In this document: positions 1 through 46,370 of the stretch, in pieces
Position numbering within the stretch: the stretch's first letter is position 1
How the letters are laid out: each line of letters opens with the position of its first letter
Assembly: GCA_903822525.1 (NCBI GenBank)
Contig: CAIJPI010000180.1
Span: 1-46,370, forward strand
Length of the DNA stretch: 46,370 bases
Source of the DNA: an uncultured Bacteroidales bacterium
Lineage (GTDB): Bacteria; Bacteroidota; Bacteroidia; Bacteroidales; UBA4417
Direction: 5' to 3'
Notes under the pieces: generated by a model
Seen by the model: the letters and a program-made list of their open reading frames with translations, nothing else
Told to the model about the DNA's origin: nothing
Database searches by the model: none
Translations under genes and position numbers: made by a program

Positions 1-1
1 A

Positions 2-109
2 TTAGGGGCAGATTTGGTTACGTATTATGATAAAGTAGTCCGAATTGAATATGCAGTGAACAGATCAGGTAAAAGTGCTATCTTTATTCACTTTATTGCA
101 GGCATCTGA
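2..109 (+). CDS. C-terminal fragment of an unidentified protein
   Basis: The first 36 codons of the window are open in this frame (ending HFIAGI, then TGA) and look coding in composition, but the start lies outside the window. The other frames and the minus strand are interrupted. The stop is 62 bases before nadK, on the same strand, so it may be the gene upstream in the same transcript. I do not recognise the family from this short tail and assign no function. Confidence 0.45.
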   Translation, partial: LGADLVTYYDKVVRIEYAVNRSGKSAIFIHFIAGI

Positions 110-171
110 GGAATACCATTGCCTTGGCAGGGTTGTTCGGGAAGTGTTATTAACCATTCAAATTAATCGAA

Positions 172-1050
172 GTGAGAATTGCATTATTCGGGAAAGAATT
201 TAACCGTGACCAACTGGGCTACGTTCGTATTCTTACAGAAGCACTCGAAAACCGGGGCTGTAAACTTTTGGTTTGGAAACCATTTCATGATTTTCTGAAA
301 GGCGAAATCGCCTTCCATCAGGATGTTACACTTTTTGCTGAACATACCGATCTGAAGGAAAAGGCCGACTTGCTTTTTTCGGTCGGCGGCGATGGCACCA
401 TGCTCGATGCAGTGAGGCTGGTTCGCGATTCGGGCATTCCAATAGCAGGGATCAATCTGGGTCGTATGGGTTTTCTCTCGAGTATACCCCGAAGTGAAAT
501 TATTGCTGCAGTTGACGATATTCTGGGGAATCGCTTTCGGATTGTTAAGCGTACCCTTATCAGCCTGCATTCACCCCTGACTCTTTTCAGCGATTTTAAT
601 TATGCTTTTAATGAATTATCCATCAACAAGAAAGAGAGTTCGTCGCTGGTTGTAATTCATGTTTGGGTAAACGACCAGCCGCTTCATTCATATTGGGCCG
701 ATGGCCTTATTGTTGCAACTCCTACCGGCTCAACAGCCTATTCGCTCAGTTGCGGAGGCCCAATCCTGACTCCCGACTCAAGTAATTTTGTAATCACACC
801 CATTGCTCCGCACAATTTATCAGTACGTCCGGTCGTTATTCCTGACAGCAGCCTGATACGAATCAGGGTTGACAGCCGTGATCACCAGGCCCTTGTCGGA
901 CTTGACTCGCAATCAGCTGTCATTACTCCTGATAACGAATTGATTGTGGGAAAAGCCGGATTCGAGATAAACCTGGTGCAACGATTTAATGAGAACTTTT
1001 TTTCAACGATTCGTGCCAAGCTCAATTGGGGATCTGATATCCGTAATTAA
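172..1050 (+). CDS. nadK: NAD kinase
   Basis: ATP-dependent NAD kinase, the cytoplasmic enzyme that makes NADP from NAD. The 292-residue length is normal. The diagnostic GGDGTML motif is at residues 72-78, an NE motif (FNELSI) follows near 147, and the glycine-rich DGLIVATPTGSTAYSLS stretch near 175-192 forms the NAD-binding part. The start is GTG at 172, which puts MRIALFGKEF at the N-terminus as in Bacteroidota homologues; no better ATG is present and no clear Shine-Dalgarno is seen. It heads the nadK / DUF6089 / uppS / bamA / skp / skp order that is common in this phylum. Its TAA stop sits in the loop of a small hairpin (separate entry). Function is secure; co-transcription with the next gene is less so, because that gene has its own promoter box. 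Confidence 0.96.
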   Translation: MRIALFGKEFNRDQLGYVRILTEALENRGCKLLVWKPFHDFLKGEIAFHQDVTLFAEHTDLKEKADLLFSVGGDGTMLDAVRLVRDSGIPIAGINLGRMGFLSSIPRSEIIAAVDDILGNRFRIVKRTLISLHSPLTLFSDFNYAFNELSINKKESSSLVVIHVWVNDQPLHSYWADGLIVATPTGSTAYSLSCGGPILTPDSSNFVITPIAPHNLSVRPVVIPDSSLIRIRVDSRDHQALVGLDSQSAVITPDNELIVGKAGFEINLVQRFNENFFSTIRAKLNWGSDIRN

Positions 1051-1058
1051 TATTACGG
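1041..1058 (+). other. Small hairpin enclosing the nadK stop codon
   Basis: CCGTAAT and ATTACGG are perfect 7-bp inverted arms around a TAAT loop, and the loop contains the nadK TAA stop. No clean U-tract follows (TTCTATCTTC), so it is at best a weak terminator or a 3'-end stabilising structure. Confidence 0.4.
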
Positions 1059-1352
1059 TTCTATCTTCATTAAAGAGTAATTTCCTTTTTCAGTTTATAG
1101 TCTAGCTAGGATGTAATGGCTTTTCAAACAGAAAGGTGCAGAACATTCTTTTCTTGTATTTGGCAGGATGAAATGCAATGTGATAATGCGAAACTGGAAA
1201 TGCGATTGACGGGCAGGTATTGTTTTGAAAGGGATATTTCTCAACTGTATTATTAGCCATCGAATAGATTTAGCTGTGTTTCTACATTCAACGATTCCCG
1301 GTATCAATGAGCTGTCAATACTATAGACGATGTATCAATAATAATACTACCT
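1051..1352. other. Intergenic region nadK to DUF6089 gene
   Basis: About 300 bases without a convincing gene. The 70-aa minus-strand ORF here has no recognisable motif or upstream signal. The only supported elements are the right arm of the nadK stop hairpin at the left edge and the TAccTTTG promoter box that crosses the right edge. Confidence 0.5.
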
Positions 1353-1355
1353 TTG
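1348..1355 (+). promoter_or_regulatory. Promoter -7 box TAccTTTG for the DUF6089 gene
   Basis: TACCTTTG followed by CA matches the Bacteroidota -7 consensus TAnnTTTG. The predicted RNA start is only about 10 bases before the ATG at 1371. No good TTTG/TTG -33 element is seen at the usual spacing. Confidence 0.55.
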
Positions 1356-1370
1356 CACGCTTCAAAAATT

Positions 1371-2177
1371 ATGCGAAAAATCTATATTTTCCTCATGTTT
1401 CTGGTGCTTTTTGTACCATTGACCTATGCACAGAAATCGGGTGATCTGGGTGTAATGGGTGGTGTTACCTATTATGTCGGCGACCTGAATCCATCCCTGC
1501 CATTCCGTATGTCGAAACCCGCATACGGAATTTTGTACAGGCAAAACTTCAATTCCAGGATCTCACTCCGGGCACATGGCTTTCGTGGAACGGTTGCTGG
1601 TAGTGATGCAGTGAGTAATGCGAATCCCGAACGGAATCTTAATTTTGAATCAACACTTACCGAAGCCGGACTGCAACTCGAGATTAACTTCTTTGAATAC
1701 TATATCGGCAGCAAAATGCACTCCATCTCGCCATACCTTTTTGGAGGTGCAGCGGTATTTTTTTTCGAACCATTCGGTAATGTTCAGGGAACAAAAGTCG
1801 GATTGCAGCCTTTAACCACTGAAGGCCAGGCTAAACCCTATAACTTATATGCTTTCAGTATGCCCTTCGGGCTTGGAGTTAAATATAGTATGAGTAAACT
1901 TATCGGAATTGGTGCTGAGTGGGGTATGCGTAAAACATCGACTGATTATCTTGATGATGTCAGCCAGACATATTATCTTGATCTTGCCGGTGCTAATCCT
2001 GCTTCGGCTTCAATAAAACAACTTGCATCCGACCCTTTGCTTACTCACAATAACGGGATGCAGAGGGGAAACTCCCGCGATACGGACTGGTATTCGTTCG
2101 CAGGTGTTTCAGTTACAGTAAAAATCAGGATGTTAAATAAGGAGCGTTGTCTTGACCACCAACGTGAAGGTTATTAG
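1371..2177 (+). CDS. DUF6089 family outer-membrane beta-barrel-like protein
   Basis: A 268-residue exported protein. The N-terminus (MRKIYIFLMFLVLFVPLTYAQ) is a clear Sec signal peptide with cleavage after AQ. The mature part starts with G/Y-rich strands (GVMGGVTYYVGDLNPS) and ends DWYSFAGVSVTVKI, the alternating pattern of small outer-membrane barrels and of the DUF6089 family, which is usually found between nadK and uppS in this phylum. I start at ATG 1371 rather than TTG 1353, because TTG 1353 lies inside the promoter box and would add residues before the signal peptide. The role is unknown; the position next to uppS and bamA suggests envelope biogenesis (inference). Family assignment is from motif pattern and synteny, not from a search. 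Confidence 0.78.
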   Translation: MRKIYIFLMFLVLFVPLTYAQKSGDLGVMGGVTYYVGDLNPSLPFRMSKPAYGILYRQNFNSRISLRAHGFRGTVAGSDAVSNANPERNLNFESTLTEAGLQLEINFFEYYIGSKMHSISPYLFGGAAVFFFEPFGNVQGTKVGLQPLTTEGQAKPYNLYAFSMPFGLGVKYSMSKLIGIGAEWGMRKTSTDYLDDVSQTYYLDLAGANPASASIKQLASDPLLTHNNGMQRGNSRDTDWYSFAGVSVTVKIRMLNKERCLDHQREGY

Positions 2178-2258
2178 TAATTTATGGGTATAAAAGCCTG
2201 TAACATTCACATTAAGAATAATTAACAAAAGCGGTACGTGGTGTAAACCACAAAAGCC

Positions 2259-2266
2259 TAAATTTG
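2259..2266 (+). promoter_or_regulatory. Promoter -7 box TAaaTTTG abutting uppS
   Basis: TAAATTTG fits the -7 consensus and ends only 6 bases before the first uppS ATG (2273). If used, the mRNA would be leaderless or nearly so. No matching -33 element is evident, so this is a moderate call. Confidence 0.4.
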
Positions 2267-2272
2267 TCGGAA

Positions 2273-3037
2273 ATGATGGAGAACAAAAATTTGATCGACA
2301 CAATTGATAGAACCCGGCTGCCCAAACATATTGCAATCATTATGGATGGCAATGGCAGATGGGCACAGCAACGTGGCGAAGAACGTGTTTTTGGTCACAA
2401 TAGCGGGGTGCAATCGGTTCGTGAAACGGCGGAAGCTGCAGCTGAACTGGGAGTCAAATTTATTACTTTGTATGCTTTTTCGACCGAGAACTGGAACCGT
2501 CCGAAAGACGAAGTAGATGCATTGATGCAGCTTCTGGTTGTCACCATCAGTAATGAGGTTAAAACGCTTAACGATAACAATATCAGGCTCAGAGTCATTG
2601 GAAATATTCACTGCCTCGATCCGCAGGTTAAAAAAGAGCTTGAAGAAGCCATGGAAAAAACTTCAGGGAATACACGCATGGATATGTTCCTTGCCCTGAG
2701 TTACAGTGGCAGGTGGGAAATAGTGGATGCAATAAAAAAGATTGTAATTCAGGTAAAAGAAGGAAAGCTGGAGCTAGAACAGATAAATGAAAAATTAGTT
2801 TCTGCCAATATGAATGCTCCCGATCTTCCTGATCCTGAGCTATTGATACGCACAAGTGGTGAATACCGCACCAGTAATTTCCTGATGTGGCAAACTGCTT
2901 ATACAGAGTTGTTTTTCTCTTCGAAACTATGGCCCGATTTCCGTAAAGATGATCTTTACGAAGCTATTATTGATTTCCAGCACCGTGAGAGGCGGTTTGG
3001 CAAAACTAGTGAACAAATAATAAATTGCAAAGGATGA
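2273..3037 (+). CDS. uppS: Isoprenyl transferase (undecaprenyl diphosphate synthase)
   Basis: Cis-prenyltransferase that adds isopentenyl diphosphate to farnesyl diphosphate to make the C55 lipid carrier for peptidoglycan, O-antigen and other glycans; a peripheral cytoplasmic enzyme. The catalytic Asp is in AIIMDGNGRWAQQRG (about residue 25), the second signature is LYAFSTENWNRP, and the C-terminal RTSGEYRTSNFLMW and ELFFSSKLWPDF blocks complete the family pattern. The 254-residue length is usual. The track starts at TTG 2264, but that codon overlaps the promoter box; ATG 2273 or ATG 2276 is more likely. The stop overlaps the bamA start in an ATGA arrangement, so the two are translationally coupled. 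The product supplies the carrier used by murF-alr-derived precursors and probably by the GT cluster further along. Confidence 0.95.
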   Translation: MMENKNLIDTIDRTRLPKHIAIIMDGNGRWAQQRGEERVFGHNSGVQSVRETAEAAAELGVKFITLYAFSTENWNRPKDEVDALMQLLVVTISNEVKTLNDNNIRLRVIGNIHCLDPQVKKELEEAMEKTSGNTRMDMFLALSYSGRWEIVDAIKKIVIQVKEGKLELEQINEKLVSANMNAPDLPDPELLIRTSGEYRTSNFLMWQTAYTELFFSSKLWPDFRKDDLYEAIIDFQHRERRFGKTSEQIINCKG

Positions 3038-5664
3038 TACTGAGGCGCTTTTTTTTACTTACTATTCTGATTTCAATCGTCTCAATGCCGTTGATGGCAC
3101 AGATATCGATAGGGGATGAGATTCCCGATATCAATTATAACCTTCCAAAGAAATATACTATCGGTGGAATCACCGTTACCGGCGTGCAATATCTGAACAG
3201 TTCGGTGCTGATATCTTTATCCGGACTGCAGGTAGGCGATAAAATCGAAATTCCGGGCGAGCGCATCCGCTCAGCTATGGATAAACTTTGGCAGCAAGGG
3301 CTTTTTGAAGATGTAAAGATAATGGCAACCCGGGTTCAGGATAACCAGATTTTCCTTGATATACGACTTGCTGAACGTCCCCGTTTGTCGAAGTTTAGCT
3401 TCAGCGGTGTGCGTAAAGGGGAGGCTGATGATCTGCGTGATAAAATAAAAATTTCGAGGGGTGATGTGGTTACCGATAACCTGCTTACACGAATGCGCAA
3501 TACCATTATTAAGCATTACATCGGCAAAGGATATTTCAACACTACAGTTAAAATAAACCAGGTGAAGGATACTGCACTGCTCAATAATGTGACGTTGAGC
3601 ATTGATGTGGATAAAGGTGGGCGCGTGAAGATTGAAAAAGTAAATATAATCGGCAATTCCAAAGTCAGTGAGCTTACTCTTAAATCAGCACTAAAGAAAA
3701 CCAAAGAAAAAGGGTCCTACAGGCCTTTATTTGCATTACAGGAATCTTTTTTTGGATTTTTCGAGCTTCTGGTCGCAAAGGATTTAAAGAATTATACCTC
3801 GTATCTTCAGGATATTGCCAGTAAAAATCTAAAATTCAGGATTTTCAAATCCTCGAAATTTATCGAAAGCGATTATGATGAAGATAAAATTGCTTTGGTT
3901 AAAAAGTTCTATGAGAACGGATACCGCGATGCCACCCTTGTTAAAGATTCAATATATAAATCGGGGCGTAATGATATTACAATAGATCTTCATGTATATG
4001 AAGGCAATAAATATTACTACCGTAACATTTCATTTGTAGGGAATACCAAGTTTACTGCAACTGAATTAGGTTTATTGCTCGGGATCAGGAAAGGTGACGT
4101 ATATAACCAGGATCAGCTCGATGCAGCACTGCAGTTTAATCCCAACGGAATTGACCTGATGAGCTTATTTGTTGATGATGGTTACCTTACCTGTACCATT
4201 GAGCCTATAGAAGTAAGTGCTGAAAACGATTCGATTGATTTGCAGATCCGTATCCGCGAAGGCAGGCAGATGAATGTGAACCGGGTTAGAGTGGCCGGAA
4301 ATACACGTACCAACGATAATGTAATCGTCAGGGAACTCTACTCAAGGCCGGGGCAGCTTTTCAGCCGGTCGGATATTCTGCGTAGCCGTACTTCGCTTGC
4401 CCAGCTAAAATACTTTGACCAGGAGAAAATTGACATTCAAACCCCGAATATCGATCCTACCAACGGTACCGTGGATGTAGCCTATAAAGTGGAAGAAACA
4501 TCATCCGATCAGCTTGAGCTTTCCGGAGGTTGGGGTTATGGCAGGCTTATAGGAACCTTGGGTGTTTCGTTCAACAACTTCTCGGCGCGCAATTTCTTTC
4601 AAAAAGGGGCATGGAAACCGATCCCGTCGGGCGACGGTCAGAAATTATCATTGCGCCTTCAATCGTACGGTAAAGGATATCTAAGTGCAAGTGCTTCGTT
4701 TACAGAGCCCTGGCTTGGAGGGAAAAAGCCAAACCAGCTGAGCGTCTCCACGTATGTATCGGCATTTAATAATGGATACGCTAAAACCAGTGCATCTTAC
4801 TATGCCTATAATATCACAGGCTTATCATTTGTTTTCAGCCGTCGTTTGAACTGGCCGGATAACTATTTTAACCTGTCGCAGAGTTTTAACTTACAGCATT
4901 ATCAGCTTGATAATTATGTGCTTTTTGGCAAACAACAGGATGGTTTATATCAGAGCTATTCCTACTCGATAGCTTTAGGCCGGTATTCAACTGATGCACC
5001 TATTTATCCGCGTGCAGGGTCCGAATTGAACCTGTCGCTCGAAATGACTCCTCCCTATTCGTTATTGGCTCCCGACTGGTTTGCTGCCAGGTCGGCTGAT
5101 GATAAATATCGCCTTATTGAATTCCATCAGTGGAAAATGAGCGGGGCCTTCTATCAGCAGATTGTTGGCGACCTGGTGCTTATGGCCCGAACCAAAGTTG
5201 GATTTCTTGGTAAATACAGCGATGAAATACAGGTTACGCCGTTTAACCGCTACTTTATGGGTGGTGACGGAATGTCGGGCTATTCAGCTATCGACGGTCG
5301 TCAGCTTGTCGGATTCAGAGGCTATACAAACGAGAGCCTGACCCCGCCATCGGCTAACTCTGTGAAACCCGCCGGAGGTGTGATTTTTAATAAGAGTACT
5401 CTCGAACTGCGTTATCCATTATCACTTAATCCCAACTCAACTATATTCGGACTCATTTTCGTTGAAGCAGGTAACGACTGGTCAAAATTCAGCGAATTCA
5501 ATCCTTTTGATATACGCAGATCAGCCGGTGTTGGTGTAAGGGTATTTCTTCCAATGTTTGGGTTACTCGGCCTCGACTGGGGATACGGTTTTGATGCCAT
5601 ACCTGGTGCACCTGATGCAAACAAAGGACAATTCCATTTTTCCATTAACTCATCAATTGATTAA
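3034..5664 (+). CDS. bamA: Outer-membrane assembly factor BamA
   Basis: Omp85-family core of the BAM machine that folds beta-barrel proteins into the outer membrane. It is 876 residues from ATG 3034, preceded by AAAGG and overlapping the uppS stop by ATGA; the TTG at 3025 in the track is unlikely. The signal peptide is MILRRFFLLTILISIVSMPLMAQ. Repeated POTRA modules fill roughly residues 25-430 (YTIGGITVTGVQYLN, LSKFSFSGVRKGEA, VKIEKVNIIGNSKVS, YYYRNISFVGNTKF, MNVNRVRVAGNTRTN each mark one). The barrel follows from about 470, with GWGYGRLIGTLGVSFNN at its entry and the L6-type GLLGLDWGYGFD motif near the end. The long spacer in POTRA 3 (KEKGSYRPLFALQESFFGFFELL) is typical of Bacteroidota BamA. 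Two Skp genes follow directly, which fits its job. Confidence 0.95.
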   Translation: MILRRFFLLTILISIVSMPLMAQISIGDEIPDINYNLPKKYTIGGITVTGVQYLNSSVLISLSGLQVGDKIEIPGERIRSAMDKLWQQGLFEDVKIMATRVQDNQIFLDIRLAERPRLSKFSFSGVRKGEADDLRDKIKISRGDVVTDNLLTRMRNTIIKHYIGKGYFNTTVKINQVKDTALLNNVTLSIDVDKGGRVKIEKVNIIGNSKVSELTLKSALKKTKEKGSYRPLFALQESFFGFFELLVAKDLKNYTSYLQDIASKNLKFRIFKSSKFIESDYDEDKIALVKKFYENGYRDATLVKDSIYKSGRNDITIDLHVYEGNKYYYRNISFVGNTKFTATELGLLLGIRKGDVYNQDQLDAALQFNPNGIDLMSLFVDDGYLTCTIEPIEVSAENDSIDLQIRIREGRQMNVNRVRVAGNTRTNDNVIVRELYSRPGQLFSRSDILRSRTSLAQLKYFDQEKIDIQTPNIDPTNGTVDVAYKVEETSSDQLELSGGWGYGRLIGTLGVSFNNFSARNFFQKGAWKPIPSGDGQKLSLRLQSYGKGYLSASASFTEPWLGGKKPNQLSVSTYVSAFNNGYAKTSASYYAYNITGLSFVFSRRLNWPDNYFNLSQSFNLQHYQLDNYVLFGKQQDGLYQSYSYSIALGRYSTDAPIYPRAGSELNLSLEMTPPYSLLAPDWFAARSADDKYRLIEFHQWKMSGAFYQQIVGDLVLMARTKVGFLGKYSDEIQVTPFNRYFMGGDGMSGYSAIDGRQLVGFRGYTNESLTPPSANSVKPAGGVIFNKSTLELRYPLSLNPNSTIFGLIFVEAGNDWSKFSEFNPFDIRRSAGVGVRVFLPMFGLLGLDWGYGFDAIPGAPDANKGQFHFSINSSID

Positions 5665-5741
5665 TAGTACAGCAAATCAATCAGTATAGATAGAAAAAAT
5701 AATCATATTCATTACCAAAAATAAACAAGGGAGGTATAGCT

Positions 5742-6287
5742 ATGAAAAAAATCTTTTTACTTACAGCAATCATTTTCACATTTGGTTTTGGCGCTTCAGC
5801 CCAGAAGTTCGCATATGTAAATACCGATTACATACTGGATAATATCCCTGAATATGCTGATGCACTGGCGCAACTCGACGAACTTTCGATTCAGTGGCAG
5901 AAAGAGATAGAAGTGAAGTTTGCGGAAATTGATAAAATGTATAAAAATTTCCAGAATGAAGCTGTGCTTCTTCCGGAGGATATGAAAAAGAAACGTGAGG
6001 ATGATATTATTAGGAAGGAAAAGGAAGGCAAAGATTTGCAGAAAAAACGTTTTGGTAAAGAAGGCGATCTCTTTAAAAAACGCCAGGAACTTATCAAACC
6101 AATTCAGGAGAAAGTATACAATGCCATCGAAGAAATTGCAACTGCCGAAAATTATGCGGTTGTTTATGATAAAGCCAGCAACGCAACCCTCATTTATACT
6201 AATCCAAAGTTCGATATAAGCGAACAGGTGCTTGATAAACTGGGTTATACATATAAGCCTCAACAACCCGTAAAAGGCAAAAAATAG
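5742..6287 (+). CDS. skp: OmpH/Skp family periplasmic chaperone, copy 1
   Basis: A 181-residue periplasmic holdase that carries unfolded outer-membrane proteins to BamA. Signal peptide MKKIFLLTAIIFTFGFGASAQ, then KFAYVNTDYILDNIPEYADA, the family's N-terminal strand and helix start. A long Lys/Glu-rich helical stretch follows (about residues 45-125), forming the coiled-coil tentacle, then a C-terminal strand region with AVVYDKASNATLIYTNP. A strong Shine-Dalgarno GGGAGGT lies 6 bases before the ATG, unusual among its neighbours. It sits 77 bases after bamA and is very likely in the same transcript. The 164-aa antisense ORF in the track is a shadow of the Lys/Glu codons. Confidence 0.92.
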   Translation: MKKIFLLTAIIFTFGFGASAQKFAYVNTDYILDNIPEYADALAQLDELSIQWQKEIEVKFAEIDKMYKNFQNEAVLLPEDMKKKREDDIIRKEKEGKDLQKKRFGKEGDLFKKRQELIKPIQEKVYNAIEEIATAENYAVVYDKASNATLIYTNPKFDISEQVLDKLGYTYKPQQPVKGKK

Positions 6288-6318
6288 CATACAGGCGCTT
6301 TAGGTACTGCCTTTTTTT

Positions 6319-6326
6319 TATCTTTG
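6319..6326 (+). promoter_or_regulatory. Promoter -7 box TAtcTTTG before skp2
   Basis: TATCTTTG followed by CA fits the phylum consensus and lies 42 bases upstream of the skp2 ATG, giving it a possible promoter of its own inside the operon. The preceding T-run also allows some attenuation. No clear -33 element. Confidence 0.45.
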
Positions 6327-6368
6327 CACCTGATTTAATCTGAAAACAATTAAACCACTTACTCAAAA

Positions 6369-6890
6369 ATGATGAAGAATCTCTTAAAAGTTTTAGCCAT
6401 TGTAGTACTGATTGCTGTTGCAGCAACTGCCAATGCTCAAAAATCCTCCAAAATCGGACATATCGAATTTGGTAAATTATTAGAACAAATGCCTGGTCAG
6501 GATACCGTAAAAGGTGTTATGGAAAAATACGTTCAATCACTTCAGGGTGAATTGCAGACCATGCAATCAGAATTGGAAATGAAGGGTGCTGATTATCAGA
6601 AAAATGCAGCAACTATGTCGACTATTATCAAAGCTACAAAAGAAAAAGAAATTACCGACCTGCAGGGCCGTATTGAAGCTTTTCAGCAGTCAGCACAGCA
6701 GGATCTTACCAACAAACAGACTGAACTGATTACTCCTTTTGTTGAAAAAGCTAAACAGGCTATTAAGGATGTTGCAAAAGAAGGCGGTTTCGCATATATT
6801 CTGAATGCAGTAGATGATATTCTTTTATATTCCGATGGTGGTGAGGATGTTATGCCATTAGTTAAGAAAAAATTAGGCATCACCCAATAA
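6369..6890 (+). CDS. OmpH/Skp family periplasmic chaperone, copy 2
   Basis: A 173-residue paralogue of the preceding gene. Signal peptide MMKNLLKVLAIVVLIAVAATANAQ, then SKIGHIEFGKLLEQMPGQDTV, a helical Gln/Lys/Glu-rich middle (about 45-120), and the family's C-terminal block GGFAYILNAVDDILLYSDGG. It is less lysine-rich than copy 1 and diverges strongly from it, so the two probably differ in client or oligomer use (inference). Tandem skp genes after bamA are common in Bacteroidota. The start could be the first or second ATG. The operon closes with the strong terminator just downstream. Confidence 0.9.
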   Translation: MMKNLLKVLAIVVLIAVAATANAQKSSKIGHIEFGKLLEQMPGQDTVKGVMEKYVQSLQGELQTMQSELEMKGADYQKNAATMSTIIKATKEKEITDLQGRIEAFQQSAQQDLTNKQTELITPFVEKAKQAIKDVAKEGGFAYILNAVDDILLYSDGGEDVMPLVKKKLGITQ

Positions 6891-6913
6891 TCAAACTGCT
6901 TTTACAAGACTTT

Positions 6914-6947
6914 AATAACTCCGGCCTGGTCCGGAGTTATTTGTTTT
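6914..6947 (+). terminator. Rho-independent terminator of the nadK-skp2 operon
   Basis: Perfect 11-bp stem AATAACTCCGG / CCGGAGTTATT with a 6-base loop, followed by TGTTTTTG. It closes the envelope operon. Confidence 0.9.
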
Positions 6948-7148
6948 TGTGAAAAGGTATTCCTTCATTCATATAGATTTCGATTTCTTGAATACACCGA
7001 TCTCCTGATACTTATTAAAGGGAATAGACCATGCATGGTTTGATAAAGGGTTAGAGTCAAATGTTTTGACGATTCGCATCCGTATCTTGTTTTCACCGAA
7101 CCATAGCTTTCCGAATCCACTAAGAGTTTGTTGCAAAGTTGAACCAAA

Positions 7149-7185
7149 AATAAAGCCGGCTTTCTATGTGAAAGACGGCTTTATT
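7149..7185 (-). terminator. Terminator of the zinc metallopeptidase gene
   Basis: A 16-bp stem with one mismatch (AATAAAGCCGGCTTTC / GAAAGACGGCTTTATT) and a 5-base loop. Read on the minus strand it ends in TTTATTTTTGG, a U-tract, placed just after the stop at 7206. Confidence 0.85.
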
Positions 7186-7205
7186 ATTAATAGTATCAGT
7201 AGTTG

Positions 7206-7880
7206 TTAATCCCTGCGACCGTTGAAAATCATTAAATAGTAAAGCAGAGTAGCGAGCGAAGCAAGGGCAGCTACAACATAGGTATAAGCAGCCCATTTCA
7301 GTGCATCCTGCGCTTTTGGATGAGTTTCCTGGGTGGTAATACCACTGTTGTTAAGCCAGAGCAATGCGCGACGGCTGGCATCAATTTCAACGGGTAGAGT
7401 AACAAAACTAAAAAGGGTGGTAGCAGCAAACAAAATAATTCCTGCCAACAGGAGTTCCGGGAATCTGTTCACCAGCAATACGCCTGCAAGTAGTACCCAT
7501 TGAACCCAGTTAGAAGCAAAACTTACTGCTGGGACCAGGGAACTGCGTAATTTCAGGAAAGCATACGATTCTTCGTGCTGAACTGCATGTCCGCATTCGT
7601 GAGCTGCAACCGCAGCTGCCGAAATACTGGATTTATTATACACATCCTGGCTCAGGTTCACGGTTTTGGTTTCAGGATTATAATGATCGGTAAGTTGCCC
7701 CTGAACTGACACTACCTGTACGTCAAGAATACCGTTATCGCGCAGCATTTTTTCGGCTACTTCTTTTCCAGTATAGCCCTTGCCTATTGGGATAGCTGAG
7801 TATTTGCGGAATTTTGACTTCAACACCTGGCTTACGATCAGGCTTAGGATCATAAAGCCAATAAAAATTATGATATACAT
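7206..7880 (-). CDS. Membrane zinc metallopeptidase (YugP-like, Zn_peptidase_2)
   Basis: A 224-residue membrane protein. An N-terminal membrane helix (MYIIIFIGFMILSLIVSQVL) is followed by a soluble region with the zinc motif AHECGHAVQH (HExxH with H94, E95, H98), then about three more hydrophobic segments. This is the layout of the YugP / DUF neutral zinc metallopeptidase family. YSAIPIGKGYTGKEVAEKML before the motif is also typical. The substrate is unknown in most species; membrane protein quality control is a guess. ATG start, no clear Shine-Dalgarno. It lies downstream of the carbonic-anhydrase-like gene by about 155 bases and has its own terminator. Confidence 0.88.
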   Translation of the reverse strand: MYIIIFIGFMILSLIVSQVLKSKFRKYSAIPIGKGYTGKEVAEKMLRDNGILDVQVVSVQGQLTDHYNPETKTVNLSQDVYNKSSISAAAVAAHECGHAVQHEESYAFLKLRSSLVPAVSFASNWVQWVLLAGVLLVNRFPELLLAGIILFAATTLFSFVTLPVEIDASRRALLWLNNSGITTQETHPKAQDALKWAAYTYVVAALASLATLLYYLMIFNGRRD

Positions 7881-8036
7881 GGTTTTTCGGATTTAGTTTC
7901 TGTTGAACAAACTTCCTGCCATTTGATTTTCTGCGACATTGTGGCAGGGATATGAATAATTGAAATCAATTAATTGGTGAAGCAAGGATGGTGTTATATA
8001 GAGAAGTAAAATGCCTTTTAAAGAAAATTCTGTTGA

Positions 8037-8582
8037 TTATTTTCCTTCCTCTACGAGTGGCATAATGGTATCATCGTGCCAACTGGCATACATGGTATAG
8101 CTTTTCGAGATCCTGTTTACCTGTCCTTCAAGCAGGGATTCATCGATCGATTTTATCTTTTTTGCTGGTACACCGGCATAAATGCTTCCTGATTCAACGA
8201 GGGTGTTTTGCGATAACACGGCTCCTGCAGCAATAATAGAGTTGCTTTCAACAACAACCCCATCCATTACAATGGCACCCATGCCTATTAAAACATTGTC
8301 ATGAATAGTGCAACCGTGTATAATGGCTGCATGAGCAATGGAAACATTATTGCCAATACTAACCGGGGCTTTCTGATAAGTACAGTGAATAATAGCACCA
8401 TCCTGTATGTTCACGTTATTTCCAATACGTATGGAATGAACATCGCCACGGATCACAGTATTGAACCAAACACTGCAGTTGTCGCCCATCACAACATCTC
8501 CAACAATTGTTGCATTTTCGGCAATAAAAGTATTTTTACCGATCGACGGGGAAATTCCTTTAATGGGATAGATGAGGGGCAT
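8037..8582 (-). CDS. Gamma-carbonic-anhydrase-like hexapeptide-repeat protein
   Basis: A 181-residue left-handed beta-helix protein of the gamma-CA / YrdA / PaaY group. Hexapeptide repeats run from about residue 15 to 135 (NATIVG, NCSVWF, NVSIAH, NVLIGM, NSIIAA). The three zinc-ligand histidines of the family are in place (H66 in AIIHC, H84 in SIAHA, H89 in IIHGC), so it may bind metal. GVPAKKIK near the C-terminus is the usual end of the helix. Carbonic anhydrase activity in this subgroup is often weak or unproven, so I leave the reaction open. It is 135 bases downstream of nadB, and that gap is filled by heptad repeats. Confidence 0.88.
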   Translation of the reverse strand: MPLIYPIKGISPSIGKNTFIAENATIVGDVVMGDNCSVWFNTVIRGDVHSIRIGNNVNIQDGAIIHCTYQKAPVSIGNNVSIAHAAIIHGCTIHDNVLIGMGAIVMDGVVVESNSIIAAGAVLSQNTLVESGSIYAGVPAKKIKSIDESLLEGQVNRISKSYTMYASWHDDTIMPLVEEGK

Positions 8583-8596
8583 TGGGTGGAGATTTT

Positions 8597-8644
8597 GGAT
8601 GTGTGATGTTGGATGTGTGATGTTGGATGTGTGATGTTGGATGT
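8597..8644 (+). repeat. 14-bp (2 x 7) tandem repeat, array A1
   Basis: GGATGTGTGATGTT occurs three times exactly (8597, 8611, 8625) plus a 6-base partial copy. Each 14-mer is two related heptads, GGATGTG and TGATGTT. It lies in the nadB to gamma-CA gap and opposes the C-rich array A2. Confidence 0.95.
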
Positions 8645-8687
8645 AGAGGAGGGTTTGGTGTAAGTTAGCAGGTGATGCTTGATGTTT

Positions 8688-8713
8688 AATCCCAACCCCT
8701 AAATCCTAACCCC
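8688..8713 (-). repeat. Degenerate heptad array A2 just after the nadB stop
   Basis: On the minus strand the sequence reads GGGGTTA GGATTTA GGGGTTG GGATT, a degenerate 7-bp period, starting 4 bases after the nadB TGA. It is in the opposite orientation to A1, 43 bases away. Confidence 0.75.
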
Positions 8714-8717
8714 TTTT

Positions 8718-10316
8718 TCAATCTTCAGGGCTGAAAGGAAATACATCAGCATCGCTGCCTTTTGGATAATCAATTGAGAAATGCAGGCCGCGGCTTTCTT
8801 TGCGTTCGAGTGCCATTTTAATTATAAGGGTGGCAACTTTGATCAGGTTGCGTACTTCGCAGATCTTATCAATCAGTACTGAGCGTTTGTAAAGATCTTC
8901 GGTTTCACGCTCAAGTATATTGAGTCTGTCGGCAGCTCGTTTTAACCGCAGGTTCGATCGTACTATGCCTACATAATTGGTCATGATACCTTGCAATTCT
9001 CTCATGGTCTGGGTAATAAGTACCATTTCTTCGTTCATAACGGTTCCTTCAGCATTCCAGTCGGGGATTTCGCTGCAGAATTCAATATGTTTAAGTTGCT
9101 CAGAGGAGTTGATACAGGCACGGTGTGAGTATACAAGCGACTCAAGCAGCGAATTGCTGGCAAGACGGTTAGCGCCATGCAGCCCGGTGGAGGAACATTC
9201 GCCTGATGCATATAAGTTAATGATAGAGCTCCGGCCCCATTCATCTACCTTAATGCCACCGCAAACATAATGTGCAGCAGGTACGATTGGAATCATTTCT
9301 TTTGAAATATCAATACCGATGGTAAGGCATTTGGCATAAATGCCGGGGAAATGATTAATAAGGTCGTTGCGGTTCAGGTGGCGGCAGTCGAGGAACATAT
9401 GATCTTCGCCACTTATCTTTAATTCGTTGTCAATGGCCCGGGCAACAATATCACGAGGGGCAAGCGACTGGCGTTTGTCATATTTCTGCATGAATTCGTT
9501 GCCGTTAACATCTTTCAGTATTCCTCCAAAACCACGTAATGCCTCTGTAATCAGGAATGAGGGTTTCTCGGACGGATTGTACAAAGATGTTGGATGGAAC
9601 TGTATAAATTCCATTTTTTCGATGGTTCCCTTTGCACGGTATACCATGGCAATGCCGTCGCCGGTGGCTATCGGAGGGTTGGTAGTGGTAGCATATACAT
9701 TGCCGGCGCCTCCAGTGGCCATAAGGGTCACTTTTGCTAAGATGGTATCGATGCTGTTGTTGGCATGATTAAGAACATATGCGCCATAACAAGTTATATC
9801 AGGAGTACGGCGGTTAACATACATACCCAGGTGGTGCTGGGTTATGATTTCAACAGTAAAATGATTTTCGAGAATTTCTATATTTTGATTTTCGCGGGCC
9901 CTGGCCAGGAGAGTCTCTTCAATTTCAAGCCCTGTCTGGTCCTTATGGTGCAGTACGCGAAACTCGGAATGCCCGCCTTCTTTGGCAAGGTCGTATTTCC
10001 CTGATGCATTTTTATCAAAGCTTACACCTAATTCAATCAGTTCTTTGATTCGTTCCGGTGCTTCGGTGATAGTAATCCTTACAGCTTTTTCGTCGTTCAG
10101 GTCGTCACCTGCTATAAGCGTGTCCTGTATGTGTTTCTCGTAAGTATCGGGGGTATACATAACTGCAGCTATTCCGCCCTGGGCGTATTTTGTTGCAGTT
10201 TCTTCGGCCTTCTGTTTAGCTACAATACAAACTTTTCCATACTTAGCCGCTTTTAAGGCAAAACTCAGCCCGGCAATACCAGTTCCAATAACCAGGAAAT
10301 CAACTTGTCTTCTCAT
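8718..10316 (-). CDS. nadB: L-aspartate oxidase
   Basis: FAD enzyme that oxidises L-aspartate to iminoaspartate, the first step of de novo NAD synthesis. It is 532 residues from the ATG at 10316; the track's TTG at 10319 is directly before it and is not needed. N-terminal FAD fold FLVIGTGIAGLSFALKAA (about residues 7-24), YAQGGIAAVMY (about 45-55), substrate-site HSEFRVLHHKDQTG (about 116-129), FIQFHPTSLY, and RDIVARAID. The C-terminal helical domain is full length. NadA and NadC are not in the window. A TAccTTTG box lies 24 bases upstream of the ATG, and a MITE-like element lies about 110 bases upstream. Fumarate reductase flavoprotein is the main alternative, but the length and motifs favour NadB. 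Confidence 0.93.
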   Translation of the reverse strand: MRRQVDFLVIGTGIAGLSFALKAAKYGKVCIVAKQKAEETATKYAQGGIAAVMYTPDTYEKHIQDTLIAGDDLNDEKAVRITITEAPERIKELIELGVSFDKNASGKYDLAKEGGHSEFRVLHHKDQTGLEIEETLLARARENQNIEILENHFTVEIITQHHLGMYVNRRTPDITCYGAYVLNHANNSIDTILAKVTLMATGGAGNVYATTTNPPIATGDGIAMVYRAKGTIEKMEFIQFHPTSLYNPSEKPSFLITEALRGFGGILKDVNGNEFMQKYDKRQSLAPRDIVARAIDNELKISGEDHMFLDCRHLNRNDLINHFPGIYAKCLTIGIDISKEMIPIVPAAHYVCGGIKVDEWGRSSIINLYASGECSSTGLHGANRLASNSLLESLVYSHRACINSSEQLKHIEFCSEIPDWNAEGTVMNEEMVLITQTMRELQGIMTNYVGIVRSNLRLKRAADRLNILERETEDLYKRSVLIDKICEVRNLIKVATLIIKMALERKESRGLHFSIDYPKGSDADVFPFSPED

Positions 10317-10340
10317 CAATTATAATACTTTTCAGATGTG

Positions 10341-10348
10341 CAAAGGTA
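10341..10348 (-). promoter_or_regulatory. Promoter -7 box TAccTTTG for nadB
   Basis: The plus strand reads CAAAGGTA, giving TACCTTTG followed by CA on the minus strand, 24 bases before the nadB ATG. No -33 element at the consensus spacing is clear. Confidence 0.55.
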
Positions 10349-10427
10349 GCAAATATTGTTGCCTTTATTGGGTTTTGCCTTACAACAAGAATAAAACCAG
10401 GTATTCCTTTCCTGGGGTAAAAATTAA

Positions 10428-10435
10428 ATAAACTA
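10428..10435. repeat. Left 8-bp target-site duplication
   Basis: ATAAACTA directly outside the left end of the MITE-like element, identical to 10615-10622. Confidence 0.8.
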
Positions 10436-10614
10436 GGTTCTGTTTTAGAATATTGTAGCAGGAATTGATTCTGATATATAGTGCATAGTGCTATGTGCTT
10501 AGCATCATTTATTTGTATTTATCAATCCTGTAGCTTGTCTGCAATATACTCTCTGAGCACTGAGCACTTTGCACTAAGCACAAATGATTTTCCACATTTT
10601 CCTTAAACAGAACC
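10436..10614. mobile_element. 179-bp MITE-like non-autonomous element
   Basis: The ends are GGTTCTGTTTTAG and CTTAAACAGAACC, inverted repeats that match at 12 of 13 positions (first 10 perfect). Immediately outside both ends is the same 8-mer ATAAACTA (10428-10435 and 10615-10622), an exact target-site duplication. The interior has no ORF. It carries two facing heptad arrays: TAGTGCA TAGTGCT ATGTGCT on the left (10479-10499) and GAGCACT GAGCACT TTGCACT AAGCACA on the right (10555-10582). The 8-bp duplication with GG ends would suit mobilisation by an IS1595-type or similar transposase, but that is inference. Confidence 0.82.
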
Positions 10615-10622
10615 ATAAACTA
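10615..10622. repeat. Right 8-bp target-site duplication
   Basis: ATAAACTA directly outside the right end of the MITE-like element, identical to 10428-10435. Confidence 0.8.
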
Positions 10623-10681
10623 TAACGGCATATTTTCGCCTTGATAAAATCAGGTTAGTTATACTCCTGCAAATTAGAATT

Positions 10682-11929
10682 TTATAATCCCAGTAATACC
10701 TTTACCGGCTCATTCCCCTCAAAAAGCATTCTCTCAGGGTTTTCGAGCAAATCCTTAACCATTACAAGGAAACTAACCGATTCGCGTCCATCAATAACAC
10801 GGTGATCGTACGATAAAGCAACATACATCATTGGAGCAATAATAACTTGTCCATTTACAGCAATTGGTCTTTCAATAATATTGTGCATGCCTAAAATTGC
10901 GCTTTGTGGCGGATTCAATATCGGGGTTGACATCATGGAACCGAATACTCCTCCATTAGTAATTGTAAAGGTTCCTCCTGTCATTTCTTCAAGTGTGATC
11001 TTATTATCGCGTGCTTTGCCTGCAAGTTCCTTAATCCGGAGTTCGATCTGCGACAGCGACAGCGATTCAGCATTCCGTATTACCGGTACCACTAGCCCTT
11101 TTGGTGCACTAACGGCAATTCCAACATCAGCATATTTATGAAAAACCAGTTCATCACCGTCAATCATAGCATTGACCTGGGGAAATTTTGCGAGGGCAAT
11201 TGTAATAGCTTTAGTGAAAAAGGACATGAAACCGATTCCTACTCCGAATTGTTCTTTAAATTTTTCGTTGTATTGTTTTTTCATGCCCATGATCCGGCCC
11301 ATATTCACCTCGTTGAAAGTGGTCAGCATAGCAGTCTCATTTTTAACCTGTACCAGTCGTTGTGCAAGTTTTATTCGCAGAGTCGACATTTTTTTGCGTT
11401 CTGTTTCACGCGACGATTCATAAAACACCGAATTATCCATGATCTGTGGGGCAGAATTGGTTTCCATACTTGCATTCAGCACATCCTGCCGGGTAATGCG
11501 CGCATGACCTAATTTTTCGAGAACTTCGCGACCGGTAAGCTGTTTTTCCTCCATAATCTTACGTGCGAGCGGAGTTATCTTTACTTCGTCAAGTGCAGCA
11601 GGAGTTTCAGCTTGTTTAATTTCCTCAGCAGCAGGCTTTAGTGCCTCCGATTTTTTAACAATGCTTTCAATAGCCATCCCTTCAGGGGCAATAGCGTCGC
11701 TGTTAATTTGTGCTATAACAGTTCCGATACTAACGGTTTCGCCGGCCTCGACCAGTATTGTGATAGCTCCTGCCATTTCTGCATTCACGGTAAGCGTGGC
11801 TTTGTCAGAATCTATTTCGGCAATTTCAGTATCTTTTGCCACGTAGTCGCCGGTTTTTACCAGCCAGTTTGCAATCTGAACTTCAGTAATCGATTCACCC
11901 GGTGTTGGAGCTTTTATTTCGATAATCAT
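10682..11929 (-). CDS. sucB: 2-oxoglutarate dehydrogenase E2, dihydrolipoyllysine succinyltransferase
   Basis: Core subunit of the 2-oxoglutarate dehydrogenase complex; transfers the succinyl group to CoA in the TCA cycle. 415 residues with the full domain order: lipoyl domain (1-75) with the lipoylated lysine K43 in EIDSDKATL, a linker, the E3/E1-binding domain (about 117-152, [20 protein letters not shown]), and the catalytic domain (about 180-415) ending in [15 protein letters not shown], which holds the active-site H376 and D380. One lipoyl domain is normal for this enzyme. It is downstream of sucA on the same strand across about 180 bases, most of which are heptad repeats. The E3 gene is not in the window. 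Other 2-oxoacid E2s are possible by sequence, but pairing with sucA decides it. Confidence 0.95.
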
Positions 11930-11991
11930 AGTAAGGGTATTTCTAAAAATCTTTTTAAATCAATTCATTGTTAACCTTTGTTCCCAAAACA

Positions 11992-12022
11992 GGGGTTGGG
12001 GTTTAGGTGTTATGGATTAGGG
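11992..12022 (+). repeat. Degenerate heptad array B1
   Basis: GGGGTTG GGGTTTA GGTGTTA TGGATTA GGG, a 7-bp period on the plus strand in the sucA-sucB gap. It faces array B2, 24 bases away, in inverted orientation. Confidence 0.75.
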
Positions 12023-12046
12023 CAGAAATTTACACTTTTCATTAAA

Positions 12047-12108
12047 CATCCAACATCCGCAATCCGCGATCCGCAATCCGCAATCCGCAATCCGCAATCC
12101 GCAATCCT
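12047..12108 (-). repeat. Heptad array B2 abutting the sucA stop
   Basis: On the plus strand AATCCGC is repeated in strict 7-bp register from 12061 to 12102 (one GATCCGC variant), with weaker copies before and a partial copy after. Read in the sucA sense it is GGATTGC repeats, starting one base after the TAG stop. Confidence 0.95.
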
Positions 12109-14886
12109 CTATTTCTGCTCCACGCCTCTCCATTCCTTTGGAGCACAAAGCATCTTACAGGTAATATTGCGATTCTCGCAGGTACAGTCGCCAAAAGCCT
12201 TATCAAGAATTTTGGCTTGCCGCTGAACGTGCAGTTTTGGGGAGCCAGTTGCTGGGCTGCCGCTTTCGGGACGGGCAACGAGCAATAATTTCACGCCTTT
12301 AAAATGACGGAGTATAAACGACCACGCACCCATATTGGCTGGTTCCTCCTGCACCCACGCGAATTTGGTTGCGTTAGGGTATCTTTTCATGATATCCTGC
12401 AACTGAAGTAACGGGAAAGGATATAACTGTTCGACACGGACGAAAGCAATATTGTTATGTTCGCGCTTACGCCGTTCGGCAATGAGGTCGTAATAGACTT
12501 TCCCATTGCAGAAATTCACACGCGTAACTTCTGATGGATTGGCTGTATCATCATCAATTACTTCCTGGAATACTCCTTTTGAAAGGGCTGCTACAGGTGA
12601 AATGCATTCGGGATGCCTCAGCAGGCTTTTAGGAGTGAAAACAATCAGCGGTTTGCGGAAATCGCGGTGCACCTGCCGGCGAAGCAAATGAAAAAAGTTG
12701 GCAGGAGTGGTGCAGTTGGCAACCTGTATGTTATTATCGGCACACTGCTGCAGGAAGCGTTCCATGCGTGCACTGGAGTGTTCTGGCCCCTGGCCTTCGT
12801 AACCGTGTGGAAGAAGCATCACCAACGAGTTCATTACCCGCCATTTTTCCTCAGCGCTTACAATATACTGGTCAATAACAATCTGTGCTCCGTTTATAAA
12901 ATCACCGAACTGTGCTTCCCATATGGTAAGCGAAAATGGGGAGGCAAGCGAATATCCGTATTCAAAACCCAAAACACCATACTCTGAGAGAGGTGAATTG
13001 TAAATCTGGAACGGTGCCTGTTTGGCACTGATATTTTGCAACGGAGTGTATTTCTCTTCTGAATCTTCAATAGTAAGTACAGCATGCCGATGCGAAAAAG
13101 TGCCCCGTTCCGAATCCTGTCCGCTCACGCGTACCGGTATTCCCTCTTCGAGCAAGGATGCATAAGCAAGTAATTCACCCATTGCCCAGTCCACGGTGCC
13201 ATTATCAGTAAACGTGGTTCTGCGCTCGTCCATCAGGCGGACAAGTTTTTTGAAAAACGGCTTGCCTTGAGGTACCGCTGTAATCTTCTGCGTGAGTTCC
13301 AGTAGTTGGTTAAAAGGCACACTGGTGTCGACAGGCTGAATGAAATCCTCTTCTGTAGCCGGTCGTAATTTGTGCCATGAGTTTTCGAGGAAGGTGATAA
13401 CCCTGGCTTTTTCATCATCTTTCGAATCGAGCAATTCCTGTTCAAGCCCTGCTATGAATGATTTTTCAATGTCAGCAGCTTCTTCAGCTGTTATAGAACC
13501 CTGTTCCACCAGCTTATTTATATAAATAGTCCTCGGGTCATCATGTTTCTCAATGATCTTGTATAGGATTGGCTGAGTAAAACGAGGTTCATCCCCTTCG
13601 TTGTGTCCATATTTCCGGTAGCCCAGCAGGTCGATAAATACGTCCCTGTGAAACCTTTGGCGGTATTCAACAGCAAGTTCTACTGTATAAACAACAGCTT
13701 CAACATCATCAGCATTCACATGAAAGATAGGACATTGGGTTGTTTTGGCTACATCTGTGCAATACACCGAACTGCGGGCATCAAGGTAATTGGTTGTAAA
13801 GCCAATCTGGTTATTCACAACAAGGTGAATAGTGCCGCCGGTAGTGTACCCTTTTAACTCCGACATCTGAAGGGTTTCGTACACAACTCCCTGCCCGGCG
13901 ATTGAAGCATCGCCATGTATAATAATCGGCACTACTTGCTGGTTGTCATTTTGGTATTCGGCATCAATTTTACTGCGGGTGATACCTTCCACTATCGGGC
14001 CGACAGTTTCAAGATGCGAGGGGTTAGGAGCCAGCGAAAGCTGGAGTTTTCGGCCATCGGCGGTAGTACGCTCTGATGAGAAGCCCAGGTGGTATTTTAC
14101 ATCGCCCAGCAGGTATTCGTCTTCCAGAAGTTTGCCTTCAAATTCATTAAAAATATCCTGGTATGCTTTTCCAAGTGTGTTAGCCAACACGTTGAGCCTT
14201 CCGCGGTGGGGCATTCCGATTATAAATTCGGTGATACCGGTTTCAGCTCCTTTATTGATTATTGCATCAAGAGCAGGAATAAGGGCCTCGCAGCCTTCGA
14301 GCGAAAATCGTTTCTGCCCTATATATTTTTTATGAAGAAATTTTTCGAAGAGGACTGCACGGCTGAGCTCTTTCAGAATATGCAATTTCTTTTCACGGCC
14401 GAAAACGGGTGTGTTTTGCGTGTGCTCCATGCGTGCCATCAGCCATTCGTGGATTTCAGGACGACGGATATAGGCATATTCAACACCTACACTCTGGCAA
14501 TATGTTTTTTCGAGATGATCAATAATACTGTTAAGAGTGGCATCACCAATTCCAATCTCTCCCCCGGCTTTGAATACCTGGTCGCGATCCTCCTCGGTTA
14601 GGCCAAAATTGTCAATATGCAGGGTAGGAGAGTAGGTACGACGTGTCCTGACAGGGTTTGTCTTGGTAAACAGATGCCCTCTTTTACGGTATTCGTTAAT
14701 CAGATCAATAACCTTAAATTCGCCGGGTTTCATATCAGCCTGTGGCATTAGCTTTCCGCTGAATTCGAACCCCTGAAAAAACCTTCGCCAACCAGTTTCT
14801 ATGCTTTCTGGATTCTGCTTGTACTGCCGGTATAATTCTTCAATTGCATCACTATCGGCATTACTCAGAAAGGATAATTCATCCAT
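12109..14886 (-). CDS. sucA: 2-oxoglutarate dehydrogenase E1 component
   Basis: Thiamine-diphosphate decarboxylase subunit of the 2-oxoglutarate dehydrogenase complex. 925 residues, the usual length. The N-terminal E2-binding helix (MDELSFLSNADSDAIEELYRQY) is present, then the linker with NEYRKRGHLFTKTNPVR. The catalytic core contains FIIGMPHRGRLNVLAN and the TPP/Mg motif GDASIAGQGVVYETLQMS ... VVNNQIGFTTN. The C-terminal part has the pyrimidine-side SERGTFSHRHAV and GFEYGYSLA blocks, and MLLPHGYEGQGPEHSSARMERF. ATG start at 14886, no Shine-Dalgarno. A TAatTTTG box lies about 45 bases upstream. It pairs with sucB and duplicates the reaction of korAB nearby, with NAD rather than ferredoxin as final acceptor. 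Confidence 0.96.
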   Translation of the reverse strand: MDELSFLSNADSDAIEELYRQYKQNPESIETGWRRFFQGFEFSGKLMPQADMKPGEFKVIDLINEYRKRGHLFTKTNPVRTRRTYSPTLHIDNFGLTEEDRDQVFKAGGEIGIGDATLNSIIDHLEKTYCQSVGVEYAYIRRPEIHEWLMARMEHTQNTPVFGREKKLHILKELSRAVLFEKFLHKKYIGQKRFSLEGCEALIPALDAIINKGAETGITEFIIGMPHRGRLNVLANTLGKAYQDIFNEFEGKLLEDEYLLGDVKYHLGFSSERTTADGRKLQLSLAPNPSHLETVGPIVEGITRSKIDAEYQNDNQQVVPIIIHGDASIAGQGVVYETLQMSELKGYTTGGTIHLVVNNQIGFTTNYLDARSSVYCTDVAKTTQCPIFHVNADDVEAVVYTVELAVEYRQRFHRDVFIDLLGYRKYGHNEGDEPRFTQPILYKIIEKHDDPRTIYINKLVEQGSITAEEAADIEKSFIAGLEQELLDSKDDEKARVITFLENSWHKLRPATEEDFIQPVDTSVPFNQLLELTQKITAVPQGKPFFKKLVRLMDERRTTFTDNGTVDWAMGELLAYASLLEEGIPVRVSGQDSERGTFSHRHAVLTIEDSEEKYTPLQNISAKQAPFQIYNSPLSEYGVLGFEYGYSLASPFSLTIWEAQFGDFINGAQIVIDQYIVSAEEKWRVMNSLVMLLPHGYEGQGPEHSSARMERFLQQCADNNIQVANCTTPANFFHLLRRQVHRDFRKPLIVFTPKSLLRHPECISPVAALSKGVFQEVIDDDTANPSEVTRVNFCNGKVYYDLIAERRKREHNNIAFVRVEQLYPFPLLQLQDIMKRYPNATKFAWVQEEPANMGAWSFILRHFKGVKLLLVARPESGSPATGSPKLHVQRQAKILDKAFGDCTCENRNITCKMLCAPKEWRGVEQK

Positions 14887-14930
14887 ATATGTTTTTTATC
14901 TGAAACGTTTACAAATTAGATATGTTCGGT

Positions 14931-14938
14931 CAAAATTA
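14931..14938 (-). promoter_or_regulatory. Promoter -7 box TAatTTTG for sucA
   Basis: The plus strand reads CAAAATTA. On the minus strand an ATTG lies upstream with a 22-base spacer, close to but longer than the 19-21 consensus. The leader would be about 40 bases. Confidence 0.45.
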
Positions 14939-15034
14939 GCAAAATAACTGCAGAAAAGGCCAATTTACCTGAAATATCCGAAATAAGGGTCAGGAAAACC
15001 TGCTAAAAAACCGAATAGAGAGGATGGAAAATCG

Positions 15035-16441
15035 CTAATTTTTAATTATGATCAAACTCTGTGTTGTTTTTCCTGAGATTGCTACTACTATATAACTTCC
15101 AGGACTAACAATGTTCCCGGAATCGTTTGTGCCATCCCATAAAGCCTTACACCAGCCATCAGCATCTTTTTCTGCCGATAGTGTTTTTACATTTCTTCCC
15201 TGTAAATCCCAAATTTGCAAATTTACTGTCCCTGATGCATGAAATAAAATGCTTGTTTCGCTTTTAAATGGGCATGGTTTTGAAAGTAAGGTTTGTTCCT
15301 TCTGTGTTTCTGCTATCCCTCCAAAAAGATAATCGTAATGTGTGCTATAAATTGTACTGAAGCCCTCGCGGTCTGATTCCCAGAACAGGTTTACCGAAAC
15401 GGAGTACCCTGTCGGGAAAGTGACAAAAAATTTGGGGTTAGTATCTTCTCCAGGCCAGAGGGAAATGTTTTGAAGTCCATCGTAGGAAGGTGCTTCGGCA
15501 AAAATATCTTTCTGGGTAAGCGAATCCGACACAAAAGCCAGGATGGTGGGGAAGAAATAGTTTGACTTTGTAATCAACATCATTTCGTCAATGGCAGGCT
15601 GGGAATAGTTGAAGTTTGGCGAATTTAAATGAATGAGTTCATTACTCCAGCCATCGGTGAGAACCAGGCCGGTTGGATTTGATCCAACTTTGTTTTGCAT
15701 GCACATATTGCCCCCTGATAATGGGCCTGCTGCAGTAAGAGCAGCACTATGACCCAAAATGGATTGGGAATTTATCGGATAGATTGTCCAATTATTCTGC
15801 GAGTAATCCGGGCTAACTGAAATTAAAGATGTGTTGTCGCCATTAGGTTTAAGATAACTGAGTCCTCCGGGAGTATAAACAGGAGCGTTTGCCCCTGCTG
15901 AATCAACAGCATATGGAGTTGTAAATAAATTGGATTGATACAGGTACTGCGAAATCCATATTTTCCCACTGTTTTCCCAGGCTAGTCTTCCATACCCATC
16001 GGTAGTCAACCTTATATCATCTCCGGGAAGTGCCGACACTGTTACAGGTGCTGTAAATGTTCCGTTGGGCTGGTAGGTTATACATTTTAAATCAATGTCA
16101 TTTCCTTCATTGGTTTGATAGATCAGAAGATATTCACTCGGTATTATTCCGTTTCCTAATACGATAGCAACTGGATTGGAAAGCTTTACCCCGGCTTGAT
16201 AAAGAGCGACTTGCTGGTTACCAATTGATGAAGGGTTCACGTTTTTGTAACAAAGTTGTGTTGTAGTTGCATCCAGTTCCTGGTCCCAAAATAATATGTT
16301 TTCATAATATTGACCAAGCAGAAATGCATTCCGGTTCTGATGAGTCGAATCGGTCACGGCGTGACCCGGAAACCATTGATCATACTGGGCATGAGCAAAA
16401 AATGGAAGCATTGCAAAGGCTACAAAGACAAAGTTTTTCAT
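15035..16441 (-). CDS. Secreted protein with type IX secretion C-terminal sorting domain
   Basis: 468 residues from ATG 16441; the TTG at 16456 in the track would put five residues ahead of the signal peptide. Signal peptide MKNFVFVAFAMLPFFAHAQ, then YDQWFPGHAVTDS. The body (about 20-385) alternates short strands and turns without a domain I recognise; beta-propeller-like repeats such as RLTTDGYGRLAWENSGKIW suggest a repeat fold (inference). The last 80 residues are a type A sorting tail: LLSKPCPFKSETSILF, LQIWDLQGRNVKTL, DGTNDSGNIVSPGSYIVV and a terminal QSLIIIKN. Such tails direct passage across the outer membrane by the Por/T9SS machine. It stands alone between sucA and the ferredoxin gene. 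Confidence 0.82.
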   Translation of the reverse strand: MKNFVFVAFAMLPFFAHAQYDQWFPGHAVTDSTHQNRNAFLLGQYYENILFWDQELDATTTQLCYKNVNPSSIGNQQVALYQAGVKLSNPVAIVLGNGIIPSEYLLIYQTNEGNDIDLKCITYQPNGTFTAPVTVSALPGDDIRLTTDGYGRLAWENSGKIWISQYLYQSNLFTTPYAVDSAGANAPVYTPGGLSYLKPNGDNTSLISVSPDYSQNNWTIYPINSQSILGHSAALTAAGPLSGGNMCMQNKVGSNPTGLVLTDGWSNELIHLNSPNFNYSQPAIDEMMLITKSNYFFPTILAFVSDSLTQKDIFAEAPSYDGLQNISLWPGEDTNPKFFVTFPTGYSVSVNLFWESDREGFSTIYSTHYDYLFGGIAETQKEQTLLSKPCPFKSETSILFHASGTVNLQIWDLQGRNVKTLSAEKDADGWCKALWDGTNDSGNIVSPGSYIVVAISGKTTQSLIIIKN

Positions 16442-16555
16442 TTTTGTGATATTCAATTATAAATAATTCCGAAAAACGCTTACACACAATAAAATTAGGG
16501 AATATCCTGACACAATTAATAAATAATAATTAAAGTTTAGCAAGCTATTTTACAT

Positions 16556-16584
16556 AAAAAAAGCCTGTTCAAAAGAACAGGCTT
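16556..16584 (-). terminator. Terminator downstream of the ferredoxin gene
   Basis: Perfect 10-bp stem AAGCCTGTTC / GAACAGGCTT with a 4-base loop; on the minus strand it runs into TTTTTTATG. It follows the ferredoxin stop by about 27 bases. Confidence 0.9.
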
Positions 16585-16611
16585 TAGAAATTCTGCTTGT
16601 ATCTGGTGAAA

Positions 16612-16779
16612 TTATGCTGGTGAAATTGCTTCAACCGGACATACATCAGCGCAGGAGCCGCAATCGGTGCAGATATCGGCGTCGATTTTGTAGATATCAC
16701 CTTCGGCGATAGCTTCAACTGGACACTCATCAATGCAGGTTCCGCAAGCGGTGCAGTCGTCAGAAATAACGTAAGACAT
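16612..16779 (-). CDS. 2[4Fe-4S] ferredoxin, 55 aa
   Basis: Too short for the ORF track. The minus strand encodes MSYVISDDCTACGTCIDECP followed by a second CxxCxxCxxxCP block (ICTDCGSCADVCP), then VEAISPA and TAA. Eight cysteines in two CxxCxxCxxxC motifs define a bacterial-type ferredoxin carrying two [4Fe-4S] clusters, a low-potential one-electron carrier. The ATG is at 16779 with a promoter box about 28 bases upstream and a clean terminator behind it, so it is a one-gene transcript. It is divergent from korAB and is a plausible electron acceptor for that enzyme (inference from position and biochemistry). The 83-aa ORF in the track at this place is a shadow in another frame. Confidence 0.95.
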   Translation of the reverse strand: MSYVISDDCTACGTCIDECPVEAIAEGDIYKIDADICTDCGSCADVCPVEAISPA

Positions 16780-16807
16780 TTGTTTATGGAGTTTAGAATT
16801 AACGGTG

Positions 16808-16815
16808 CAAATATA
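16808..16815 (-). promoter_or_regulatory. Promoter -7 box TAtaTTTG for the ferredoxin gene
   Basis: The plus strand reads CAAATATA, giving TATATTTG followed by CA on the minus strand. A TTG lies upstream with a 17-base spacer, shorter than consensus. Confidence 0.5.
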
Positions 16816-17021
16816 AGTAGTATTCTTGTTATCAAGGGCGTAAAAAAAATAATAGTCAGCTTTTAGTGTGGTTTCAGGATGCGGATTTTAATCCAAAAGA
16901 AGCAGAATAGATTTTATAGTATATTTAACATGTTGTAAAACAGCAATATACATATGCACATTTTTTGTTTTTTAGAATTTATATAAATAAGGTATTACAC
17001 TTCAGGTCTGTTAAAATCTTA

Positions 17022-17029
17022 TACCTTTG
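17022..17029 (+). promoter_or_regulatory. Promoter -7 box TAccTTTG for korAB
   Basis: TACCTTTG followed by CA, 28 bases before the korA ATG. It argues for ATG 17058 rather than the upstream start in the ORF track, because the longer ORF would begin before the promoter. Confidence 0.55.
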
Positions 17030-17057
17030 CACTGTTAATCAATCAAAAAGCAAAAGC

Positions 17058-18896
17058 ATGAGCGAACAGACTAACTTCATCGAGAAAGAAGATGTTGTTG
17101 TAAAATTTTGTGGCGATTCAGGCGACGGGATGCAACTTGCTGGTACACTTTTCAGTGATGCAGCTGCTCTTCTGGGCCTTGATCTGGCTACTTTTCCTGA
17201 CTATCCGGCTGAAATACGCGCACCGCATAATACCATTGCTGGTGTTTCGGGTTTCCAGGTACATGTGGGAAGAAAAAAAATTGAGACTTCAGGCGATTTC
17301 GTCGACATTCTTGTTGCGATGAATCCGGCTTCACTCAAATCGAACCTGAAATGGACCCGTCCGGGTGCCACCATTATAGTGGATGCCGATTTGTTTGATG
17401 AAGCTACTTGCAAAAAAGCTGGTTATCTGACCAATCCGCTTGAAGACAACAGCCTTGAAGGGTACAATCTTGTAAAAGCGCCGGTTACCATTCTTACCCG
17501 AAATGCTTTACAACCTCTGGGTATTGATAATAAAACTGCTGACCGCACACGGAACGTGTTCACACTTGGAATTATCTATCATATATTCAGTTGGAAGTTA
17601 GATTCAACTGTTAACTATTTCAAGGCTAAGTTTAAAAAGAAACCTGAAATGATTGAGGCCAATAAACTGGTTCTCGAAACGGGTTACAGCTATGCCGATA
17701 CTGTCGAAACTTTAGGTTCTTCCTATCATATTGCTAAGGCAACAATGGCTCCGGGCCGTTACCGGAACATTACCGGAAATGTCGCTACAGCGTGGGGTTT
17801 CCTGGCAGCAGCCGAACGTTCGGGCAGACCATTGTTCCTGGGATCCTATCCCATAACACCCGCTACCGAAATTCTGATCGAACTGGTGAGACATAAATCA
17901 CTTGGCGCAAAAGTATTTCAGGCCGAAGACGAAATTGCAGGTATTTGTTCAGCAATAGGCGCTAGTTATACCGGTTCGCTGGCTCTTACTACAACTTCAG
18001 GTCCTGGTCTTTCGCTGAAAAGTGAAGCCATAGGTTTAGCGGTTATGACCGAATTGCCATTGGTTATTGTTAACGTTCAACGTGGTGGGCCATCAACAGG
18101 TTTGCCAACAAAGAGTGAACAAAGCGACCTGATGCAGGCATTGTTTGGCCGTAACGGCGAAGCACCTGTTGTTGTAATAGCTGCTTCAACACCGGCTGAT
18201 TGCTTTAAGTATGCATATGAGTCGGCTAAAATAGCACTCGAGCACATGACTCCGGTTATTTTATTGACTGATGGATCACTTGGTAACGGATCACAATTGT
18301 TCCGGATTCCAAAAGTGGCTGATCTGCCATCCATTACGCCTCCTATGGCCGAGCCTAACGATAAGGATTATAAACCTTACAAACGCGATCCTGAAACCTT
18401 GGTCCGCAAATGGGCAATCCCAGGAACAGAAGGCCTTCGTCACCGTATTGGTGGGCTGGAAAAAGAAAATGGTTCAGGTAACGTAAGTACTGATCCTGCC
18501 AATCACCAGATTATGACGGACCTGCGCGAAGCGAAAGTTCAGAAAGTAGCTGATTTTATTCCTGAACAATCAATTGTTGGTGCTAAAGAAGGTGATGTAC
18601 TGGTTGTAAGCTGGGGCGGAACACGTGGTACTACCGAGGCTGCTGTGGAAGAACTTCAAAAACAAGGTAAAAAAATCAGCCTGGCACACTTCCATCATAT
18701 TATGCCTCTGCCAAAAAATACCCACAAAGTATTGGCAGGGTTCAAAAAAATTATCGTGTGTGAACTTAACAGTGGGCAGTTTGTTAACTACCTGAGGATG
18801 AAAGAGCCTGACTATCGTTATACTCAGTATAATAAAGTTATGGGGCTTCCTTTCACCGTCACCGAGTTGGTAAATAAGTTTAACGAAATGCTTTAG
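17058..18896 (+). CDS. korA: 2-oxoglutarate:ferredoxin oxidoreductase, fused gamma-alpha subunit
   Basis: 612 residues from ATG 17058; the track's start at 16965 precedes the promoter box. It catalyses, with KorB, oxidative decarboxylation of a 2-oxoacid to acyl-CoA with reduction of ferredoxin. The N-terminal third is the gamma domain (VVVKFCGDSGDGMQLAGTLF, residues 13-32). The alpha/pyrimidine-binding domain starts near 235 (GNVATAWGFLAAAERSGRPLF, GSYPITPATEILIEL) and includes FQAEDEIAGICSAIGASYTG and TTSGPGLSLKSEAIGLAVM. The two-gene fused layout is that of KorAB rather than pyruvate:ferredoxin oxidoreductase. The substrate is inferred from this layout; other 2-oxoacids are possible. korB follows 11 bases later. 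Confidence 0.9.
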   Translation: MSEQTNFIEKEDVVVKFCGDSGDGMQLAGTLFSDAAALLGLDLATFPDYPAEIRAPHNTIAGVSGFQVHVGRKKIETSGDFVDILVAMNPASLKSNLKWTRPGATIIVDADLFDEATCKKAGYLTNPLEDNSLEGYNLVKAPVTILTRNALQPLGIDNKTADRTRNVFTLGIIYHIFSWKLDSTVNYFKAKFKKKPEMIEANKLVLETGYSYADTVETLGSSYHIAKATMAPGRYRNITGNVATAWGFLAAAERSGRPLFLGSYPITPATEILIELVRHKSLGAKVFQAEDEIAGICSAIGASYTGSLALTTTSGPGLSLKSEAIGLAVMTELPLVIVNVQRGGPSTGLPTKSEQSDLMQALFGRNGEAPVVVIAASTPADCFKYAYESAKIALEHMTPVILLTDGSLGNGSQLFRIPKVADLPSITPPMAEPNDKDYKPYKRDPETLVRKWAIPGTEGLRHRIGGLEKENGSGNVSTDPANHQIMTDLREAKVQKVADFIPEQSIVGAKEGDVLVVSWGGTRGTTEAAVEELQKQGKKISLAHFHHIMPLPKNTHKVLAGFKKIIVCELNSGQFVNYLRMKEPDYRYTQYNKVMGLPFTVTELVNKFNEML

Positions 18897-18907
18897 GAGG
18901 TAAAATT

Positions 18908-19951
18908 ATGTTCGAATTTCCAAATAAAACTATTGAACGATCGGTAGTTGAGCTAAACAAAGCCGATTTCGTAAGCGACCAGATGGTAAAATGGTGCCCC
19001 GGTTGCGGAGCTCATGCCATTCTTGCATCCATTGCCAACGTATTCCCTAAGATCGGCTACCGTAAGGAAAATTTCATGATGGTCTCCGGTATCGGATGCT
19101 CCTCCCGTTTCCCTTATTATGTGAATACATACGGTTTTCATGGAATTCACGGTCGGGCTAATGCAATAGCATCGGGTGTTAAAATTGCAAACCCTAACCT
19201 TAGTGTCTGGATAGCTACTGGCGACGGCGACTCTATGGCTATCGGCGGAAACCATTTTATTCATATTATCCGCCGTAATATTGATGTGAATATCGTGATG
19301 TTCAACAATCAGATTTACGGACTCACAAAAGGGCAGTTTTCACCAACTACTCCAATGGGTAGCATTACAAAAACCTCACCTCAGGGTACCATCGAGCATC
19401 CGTTTAATCCGGGCGAACTGGTTCTGGGAGCGCAAGGCACTTTCTTTGCACGCGCAGTCGATACCAATGTTAAACTCATGACCGAAGTTATGTTTGAAGC
19501 TGCCCGTCACGATGGGACTTCAGTAATTGAAATACTTCAGAACTGTATCATTTTTGCTGACAAAACCCACGAAGCCGTTACAGATAAAGAACTTCGTGAC
19601 GATGCCCAGATTCATATCAAAAACGGTGAACCTCTTATATTTGGGAAAAATCGCGATAAAGGTATCCGTCTCAACGGAACGCAGCTTGAAGTTGTTAAAT
19701 TAGGAGAAAACGGTATAACTGAGGATGATCTTTTAGTTCATGATCAGTACCAGCAGGACCCGGGTTTACACCTGATGATTGCTAAAATGTACCCGCCTCA
19801 TTTCCCGGTTGCTTTGGGCGTTATCCGTTCGGCAATGTATCCAACGTATGACGACCTGGTTGAAGACCAGATCGCTCAGGCAAAAAACAAAAGCAAAATA
19901 CTTTGCGTGGATGATCTGCTGAACAGCGGTGATACATGGGAAATTAAATAG
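18908..19951 (+). CDS. korB: 2-oxoglutarate:ferredoxin oxidoreductase beta subunit
   Basis: TPP-binding and iron-sulfur subunit, 347 residues. MVKWCPGCGAHAILASI has the paired cysteines C30 and C33; a third is C64 in GIGCSSRFPYY, and a fourth candidate is in IEILQNCIIF, together the expected ligands of the [4Fe-4S] cluster. The TPP/Mg motif is GDGDSMAIGGNHFIH followed by NNQIYGLTKGQFSPTT. A strong AGGAGGT Shine-Dalgarno, overlapping the korA stop, lies 6 bases before the ATG, so the subunits are co-expressed. A terminator closes the operon. No delta/ferredoxin subunit is fused or adjacent; the divergent 55-aa ferredoxin may fill that role. Confidence 0.92.
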   Translation: MFEFPNKTIERSVVELNKADFVSDQMVKWCPGCGAHAILASIANVFPKIGYRKENFMMVSGIGCSSRFPYYVNTYGFHGIHGRANAIASGVKIANPNLSVWIATGDGDSMAIGGNHFIHIIRRNIDVNIVMFNNQIYGLTKGQFSPTTPMGSITKTSPQGTIEHPFNPGELVLGAQGTFFARAVDTNVKLMTEVMFEAARHDGTSVIEILQNCIIFADKTHEAVTDKELRDDAQIHIKNGEPLIFGKNRDKGIRLNGTQLEVVKLGENGITEDDLLVHDQYQQDPGLHLMIAKMYPPHFPVALGVIRSAMYPTYDDLVEDQIAQAKNKSKILCVDDLLNSGDTWEIK

Positions 19952-20252
19952 TTTTTGATTGATAGTTATCGAAGGCCTCCGTAATAACGGGGGCTTTTTT
20001 TTACCCTTCTTTTACCCGGAATTATGTTGAAGTATTTGCCAAGTAACCGAATTTTTTTCATACAGTCGATAAAAAAAATAAGGAATATTGTTTAATAAGC
20101 TATTTTTGTAAAAGATGAAATATATTATTTTATCCGGGAAACTTTAGTCCGGATGTGCTTAAAAAATATCCGGATGCTTCATATCCGTTTGTTGTATATT
20201 CTTTTTTTCTGAAAGACAAATCATCGATTTCCTGATTTAAGCCAGTTGCAGC
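19952..20252. other. Intergenic region korB to flippase-like gene
   Basis: About 300 bases, A+T-rich. It contains the korAB terminator and a TAttTTTG box at 20101-20108 that could start the next gene's transcript. Three short TCCGG-containing words near 20130-20190 (TATCCGGG, GTCCGGATG, TATCCGGATG) are unexplained. No coding sequence seen. Confidence 0.5.
19972..20002 (+). terminator. Terminator of korAB
   Basis: Stem AAGGCCTCCGT / ACGGGGGCTTT with one wobble pair and one mismatch, AATA loop, then a T8-type run. It lies 20 bases after the korB stop. Confidence 0.9.
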
Positions 20253-21251
20253 ATGAAAATAAAACTGAATAGCATTATTAAGATTACTGTTACACTGCTT
20301 ATACTTATTTTCCTTTTCTGGAAGGTGAAATTTAATACTCAGGGGTTTTCTGAAACCCTCCGATCAGTGCGTTTAGTCTATTTCCTTCTATCCTTATTTG
20401 GTGTAGTACTTGTGTTAGGTATCAAAAGTTACAGATGGCGCATACTTATCAGCAACGAAGGCGTGAAGTATTCAGCCTATAAGGCATTTGCGGCTTTTAT
20501 GGCATCGGATGCAATCGGGATTGTTACGCCAGGTAGAATTGGAGAGATTGCCCGCTTGTATTATGTCAGGCAGGAAACAACTATCAGTTTTTATGCTGCT
20601 TTTAAAACTATTGTTTCCGACAGAATTTTCGATTTTACCATGCTTGGATGGTTTGGTTTATCGGGAATGCTATACTATTTTAAAACATTCGGCAACTATC
20701 CTGGAATTTATTATGCTGTAGGAATTCTGATTTTGTTTATACTTGGATATTTCGTGGTTGTTAAGTTCCTTGCAATACTACTGCGAAATCCGAAAGTCGG
20801 CAGATTGCCTGTAATACGTTTTATTTATGAAAGTTTCCTTGCTGTGGTCAGCAAGCGTTCTATAGAAATGTGGGTAATAACATTTACTGCATATTTTATG
20901 TATTTCTGGTTTTCCTGGCTTATCATGATTTCGTTGAACTTAACACCTTCATACCTTGATGTCGTTTTCATCATGAGTATTATGAGTCTGAGTACTATCA
21001 TACCGTTATCAGTTGCAGGCTTTGGTACCCGCGAAGCTACTCTTGTGCTGCTGTTTGCATATTATGGTCTGGCCAGTGAAACAGCCATTTCTTTTTCACT
21101 CATGCATTTCACTGCATTTTTTCTGTGGGGAGGCCTGATAGGACTTGTATTCTGGCTGTTGATGCCCATTTCGCTCCAGCAGGTAAAAGATGATTCAAAA
21201 AGCATATTCCTGTTGTTTAAACCTGAGCCCTCAGTGAAACAGGATAGCTAA
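20253..21251 (+). CDS. Flippase-like membrane protein (LPG synthase TM / UPF0104 type)
   Basis: 332 residues with about eight hydrophobic segments, starting with IKITVTLLILIFLFWKVKF. It has the hallmarks of the lysylphosphatidylglycerol-synthase transmembrane superfamily: KSYRWRILISNEGVKYS near 50, the conserved ASDAIGIVTPGRIGEIARLYYVR (about 85-108), a central hydrophobic block, and SVAGFGTREATLVLLFAYYGL (about 250-270). Proteins of this group are often annotated as flippase-like or as glycolipid-associated membrane proteins (AglD-like). The soluble LPG synthase domain is absent. It opens the glycan cluster, so movement or modification of a lipid-linked sugar is a reasonable inference. Confidence 0.8.
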   Translation: MKIKLNSIIKITVTLLILIFLFWKVKFNTQGFSETLRSVRLVYFLLSLFGVVLVLGIKSYRWRILISNEGVKYSAYKAFAAFMASDAIGIVTPGRIGEIARLYYVRQETTISFYAAFKTIVSDRIFDFTMLGWFGLSGMLYYFKTFGNYPGIYYAVGILILFILGYFVVVKFLAILLRNPKVGRLPVIRFIYESFLAVVSKRSIEMWVITFTAYFMYFWFSWLIMISLNLTPSYLDVVFIMSIMSLSTIIPLSVAGFGTREATLVLLFAYYGLASETAISFSLMHFTAFFLWGGLIGLVFWLLMPISLQQVKDDSKSIFLLFKPEPSVKQDS

Positions 21252-21396
21252 TTGTATGACTATAATCATATTGAAGGATGTTGAATAGTATTGGATTTTA
21301 AACTTATAATTGAATTTCATAGGAGTAAAATCTGCTGTGCTCTTACTGATTTGCCAATACGGCAGAATGATTGCTTTCATGATAATTTACTTTTGT

Positions 21397-21404
21397 TAAA
21401 TTTG
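21397..21404 (+). promoter_or_regulatory. Candidate -7 box TAaaTTTG before the first GT-C gene
   Basis: TAAATTTG followed by CA in the 270-base gap after the flippase-like gene. A TTG lies upstream with a 23-base spacer, longer than consensus. The leader would be about 115 bases. Confidence 0.35.
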
Positions 21405-21522
21405 CAGGTTCTAAGCCCGGTGATAATCAATTTCATGCCAACCGATTTTGCAGATTTATAATAAAATTCAAGGATGATTATAAATCAGTACAGGATTAGA
21501 CTGTCATCCGGAGCTAATACAT

Positions 21523-23583
21523 ATGATTAAAAAACTGCAGATCGCACTTCTGTTACTTGTTCCCCTGGTTTTCCTGGTCATGGGGTTGCGCTTCGATCGG
21601 ACTAAATACGGTACCGATCCTGAAAGTGCATACCTGATGAATGGACTCAATATTGCTATGGGGAAATCTGTTGGTCATTATGACAATCCCGGAACTACAG
21701 TTCAGATGTACAGTGCAGTTGTATTAAGGATTACCTACGCTTTCCGCTCTACCGATAATGATCTGCAAACAGATGTGCTGAAAAATTCAGAATATTATAT
21801 CGAGGTCTTACGCAAAGGGCTTATTATAATGAATGCCTGCGTTCTTCTGATACTAGGTCTTGTTGCATTTGTGCTTTTAGGAAATTTCTGGACCGGGTTG
21901 ATTCTTCAACTCGCTCCATTTATGTCAGTTACACTTATTGAGGAGTGTTTTACAAAGGTTGCCCCCGAACCGGTATTGTTTGCAACAATTGGGGCTTTGA
22001 TCATTATCCTGATGAAATTTTACACTTCAAAGGATGCCACCGGGAAGAAATATCCACTGCTTTTAGGTTTACTTGCCGGCTTTGGCCTGGCAACCAAAAT
22101 GACATTTCTGCCGGTATTAATCATTCCTATGATTATTTTAGCTGGGAAACGGAATAAATGGATTTATGCATTTTCTGTTATCCCTTCCTTTATTTTATTT
22201 ACGCTTCCGGCAGCAAAGGGGTATCTGAGTATGGCAAACTGGTTTCTTAGCCTGGGTACCCACACCGGGACCTACGGACAGGGGAATTCAGGTTTGTTGG
22301 ATCCGGCTCAGTATTTCCACTCAATAATTTCAATAGGCGTGAATAATATGGCTATGCTGGCAGTAATGGGTGTTGCTGTTATAGTATTGATTTCTGCAGG
22401 AATAAGGGCACGAAAACTGAATGTTGGTGATTCGAAAAAGGAATTTTATATACTTCTTGCCTTACTTTTTACACAGTTTGGCAGCATCCTCCTGGTAGCA
22501 AAGCATTATCACAGCAACCATTACCTGTTTCCGGCACTCAGCCTTTCAGGATTAGTGCTTGTATTTTCTTATCTGCTAATCAGCAAGAACTTTAAATCGG
22601 GGAATAAGCTTATCTCTAAGTTCTCCATGCCGATAGTTGCGGTTTTAGTTATTGGCATTTCTGCACTCAATATTCCGTATCTCACATTAGCATTCAATGG
22701 ATACCGGGCATCGAACCAAAGTACCGATGAAACTTTTTCACGTCTTGATCGCGATTTTAAAGGGTATGCTAAAGTTTACTATTACCCTATATCGTTCAAT
22801 GAATATTCATCGCTCCGATGGGGGAATGTTTATTCGAGGCAATACAGTACTGAAAAATTAATTGCATTATTCCCTGAGGGTTTATTCTATAATGCAGGTG
22901 AGAAAAGCTTTCAACTGTGGGAAACCAGTATTTCTACAAGGGAATTTGTAAAAAGGTATGGAAACCGGATACTGCTTATCGGAGGTCCGCTTACAGATGA
23001 TGAATTTAAGAACGTTGAACTGGGTGGCCTGAAACTAAAAAGACTCTTCGACAGCAGGGTACAGGTTGTGTATGAGGTTGAAACCGAAAAATCGGAACTT
23101 TTCAAAGGCGTTACCCACAGCAGCCCTGCTGTATGGTCGTTGCTGAATACCTTCGAAGTCTTGAGCCCTGACGGGCAATGGATAATGTCGGATAATGGGA
23201 ATAAGTTCTGTAAAAATTCATCCTTGTCTACTGATAAAGCCCGCTCAGGCAGCCATGCTTTTAAACTTCCTGTACACGATACCTATGCAATGGATTTCGG
23301 ACTTCAGGATGTTAAACCTGGTGATACTTTCGAGATCAGTATCTGGAAAACAGCGAATAGCCCCGAAGCATATCTGGTAGCAGCAAAAAATGATGGTAAC
23401 GGTCCTCCGTTTTATATACAAAGCAAAGGGTTTGTCGAAACCGACAGTTCCGGGAATTGGGAAAAAGTAATACTAACAGTTGTAATCCCTATGGATTTTA
23501 GTGGAGCTAAATTAAAGGTCTACCTTTGGAATTATGGTGATCAACCGGTATGGTTCGACGATTTTGAGATTACCAGGTATTAA
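21523..23583 (+). CDS. Polytopic GT-C type glycosyltransferase with C-terminal beta-sandwich-like domain
   Basis: 686 residues. The N-terminal 400 residues hold about ten membrane helices. After the first helix a periplasmic loop carries YGTDPESAYLMNG (D32, E34), the acidic motif expected of lipid-phosphate-sugar-dependent GT-C enzymes (GT39/GT83/ArnT-like). A soluble region follows, and from about 530 a separate domain ends in LKVYLWNYGDQPVWFDDFEI. Similar tails end the two minus-strand GT-C proteins at 24421 and 26557. The sugar and acceptor are unknown. It is in line with the GT2 gene 58 bases downstream, which may make the polyprenyl-phosphate sugar donor (inference). Confidence 0.72.
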   Translation: MIKKLQIALLLLVPLVFLVMGLRFDRTKYGTDPESAYLMNGLNIAMGKSVGHYDNPGTTVQMYSAVVLRITYAFRSTDNDLQTDVLKNSEYYIEVLRKGLIIMNACVLLILGLVAFVLLGNFWTGLILQLAPFMSVTLIEECFTKVAPEPVLFATIGALIIILMKFYTSKDATGKKYPLLLGLLAGFGLATKMTFLPVLIIPMIILAGKRNKWIYAFSVIPSFILFTLPAAKGYLSMANWFLSLGTHTGTYGQGNSGLLDPAQYFHSIISIGVNNMAMLAVMGVAVIVLISAGIRARKLNVGDSKKEFYILLALLFTQFGSILLVAKHYHSNHYLFPALSLSGLVLVFSYLLISKNFKSGNKLISKFSMPIVAVLVIGISALNIPYLTLAFNGYRASNQSTDETFSRLDRDFKGYAKVYYYPISFNEYSSLRWGNVYSRQYSTEKLIALFPEGLFYNAGEKSFQLWETSISTREFVKRYGNRILLIGGPLTDDEFKNVELGGLKLKRLFDSRVQVVYEVETEKSELFKGVTHSSPAVWSLLNTFEVLSPDGQWIMSDNGNKFCKNSSLSTDKARSGSHAFKLPVHDTYAMDFGLQDVKPGDTFEISIWKTANSPEAYLVAAKNDGNGPPFYIQSKGFVETDSSGNWEKVILTVVIPMDFSGAKLKVYLWNYGDQPVWFDDFEITRY

Positions 23584-23641
23584 AACTTGAAAAAAGGCCT
23601 TTAACCGGGAACAGAAAAAAATAATAGATAATAGTTAGGAT

Positions 23642-24397
23642 ATGATTAACGGAAAGAAAATTGTGGTTGTCCTGCCTGCATATAATGCCGGCCAAACGCT
23701 CGAAATTACTTATAACGAAATCCCTTTCGACATTGTTGACGATGTCGTTCTGGTTGACGATGGCAGTCGGGATAATACAGTTGAAGTTGCGCATCAGATA
23801 GGGATTAAACACGTTATTCAGCATGAGCAGAATAAAGGATACGGAGGGAATCAGAAAACCTGCTACGACACTGCATTGAAACTGGGAGGTGACATAGTCA
23901 TTATGCTTCATCCTGATTATCAGTATACTCCACTGCTTATTCAGTCGATGGCATACCTCATTGCCAACGGAGTATTCCCTGTTGTGATGGGTTCTCGCAT
24001 TTTAGGAAACGGAGCACGAAAAGGCGGTATGCCGCTTATCAAATATATTTCGAACCGGGGTCTCACTCTCATTCAGAATATTTTAATCAACCAGAAACTC
24101 TCTGAATACCATACAGGATACAGGGCATTTTCGCGCGAAGTGCTGCTTTCAATTGATTACCACGTAAACAGCGACGATTTTGTTTTTGATAACCAAATGA
24201 TCTCACAAATCATCTATAAAGGATACCCGGTTGGCGAAATTACTTGTCCGACTAAATATTTTAAGGAAGCGTCGTCTATCAATCTCTGGCGCAGTACAAT
24301 CTATGCCATTGGGGTATTAAAAACATCCGTATCGCATTTTATGAATAAATTGGGCATACTGCATTCAAAACGCTATCAGGCCCCACAATCAAAGTAA
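23642..24397 (+). CDS. Family 2 glycosyltransferase (polyprenyl-phosphate sugar synthase-like)
   Basis: 251 residues of GT-A fold: VVVLPAYNAGQTLEITYNEI at the N-terminus, VLVDDGSRDNTVEVA with the nucleotide-binding Asp, NKGYGGNQKTCYDTAL, then MLHPDYQYTP in the place of the DxD motif (HPD rather than DAD) and HTGYRAFSREVL. This resembles DPM1/GtrB-type enzymes that make sugar-phosphate-polyprenol. No membrane helices at the C-terminus, so it is probably peripheral. It ends 23 bases from the stop of the convergent GT-C gene, with no terminator visible between them. Confidence 0.85.
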   Translation: MINGKKIVVVLPAYNAGQTLEITYNEIPFDIVDDVVLVDDGSRDNTVEVAHQIGIKHVIQHEQNKGYGGNQKTCYDTALKLGGDIVIMLHPDYQYTPLLIQSMAYLIANGVFPVVMGSRILGNGARKGGMPLIKYISNRGLTLIQNILINQKLSEYHTGYRAFSREVLLSIDYHVNSDDFVFDNQMISQIIYKGYPVGEITCPTKYFKEASSINLWRSTIYAIGVLKTSVSHFMNKLGILHSKRYQAPQSK

Positions 24398-24420
24398 TTT
24401 GGCTGGATATCATCTTTGCA

Positions 24421-26271
24421 TTACTCAAAGATCTCAACTTTCAGGTTATCGATATAAACAGGGGCTTTTCCCTGAACCCAGAAATAGATTTTCACTGTAT
24501 CATCTTTTGACCGGACTTCCGGTGTGAGGTAATCTACCCGCATGGTATTCCATTGACCGGGTTTCATCGCATATTTCTTAAGTGAAATACTTGTCGCCCG
24601 GTAATTATATGGTTCTCCTTTGTGCTGGAATGTAATTACCAGCGATGCCATATTTTCCTGAACATCAGAAACAGGATAAATTTCTACTTCTGCGCGTAAC
24701 CAGGCATGATCTTTTGCAGTTATCTGGCTGTAAGGCATTTCCATGGCCGGCGAAAAGGGATGAGATTCATCAAGCCTGAGTGAAAATTTCCCGCCACTGA
24801 CTGTATCTTTACTTAAGGTCATTCCCTGGTCTTGTGTTTGTTCAAAGTCGAAAAAAGCAGCGGTTCGCCTGGTATAAGCTGTTTCATCTTTTAAAACCTC
24901 ATCAGCATCGGTCGGGCGCTCAATTAATAGCAGCTTACGGTCAGACTCAGTAAAAGATGTTTTTCCGAAAATGGCAAAATAATAAGCTTTTGTCATCCTG
25001 GTGCGCTCAATTACTCCATGTGCCCATTGCCAGGTCTGGAAAAGGTTCAGCATGAGCATCAGGGTAATTGTTGTATAAAATAGTACCCTGTAAATCTTAT
25101 TCCATGCCATAATCTGTTGGATCAGGTAACCCAAAGGGATAGCAAGCAGCACATACGACGAAAGCAATGCCCTCTGGCTGTAGCTGCCTCCTGCATACCA
25201 CCAGCAAGTCCAGCTCGAAACAATATACAGGTTTACCAGAAAATAGATCAGTAAGCTATAAAACAAAGGTTTGTTTTTTTTAAACAGACTGAAGAAACCT
25301 ATAATGGCGAAACCCATTACCGGAGTATAGATCAGCCACCCTTTCCGAAAGCTGAATAATACTTCCGAAATGTATGGCCGCTCAAAATCGAATCCTTCGC
25401 CTGCATTGTTGTAGCTATAAAAAAGCCAGTGCCCCGAACTGTACTTCCAGTAAATCAATTGAGGTAATCCTGCCACGAATGCTGTCAGAAGCAACAGAAT
25501 CACATGACGGTAGTTCGATTTTAACAAGCCGGTTTTGAATTGAAAACTCTTGCGATCGCTAATGCCCCACAATACAGGTATAATAATACAAACCAGTTCC
25601 GATGGTCTTACCAGTGCAGCAAGCCCCATGGCAAAACCGAGTCCTGAAGCATACCACAACCTGGGTTGCTCGTGCCAGCGGATCGTAAGCCAAACAATAA
25701 AAGTATATAATGTAAAAAGATAGTTATGGGAGAGGTAACCATCAAAGGCTGTAAGTTGAAAATAATTTGTGGCTAATACGATGATTATTAATAAAATGCC
25801 TGAAATTATTTCATCGAAAAACTTTAGTAGTATTTTCCTTAGCATGATAATGCCTGCTGCAGCATAAGCCAACCCGCTTAGAGCCCAGGCATACTGGTAA
25901 GGAATGGAAAATCCATCCGCTTTAAAGCCTGCAATCAGGCTGAAAATATGAGCAATAAAAAAAGCGGGGGCATTCAATACAGCCATACCCATGGAGTATT
26001 TCAGAACCCAGCCACCCGTTGGAATAGCCGTTGCCTGATAAAAGGTGGAAGTTGCCTGGTACTGATCAATCAGTTGATTAACCCATGCTATGTTGGTAAG
26101 CCTCAGGTCGTGATAAATAAAACTTGCTGGAAGGTAAAGATAATAGCCGAAAACATCCCACGACAGAATATTCACAGGCGGATACACAAACCTGAAGAAC
26201 ACTATGCCGGCAATCAGCAAAAAGCTGATCCAAAGGGAGGGCTCTTTTTTAAAGCTTGGGATGTAGTTCAT
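24421..26271 (-). CDS. Polytopic GT-C type glycosyltransferase with C-terminal beta-sandwich-like domain
   Basis: 616 residues with about ten to eleven membrane helices in the first 430. The first periplasmic loop holds NILSWDVFGYYLYLPASFIY (D39), a GT-C type acidic site; the later FRKGWLIYTPVMGFAI and SCWWYAGGSYSQRALLSSY blocks are seen in a group of uncharacterised Bacteroidota mannosyltransferase-like proteins. The C-terminal 150 residues (from about 460, FFDFEQTQDQGMTLSKDT) form a soluble domain ending DDTVKIYFWVQGKAPVYIDN, similar to the tails of the two other GT-C proteins here. A TAttTTTG box is about 25 bases upstream of the ATG. Acceptor unknown. Confidence 0.7.
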   Translation of the reverse strand: MNYIPSFKKEPSLWISFLLIAGIVFFRFVYPPVNILSWDVFGYYLYLPASFIYHDLRLTNIAWVNQLIDQYQATSTFYQATAIPTGGWVLKYSMGMAVLNAPAFFIAHIFSLIAGFKADGFSIPYQYAWALSGLAYAAAGIIMLRKILLKFFDEIISGILLIIIVLATNYFQLTAFDGYLSHNYLFTLYTFIVWLTIRWHEQPRLWYASGLGFAMGLAALVRPSELVCIIIPVLWGISDRKSFQFKTGLLKSNYRHVILLLLTAFVAGLPQLIYWKYSSGHWLFYSYNNAGEGFDFERPYISEVLFSFRKGWLIYTPVMGFAIIGFFSLFKKNKPLFYSLLIYFLVNLYIVSSWTCWWYAGGSYSQRALLSSYVLLAIPLGYLIQQIMAWNKIYRVLFYTTITLMLMLNLFQTWQWAHGVIERTRMTKAYYFAIFGKTSFTESDRKLLLIERPTDADEVLKDETAYTRRTAAFFDFEQTQDQGMTLSKDTVSGGKFSLRLDESHPFSPAMEMPYSQITAKDHAWLRAEVEIYPVSDVQENMASLVITFQHKGEPYNYRATSISLKKYAMKPGQWNTMRVDYLTPEVRSKDDTVKIYFWVQGKAPVYIDNLKVEIFE

Positions 26272-26295
26272 TAATTTTTGTTGTTTTTATACAGG

Positions 26296-26303
26296 CAAAA
26301 ATA
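26296..26303 (-). promoter_or_regulatory. Candidate -7 box TAttTTTG for the GT-C gene at 24421
   Basis: The plus strand reads CAAAAATA, 24 bases upstream of the ATG on the minus strand. No -33 element is clear. Confidence 0.35.
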
Positions 26304-26470
26304 TGCGACCAGTAAGATGGCGAAATGGAGATAAAGTGAAACCAAAAAAATCTCTGTCTTGTCTTCCTATTTGAATTCATATATTAACTGCCTTAAAATA
26401 TCAAGATTATAGAGCACATTAATAATCAGGGTATCTATCCACTATTAATCACCTATTCTGTCGGGTCAGC

Positions 26471-26558
26471 AATCCGCAATCCGCAATTCGCAATCCACAA
26501 TCCACAATCCGCAATCCGCAATCCACAATCCGCAATCCGAAATCCGAAATCCGCAATC
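26471..26558 (-). repeat. Heptad array C, 12 units, running into a stop codon
   Basis: On the plus strand twelve AATCC(G/A)(C/A)-type heptads follow one another in strict 7-bp register (26471-26554; one AATTCGC variant), with a partial thirteenth. In the sense of the GT-C gene at 26557 the array reads GGATTGC/GGATTGT/GGATTTC. It begins inside the TGA stop itself: the stop's TGA and the following TTGCGG belong to the first unit. Confidence 0.97.
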
Positions 26559-28473
26559 ACTCATATCCCACCTGCATATATTCCAGCTTCAGGTCATCCA
26601 CAAATACCTTTTCCTTACCTGTATACCAGACATAGACCTTGTAATTACCATTCTCAGGAACATTACGGTCGACAACATCAGTCAGGGTGATATTGAACCA
26701 CTCGCCAGACGTATACGCAGTTTCAGAATCCTTTGCAATTATATACCTGTATACTTTATGATCGGGATCATCAATACTCAATACAAGAATAATCTGTCCC
26801 TTTTCAGATTGTGAGGGGTTCAGAATACGGGCTGTTGCCCTAAGCGAAATAGTGCCTGCACCGGGTAAATTCTGAAGCTTGGCTTCCGCCGCCGGACTGT
26901 ATGTGTTTAAAGCAGTCAGAAGTATCGATTGTTTGCCACTGCTTTGCTTTTCAGTTGAAACAAATTTCATCTGTTCCTCTGTCAAACTGCCTTCGAAGTC
27001 GTTGAGGTAGAATTGCTTGTATACAGCTGCAGTTGTATCTCTGGGCGCTTTCATAAATACAGCCAGCTTATATTTTGAGCCACCAATAATGGTGAAACTT
27101 TCGGAGGGGGTAAATATATTCAGAAGCCTGAGGTTGTTATTTTTCATTAGCGAATCAAAAGGCAGATGCCCTTCATACCCGGCAAACTGTGCATCCCATA
27201 TCAGCAATTCGCCTGGCTTAAGTAAGGAAGCCGGATCAATATTTTCGAATGTATAAACTTTAAAACATTTTTGCTGATCGAAAGGATCAATATCCATATA
27301 AAATGGGTACATCGGGTCTGTATACAACGCCTTGTGCTTGCTGTATGACGAGGTTTTAAGCCAGTCAGTAAGTTTCTCCATTACCGCAAAGTTAATACCT
27401 GTTTTCATAGGAATTTTGTCATAGGTAAATGGTTTGTAAACCACCAGTGTTATAATAAATGTTGCAAGTACGAAGTAAATAAATTTCATTGCTTTTGCCT
27501 TTTCCATTATCCATTCAAAACCTGCCAACACAATCAACGAACTTAACGGAAGCACACAGGCAATAAACCGGGTCGATCCCAACACACCCATCATGCCTTG
27601 CCACCATAGGATACTTTGTGCAAGGATAAATCCCAAAAAGGCTGGAATTATCAGAAAATACAAGGTCACATTTTTTATATCACTAAGGTTTTTAACCCCT
27701 GTTCTCAAATTGAATACTATGACGGAAAGTCCTGTGATAAACAGGATAAGAAGGGGGTAATTTAAAATGAAGATCATCTCCTTCATATAAAACCAGAACG
27801 ATCCGCTTCCATATAAATCGGAACCTGCACTGCTGTATGGCATCTTTGTAAAAAACCACAACGGATCATGATACATTGGCCATCCGGAAATACTGAATAG
27901 TATAAATCCTGTCAGCAGGAAGGGCAATGATTTATACTGTTTCATCCAGATAAGTGCCGGGATAAACAGTACGATATACATCATCCCTTCCGTCCGTGCA
28001 AATGGGATCAACGAAATTAGAATGGATGCCGCAAAAAAGCGTTTACTGATAAATAGGTATATGGATGCAATAAGCACCAGGCTGAATAAAATTTCGGTCA
28101 GACTGGTGAACATGATAAACAGATAAACCGGTGTAAACAGTGTGAAAATGATAGCCACCCATGCATGTCGGTATTCCAGCCGTTTAGCAATCAGGTATGC
28201 AAACCAGGCGCTCAGTAAGCCACACAGCAGGTTGAAAGCAATTGCTCCGGAATACCCAAACTGCGATAAGGGAGAAGCCAGAATGGTGAAAAGGGGTTTT
28301 CCCCAGTGATTCAGGAAAAAGGAAGGGTACTTAAAAGCATACCGTGCAATCTGATAATGCGTAATTGAATCAGTTTCTCCATCCACTCCGGTTGACAACC
28401 ATTGAACTCCAATCAAAGCAATAGTGCTGATAAGCAATACAATTGGAGCCAGGGTTTTATCAGTAAATTTCAT
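26557..28473 (-). CDS. Polytopic GT-C type glycosyltransferase with C-terminal beta-sandwich-like domain
   Basis: 638 residues. About ten membrane helices occupy residues 8-345. The first loop carries STGVDGETDSITHYQIARYA (D31, E33, D35), matching the acidic site of ArnT/GT39-like enzymes, and NHWGKPLFTILASP follows. After a soluble region a C-terminal domain (about 480-638, YLNDFEGSLTEEQMKF) ends YKVYVWYTGKEKVFVDDLKL, similar to the tails of the GT-C proteins at 21523 and 24421. ATG start at 28473. It is the third such enzyme in 7 kb, and probably uses a polyprenyl-phosphate sugar made by one of the two GT2 proteins (inference). Its stop codon is merged with a heptad array. Confidence 0.72.
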   Translation of the reverse strand: MKFTDKTLAPIVLLISTIALIGVQWLSTGVDGETDSITHYQIARYAFKYPSFFLNHWGKPLFTILASPLSQFGYSGAIAFNLLCGLLSAWFAYLIAKRLEYRHAWVAIIFTLFTPVYLFIMFTSLTEILFSLVLIASIYLFISKRFFAASILISLIPFARTEGMMYIVLFIPALIWMKQYKSLPFLLTGFILFSISGWPMYHDPLWFFTKMPYSSAGSDLYGSGSFWFYMKEMIFILNYPLLILFITGLSVIVFNLRTGVKNLSDIKNVTLYFLIIPAFLGFILAQSILWWQGMMGVLGSTRFIACVLPLSSLIVLAGFEWIMEKAKAMKFIYFVLATFIITLVVYKPFTYDKIPMKTGINFAVMEKLTDWLKTSSYSKHKALYTDPMYPFYMDIDPFDQQKCFKVYTFENIDPASLLKPGELLIWDAQFAGYEGHLPFDSLMKNNNLRLLNIFTPSESFTIIGGSKYKLAVFMKAPRDTTAAVYKQFYLNDFEGSLTEEQMKFVSTEKQSSGKQSILLTALNTYSPAAEAKLQNLPGAGTISLRATARILNPSQSEKGQIILVLSIDDPDHKVYRYIIAKDSETAYTSGEWFNITLTDVVDRNVPENGNYKVYVWYTGKEKVFVDDLKLEYMQVGYE

Positions 28474-28624
28474 ATCTCACAATTTATCGGAAATCATTAC
28501 TTACTAGCAGATGGATTGAAAAGGGCATTAATTCACTCAGATGTGTTAATTGATGGTGCCGGCTTTTATGGTTCGGCAAATCGGGCAAAGCAATTCATCA
28601 AACATAAATCGGTTCATTTTTATA

Positions 28625-29362
28625 CTAAGGTTTCTTCCCAACTGTAATAATTGAAAGTCCGAAAGAATTGAATATCAAACTGTCGATCAGTTTAAAGAGT
28701 ATCACCAGTTTATTGAATAACCTGATCTGACCCGAAGGGATGATTCTGTGATGCTGCATTTTACCTGATATAAACCAGCCTGCAATACCAGCAGCATTAA
28801 AATACCTGCTGTTTAAAACCTGAAAATGGCTCGAAATAAATAAAGCTTCAAGTCTCTTTCTGTTGTACCTCCTGTAATGCTCAAGTTCCTTGTCAAAGTC
28901 GTTATAAAGCCACTGGTATGCCGGAACCAGCACAATCAACTGTCCTCCAGGCTTTAACAGTTTATAGCAATTTAACAAGGCTGCTTGATCATCAAAAATA
29001 TGTTCCACAACATTAAGCGCAAAAACTGTATCAAAACAATTAAAATGCTCACTGAACTTCTGGTCAAACTCCGGGTCCACCAGGTTTATGTTTTCTATTC
29101 CTGATAAAGTTGGGCTTGCTGTAAATTTTTTGCGCAGCGATTCGCAATAGCCTTCACGAATATCTGAAAGAAGAATGCTTGCATTATCACGCAGAAAATA
29201 CTCTGAAATATTACCTACCCCGCTGCCTATCTCAAGAATTTTTCCTGTGCAAAAGGGTTTAATAGTATTATACATCCAGCTATTCAGATGATTAGCCAGT
29301 GCAATTGTGTTTAATGTATCCTCTCCTTCGGTATCAATAGGCTTAAAATCGAATTCTTTCAT
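28625..29362 (-). CDS. Class I SAM-dependent methyltransferase
   Basis: 245 residues with a Rossmann-type methyltransferase fold: motif I ILEIGSGVGNISEYFL (about residues 43-58), an acidic strand end ILLSDIREGYCE, FDTVFALNVVEHIFDDQAAL (motif IV) and LLKPGGQLIVLVPAYQWLYN. The EHYRRYNRKRLE block after it is typical of methyltransferases in polysaccharide clusters. The C-terminus has a hydrophobic stretch (LVILFKLIDSLIFNSFGLSI) that could touch the membrane. Substrate unknown; a glycan or lipid-linked intermediate is likely from context. It is 93 bases downstream of a GT2 gene, on the same strand. Confidence 0.85.
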   Translation of the reverse strand: MKEFDFKPIDTEGEDTLNTIALANHLNSWMYNTIKPFCTGKILEIGSGVGNISEYFLRDNASILLSDIREGYCESLRKKFTASPTLSGIENINLVDPEFDQKFSEHFNCFDTVFALNVVEHIFDDQAALLNCYKLLKPGGQLIVLVPAYQWLYNDFDKELEHYRRYNRKRLEALFISSHFQVLNSRYFNAAGIAGWFISGKMQHHRIIPSGQIRLFNKLVILFKLIDSLIFNSFGLSIITVGKKP

Positions 29363-29455
29363 GTGTTATTATTTATTTCTTACGGGTCACATGGAATACG
29401 CCAGATTGATCATAATATCATCATAAGTTGGTGATTTCTTGCAATCATGGCTATT

Positions 29456-30190
29456 TCATCTGCTGAAGATATTGTATTTGATAATGCAGTATATCGCCCT
29501 GAATCCGTCTTTCCAGCTGATTTTTTTTCCTTCGGCATATGTGCGGCCATAGTAGGAAATGCCTGCTTCGTATATCCTGATATTGGGTATACGGCTTATT
29601 TTTGCCGTTACTTCAGGCTCAAAACCAAAACGGTTTTCTTTCAGATCGATGCTTTTTATAATTTCGGATTTGAAAAGTTTATAACAGGTTTCCATATCCG
29701 AAATATTAATGTTCGTAAGCAGGTTCGAAAGAAAAGTAAGAAACCTGTTGCCTATGGTATGGAAAAAGAATAGAACCCTGTGTGGTTTGCCTCCGACGAA
29801 CCTGCTTCCGTATACCACATCGGCAAATCCATCCAGAATAGGTTGTAACAAGAGATTAATCTCCCTGGGATCATATTCAAGGTCAGCATCCTGCACAATA
29901 ATAAAATCGCCGGTTGCAGAAAGTATACCTGTCCGGAGTGCTGCTCCTTTTCCCCTGTTAACCTCGTGTTTCTGGTAATTGATGATTATTTCCGGATTTT
30001 CGAGCCTGAAACGGAATAATTCTGCTTCCGTACCGTCTTTCGAAAAGTCATTCACCACTACCAATTCTTTCGTAATGCCTTGGATTAACTCTACGGAACT
30101 AACGCGTTGTAAGATATTGTATAAAGTTGCTTCTTCATTATAGGCAGGGATGATTACGGATAACTTCAGGTTGCTGTTCGGCTTTGTCAT
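29456..30190 (-). CDS. Family 2 glycosyltransferase (DPM1-like)
   Basis: 244 residues, GT-A fold: LKLSVIIPAYNEEATLYNIL at the start, VVVNDFSKDGTEAEL, NRGKGAALRTGI, and the DxD motif in FIIVQDADLEYDPREI, then YGSRFVGG and DMETCYKLFKSEII. These are the features of dolichol/polyprenyl-phosphate mannose or glucose synthases. A short basic C-terminus replaces a membrane anchor. It probably provides a lipid-linked sugar for the GT-C proteins nearby (inference). Unlike the GT2 at 23642, it keeps a canonical DAD motif. Confidence 0.88.
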   Translation of the reverse strand: MTKPNSNLKLSVIIPAYNEEATLYNILQRVSSVELIQGITKELVVVNDFSKDGTEAELFRFRLENPEIIINYQKHEVNRGKGAALRTGILSATGDFIIVQDADLEYDPREINLLLQPILDGFADVVYGSRFVGGKPHRVLFFFHTIGNRFLTFLSNLLTNINISDMETCYKLFKSEIIKSIDLKENRFGFEPEVTAKISRIPNIRIYEAGISYYGRTYAEGKKISWKDGFRAIYCIIKYNIFSR

Positions 30191-30325
30191 CAGGGGAAAG
30201 TATAGGTGTAAGCTTTTTAATTATTTTCGGGTTCTGAATTTTTCAGAAATGAATACTTTTAAACGTTTTTTGTTTAGAGGAAAGCAAATATCCAATATTT
30301 AGGACGCTTTAAAATCCTGTTTTTA

Positions 30326-32815
30326 TCATTCCTGGAAATAAACCCTTTTAACGCGTTGCGAAATTCCGGTGAGTATTTCATAGGGTATGGTTCCCATTTC
30401 GTCGGCTAATCGTGCAATTGGAAGATCTTTTCCGAAAATAATCACCTCATCGCCTTCATGAGCATTCATATCTGTAACATCAATCATGGTCATATCCATG
30501 CATACTGTGCCAATAATGGGTGCAAATTGTCCATTTACTTTCAGATGCCCCATTCCGTTGCTTAATGACCTGCTTAGACCATCAGCATAGCCAATTGGGA
30601 TAATTGCAAGAGTCGTTTCTTTTTTTGCTTTGAAGCGGCGGTTATAACCAACAGTTTCGTCCGGAAGTATATGCTTGATTTGTGAAATAGTTGAACGAAG
30701 TGTACTGACATTTTCCAGTTTCTCCTGTTCTTCCGGATTTGGGGCAATGCCATACAATCCAATGCCCAGACGAACCATATCGAACCGTGTTTCGGGCAGG
30801 CGGCTTATAGCTGCAGTGTTGGCAATATGACGGAGAATTGGATAATCAAATTCAGAACAAATACGTTCCGAAATCATCCGGAAAAGGCTGACCTGGTGAT
30901 GTGTAAAATCGTCGCTGTCAGCATTTTCTGATGCTGCCAGGTGCGAAAAAACCGATTTTACTCTTATCTGTGCCCGGCCTTTAATCTGGTTAATCAGTTC
31001 ATCTGCTTCAACAGGATCAAATCCCAGGCGATGCATCCCGGTGTCTATTTTAATATGAATCCCGACTGCTGATGAGTGCGGCGATAAACGTAATAAAGCG
31101 GCTTCCAGCATTTTCAACACCCTGAAACTATATATCTCAGGTTCAAGTTGGTTCTTTATCATGGAATCAAAGCTCTCTTCATCCGGATTCATTACCATTA
31201 TAGGTAGCCTGATCCCGGCTTTGCGCAATTCAATACCTTCGTCGGCATAGGCTACGGTTAGGTAATCTACCTGGTGGAATTGAAGCACATTTGCTATTTC
31301 ATAACTGCCGCTTCCATATGAGAATGCTTTAACCATTGCCATTACCTTAACTCCGGGATCTAATTTCGAACGGTAATAATTCAGGTTGTGAACCAGGGCA
31401 TTCAGGTTTATCTCCAGGACTGTTTCATGTGTTTTTTGTTGCAAAGACTCGGTAATTCGCTCAAATTCAAAAATACGCGCACCTTTGAGTAAAATGCTCT
31501 CATTAGCAAATGATGCGTGTGAGTATGAGTCCAGGAATTCCTCAGTAGTATTATAAAATTCCTTTTCAGTCGTAAAAAGTGCTGCTTGACGACTTATCCC
31601 TTTTCCTATTCCTATGAGTCTGTCAGCCTGTTTTAGTATAAGCAGATCGCTCACTTCCTGGTAAAGATGATTTTCGCTCCGTCCACTCTGAAGAATATCT
31701 GAAAGGATCACCGTTTTTTTGCGATGTTGTTTCTGCTGATTCAGAAAGTCAAGGGCTATACCCAGTGAGTCGATATCGTTACTGTAACTGTCATTTATTA
31801 AAGTACAATTATTCATTCCTGCCTTCATCTCAAGCCTCATGGCTATAGGCTGAAGGGCACGCATTCGCCTCGAAATCAGGGACTGGCTATACTCCATAAG
31901 CAGCATAACCGCCCAGCAGTGCAAGGCATTTTCAATAGACGCTTCGTCAGAAAAAGGAATTTCTATCGTTATTTCTTCATCTTTGTAAAGTCCGGTGATT
32001 TGGGTGAAATTACCATCAGGTTGAACCGCGGTTATACGAAGATCAGCAGGTATCTTTCTGCTCCATGTAAAAGTCTCAATATTCTTTAGAATGCCGGTTT
32101 TGATAATTCCTTCCTGCAATTCCTTCTGATCAATGCAATACACCAACGTTTTTACCCGGGTAAATAGCTTCAGTTTTTCGCCTGCTTTCTGTATTCGGTT
32201 AATGAAATTTTCATCATGGGCATGCCCTATATTGGTAAAAATTCCTATAGTCGGTTGAATAATGGGCTGAAGGCGATCCATCTCATCCTGCTCGGAAATA
32301 CCTGCTTCGAAAATAGCAAGGTCATGATCTTCACGCATCTGCCACACTGATAAGGGAACGCCGATTTGTGAATTAAAACTCTTTGGACTGCGAACAATAT
32401 TTTTACTTTCGTTCAGCAATTGGTAAAGCCATTCTTTTACAATGGTTTTACCATTACTGCCTGTGATCCCGATTACCGGTATTTTAAATTGCTTCCGGTG
32501 AGCTGCAGCTAATGCCTGAAGTGCAAATAATGTGTTTTTTACCTTGATAATATTTGCATTATAAAGCAATAATAGGTTGGTCGGTTCATTTTCAACAACA
32601 AAATTCCTGACACCTTTTTCGTAAAGTTCCTCTATATATTTATGGCCATCGTTGCGTTTGCTGGCCAAAGCAAAAAACAAGCTTCCTTCTGGCATTATCA
32701 GCCTGCGGCTATCAATAACCAAATCGCTGATCAGCGCATTTTCATCACTTTCCTGGATCAATTCTCCTTTAACAACCTGGGTGATCTCGCTTATCGTATA
32801 TTCAGATTTACTCAT
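30326..32815 (-). CDS. murF-alr: Bifunctional UDP-MurNAc-tripeptide:D-Ala-D-Ala ligase / alanine racemase
   Basis: 829 residues joining two enzymes of peptidoglycan precursor synthesis. Residues 1-450 are MurF: IGITGSNGKTIVKEWL with the P-loop lysine K123, FEAGISEQDEM, TNIGHAHDENF, and NDSYSNDIDSL. Residues from about 455 are alanine racemase: VLEINLNALVHNLNYY, the PLP lysine in VMAMVKAFSYGSG, KIDTGMHRLGF, and the catalytic tyrosine region VGYNRRFKAKKE. The fusion is known from Bacteroidota and makes D-Ala production and use one polypeptide. In MurF-Alr fusions of this type the MurF half may carry changes in catalytic residues; here the Walker A sequence looks intact. ATG start at 32815. The gene stands alone, with about 280 bases upstream. 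Confidence 0.95.
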   Translation of the reverse strand: MSKSEYTISEITQVVKGELIQESDENALISDLVIDSRRLIMPEGSLFFALASKRNDGHKYIEELYEKGVRNFVVENEPTNLLLLYNANIIKVKNTLFALQALAAAHRKQFKIPVIGITGSNGKTIVKEWLYQLLNESKNIVRSPKSFNSQIGVPLSVWQMREDHDLAIFEAGISEQDEMDRLQPIIQPTIGIFTNIGHAHDENFINRIQKAGEKLKLFTRVKTLVYCIDQKELQEGIIKTGILKNIETFTWSRKIPADLRITAVQPDGNFTQITGLYKDEEITIEIPFSDEASIENALHCWAVMLLMEYSQSLISRRMRALQPIAMRLEMKAGMNNCTLINDSYSNDIDSLGIALDFLNQQKQHRKKTVILSDILQSGRSENHLYQEVSDLLILKQADRLIGIGKGISRQAALFTTEKEFYNTTEEFLDSYSHASFANESILLKGARIFEFERITESLQQKTHETVLEINLNALVHNLNYYRSKLDPGVKVMAMVKAFSYGSGSYEIANVLQFHQVDYLTVAYADEGIELRKAGIRLPIMVMNPDEESFDSMIKNQLEPEIYSFRVLKMLEAALLRLSPHSSAVGIHIKIDTGMHRLGFDPVEADELINQIKGRAQIRVKSVFSHLAASENADSDDFTHHQVSLFRMISERICSEFDYPILRHIANTAAISRLPETRFDMVRLGIGLYGIAPNPEEQEKLENVSTLRSTISQIKHILPDETVGYNRRFKAKKETTLAIIPIGYADGLSRSLSNGMGHLKVNGQFAPIIGTVCMDMTMIDVTDMNAHEGDEVIIFGKDLPIARLADEMGTIPYEILTGISQRVKRVYFQE

Positions 32816-32936
32816 GAGTTAACATAACATTTTGATTCGATTCAGGCAGATGGTTTAATATGCATTTGTGGATTCAGGCTGGTATTGCAACAATTTGGTA
32901 TTAGTTTTCTATACTAAGTATAAATACAAGTAAAGC

Positions 32937-32944
32937 CAAATATA
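32937..32944 (-). promoter_or_regulatory. Candidate -7 box TAtaTTTG for murF-alr
   Basis: The plus strand reads CAAATATA in the 282-base gap between pdxA and murF-alr. The leader would be about 115 bases. No -33 element is clear. Confidence 0.35.
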
Positions 32945-33097
32945 TTATCTGGATTACATATTGTGTAGAAATTAATTTTTTTGAAGGTGCAAGCTATTGC
33001 TGGCTTTACAGGGTGTAACTACTTCAGAGATTCTCACCAGGTATATTATTTTTCTCAAATCAAAAAACGTTAACGAAAGTGATAAACAGGAAGTTTA

Positions 33098-34171
33098 TTA
33101 GTATTCTTTTTCTTTTTTGCTGAATGCCAGTGGATTTTTATTCAACTCAACCCAAAGACTTCGGTTTTTAAATATTTCACAGGCCAGGTATGTTGCCGCG
33201 CGCATCGAATCAGCCGAAGCCTGGTCCTTGCCAGCAATGTCAAATGCGGTACCATGTGCAGGTGAAGTGCGCACATATGGCAACCCGGCAGTATAGTTTA
33301 CTCCGTCTTCAAAATTTAAAGTTTTAAATGGGATAAGTCCCTGATCATGATACATGGCTAATACAGCATCAAATTGCTTATACCCCGATGAAGCAAAAAA
33401 GCCATCAGCAGGATAAGGCCCATAAACAAGGAATCCCTTTTGCTGTGCGGCTTGTATTGCCGGGGTAATTATTTCCTGCTCCTGGTTGCCGATCAGACCA
33501 CCATCGCCGGCATGTGGATTCAGTCCAAGGATGGCAATACGAGGCTTACGGATGTTAAAATCTTTACGGAGCGACTCCTCAAGTATCAATATTTTATCCG
33601 AAATCAGTGCAGTTGTGATTGTTTTTGCAACCTGATCTATCGGAATATGCTCGGTGACAACTCCGATACGGAGGTTTTCACCTACCATAAGCATCAGGTA
33701 TGACGTAATCCCGAATTTTTCTGCCAGGTAACCTGTGTGCCCTGTAAATGGTTTTTGCGCTGCTTCCTGTACATTGTGTTTATTAACAGGGGCCGTAACC
33801 AATACATCGATAAGTCCATTTTTTAGATCTTCAACTGCTGAATCTATTGCTAGCAAAGCCATTTCGCCGGCTACAACAGTCGATTCGCCAAGATCAATTT
33901 TAATCTCTTTGTCCGTGAGGTTTATCAGGTTTACTTTTTTGGTTGATGCTTGATCCGCCGACCTGATAAGATTAAAACTAAAATCAGGAATATTCAACAT
34001 TTTGCGATGGTACGAAGCGGCTTTGGATGTACCGTAAACAATAGGCGTAAATAGCTCAGTAATGCGCTGGTCGAGGCAGGTCTTGATAATTACCTCATAG
34101 CTTATGCTGTTAATATCACCGTGGGTTATGCCTACAGCAATTCTGTTTTCATTTTCAGAAGTTCGGATCAT
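33098..34171 (-). CDS. pdxA: 4-hydroxythreonine-4-phosphate dehydrogenase
   Basis: NAD-dependent dehydrogenase of the DXP-dependent pyridoxal phosphate pathway; 357 residues. AVGITHGDINSISYEVII replaces the more usual GDPxGIGPE start, a form seen in Bacteroidota. Metal and substrate residues are in VTAPVNKHNVQ and FTGHTGYLAEKFG, then GLNPHAGDGGLIGNQE and AMYHDQGLIPFK. PLYVRTSPAHGTAFDIAGK-like text (PYVRTSPAHGTAFDIAG) is close to the C-terminus, as expected. PLP is the cofactor of the alanine racemase half of the next gene downstream, an attractive but unproven link. A TAtcTTTG box lies 26 bases upstream of the ATG. Confidence 0.93.
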   Translation of the reverse strand: MIRTSENENRIAVGITHGDINSISYEVIIKTCLDQRITELFTPIVYGTSKAASYHRKMLNIPDFSFNLIRSADQASTKKVNLINLTDKEIKIDLGESTVVAGEMALLAIDSAVEDLKNGLIDVLVTAPVNKHNVQEAAQKPFTGHTGYLAEKFGITSYLMLMVGENLRIGVVTEHIPIDQVAKTITTALISDKILILEESLRKDFNIRKPRIAILGLNPHAGDGGLIGNQEQEIITPAIQAAQQKGFLVYGPYPADGFFASSGYKQFDAVLAMYHDQGLIPFKTLNFEDGVNYTAGLPYVRTSPAHGTAFDIAGKDQASADSMRAATYLACEIFKNRSLWVELNKNPLAFSKKEKEY

Positions 34172-34197
34172 GCTTTTCCTGATTATTTCGCTTGCTG

Positions 34198-34205
34198 CAA
34201 AGATA
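34198..34205 (-). promoter_or_regulatory. Promoter -7 box TAtcTTTG for pdxA
   Basis: The plus strand reads CAAAGATA, giving TATCTTTG followed by CA on the minus strand, 26 bases before the pdxA ATG. Confidence 0.5.
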
Positions 34206-34267
34206 AGCTTTTGGCGTCATTGTTTATTCTTATAGTTCAAATTGTTACTTTTGTTTACATAGAGCCG

Positions 34268-34275
34268 TATATTTG
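34268..34275 (+). promoter_or_regulatory. Candidate -7 box TAtaTTTG facing the metallophosphoesterase
   Basis: TATATTTG on the plus strand. A TTG lies upstream with a 23-base spacer. It would give a leader of about 250 bases. Confidence 0.3.
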
Positions 34276-34534
34276 AACTTGAATTTATAATTTTAGTTGC
34301 AAATAAATTGCTTTTGTATTTAATTAACCTGATAGTTTTGAAGGGCCAGGTAGTAGTGCCAGATTTAATTTTGATCCAATTACTGCTTACCTTCATTCTG
34401 ATTGCCGCTGATATGGTGCTATCCGAAAACTGTTCTAAGTCTATAATAAACTCTTTTTCAGTAAATTTTTATCCCGACACATTAGGCACCACATTTTTAT
34501 CAATTTAACCGGTACGAACCTGACTCTCTGCACA

Positions 34535-35410
34535 ATGAACACCTGTTTTTTCGTATGTGATCTCCATGGCCGGAAACCCTTGTACAAGGCTCTCCTGAAA
34601 GCTATTAAAAAGGAGAAACCGGATTTTGTATTTCTGGGAGGCGACTTGCTGCCAAACAGGAAAATGAATCAAATTGCAAAAACAGATGAGGAAAGTAGCT
34701 TTATTCCGGATTTTTTATTCCATGAATTTAACAGTCTGAAAGAATCAATGAAATGTGATTATCCGGATGTTTTCCTTATTCCGGGGAATGACGATCGCGC
34801 AATTATATACAATGCTGTTGCCGAAGGCGAAAAAGCCCACTTATGGCGCGACCTCCATAACCATTGCGTTGTTATTGGGAAATACCGGTTCTACGGGTAT
34901 GGCTGTGTTCCTCCTACGCCGTTCCGACTGAAGGACTGGGAAAGATTTGATATGCTGCTCACTACGAACCCTGGTTGTATTTCTCCGGTCGATGGATATC
35001 ACTCTTTGCCTCAGGGTCATGATGGTAAGAATACTACGATTTATAATGATCTTCAGGTCCTGACGAAAGATAATGGTCTTGAATTCGGCGTATTTCTGTT
35101 TCATTCGCCCCCATATCATACATTGCTCGATCAGGCTGCTATTCGAAATGAAAATGCTGAGTTTCCAAACTCATTCATACATGTCGGCAGTAAAGCAATC
35201 CGCAATCTGATTGAAGAAAAACAGCCATATATTACCCTGCACGGACATATTCATGAATCGACCCGCATTTCGGGGGAATGGAAACAGACATTAGGCCGCA
35301 CTCTTTCAATTTCTGCCGCACATGATGGCCCGGAACTGTCTCTGGTAAAGTTTGATCTGAAGGACCCTTTCTCGGTAACACGAAGGTTAATTAAGGCGCC
35401 AAGTCTTTGA
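34535..35410 (+). CDS. Calcineurin-like metallophosphoesterase
   Basis: 291 residues with the full set of binuclear-metal motifs in order: CDLHG (D9, H11), FLGGDLLPNR, IPGNDDRAI, FLFHSPPYHT and LHGHIHES. It has no signal peptide or membrane segment, so it is probably cytoplasmic. The substrate cannot be told from sequence; members act on nucleotides, phosphoproteins or nucleic acids. It is transcribed alone, in the opposite direction to pdxA and convergent with pepA. The stop is about 65 bases from the pepA stop, and that gap holds a nonad repeat. Confidence 0.85.
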   Translation: MNTCFFVCDLHGRKPLYKALLKAIKKEKPDFVFLGGDLLPNRKMNQIAKTDEESSFIPDFLFHEFNSLKESMKCDYPDVFLIPGNDDRAIIYNAVAEGEKAHLWRDLHNHCVVIGKYRFYGYGCVPPTPFRLKDWERFDMLLTTNPGCISPVDGYHSLPQGHDGKNTTIYNDLQVLTKDNGLEFGVFLFHSPPYHTLLDQAAIRNENAEFPNSFIHVGSKAIRNLIEEKQPYITLHGHIHESTRISGEWKQTLGRTLSISAAHDGPELSLVKFDLKDPFSVTRRLIKAPSL

Positions 35411-35454
35411 TGTAAGATATAGTTTATGGATGAAAGGTGTTAAAAAACAAAACT

Positions 35455-35481
35455 CTTTAAACCCTTCAAACCCTTTCAACC
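35455..35481 (-). repeat. 9-bp tandem array D across the pepA stop
   Basis: On the plus strand CTTTAAACC CTTCAAACC CTTTCAACC, three nonads in register, then CCCC. In the pepA sense this is GGTTGAAAG GGTTTGAAG GGTTTAAAG. The pepA TGA stop (35476-35478) is inside the first sense-strand unit. Confidence 0.8.
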
Positions 35482-36936
35482 CCCCAAATCCATTTTCGGG
35501 AATTCTTTAACAAAATCAAAAAGCAGGCGAACGCCAACTCCGGTTCCCCCAGCTGTTCTGTAACCATCACGTTTATCCAGGAAAGCAGGGCCTGCAATAT
35601 CAAGGTGAATCCAGGGGTATTCAGTGAAGTGCTGTAAGAATTTTCCTGCTGTAATTGCTCCTGCAAAACGCCCTCCGACATTCTTGAGGTCAGCAATCTC
35701 CGACTTCAGCATTTCTTCATAATCATCCCAGAAAGGGAACTCGGCAATCCTCTCGCAAACATTGAAGCTTGATCGTACAAGTTGTGGAAAGTAATTTTCC
35801 GCCTTATTATGCATGCCGGCGATCCCTATATTGCCTAATGCAGCTTCAGCAGCTCCTGTTAGAGTAGCAACGTCGATTACACACAAAGGGTCATATTTTT
35901 TGGCATACGTTAAAGCATCTGCCAGGATCAACCTGCCTTCGGCATCAGTATTCAATACTTCTACCGTGGTTCCATCCATCATAGTGATAATATCCCCGGG
36001 AACATAGGCGTTTCCATCAGGTCTGTTGTCTGTTGCAGGTACCAGGGCTACTACATAAACCGGTAATTTTGCAAGAGCTATGGCATATAATGCTGAAGCC
36101 ACAGCAGCAGCACCCGACATATCACATTTCATAGTGTCCATGGATGCAGTAGGTTTCAGACTTAATCCGCCTGTATCGTAAACCACTCCTTTTCCAACAA
36201 AAACAATCGGGTTAGCATTCACAGCGCCTTCGGGTTTGTATTCCATAATGCTGAAGGTAGGGGGATCGATGCTTCCAAAATTTACAGCCAGAAGCCCACC
36301 CATTTTCATGGCTTCAATCTTCTGCTTGTTAAGTATTTCAATCTTTATACCGGCTTCATTCGACATCTCTGTAAAATGAAATGCAAGCTTTTCAGCATTT
36401 AGAGTTAAGAGAGGTTCATTTACAAGTGACCGGCAGGTATATACAGCTTTACAGAGAATATTGAGTTCCGATATTTCTTTCTCCGAAATACCTCTGCTAA
36501 AAATCTCTATCTTTTGTAAACTCGATTCTTTTTCTACCCTGTCTTTGCGGTACTTCAGAAACTGGTAATTGCCCAGAGCCAGCCCTTCAGCAAAAGCCAG
36601 GGTTTCAACAGGCAATAAGCCGGTATCTATAATGCAAACCGTTTCTGACTTGTGGTCATTTAAGGTACTTAGTATACCTTCGCCGGTTTTCCTGCATTTC
36701 TCAAGTTCCTTTTCTTTGGTTGTTCCATTGTTTGATCCCAGTTTATAGACCACCGATATTTGTCCGAGCTTATTTATAGTTACTAAATTTCTATCCTTTT
36801 TAGCCAGCATAAGGGTAATATACTCAGTTTCCGGGCCATCGAAAGTTTCTCCTGGAATATCTGATATTGCAGATATAAGGTAAACGTTATTGCTTTTAAG
36901 ATTGATGTCTGAAGTTTTTGTGATTTCTGGTTGCAT
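35476..36936 (-). CDS. pepA: Leucyl aminopeptidase family (M17) peptidase
   Basis: 486-residue cytosolic M17 aminopeptidase with two metal ions. The catalytic C-terminal half has FVGKGVVYDTGGLSLKP with the metal lysine and aspartate, MKCDMSGAAAVASALYAI, the signature NTDAEGRLILADALTYA, and ATLTGAAEAALGNIGIAG. The N-terminal domain (1-160) is weakly conserved, as usual in the family. PYVPGDIITMMDGTTVEV-like text precedes the signature. The C-terminus ends FPKMDLGG, where the last codons merge with a G-rich nonad repeat, so the tail may vary in length between strains. ATG start at 36936. Role: peptide turnover. Confidence 0.93.
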   Translation of the reverse strand: MQPEITKTSDINLKSNNVYLISAISDIPGETFDGPETEYITLMLAKKDRNLVTINKLGQISVVYKLGSNNGTTKEKELEKCRKTGEGILSTLNDHKSETVCIIDTGLLPVETLAFAEGLALGNYQFLKYRKDRVEKESSLQKIEIFSRGISEKEISELNILCKAVYTCRSLVNEPLLTLNAEKLAFHFTEMSNEAGIKIEILNKQKIEAMKMGGLLAVNFGSIDPPTFSIMEYKPEGAVNANPIVFVGKGVVYDTGGLSLKPTASMDTMKCDMSGAAAVASALYAIALAKLPVYVVALVPATDNRPDGNAYVPGDIITMMDGTTVEVLNTDAEGRLILADALTYAKKYDPLCVIDVATLTGAAEAALGNIGIAGMHNKAENYFPQLVRSSFNVCERIAEFPFWDDYEEMLKSEIADLKNVGGRFAGAITAGKFLQHFTEYPWIHLDIAGPAFLDKRDGYRTAGGTGVGVRLLFDFVKEFPKMDLGG

Positions 36937-37066
36937 TTATTAAGGTATTTAATAATTAGTTTAGATGTGAAACAAAAATGAATGACTTTATGATTTCGAA
37001 AACAAAATCAAATGTCCAAAATTTATTTTGAATTTGAACTGATTGTCCTGAAATTTTGATCTTTCA

Positions 37067-37098
37067 CTCTGAAACTCTGGAACCTTGAAACTCTGAAA
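37067..37098 (-). repeat. 8-bp tandem array E just after the comM stop
   Basis: On the plus strand CTCTGAAA CTCTGGAA CCTTGAAA CTCTGAAA, four octads in register with two variants. In the comM sense it is TTTCAGAG-type repeats starting 7 bases after the TGA. It lies in the 170-base comM to pepA gap. Confidence 0.85.
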
Positions 37099-37105
37099 CA
37101 TTTTT

Positions 37106-38644
37106 TCACCCGCCCCAGGTTTCCCTGTCGAGGCTCCGATAATGGATAGCCTCAGCCAGATGTTCGGTTTTAATATCACTGCTGTTATCAAGATCGGCAA
37201 TTGTGCGCGATACTTTCAGTATTCTGTCATATGCCCGGGCTGATAAGCTTAGTTTTTCCATAGCTGTCTTCAGCAAATCATGGCCTTCTTCAGTGATTAT
37301 GCATATCTGCCTGAGCATTTTACTGCTCATTTGAGCATTGCAGTGTATATTCTTACTTTCTTTATATCTGTCTTCCTGCTTAAGTCTGGCAAGGGTAACC
37401 CTTTCACGGATAGTGGCACTTTTTTCTGACTGTCGCAAGCTTGTTAGTTCTCTGAAAGGCACAGGTACAACCTCAACATGTATATCAATGCGATCAAGTA
37501 GAGGTCCCGAAATTTTATTCAGGTATTTCTGCACGATTCCCGGTCCGCAAACGCAATCTTTTTCAGGATGATTATAGTAGCCGCAAGGACATGGGTTCAT
37601 CGCTGCAATCAGCATGAAACTTGCCGGGTATGTAACCGAGAATTTTGCCCTCGAAATCGTAACAACTCTATCTTCAAGGGGCTGCCGAAGTACTTCAAGA
37701 ACTGTACGTTTAAACTCTGGCAGCTCATCCAGAAACAAAACTCCGTTATTGGCAAGTGAAATCTCACCAGGTTGAGGGTTTCCCCCACCACCTACAAGAG
37801 CAACGTCCGAGATGGTATGATGAGGACTCCGGAATGGCCGGATGCTGATGAGAGAAGCTTCCCGTTCCATTTTTCCGGCTACGGAATGGATTTTAGTTGT
37901 TTCCAATGCTTCGCGCAGATTAAGTGGCGGGAGAATAGAGGGAAGACGCTTGGCCAGCATCGTTTTACCTGCCCCGGGGGGACCTATCAGTATCACATTA
38001 TGCCCGCCTGCAGCTGCAATTTCTAAAGCGCGTTTTATGTTTTCCTGCCCTTTTACATCCGAAAAATCAAATTCGTAATTATCCAGGTGCGAGTAAAATT
38101 CCTCACGGGTATTTATAATAACAGGTTCAATATGAAGGCTGCCTTCCAGAAACCGGATTACTTCATCAAGTGTGTTAATTCCGTAAACTTCAAGGTCGTT
38201 TACTATTGCAGCTTCTCGGGCATTAACAGCTGGCAGTATAAAGCCTTTGAATCCATTGTCGCGGGCTTCGATAGCAATGGGTAAGGCTCCTTTAATAGGT
38301 TGCAGGCTGCCATCAAGTGATAATTCGCCCATTATAATATATTTATCCAGATTATCTGTAATCAGTTGTTCCGAAGCAGCCAACAATCCAATAGCAATGG
38401 GTAAATCATAAGATGAGCCTTCTTTTCTGATATCAGCCGGGGCCATGTTTATAATAATCTTTTGCCTGGGGAACTTATACCCAATATTTCGCAAAGCTGC
38501 CTCAATACGCTGATGACTCTCCTTTACCGCATTGTCAGGAAGCCCTACCATCGAAAACTGAATACCTTGATCTACATTAACTTCAATGGTAATTGGTGTA
38601 GCACTGATCCCTTGTATTGCACACCCAAATGTTTTAAATAGCAT
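37106..38644 (-). CDS. comM: YifB/ComM family Mg-chelatase-like AAA+ ATPase
   Basis: 512 residues. The N-terminal Lon-protease-like fold (ChlI domain, 20-145) is followed by the AAA+ module: [42 protein letters not shown] with Walker [12 protein letters not shown] as Walker B, and the family block [17 protein letters not shown]. ComM in other bacteria is a hexameric helicase that promotes branch migration during integration of transformed DNA; whether this organism is transformable is not shown here. ATG start at 38644. The best-formed promoter in the window is immediately upstream and would give a leaderless mRNA. Confidence 0.93.
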
Positions 38645-38648
38645 ATCT

Positions 38649-38679
38649 CAAAATTAATATCAGGATAAATGTACGTCAA
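38649..38679 (-). promoter_or_regulatory. Full promoter TTG-N20-TAatTTTG for comM, at the start codon
   Basis: On the minus strand ATTG, 20 bases, then TAATTTTG, the consensus spacing (19-21) for Bacteroidota. Only 4 bases separate the box from the comM ATG, so the RNA would start at or next to the start codon. Confidence 0.6.
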
Positions 38680-38800
38680 TTTCAATAATATGCCGAATCT
38701 GTATCAGAAAATTTGTAAAATTGTGATTACTTTGTCCGATTTAAAATTGATTTTTGAACTTTTTAGAAATTGAACCGTTCTACATTTAAACAACTAAAAC

Positions 38801-39007
38801 ATGTTACACAAACGAGAGGAAGATAACAACGAAATCAAATCCCCATGCCGGGGGGTGTGTACTCTTGACCATAAAGGAAAATGTGTAGGTTGTTTTCGCA
38901 AACTGGATGAAATCGCAAACTGGAGCGTATATAATGATTATCAGAGAAGTGAGATTTTAAAAATGGCTCAGCTACGTATGCAACTGCCAGAAATTTTTAA
39001 CAGTTAA
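38801..39007 (+). CDS. DUF1289 domain-containing small protein
   Basis: 68 residues. KSPCRGVCTLDHKGKCVGCFRKLDEIANWS (about residues 12-42) is the complete DUF1289 signature, with four cysteines (CRGVC and CVGC) that probably bind a metal or cluster, and the family's conserved DEIANW. The function of the family is unknown. The ATG at 38801 is preceded by AAACAACTAAAAC, with no Shine-Dalgarno. It is divergent from comM and convergent with ndh, and stands alone. Confidence 0.88.
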   Translation: MLHKREEDNNEIKSPCRGVCTLDHKGKCVGCFRKLDEIANWSVYNDYQRSEILKMAQLRMQLPEIFNS

Positions 39008-39053
39008 ATCAAGAATTTATAGCATCCATATTTTAGTTCAACAGTTGATTCCC

Positions 39054-40343
39054 TCATTCTTTATCCTTCCCGATTTTCGTTGGTTTTATAATTAACCGTA
39101 GCGATTGATCATAGGTTACATAATTCCAAAACCAGTTAATAAAAATCAATAATCTGTTTTTTATTCCAACTATTGCCATCAAATGGACAAACATCCAGGT
39201 GAGCCAGGCAAAGAATCCATGAAACTTTACAAAAGGCAATTCAACAACAGCTAGATTGCGGCCAATGGTTGCCATTGATCCCTTGTTGAAATAACGGTAT
39301 GGAACCATCGGTAGATTTTTATCCTTTCGCTTTAGATTCAAGGCCAGAAGTTTTGCTTGTTGGATAGCTGGTTGAGCCATCTGCGGATGACCCTCAGGGT
39401 ATTTCTCTTCAAGCATCAACGCATTATCGCCTATTGCAAAAATGTCATTATATCCTTCAATCTGATTGAATGCATTTACTTTTATCCTATTTCCTTTTGT
39501 ATAAATTTCGGGATCCAACCCTGGTATTTGCTTGCCTGAAACTCCTGCTGCCCAAACCATAGTTTTGGTCGGAATCTGAATGCTGTTATAAATACTGACT
39601 TTTCCCCCGTCATAATCACTAACCTGAGCATTACAAAGTACATTTACTCCCAGTTTTTGCAGATACTTTTCAGCTTGCCCTGCACTTTCTTGTGTCATGC
39701 CTGCTAAAACCCTGACTCCTGCTTCAATCAGGTAAATATTCATTTTTCTGAAATCAAGTTCCGGATAGTCTTTTGGAAGAATATACTTCTTCATTTCAGC
39801 AAGTGTCCCCGATACTTCAACCCCTGTCGGGCCACCTCCAACAACAACGATATTTAAAAGGGCCTGCTGCTTTTCTTCATCAGACTCGATCAGGGCATCT
39901 TCAAAGTTCTGTAAAATTGTGTTTCTTAAGAGTAAAGCTTCTGCTACTGATTTCATAGGTATAGCATTTTGTGCTATATGCTTCATCCCAAAGAAGTTGG
40001 TTGTAACACCCATAGCCAGTACAAGGATGTCGAAGTTTATGTTTCCGGATGAAGTTATTACTTCTTTTGCTGAATAATCTATGCTTAGAATTTCTGCAAC
40101 TCTAATAATAACATTGTCAGAGCGCTGAAAGATTTTTCTTAAAGGGAATGAAATAGCACTTGGTTCAAGCCCTGCAGTAGCTACCTGGTAAAACAGAGGT
40201 TGAAACTGATGAAAGTTATTCTTGTCGATCAGAACTATCTGGAAGGTGCTGTTTGCAAGCTTGGATGCTAATTTTAATCCCGCAAAGCCGCCGCCGGCAA
40301 TTAATATGCGTTTTTGCTGAGTGACTGGTATATTGAGTTGCAT
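39054..40343 (-). CDS. ndh: Type II NADH:quinone oxidoreductase (NDH-2)
   Basis: 429 residues, single-subunit, non-proton-pumping NADH dehydrogenase that feeds the quinone pool. It has an N-terminal FAD motif RILIAGGGFAGLKLASKLA (12-30), NNFHQFQPLFYQVATAGLEP, the NADH motif NIVVVGGGPTGVEVSGTLAEM (about 160-180), FAIGDNALM, and the quinone-site AQPAIQQAKLLALNLK. The C-terminal FFAWLTWMFVHLMAIVGIKN (about 375-395) is an amphipathic or membrane-binding segment. Presence of this enzyme shows a respiratory chain, which fits the NAD-linked SucAB more than KorAB. ATG start at 40343. Confidence 0.92.
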   Translation of the reverse strand: MQLNIPVTQQKRILIAGGGFAGLKLASKLANSTFQIVLIDKNNFHQFQPLFYQVATAGLEPSAISFPLRKIFQRSDNVIIRVAEILSIDYSAKEVITSSGNINFDILVLAMGVTTNFFGMKHIAQNAIPMKSVAEALLLRNTILQNFEDALIESDEEKQQALLNIVVVGGGPTGVEVSGTLAEMKKYILPKDYPELDFRKMNIYLIEAGVRVLAGMTQESAGQAEKYLQKLGVNVLCNAQVSDYDGGKVSIYNSIQIPTKTMVWAAGVSGKQIPGLDPEIYTKGNRIKVNAFNQIEGYNDIFAIGDNALMLEEKYPEGHPQMAQPAIQQAKLLALNLKRKDKNLPMVPYRYFNKGSMATIGRNLAVVELPFVKFHGFFAWLTWMFVHLMAIVGIKNRLLIFINWFWNYVTYDQSLRLIIKPTKIGKDKE

Positions 40344-40444
40344 TTAGGGAAATTAGAAGTATAACTATTAAACAATCTAAATCTGTTATAGTTCTATCCC
40401 TGTTTTGTTAAACAATGGATAAACTTAATTCAGAAGAAAGCCAT

Positions 40445-40477
40445 AAAAAAAATCCTGCATTTGCAGGATTTTTTTTA
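40445..40477 (-). terminator. Bidirectional terminator after the FadL-like gene
   Basis: AAAAAA-AATCCTGCA-TT-TGCAGGATT-TTTTTTT, a perfect 9-bp stem extended by A/T pairs, with a U-tract on both strands. It follows the stop of the porin gene (minus) by about 40 bases. Confidence 0.92.
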
Positions 40478-40514
40478 TAAAAAGGGTGAAAGTACTTGAT
40501 GTAACTTACCTCTG

Positions 40515-41999
40515 CTAGAACCTGAATCCTGAAGTAATACTAAAGACATTGCTTTTATACTTATTTTCAGATTTTGGTGCATCAGCATAGATATAATAAT
40601 TATCATCCGATTGCATATGATTGTATGAGAAATCAAGAAAATAAAACTTTTCGCGTATTCCGATCCCTAACGAATAGCCCTGTCGCGAACCCAATCCGGT
40701 CATGACTTCACCTTTATAAGGAGACCCGTAAATGCTGTACCCTCCTCTAAAAGCAAATATTCCGGCTTTCCACTCAGTGCCAATTCTAAGATTATGCGCA
40801 GTGGTTAAACTGCTACGTATGGCGTTATTGGCATCCAGAAAGTCATCATTGGTTGCATGCAATCCGTTTAGCCTGGAAGTTGAATAGTCAATATACTCGT
40901 AATCAGCACTTAAAATGCCATTTTGCCCGAATATAAACGCTAAACTACCTAGTGCCCTCATCGGAGTTGTGAGCCGGTAATCATAAGTACCATCTTTTGA
41001 ATCTGCAGTAAAACTGGTAGCATTGCTACTTGTTAAAGGCGGTTGATCGAAATAGGATGTCATAGAAGTGTTCCATGAGTCATTCATGTCAAAATAGGAG
41101 GTAGGAGTGTGAAATGCTCCCCCGATTCTGAAAAAAGCGACTGGTTTGTAAATAAAGCCAAATTTGAAATTAAATCCTGAACCTTTTGTATGAAGATATT
41201 CAGAGTATTCAAATGATTTTAAAAACGGGCTCAAGTTATTATTGTCTTTTTCTGTATGAACACTTTCCTGCTCATAATTAATATGAGGGAACCCAAAAGT
41301 GACACCGAAATAAAATTTATCCTCAAAATTTGACCCTGCACTTAAAGCGGTTTCAGTAGTTCCGCCCCTGGATTCAATCATTCTGGTTTGATACAGGCCT
41401 CCAAAGGGTAAGTCCGCCTGCCAGTAATTGTTAGTGTCCTGGAAAAGAAGATTTGCATCATATGCTACCCCTGCGCCAAATTGATAATAGCTTGAACTGA
41501 GATCCTCAGGATAAGGACCTGATTCGTTAGCATCAGAAAGGAAGTTTGTCATTAAGGAATTGTTATTATTCAATCCGTCAACGATCATTCTGTTATTGAA
41601 CATTGCCATCCTGTTCATGCCAAATCCAAGTTGTATAAGTTTTAGGTGACTTCCATTGTTTTCATTCAGTTTTAATGACATTACATACCCGGCATTTGCA
41701 AGGTAAAGTGTATTACGGTAATCTTTGTTCGAACTGTTTATATAATCAGACTGTGTGTTGCTATTAGCAAAAGCAGGAGTTATAGTGAATTCAGTTTTGT
41801 GGTAAAGGCCAATTCCTGCAGGATTTTGGCTTAATGTTGAGAAATCAGCACCAACAGCCCCATATGCACCCGACATGCCTGTAAAACGGGCAGTTCCGCT
41901 GTAATTAATAAGTGAATAGCGAAGAGCATCATTTTCATTTTGTGCAAATAGACCAACCGATAATATGGCTGAAACAAATAATAAGAGTATTTTTTTCAT
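40515..41999 (-). CDS. OMPP1/FadL/TodX family outer-membrane transporter
   Basis: 494 residues. Signal peptide MKKILLLFVSAILSVGLFAQ, then NDALRYSLINYSGTARFTGMSGAYGAVGADFSTLSQNPAGIGLY, the N-terminal hatch signature of the FadL group (GAxGALGxDxSAxxxNPAG). The rest is an alternating beta-barrel, ending in a strand with terminal phenylalanine (NVFSITSGFRF), the recognition signal for the BAM machine. The family takes hydrophobic compounds across the outer membrane; the substrate here is unknown (often labelled hemin receptor in automatic annotation, without evidence). It is flanked by terminators on both sides, so it is a single-gene transcript. Confidence 0.88.
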   Translation of the reverse strand: MKKILLLFVSAILSVGLFAQNENDALRYSLINYSGTARFTGMSGAYGAVGADFSTLSQNPAGIGLYHKTEFTITPAFANSNTQSDYINSSNKDYRNTLYLANAGYVMSLKLNENNGSHLKLIQLGFGMNRMAMFNNRMIVDGLNNNNSLMTNFLSDANESGPYPEDLSSSYYQFGAGVAYDANLLFQDTNNYWQADLPFGGLYQTRMIESRGGTTETALSAGSNFEDKFYFGVTFGFPHINYEQESVHTEKDNNNLSPFLKSFEYSEYLHTKGSGFNFKFGFIYKPVAFFRIGGAFHTPTSYFDMNDSWNTSMTSYFDQPPLTSSNATSFTADSKDGTYDYRLTTPMRALGSLAFIFGQNGILSADYEYIDYSTSRLNGLHATNDDFLDANNAIRSSLTTAHNLRIGTEWKAGIFAFRGGYSIYGSPYKGEVMTGLGSRQGYSLGIGIREKFYFLDFSYNHMQSDDNYYIYADAPKSENKYKSNVFSITSGFRF

Positions 42000-42023
42000 G
42001 GCTTTTAATATTTCTTAAGTAAA

Positions 42024-42075
42024 AAAACCTGCAATCCAAAGGCATTGATTTGTTGCCGGAATGATTGCAGGTTTT
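42024..42075 (-). terminator. Long-stem terminator after the lipoprotein gene
   Basis: Perfect 13-bp stem AAAACCTGCAATC / GATTGCAGGTTTT around a 26-base loop in which GGCA and TGCC can pair again. On the minus strand it ends in TTTTTTT. It follows the lipoprotein stop by about 30 bases. Confidence 0.82.
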
Positions 42076-42106
42076 CAAAGAATACTTGTCTTTTTAAATG
42101 AGTTAT

Positions 42107-43684
42107 TTAGCGACGGCCGCCTGAACCTGATGATGTAGTGCGGCTTGAACCTGATGAGGAATTTCCGCTAGAATTAGAAGATGAACTCCTTGCAGGCGCA
42201 TTACTGCTCCCTGAACCCGATGAACTACGAGAGGGTGAATAGCTTTCATTGGATCGCGCTGGAGCAGACGAATTTCCCCTTTGAGGAGCGGAATATGTGT
42301 TAGATCTATCAGGCTGGGTGCGAATGTTATTTCTTGGTATCTGATTGCCTTCGGATGAATTTGTAGGGCTTTGACGGTTGTAATTAGGTTGATTGTATGT
42401 CCTGTTCTCATTGCGTGAGGAAGGATTGCTGTTAGTTGAAGGGGCTATCCTCGAATTTTTCTGCTCATTACCTGATGACTGCACATTCCGGTACTTTGGT
42501 GAAGTATATTCCTGACCCGATCTTGGACGATTGTATTCAGGAGAAGTATATGTCTGAGTGCTTCGTTCATAGTTGGTCTTATTCCGGTTGTTATTTATTG
42601 TATTTTGATTATTCCGGTTTGGTGAAGAATACTGGAATTGTCGCTGAGTATTAGTAATGCCCTCACGCTGACTTGTATTGCCCGCACGGTTTACCCTGCC
42701 ATCATTGTTGCTATTACCTGTATTTTGATTACGGGTAGTTGCTGCATTTGTCGTTCCAGCTGATGAGTTTCTTGAATCCTGAGAGATAGCAGTTTCTCTG
42801 GGTAAACTTCTGTTTGATCCAACAGTTGAAGTTTCTCTTGGAGTTGAACCGGCTGAAGTGCCTCGTTTCTCATCAATAACATTTCCACTACCCCGTCTGT
42901 TTTCAATCGTTGAATTAGGCCGTCCGGATAGTCTGGCTTCATATTTTTCGCCAAATGACCTGTTGTCAACGCGGGCTATGCTTCCGGAACTGCCAACCGA
43001 ACCACGGTGTCCATAATAAAAGGAATTGCCATCATAGCTGTTGTAATATTGCCCATCATAATATCCGTTCCAATATCCATGGTTGTATCCGCTCCAATAA
43101 CTGCCATAGCCATAATCCATGCCATAGCCATAACCATATCCGTAACTTCCGCCATAGCCCCAGCTATTATATGGATTCATATACCAAGGATTATATCCAA
43201 AAGAGAAGGATGGCCCCCACCAGTTATAGCCCATATAAATACTAGTGCCCCAGTTCCATGGATTTGAATCGTACCAGTATGAATTGGTATAATAGTCATC
43301 GTAATAATTATCATAACTGTATGGATTATGAAATCTCCTTAAACGAGCTGAATAAGCATAATCATAATAATCGTCATTATTATAATCATCCCTCAGGGTT
43401 GAATTGTTATCAGTTGTATATTGCTGATCCTCATTGTAATATAATGAATCAGGATTTCCATTTACGTCAGCAGATGCAACTTGATCCTGTTGCGACTGCG
43501 AAGGAACATCTCTGGTATAGGAGCTGAGATCCGTTTCAGGTGTTTTAACCACCATAGGGTGTTTCGCGCTTGGGGGTTGGTTTTTGGACGAATAATACAC
43601 ATCGTCATAATTCGTTGCCTGGTATTGTGTGGTGCATCCTGACATGACCAGCAAAACAGTTGCAAAGATTAAAATGTATTTCAT
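42107..43684 (-). CDS. Tyr/Gly-rich and Ser/Asn-rich lipoprotein
   Basis: 525 residues with strong composition bias. A lipoprotein signal peptide MKYILIFATVLLVMSGC puts the lipidated cysteine at 17. Residues about 110-225 are extremely rich in Tyr, Gly, Trp and Asn (GGSYGYGYGYGMDYGYGSYW), prion- or silk-like. From about 240 to the end the protein is Ser/Asn/Arg-rich and probably disordered (GNSSSGSSRTTSSGSGGRR). No enzyme domain is seen. A perfect AGGAGG Shine-Dalgarno lies 5 bases before the ATG, which is unusual in this window and suggests high expression. I see no Bacteroidota lipoprotein export signal directly after the cysteine, so its location is uncertain. It is divergent from proS. 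Homologues have been mislabelled as vitellogenin because of composition. Confidence 0.82.
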   Translation of the reverse strand: MKYILIFATVLLVMSGCTTQYQATNYDDVYYSSKNQPPSAKHPMVVKTPETDLSSYTRDVPSQSQQDQVASADVNGNPDSLYYNEDQQYTTDNNSTLRDDYNNDDYYDYAYSARLRRFHNPYSYDNYYDDYYTNSYWYDSNPWNWGTSIYMGYNWWGPSFSFGYNPWYMNPYNSWGYGGSYGYGYGYGMDYGYGSYWSGYNHGYWNGYYDGQYYNSYDGNSFYYGHRGSVGSSGSIARVDNRSFGEKYEARLSGRPNSTIENRRGSGNVIDEKRGTSAGSTPRETSTVGSNRSLPRETAISQDSRNSSAGTTNAATTRNQNTGNSNNDGRVNRAGNTSQREGITNTQRQFQYSSPNRNNQNTINNNRNKTNYERSTQTYTSPEYNRPRSGQEYTSPKYRNVQSSGNEQKNSRIAPSTNSNPSSRNENRTYNQPNYNRQSPTNSSEGNQIPRNNIRTQPDRSNTYSAPQRGNSSAPARSNESYSPSRSSSGSGSSNAPARSSSSNSSGNSSSGSSRTTSSGSGGRR

Positions 43685-43751
43685 GGTGGCCTCCTTTATG
43701 TTAAAGCTATTTATGAAGCTTGTTTAAATGCAGACAGTGCGATAATTTTTG

Positions 43752-43759
43752 TAAATTTG
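43752..43759 (+). promoter_or_regulatory. Promoter -7 box TAaaTTTG for proS
   Basis: TAAATTTG, 50 bases before the proS ATG, in the divergent gap with the lipoprotein gene. No consensus-spaced -33 element. Confidence 0.45.
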
Positions 43760-43809
43760 TTGCCTCTAAGAATACGTAAAAGCACAATTATCATACCACA
43801 ATCAAAAAA

Positions 43810-45285
43810 ATGGCAAAAGATTTCACTACACGAGAAGAGAATTATTCGCAATGGTATAATGAGCTGGTAATAAAGGCTGATCTGGCTGATAATTCAGCTG
43901 TTAGGGGATGTATGGTTATCAAGCCATATGGTTATGCCATATGGGAAAAAATTCAGAGAGTTCTTGATGATATGTTCAAGGAGACGGGTCATCAGAATGC
44001 TTACTTCCCTCTCTTTATACCAAAATCTTTTTTTAGCAAAGAAGCATCGCATGTTGAAGGCTTTGCCAAGGAGTGTGCTGTTGTGACTCATTACAGGTTA
44101 AAAAACTCTCCTGATGGGAAAGGCGTAATTGTGGATCCTGATGCAAAATTGGAAGAAGAACTCATAGTTCGTCCAACTTCTGAAACTATCATCTGGGATA
44201 CATACCGCACATGGATTCAATCGTATCGTGATTTGCCTATCCTGGTTAACCAATGGGCTAATGTAGTCCGCTGGGAAATGAGGACCCGGTTATTTTTGCG
44301 TACTACAGAATTTTTATGGCAGGAAGGTCATACTGCCCATGCTACAGAAAATGAAGCTGTTGAGGAAACAGAGAAAATGATAAACGTGTATGCGGATTTT
44401 GCTGAGAAATGGATGGCGATGCCGGTTCTTAAAGGTATTAAGTCTCCCAACGAAAGGTTTGCAGGTGCTGTTGAGACATATTGTATTGAAGGGTTGATGC
44501 AGGATGGGAAGGCTCTACAGGCAGGAACATCTCATTTTCTTGGGCAGAATTTTGCTAAAGCTTTTGATGTACAATTTTTAAGTAAAGAGAATAAACTTGA
44601 TTATGTTTGGGCTACATCCTGGGGAGTTTCTACGCGGCTTATGGGGGCACTTATTATGACTCATTCCGATGATCACGGATTAGTGCTACCACCAAAACTT
44701 GCTCCAATACAGGTCGTCATTATTCCTATATATAAGAGTGATGAGCAACTTGAATTGATTAGCGAAACTGTAAATGATATCGTAAAAAAGCTGAAAGCAT
44801 TAGGTATTAGTGTTAAATATGATGACCGTAATACCCAGAAGCCAGGATGGAAATTTAATGAATATGAATTTAAAGGCGTTCCTATTCGATTAGCAATTGG
44901 TCCACGCGACCTTGAAAACGGTACAGTAGAAGTTGCACGTCGCGATACTCTTGAAAAGGCTGTTTATCAGATAATTGATATAGAACATAAAATAAGTCAT
45001 TTGCTGGAGAGTATCCAGGAGAATCTTTACCAGAAAGCATTTGATTTCCGCGAAGAGAATACAAATAAAATTGATACCTGGGAAGAGTTTGTGAAACAAC
45101 TTGATGGTAAGGGTGGTTTTATTTCAGCACATTGGGATGGCACATCTGAAACAGAACAACGGATTAAGGATGAAACTAAAGCTACAATACGCTTAATACC
45201 GATTGATGGGAAAATGGAGGAAGGGAAGTGCATACTTACCGGTAAGCCATCAAAACAAAGGGTAATATTTGCGAGGTCATATTAA
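43810..45285 (+). CDS. proS: Prolyl-tRNA synthetase, archaeal/eukaryotic-like type
   Basis: 491 residues; attaches proline to tRNA-Pro. This is the short form without the bacterial editing insertion. Class II motif 2 region [25 protein letters not shown], preceded by [26 protein letters not shown]; motif 3 region [29 protein letters not shown]; then the anticodon-binding domain (about 290-400) and the zinc-binding-like C-terminal domain ending RVIFARSY. This type is normal in Bacteroidota. ATG at 43810 preceded by CAAAAAA, no Shine-Dalgarno. kdsB follows 21 bases later, on the same strand, and is probably co-transcribed. Confidence 0.95.
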
Positions 45286-45306
45286 TATTCAGTACACAAC
45301 AAATTC

Positions 45307-46062
45307 ATGTCTTTGAAAGCCATAGGCGTTATTCCTGCCCGCTTTAATTCAAGCCGCTTCCCGGGTAAGCCGTTGATGATAATTGACGGTAAAAGTATGA
45401 TCATGCGTGTATATGAACAGGCGTCGAAGAGCAATTCGCTTTCAAGAGTGATAGTTGCAACTGATGATGTGCGCATTTTCAATCATGTGAAAGAGAACGG
45501 GGGAGAGGTCATGATGACTTCTGAAATGCATGTTTCAGGAACATCGCGAATCGGGGAAGTTTTTGAGAATCTCACTGTCTCCGGCAATACAGAATTTGAG
45601 GTCATAGTTAATATTCAGGGAGATGAGCCCTTTATAAATCCTGCCCAGATAAATCTGGTAGTTTCTCTTTTTAGTGATTTGAAAGTTCAAATCGGAACCC
45701 TGATCACGGAAATAAAAGATGCCACGGATCTTTTTAATCCTAATATAATCAAAGTAGTTACGGATCATACAGGTAATACACAATACTTCAGCCGCTCACC
45801 CATTCCGTATTTGAGGGGAATTTCTCAGGATTCCTGGTTGGATAATCATCGTTATTTTAAGCATATTGGGCTATATGCTTTCAGGACATCCGTTTTCAGA
45901 GAAATTCTTAATCTTACATCTGCACCTTCAGAAATTGCGGAATCACTTGAGCAGTTAAGGTGGTTATACCATGGATACAGCATTAACACCGCTGTTACTG
46001 ATATTGAGACTATTGGGATTGATACTCCTGAGGATTTGCTTAAACTTACTAACAATGCTTGA
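45307..46062 (+). CDS. kdsB: 3-deoxy-manno-octulosonate cytidylyltransferase
   Basis: CMP-Kdo synthetase, 251 residues; activates Kdo for lipopolysaccharide inner core. Nucleotide-binding start IGVIPARFNSSRFPGKPL (about residues 6-23), VIVATDDVRIFNHV, VNIQGDEPFINPAQI with the Mg-binding aspartate, FSRSPIPYLRG, HIGLYAFRTSVFREI and the C-terminal IGIDTPEDL. Intact and of normal length. It shows that the organism makes Kdo-containing LPS or a related glycan. Its pairing with proS is of no obvious functional meaning. Confidence 0.95.
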   Translation: MSLKAIGVIPARFNSSRFPGKPLMIIDGKSMIMRVYEQASKSNSLSRVIVATDDVRIFNHVKENGGEVMMTSEMHVSGTSRIGEVFENLTVSGNTEFEVIVNIQGDEPFINPAQINLVVSLFSDLKVQIGTLITEIKDATDLFNPNIIKVVTDHTGNTQYFSRSPIPYLRGISQDSWLDNHRYFKHIGLYAFRTSVFREILNLTSAPSEIAESLEQLRWLYHGYSINTAVTDIETIGIDTPEDLLKLTNNA

Positions 46063-46114
46063 TATTTCAGGGTTGATTGTATTATCTTAGCAGATTGAAA
46101 AGTTATAAAATCCA

Positions 46115-46370
46115 ATGATAACAAGGCATATAACTGAATTACTGTTAGATCACGAATGTGTGATTGTTCCTGGGTTGGGAGGCTTTCTCAAAGCCTACAG
46201 TCCTGCAAGTATTCATCCGACAACTCATGAGTTCAGTCCACCTTCGGGATGTGTTGCTTTTAATGCCGGGCTTTCCGGTAATGATGGAATTCTGGCTAAT
46301 TATATTGCATCTGTTAAGAACATTACGTATCGTGAAGCGATATCCGAAGTTAAGCAATGGGTTGAAGCAT
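46115..46370 (+). CDS. CCDC81-like HU-domain protein (N-terminal part, runs off the window)
   Basis: The first 85 codons of a gene cut by the window end; absent from the ORF track because it has no stop. MITRHITELLLDHECVIVPG followed by LGGFLKAYSPASIHPTTHEF and FNAGLSGNDGILANYIASVK is the CCDC81-like prokaryotic HU domain found at the N-terminus of Bacteroidota proteins that usually end in a membrane helix and a SPOR domain. If so, it would bind peptidoglycan at division sites through SPOR, but that part is not in view. The ATG at 46115 is 52 bases after kdsB, on the same strand. Confidence 0.75.
   Translation, partial: MITRHITELLLDHECVIVPGLGGFLKAYSPASIHPTTHEFSPPSGCVAFNAGLSGNDGILANYIASVKNITYREAISEVKQWVEA

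Follow-up and report, generated by a model that had tools for sequence, protein, structure and literature searches.

A heptanucleotide array that begins in a stop codon is one of many dispersed heptad repeats in an uncultured Bacteroidales genome

Why does the stop codon of a putative membrane protein gene form part of a long and regular tandem repeat, and does the repeat serve that gene? The question is raised by a heptad array at positions 26471-26558 (minus strand) of a 46,370-nucleotide stretch of DNA from an uncultured Bacteroidales bacterium (called the window for simplicity), which is part of a 149-kb contig in a genome of 4.1 Mb and 354 contigs whose nearest named relatives are MAGs of uncultured Bacteroidales or Bacteroidetes. 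Read on the plus strand, the array consists of twelve heptads (units 1-6: AATCCGC, AATCCGC, AATTCGC, AATCCAC, AATCCAC, AATCCGC; units 7-12: AATCCGC, AATCCAC, AATCCGC, AATCCGA, AATCCGA, AATCCGC) followed by AATC, i.e. twelve units and four bases with the sense forms GATTGCG, GATTTCG and GATTGTG. It is free of indels, as the preliminary description had stated and as both direct reading and TRF bear out; the TRF interval (26469-26558, period 7, 12.9 copies, 90% matches, 0% indels) had the top score within the window. The period-7 score of the array was 63.5, compared with a best value of 10.5 among 60 first-order Markov windows of equal length. The consensus AATCC(G/A)(C/A) proposed earlier fits eleven of the twelve units and fails for AATTCGC, the single unit that departs from the AATCC core. 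The proposal that the array expanded by blocks found no support: at lags of 1-6 units, the order of the variants was no better than in shuffled unit orders (lowest P 0.20).

On the sense strand, the end of the gene reads TGA followed by TTGCGGATTTCGG... The first base of the array is the G of the TGA stop codon (26557-26559, minus strand), of which G and A are in repeat register and T lies outside. Since G and A extend the array, two of the three stop bases are part of the first unit, in agreement with the earlier reading. From there the array runs away from the gene, and a change in copy number would spare the protein, as had also been claimed. The upstream gene (ORF 26557-28473, minus strand) encodes a polytopic membrane protein of 638 residues with about 7 hydrophobic segments and the C-terminus GYE*. 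This C-terminus is common to two relatives (L085 and L086) in which the gene ends in TAA and TAG, respectively, with different arrays downstream, indicating that the length of the protein is unaltered by the array. The GT-C identity given to the gene is plausible from its predicted hydrophobic segments and from a match to an NCBIfam 'cell surface glycopolymer formation' family at E 7e-6, far under the family cut-off; it is unproven, the search for Pfam families having returned none. A similar C-terminal domain of ~155 residues is present in the polytopic neighbour encoded at 24421-26271, and alignments of G003, G008 and G013 to the product of ORF 26557-28473 stop near residue 480, so that this domain may be a module that is gained or lost. 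The array itself is probably transcribed, as a 3' UTR, with no gene-specific role; an Rfam scan of the window returned 0 matches and a terminator scan found none at the array.

The same repeat recurs throughout the genome. Three tandem copies of AATCCGC were found at 30 places, compared with 0 for the reversed control, and BLAST with the whole array as query returned 51 places. Within the window, a second array of the GGATTGC family (12045-12107, minus strand) starts 1 nt past the TAG stop of the 2-oxoglutarate dehydrogenase (OGDH) E1 gene at 12109-14886, and a related 14-mer array, GGATGTGTGATGTT, lies at 8591-8644 (plus strand), its G-rich strand pointing outward from the edge at which ORF 8037-8582 starts. 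It is faced by degenerate G-rich words (8688-8714, minus strand, sense TAGGGGTTGGGATT) directly behind the stop of ORF 8718-10319, and the intergenic region 8583-8717 thus carries inward-facing G-rich words at both ORF edges. In an any-period scan over 224 kb of stretches not selected for GGATT arrays, 7 of 12 tandem arrays had a period of 7 or 14, and shuffled sequences gave 0. The main unit, GGATTGC, contains two G; GGGGATT and GGGGTTA are minor units, and further heptad families in the genome include GTGCTCA, GGGGTTA, GTGAATA and GACAGAA. Several heptad families occur at the genus level, with arrays in most genomes of the genus. Exact AATCCNN in three copies had no match in G001, G004, G006, G007 and G012; despite this, G004, G006 and G007 hold some period-7 arrays. 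A ~73-bp higher-order repeat composed of AATCCGC and GGTTATT heptads was seen at L271:4740-5051 (G011:C170). Apart from the genome-wide counts, the array analyses drew on the surroundings of arrays and on a small number of long contigs. Heptad arrays stand at the ends of contigs C123, C144, C211, C265, C351 and C62 in G000, which indicates that short-read assemblies are probably broken by arrays and that array counts are too low.

Comparison with relatives revealed that the site outlasts the unit. Behind the orthologous GT-C-like gene, a heptad or 14-mer array is present in four relatives, mostly with different units: GGTTAAT/GGTTGAT heptads in G002 and G011, the 14-mer GGATGTATGATTTC in G009, and ACGTGAA/GCGTAAA about 50 nt past the stop in L086. 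Site and period therefore last while the unit changes. Likewise, arrays of period 7 or 8 were found on the 3' side of the OGDH gene in 7 of 9 tested genus members, and the units mostly differ. Twenty-one genes of the window have an intergenic flank of ≥60 nt. For these, relatives carried arrays at 18 of 34 flanks whose counterpart in the window genome bears one and at 3 of 36 whose counterpart is array-free (Fisher P 6e-5; P 0.004 by permutation at gene level). Tolerant intergenic regions may account for part of this site-retention signal, and the retention across species could reflect selection for an array as such. The preliminary description had named absence or constancy in close relatives as evidence against it; this does not apply, because arrays do occupy the site in relatives, with units that vary.

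The arrays also follow a polarity rule, namely that the 5' end of the G-rich strand adjoins the ORF edge. In stretches of 12 genomes, mostly picked for length or orthologous genes and mostly not for arrays, the rule was followed 45:10 (P 2e-6), with median distances of 9 and 183 nt. In the G000 and G011 sets, which were partly selected for GGATT arrays, the GGATT family followed it 28:5 and 43:6, respectively. When counts that draw on these sets were split by ORF edge, G-rich-sense arrays favoured the upstream stop by 116:7 and arrays with a C-rich sense the downstream start by 67:34; polarity was strongest in arrays with GG (113:17), arrays without GG giving 20:0 behind stops and 9:10 at the start side. 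Arrays of one family in one genome are non-independent data points in these counts, and the ORFs come from a home-made codon-score gene caller with approximate starts. In intergenic regions that hold two arrays, the G-rich strands converge in 24 cases and diverge in 1 (8:2 in the 12-genome stretches); the units of facing pairs are usually unlike and the gap between them is often short (often <45 nt). Background skew was considered as the source of polarity and rejected, since array-masked DNA behind stops is nearly free of outward G skew; the skew is moderate before starts (about 0.1-0.3) and may explain part of the start-side polarity. TAA is rarer among stops within 10 nt of arrays (15/48) than usual (392/685).

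We consider it probable, at roughly 60%, that the array is a slippage-born, fast-turning dispersed heptanucleotide repeat (sense GGATTGC and variants) that is tolerated outside ORFs. Replication slippage, together with recombination between like arrays, would create arrays and alter their length, a process we infer from the fact that units are common within genomes and differ between them. Exchange among like arrays would homogenise the units of any one genome, the unit would drift from species to species, and arrays would persist where harm is small. G-rich-sense arrays, which offer GGA-like ribosome sites together with TTG, GTG or ATG starts, may be excluded near start codons and for this reason accumulate directly behind stops, and C-rich-sense arrays may be tolerated before starts. 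Such selection against a G-rich sense near starts would produce a strong rule on the stop side and a weak one on the start side. Avoidance of start codons alone does not account for the close contact with the ORF edge, however, as the median of 9 nt in the 12-genome stretches is tighter than avoidance requires.

The G-rich strand might instead act as a two-tetrad G-quadruplex, in the DNA or at the mRNA 3' end, and affect transcription or mRNA stability, as has been proposed for GGGNATC repeats. We regard this as unlikely on the present analysis. The sense strand does offer GG every 7 nt, arrays with GG have the strongest polarity, and the placement matches that of the GGGNATC repeats, for which Rehm et al. 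2015 (PMC4692102) showed G4 formation in vitro with GGG or GGGG units. The main units of the array family, however, hold GG only, one relative carries units without GG (ACGTGAA) at the very same site, and the predicted RNA fold did not exceed shuffled sequences (z 1.26, a measure of secondary structure only, with quadruplexes outside the model). Polarity also holds behind stops in units without GG, and a quadruplex is thus unnecessary for the placement.

A contingency locus, in which slippage would alter the copy number and tune expression of the GT-C-like gene via its 3' UTR, is improbable. The array is long and fairly pure, and the weak NCBIfam match is consistent with an envelope-type gene. 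A repeat that switches expression by its length would be expected inside the ORF or promoter; this one begins within the stop codon, extends outwards and shows no block structure. It is moreover one of dozens beside unrelated genes, that of OGDH included, and relatives carry other units there; with genes so many and varied adjoining arrays, switching of the GT-C-like gene in particular is unlikely. The gene-specific 3' UTR switch implied earlier is accordingly not supported. Overall, what the preliminary description observed is confirmed, and what it made of the observation is partly supported.

Transport of the array by a mobile element of the MITE or REP/RAYT type is very improbable, even though one unit occupies many loci and Y1 transposases are present. 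Y1_Tnp was found in 16/16 genomes, array-poor ones included, and the flanks of GGATT arrays within one genome have no common sequence except other repeats, i.e. no conserved element beyond the repeat at several loci. The GTGCTCA heptad family does lie within a dispersed element. This intergenic element of ~190 bp, with GTGCTCA/GTGCTTA heptads, stands at 10424-10621 of the window and has copies of about 89-97% identity on at least 4 further contigs of this genome (L146, L148, L149, L153). A second dispersed intergenic family, its members about 225 bp long, in both orientations and with identities of about 86-95%, was seen at L137:19313-19611, L144:5562-5966, L149:4937-5257, L243:1541-2203 and L238:4115-4793.

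No better placed is polar growth, by which units would be added to G-rich 3' ends at intergenic breaks and the ends then joined, leaving two facing arrays, each with its back to an ORF edge. This would suit the convergent, usually unlike pairs with their often short gaps, the close contact of arrays with ORF edges and the array that forms part of a stop codon. Against it, Ku is absent from 16/16 genus genomes, reverse transcriptases are patchy and unrelated to array load, and end addition is supported by no observation; a purity gradient along the arrays, considered as a trace of such growth, was not found. Remoter still is the notion of telomere-like end addition in a bacterial chromosome, by which a polar process in this clade would add inward G-rich heptads at both ORF edges and so replace the intergenic DNA, with site and period unchanged. 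Across the genus genomes, the presence of Y1 transposase, Ku, MutS or reverse transcriptase gave no usable correlation with array load. The genome richest in exact AATCC arrays, G011, shows no strong canonical match to MutS, unlike nearly all other genus members; this could be an assembly gap. An assembly artefact can practically be dismissed: the MAG is in 354 contigs and several arrays stand at contig ends, but the array, at 88 bp, is below the common read length and interior to a contig of 149 kb, and the site carries arrays in independent MAGs as well.

Read as a slippage-born repeat, the array is ordinary in kind, and polarity and unit exchange are the aspects that deserve follow-up. Heptad repeats are known from several phyla without an accepted function. 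The genus provides an internal comparison: at a single site the period stays and the units change, and the polarity rule extends to units without GG. This makes placement separable from quadruplex formation and allows slippage, polar growth and selection against a G-rich sense close to starts to be weighed against one another. Arrays of this kind have been reported from other bacteria before. The cyanobacterial STRR, which differ from the window array in unit and phylum, likewise consist of tandem heptanucleotides scattered through intergenic DNA. The TAACTGA heptamers of Beggiatoaceae, Cyanobacteria and a few Bacteroidetes, as described in MacGregor 2015 (PMC4679880), reach 43 copies with other heptamers intermixed; they resemble our repeats in being intergenic and mixed and in having Bacteroidetes hosts, and differ in the unit and in lying, in a Beggiatoaceae genome, mostly just upstream of start codons. 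The GGGNATC heptads of Xanthomonas and Nostoc are dispersed and non-coding according to Rehm et al. 2015 (PMC4692102), who found no function for them; they lie within 50 bp of a stop (sense strand) or a start (antisense), in some cases overlapping the stop, and two Xanthomonas species have the same gene neighbours with repeats varying in length and sequence. Neither source, in the parts considered, spells out facing unlike pairs or unit exchange at a kept site. Like these heptads, the window array is a tandem 7-nt unit at many genome places, mostly outside ORFs and near a stop (sense) or a start (antisense). Its main unit, GGATTGC, has GG and not the run of at least three G that marks GGGNATC, and we therefore class it as a general heptanucleotide SSR. 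It further differs from the GGGNATC repeats in its phylum, in its 12 units compared with a preference for four, and in a clade that combines several unlike unit families per genome with facing unlike pairs.
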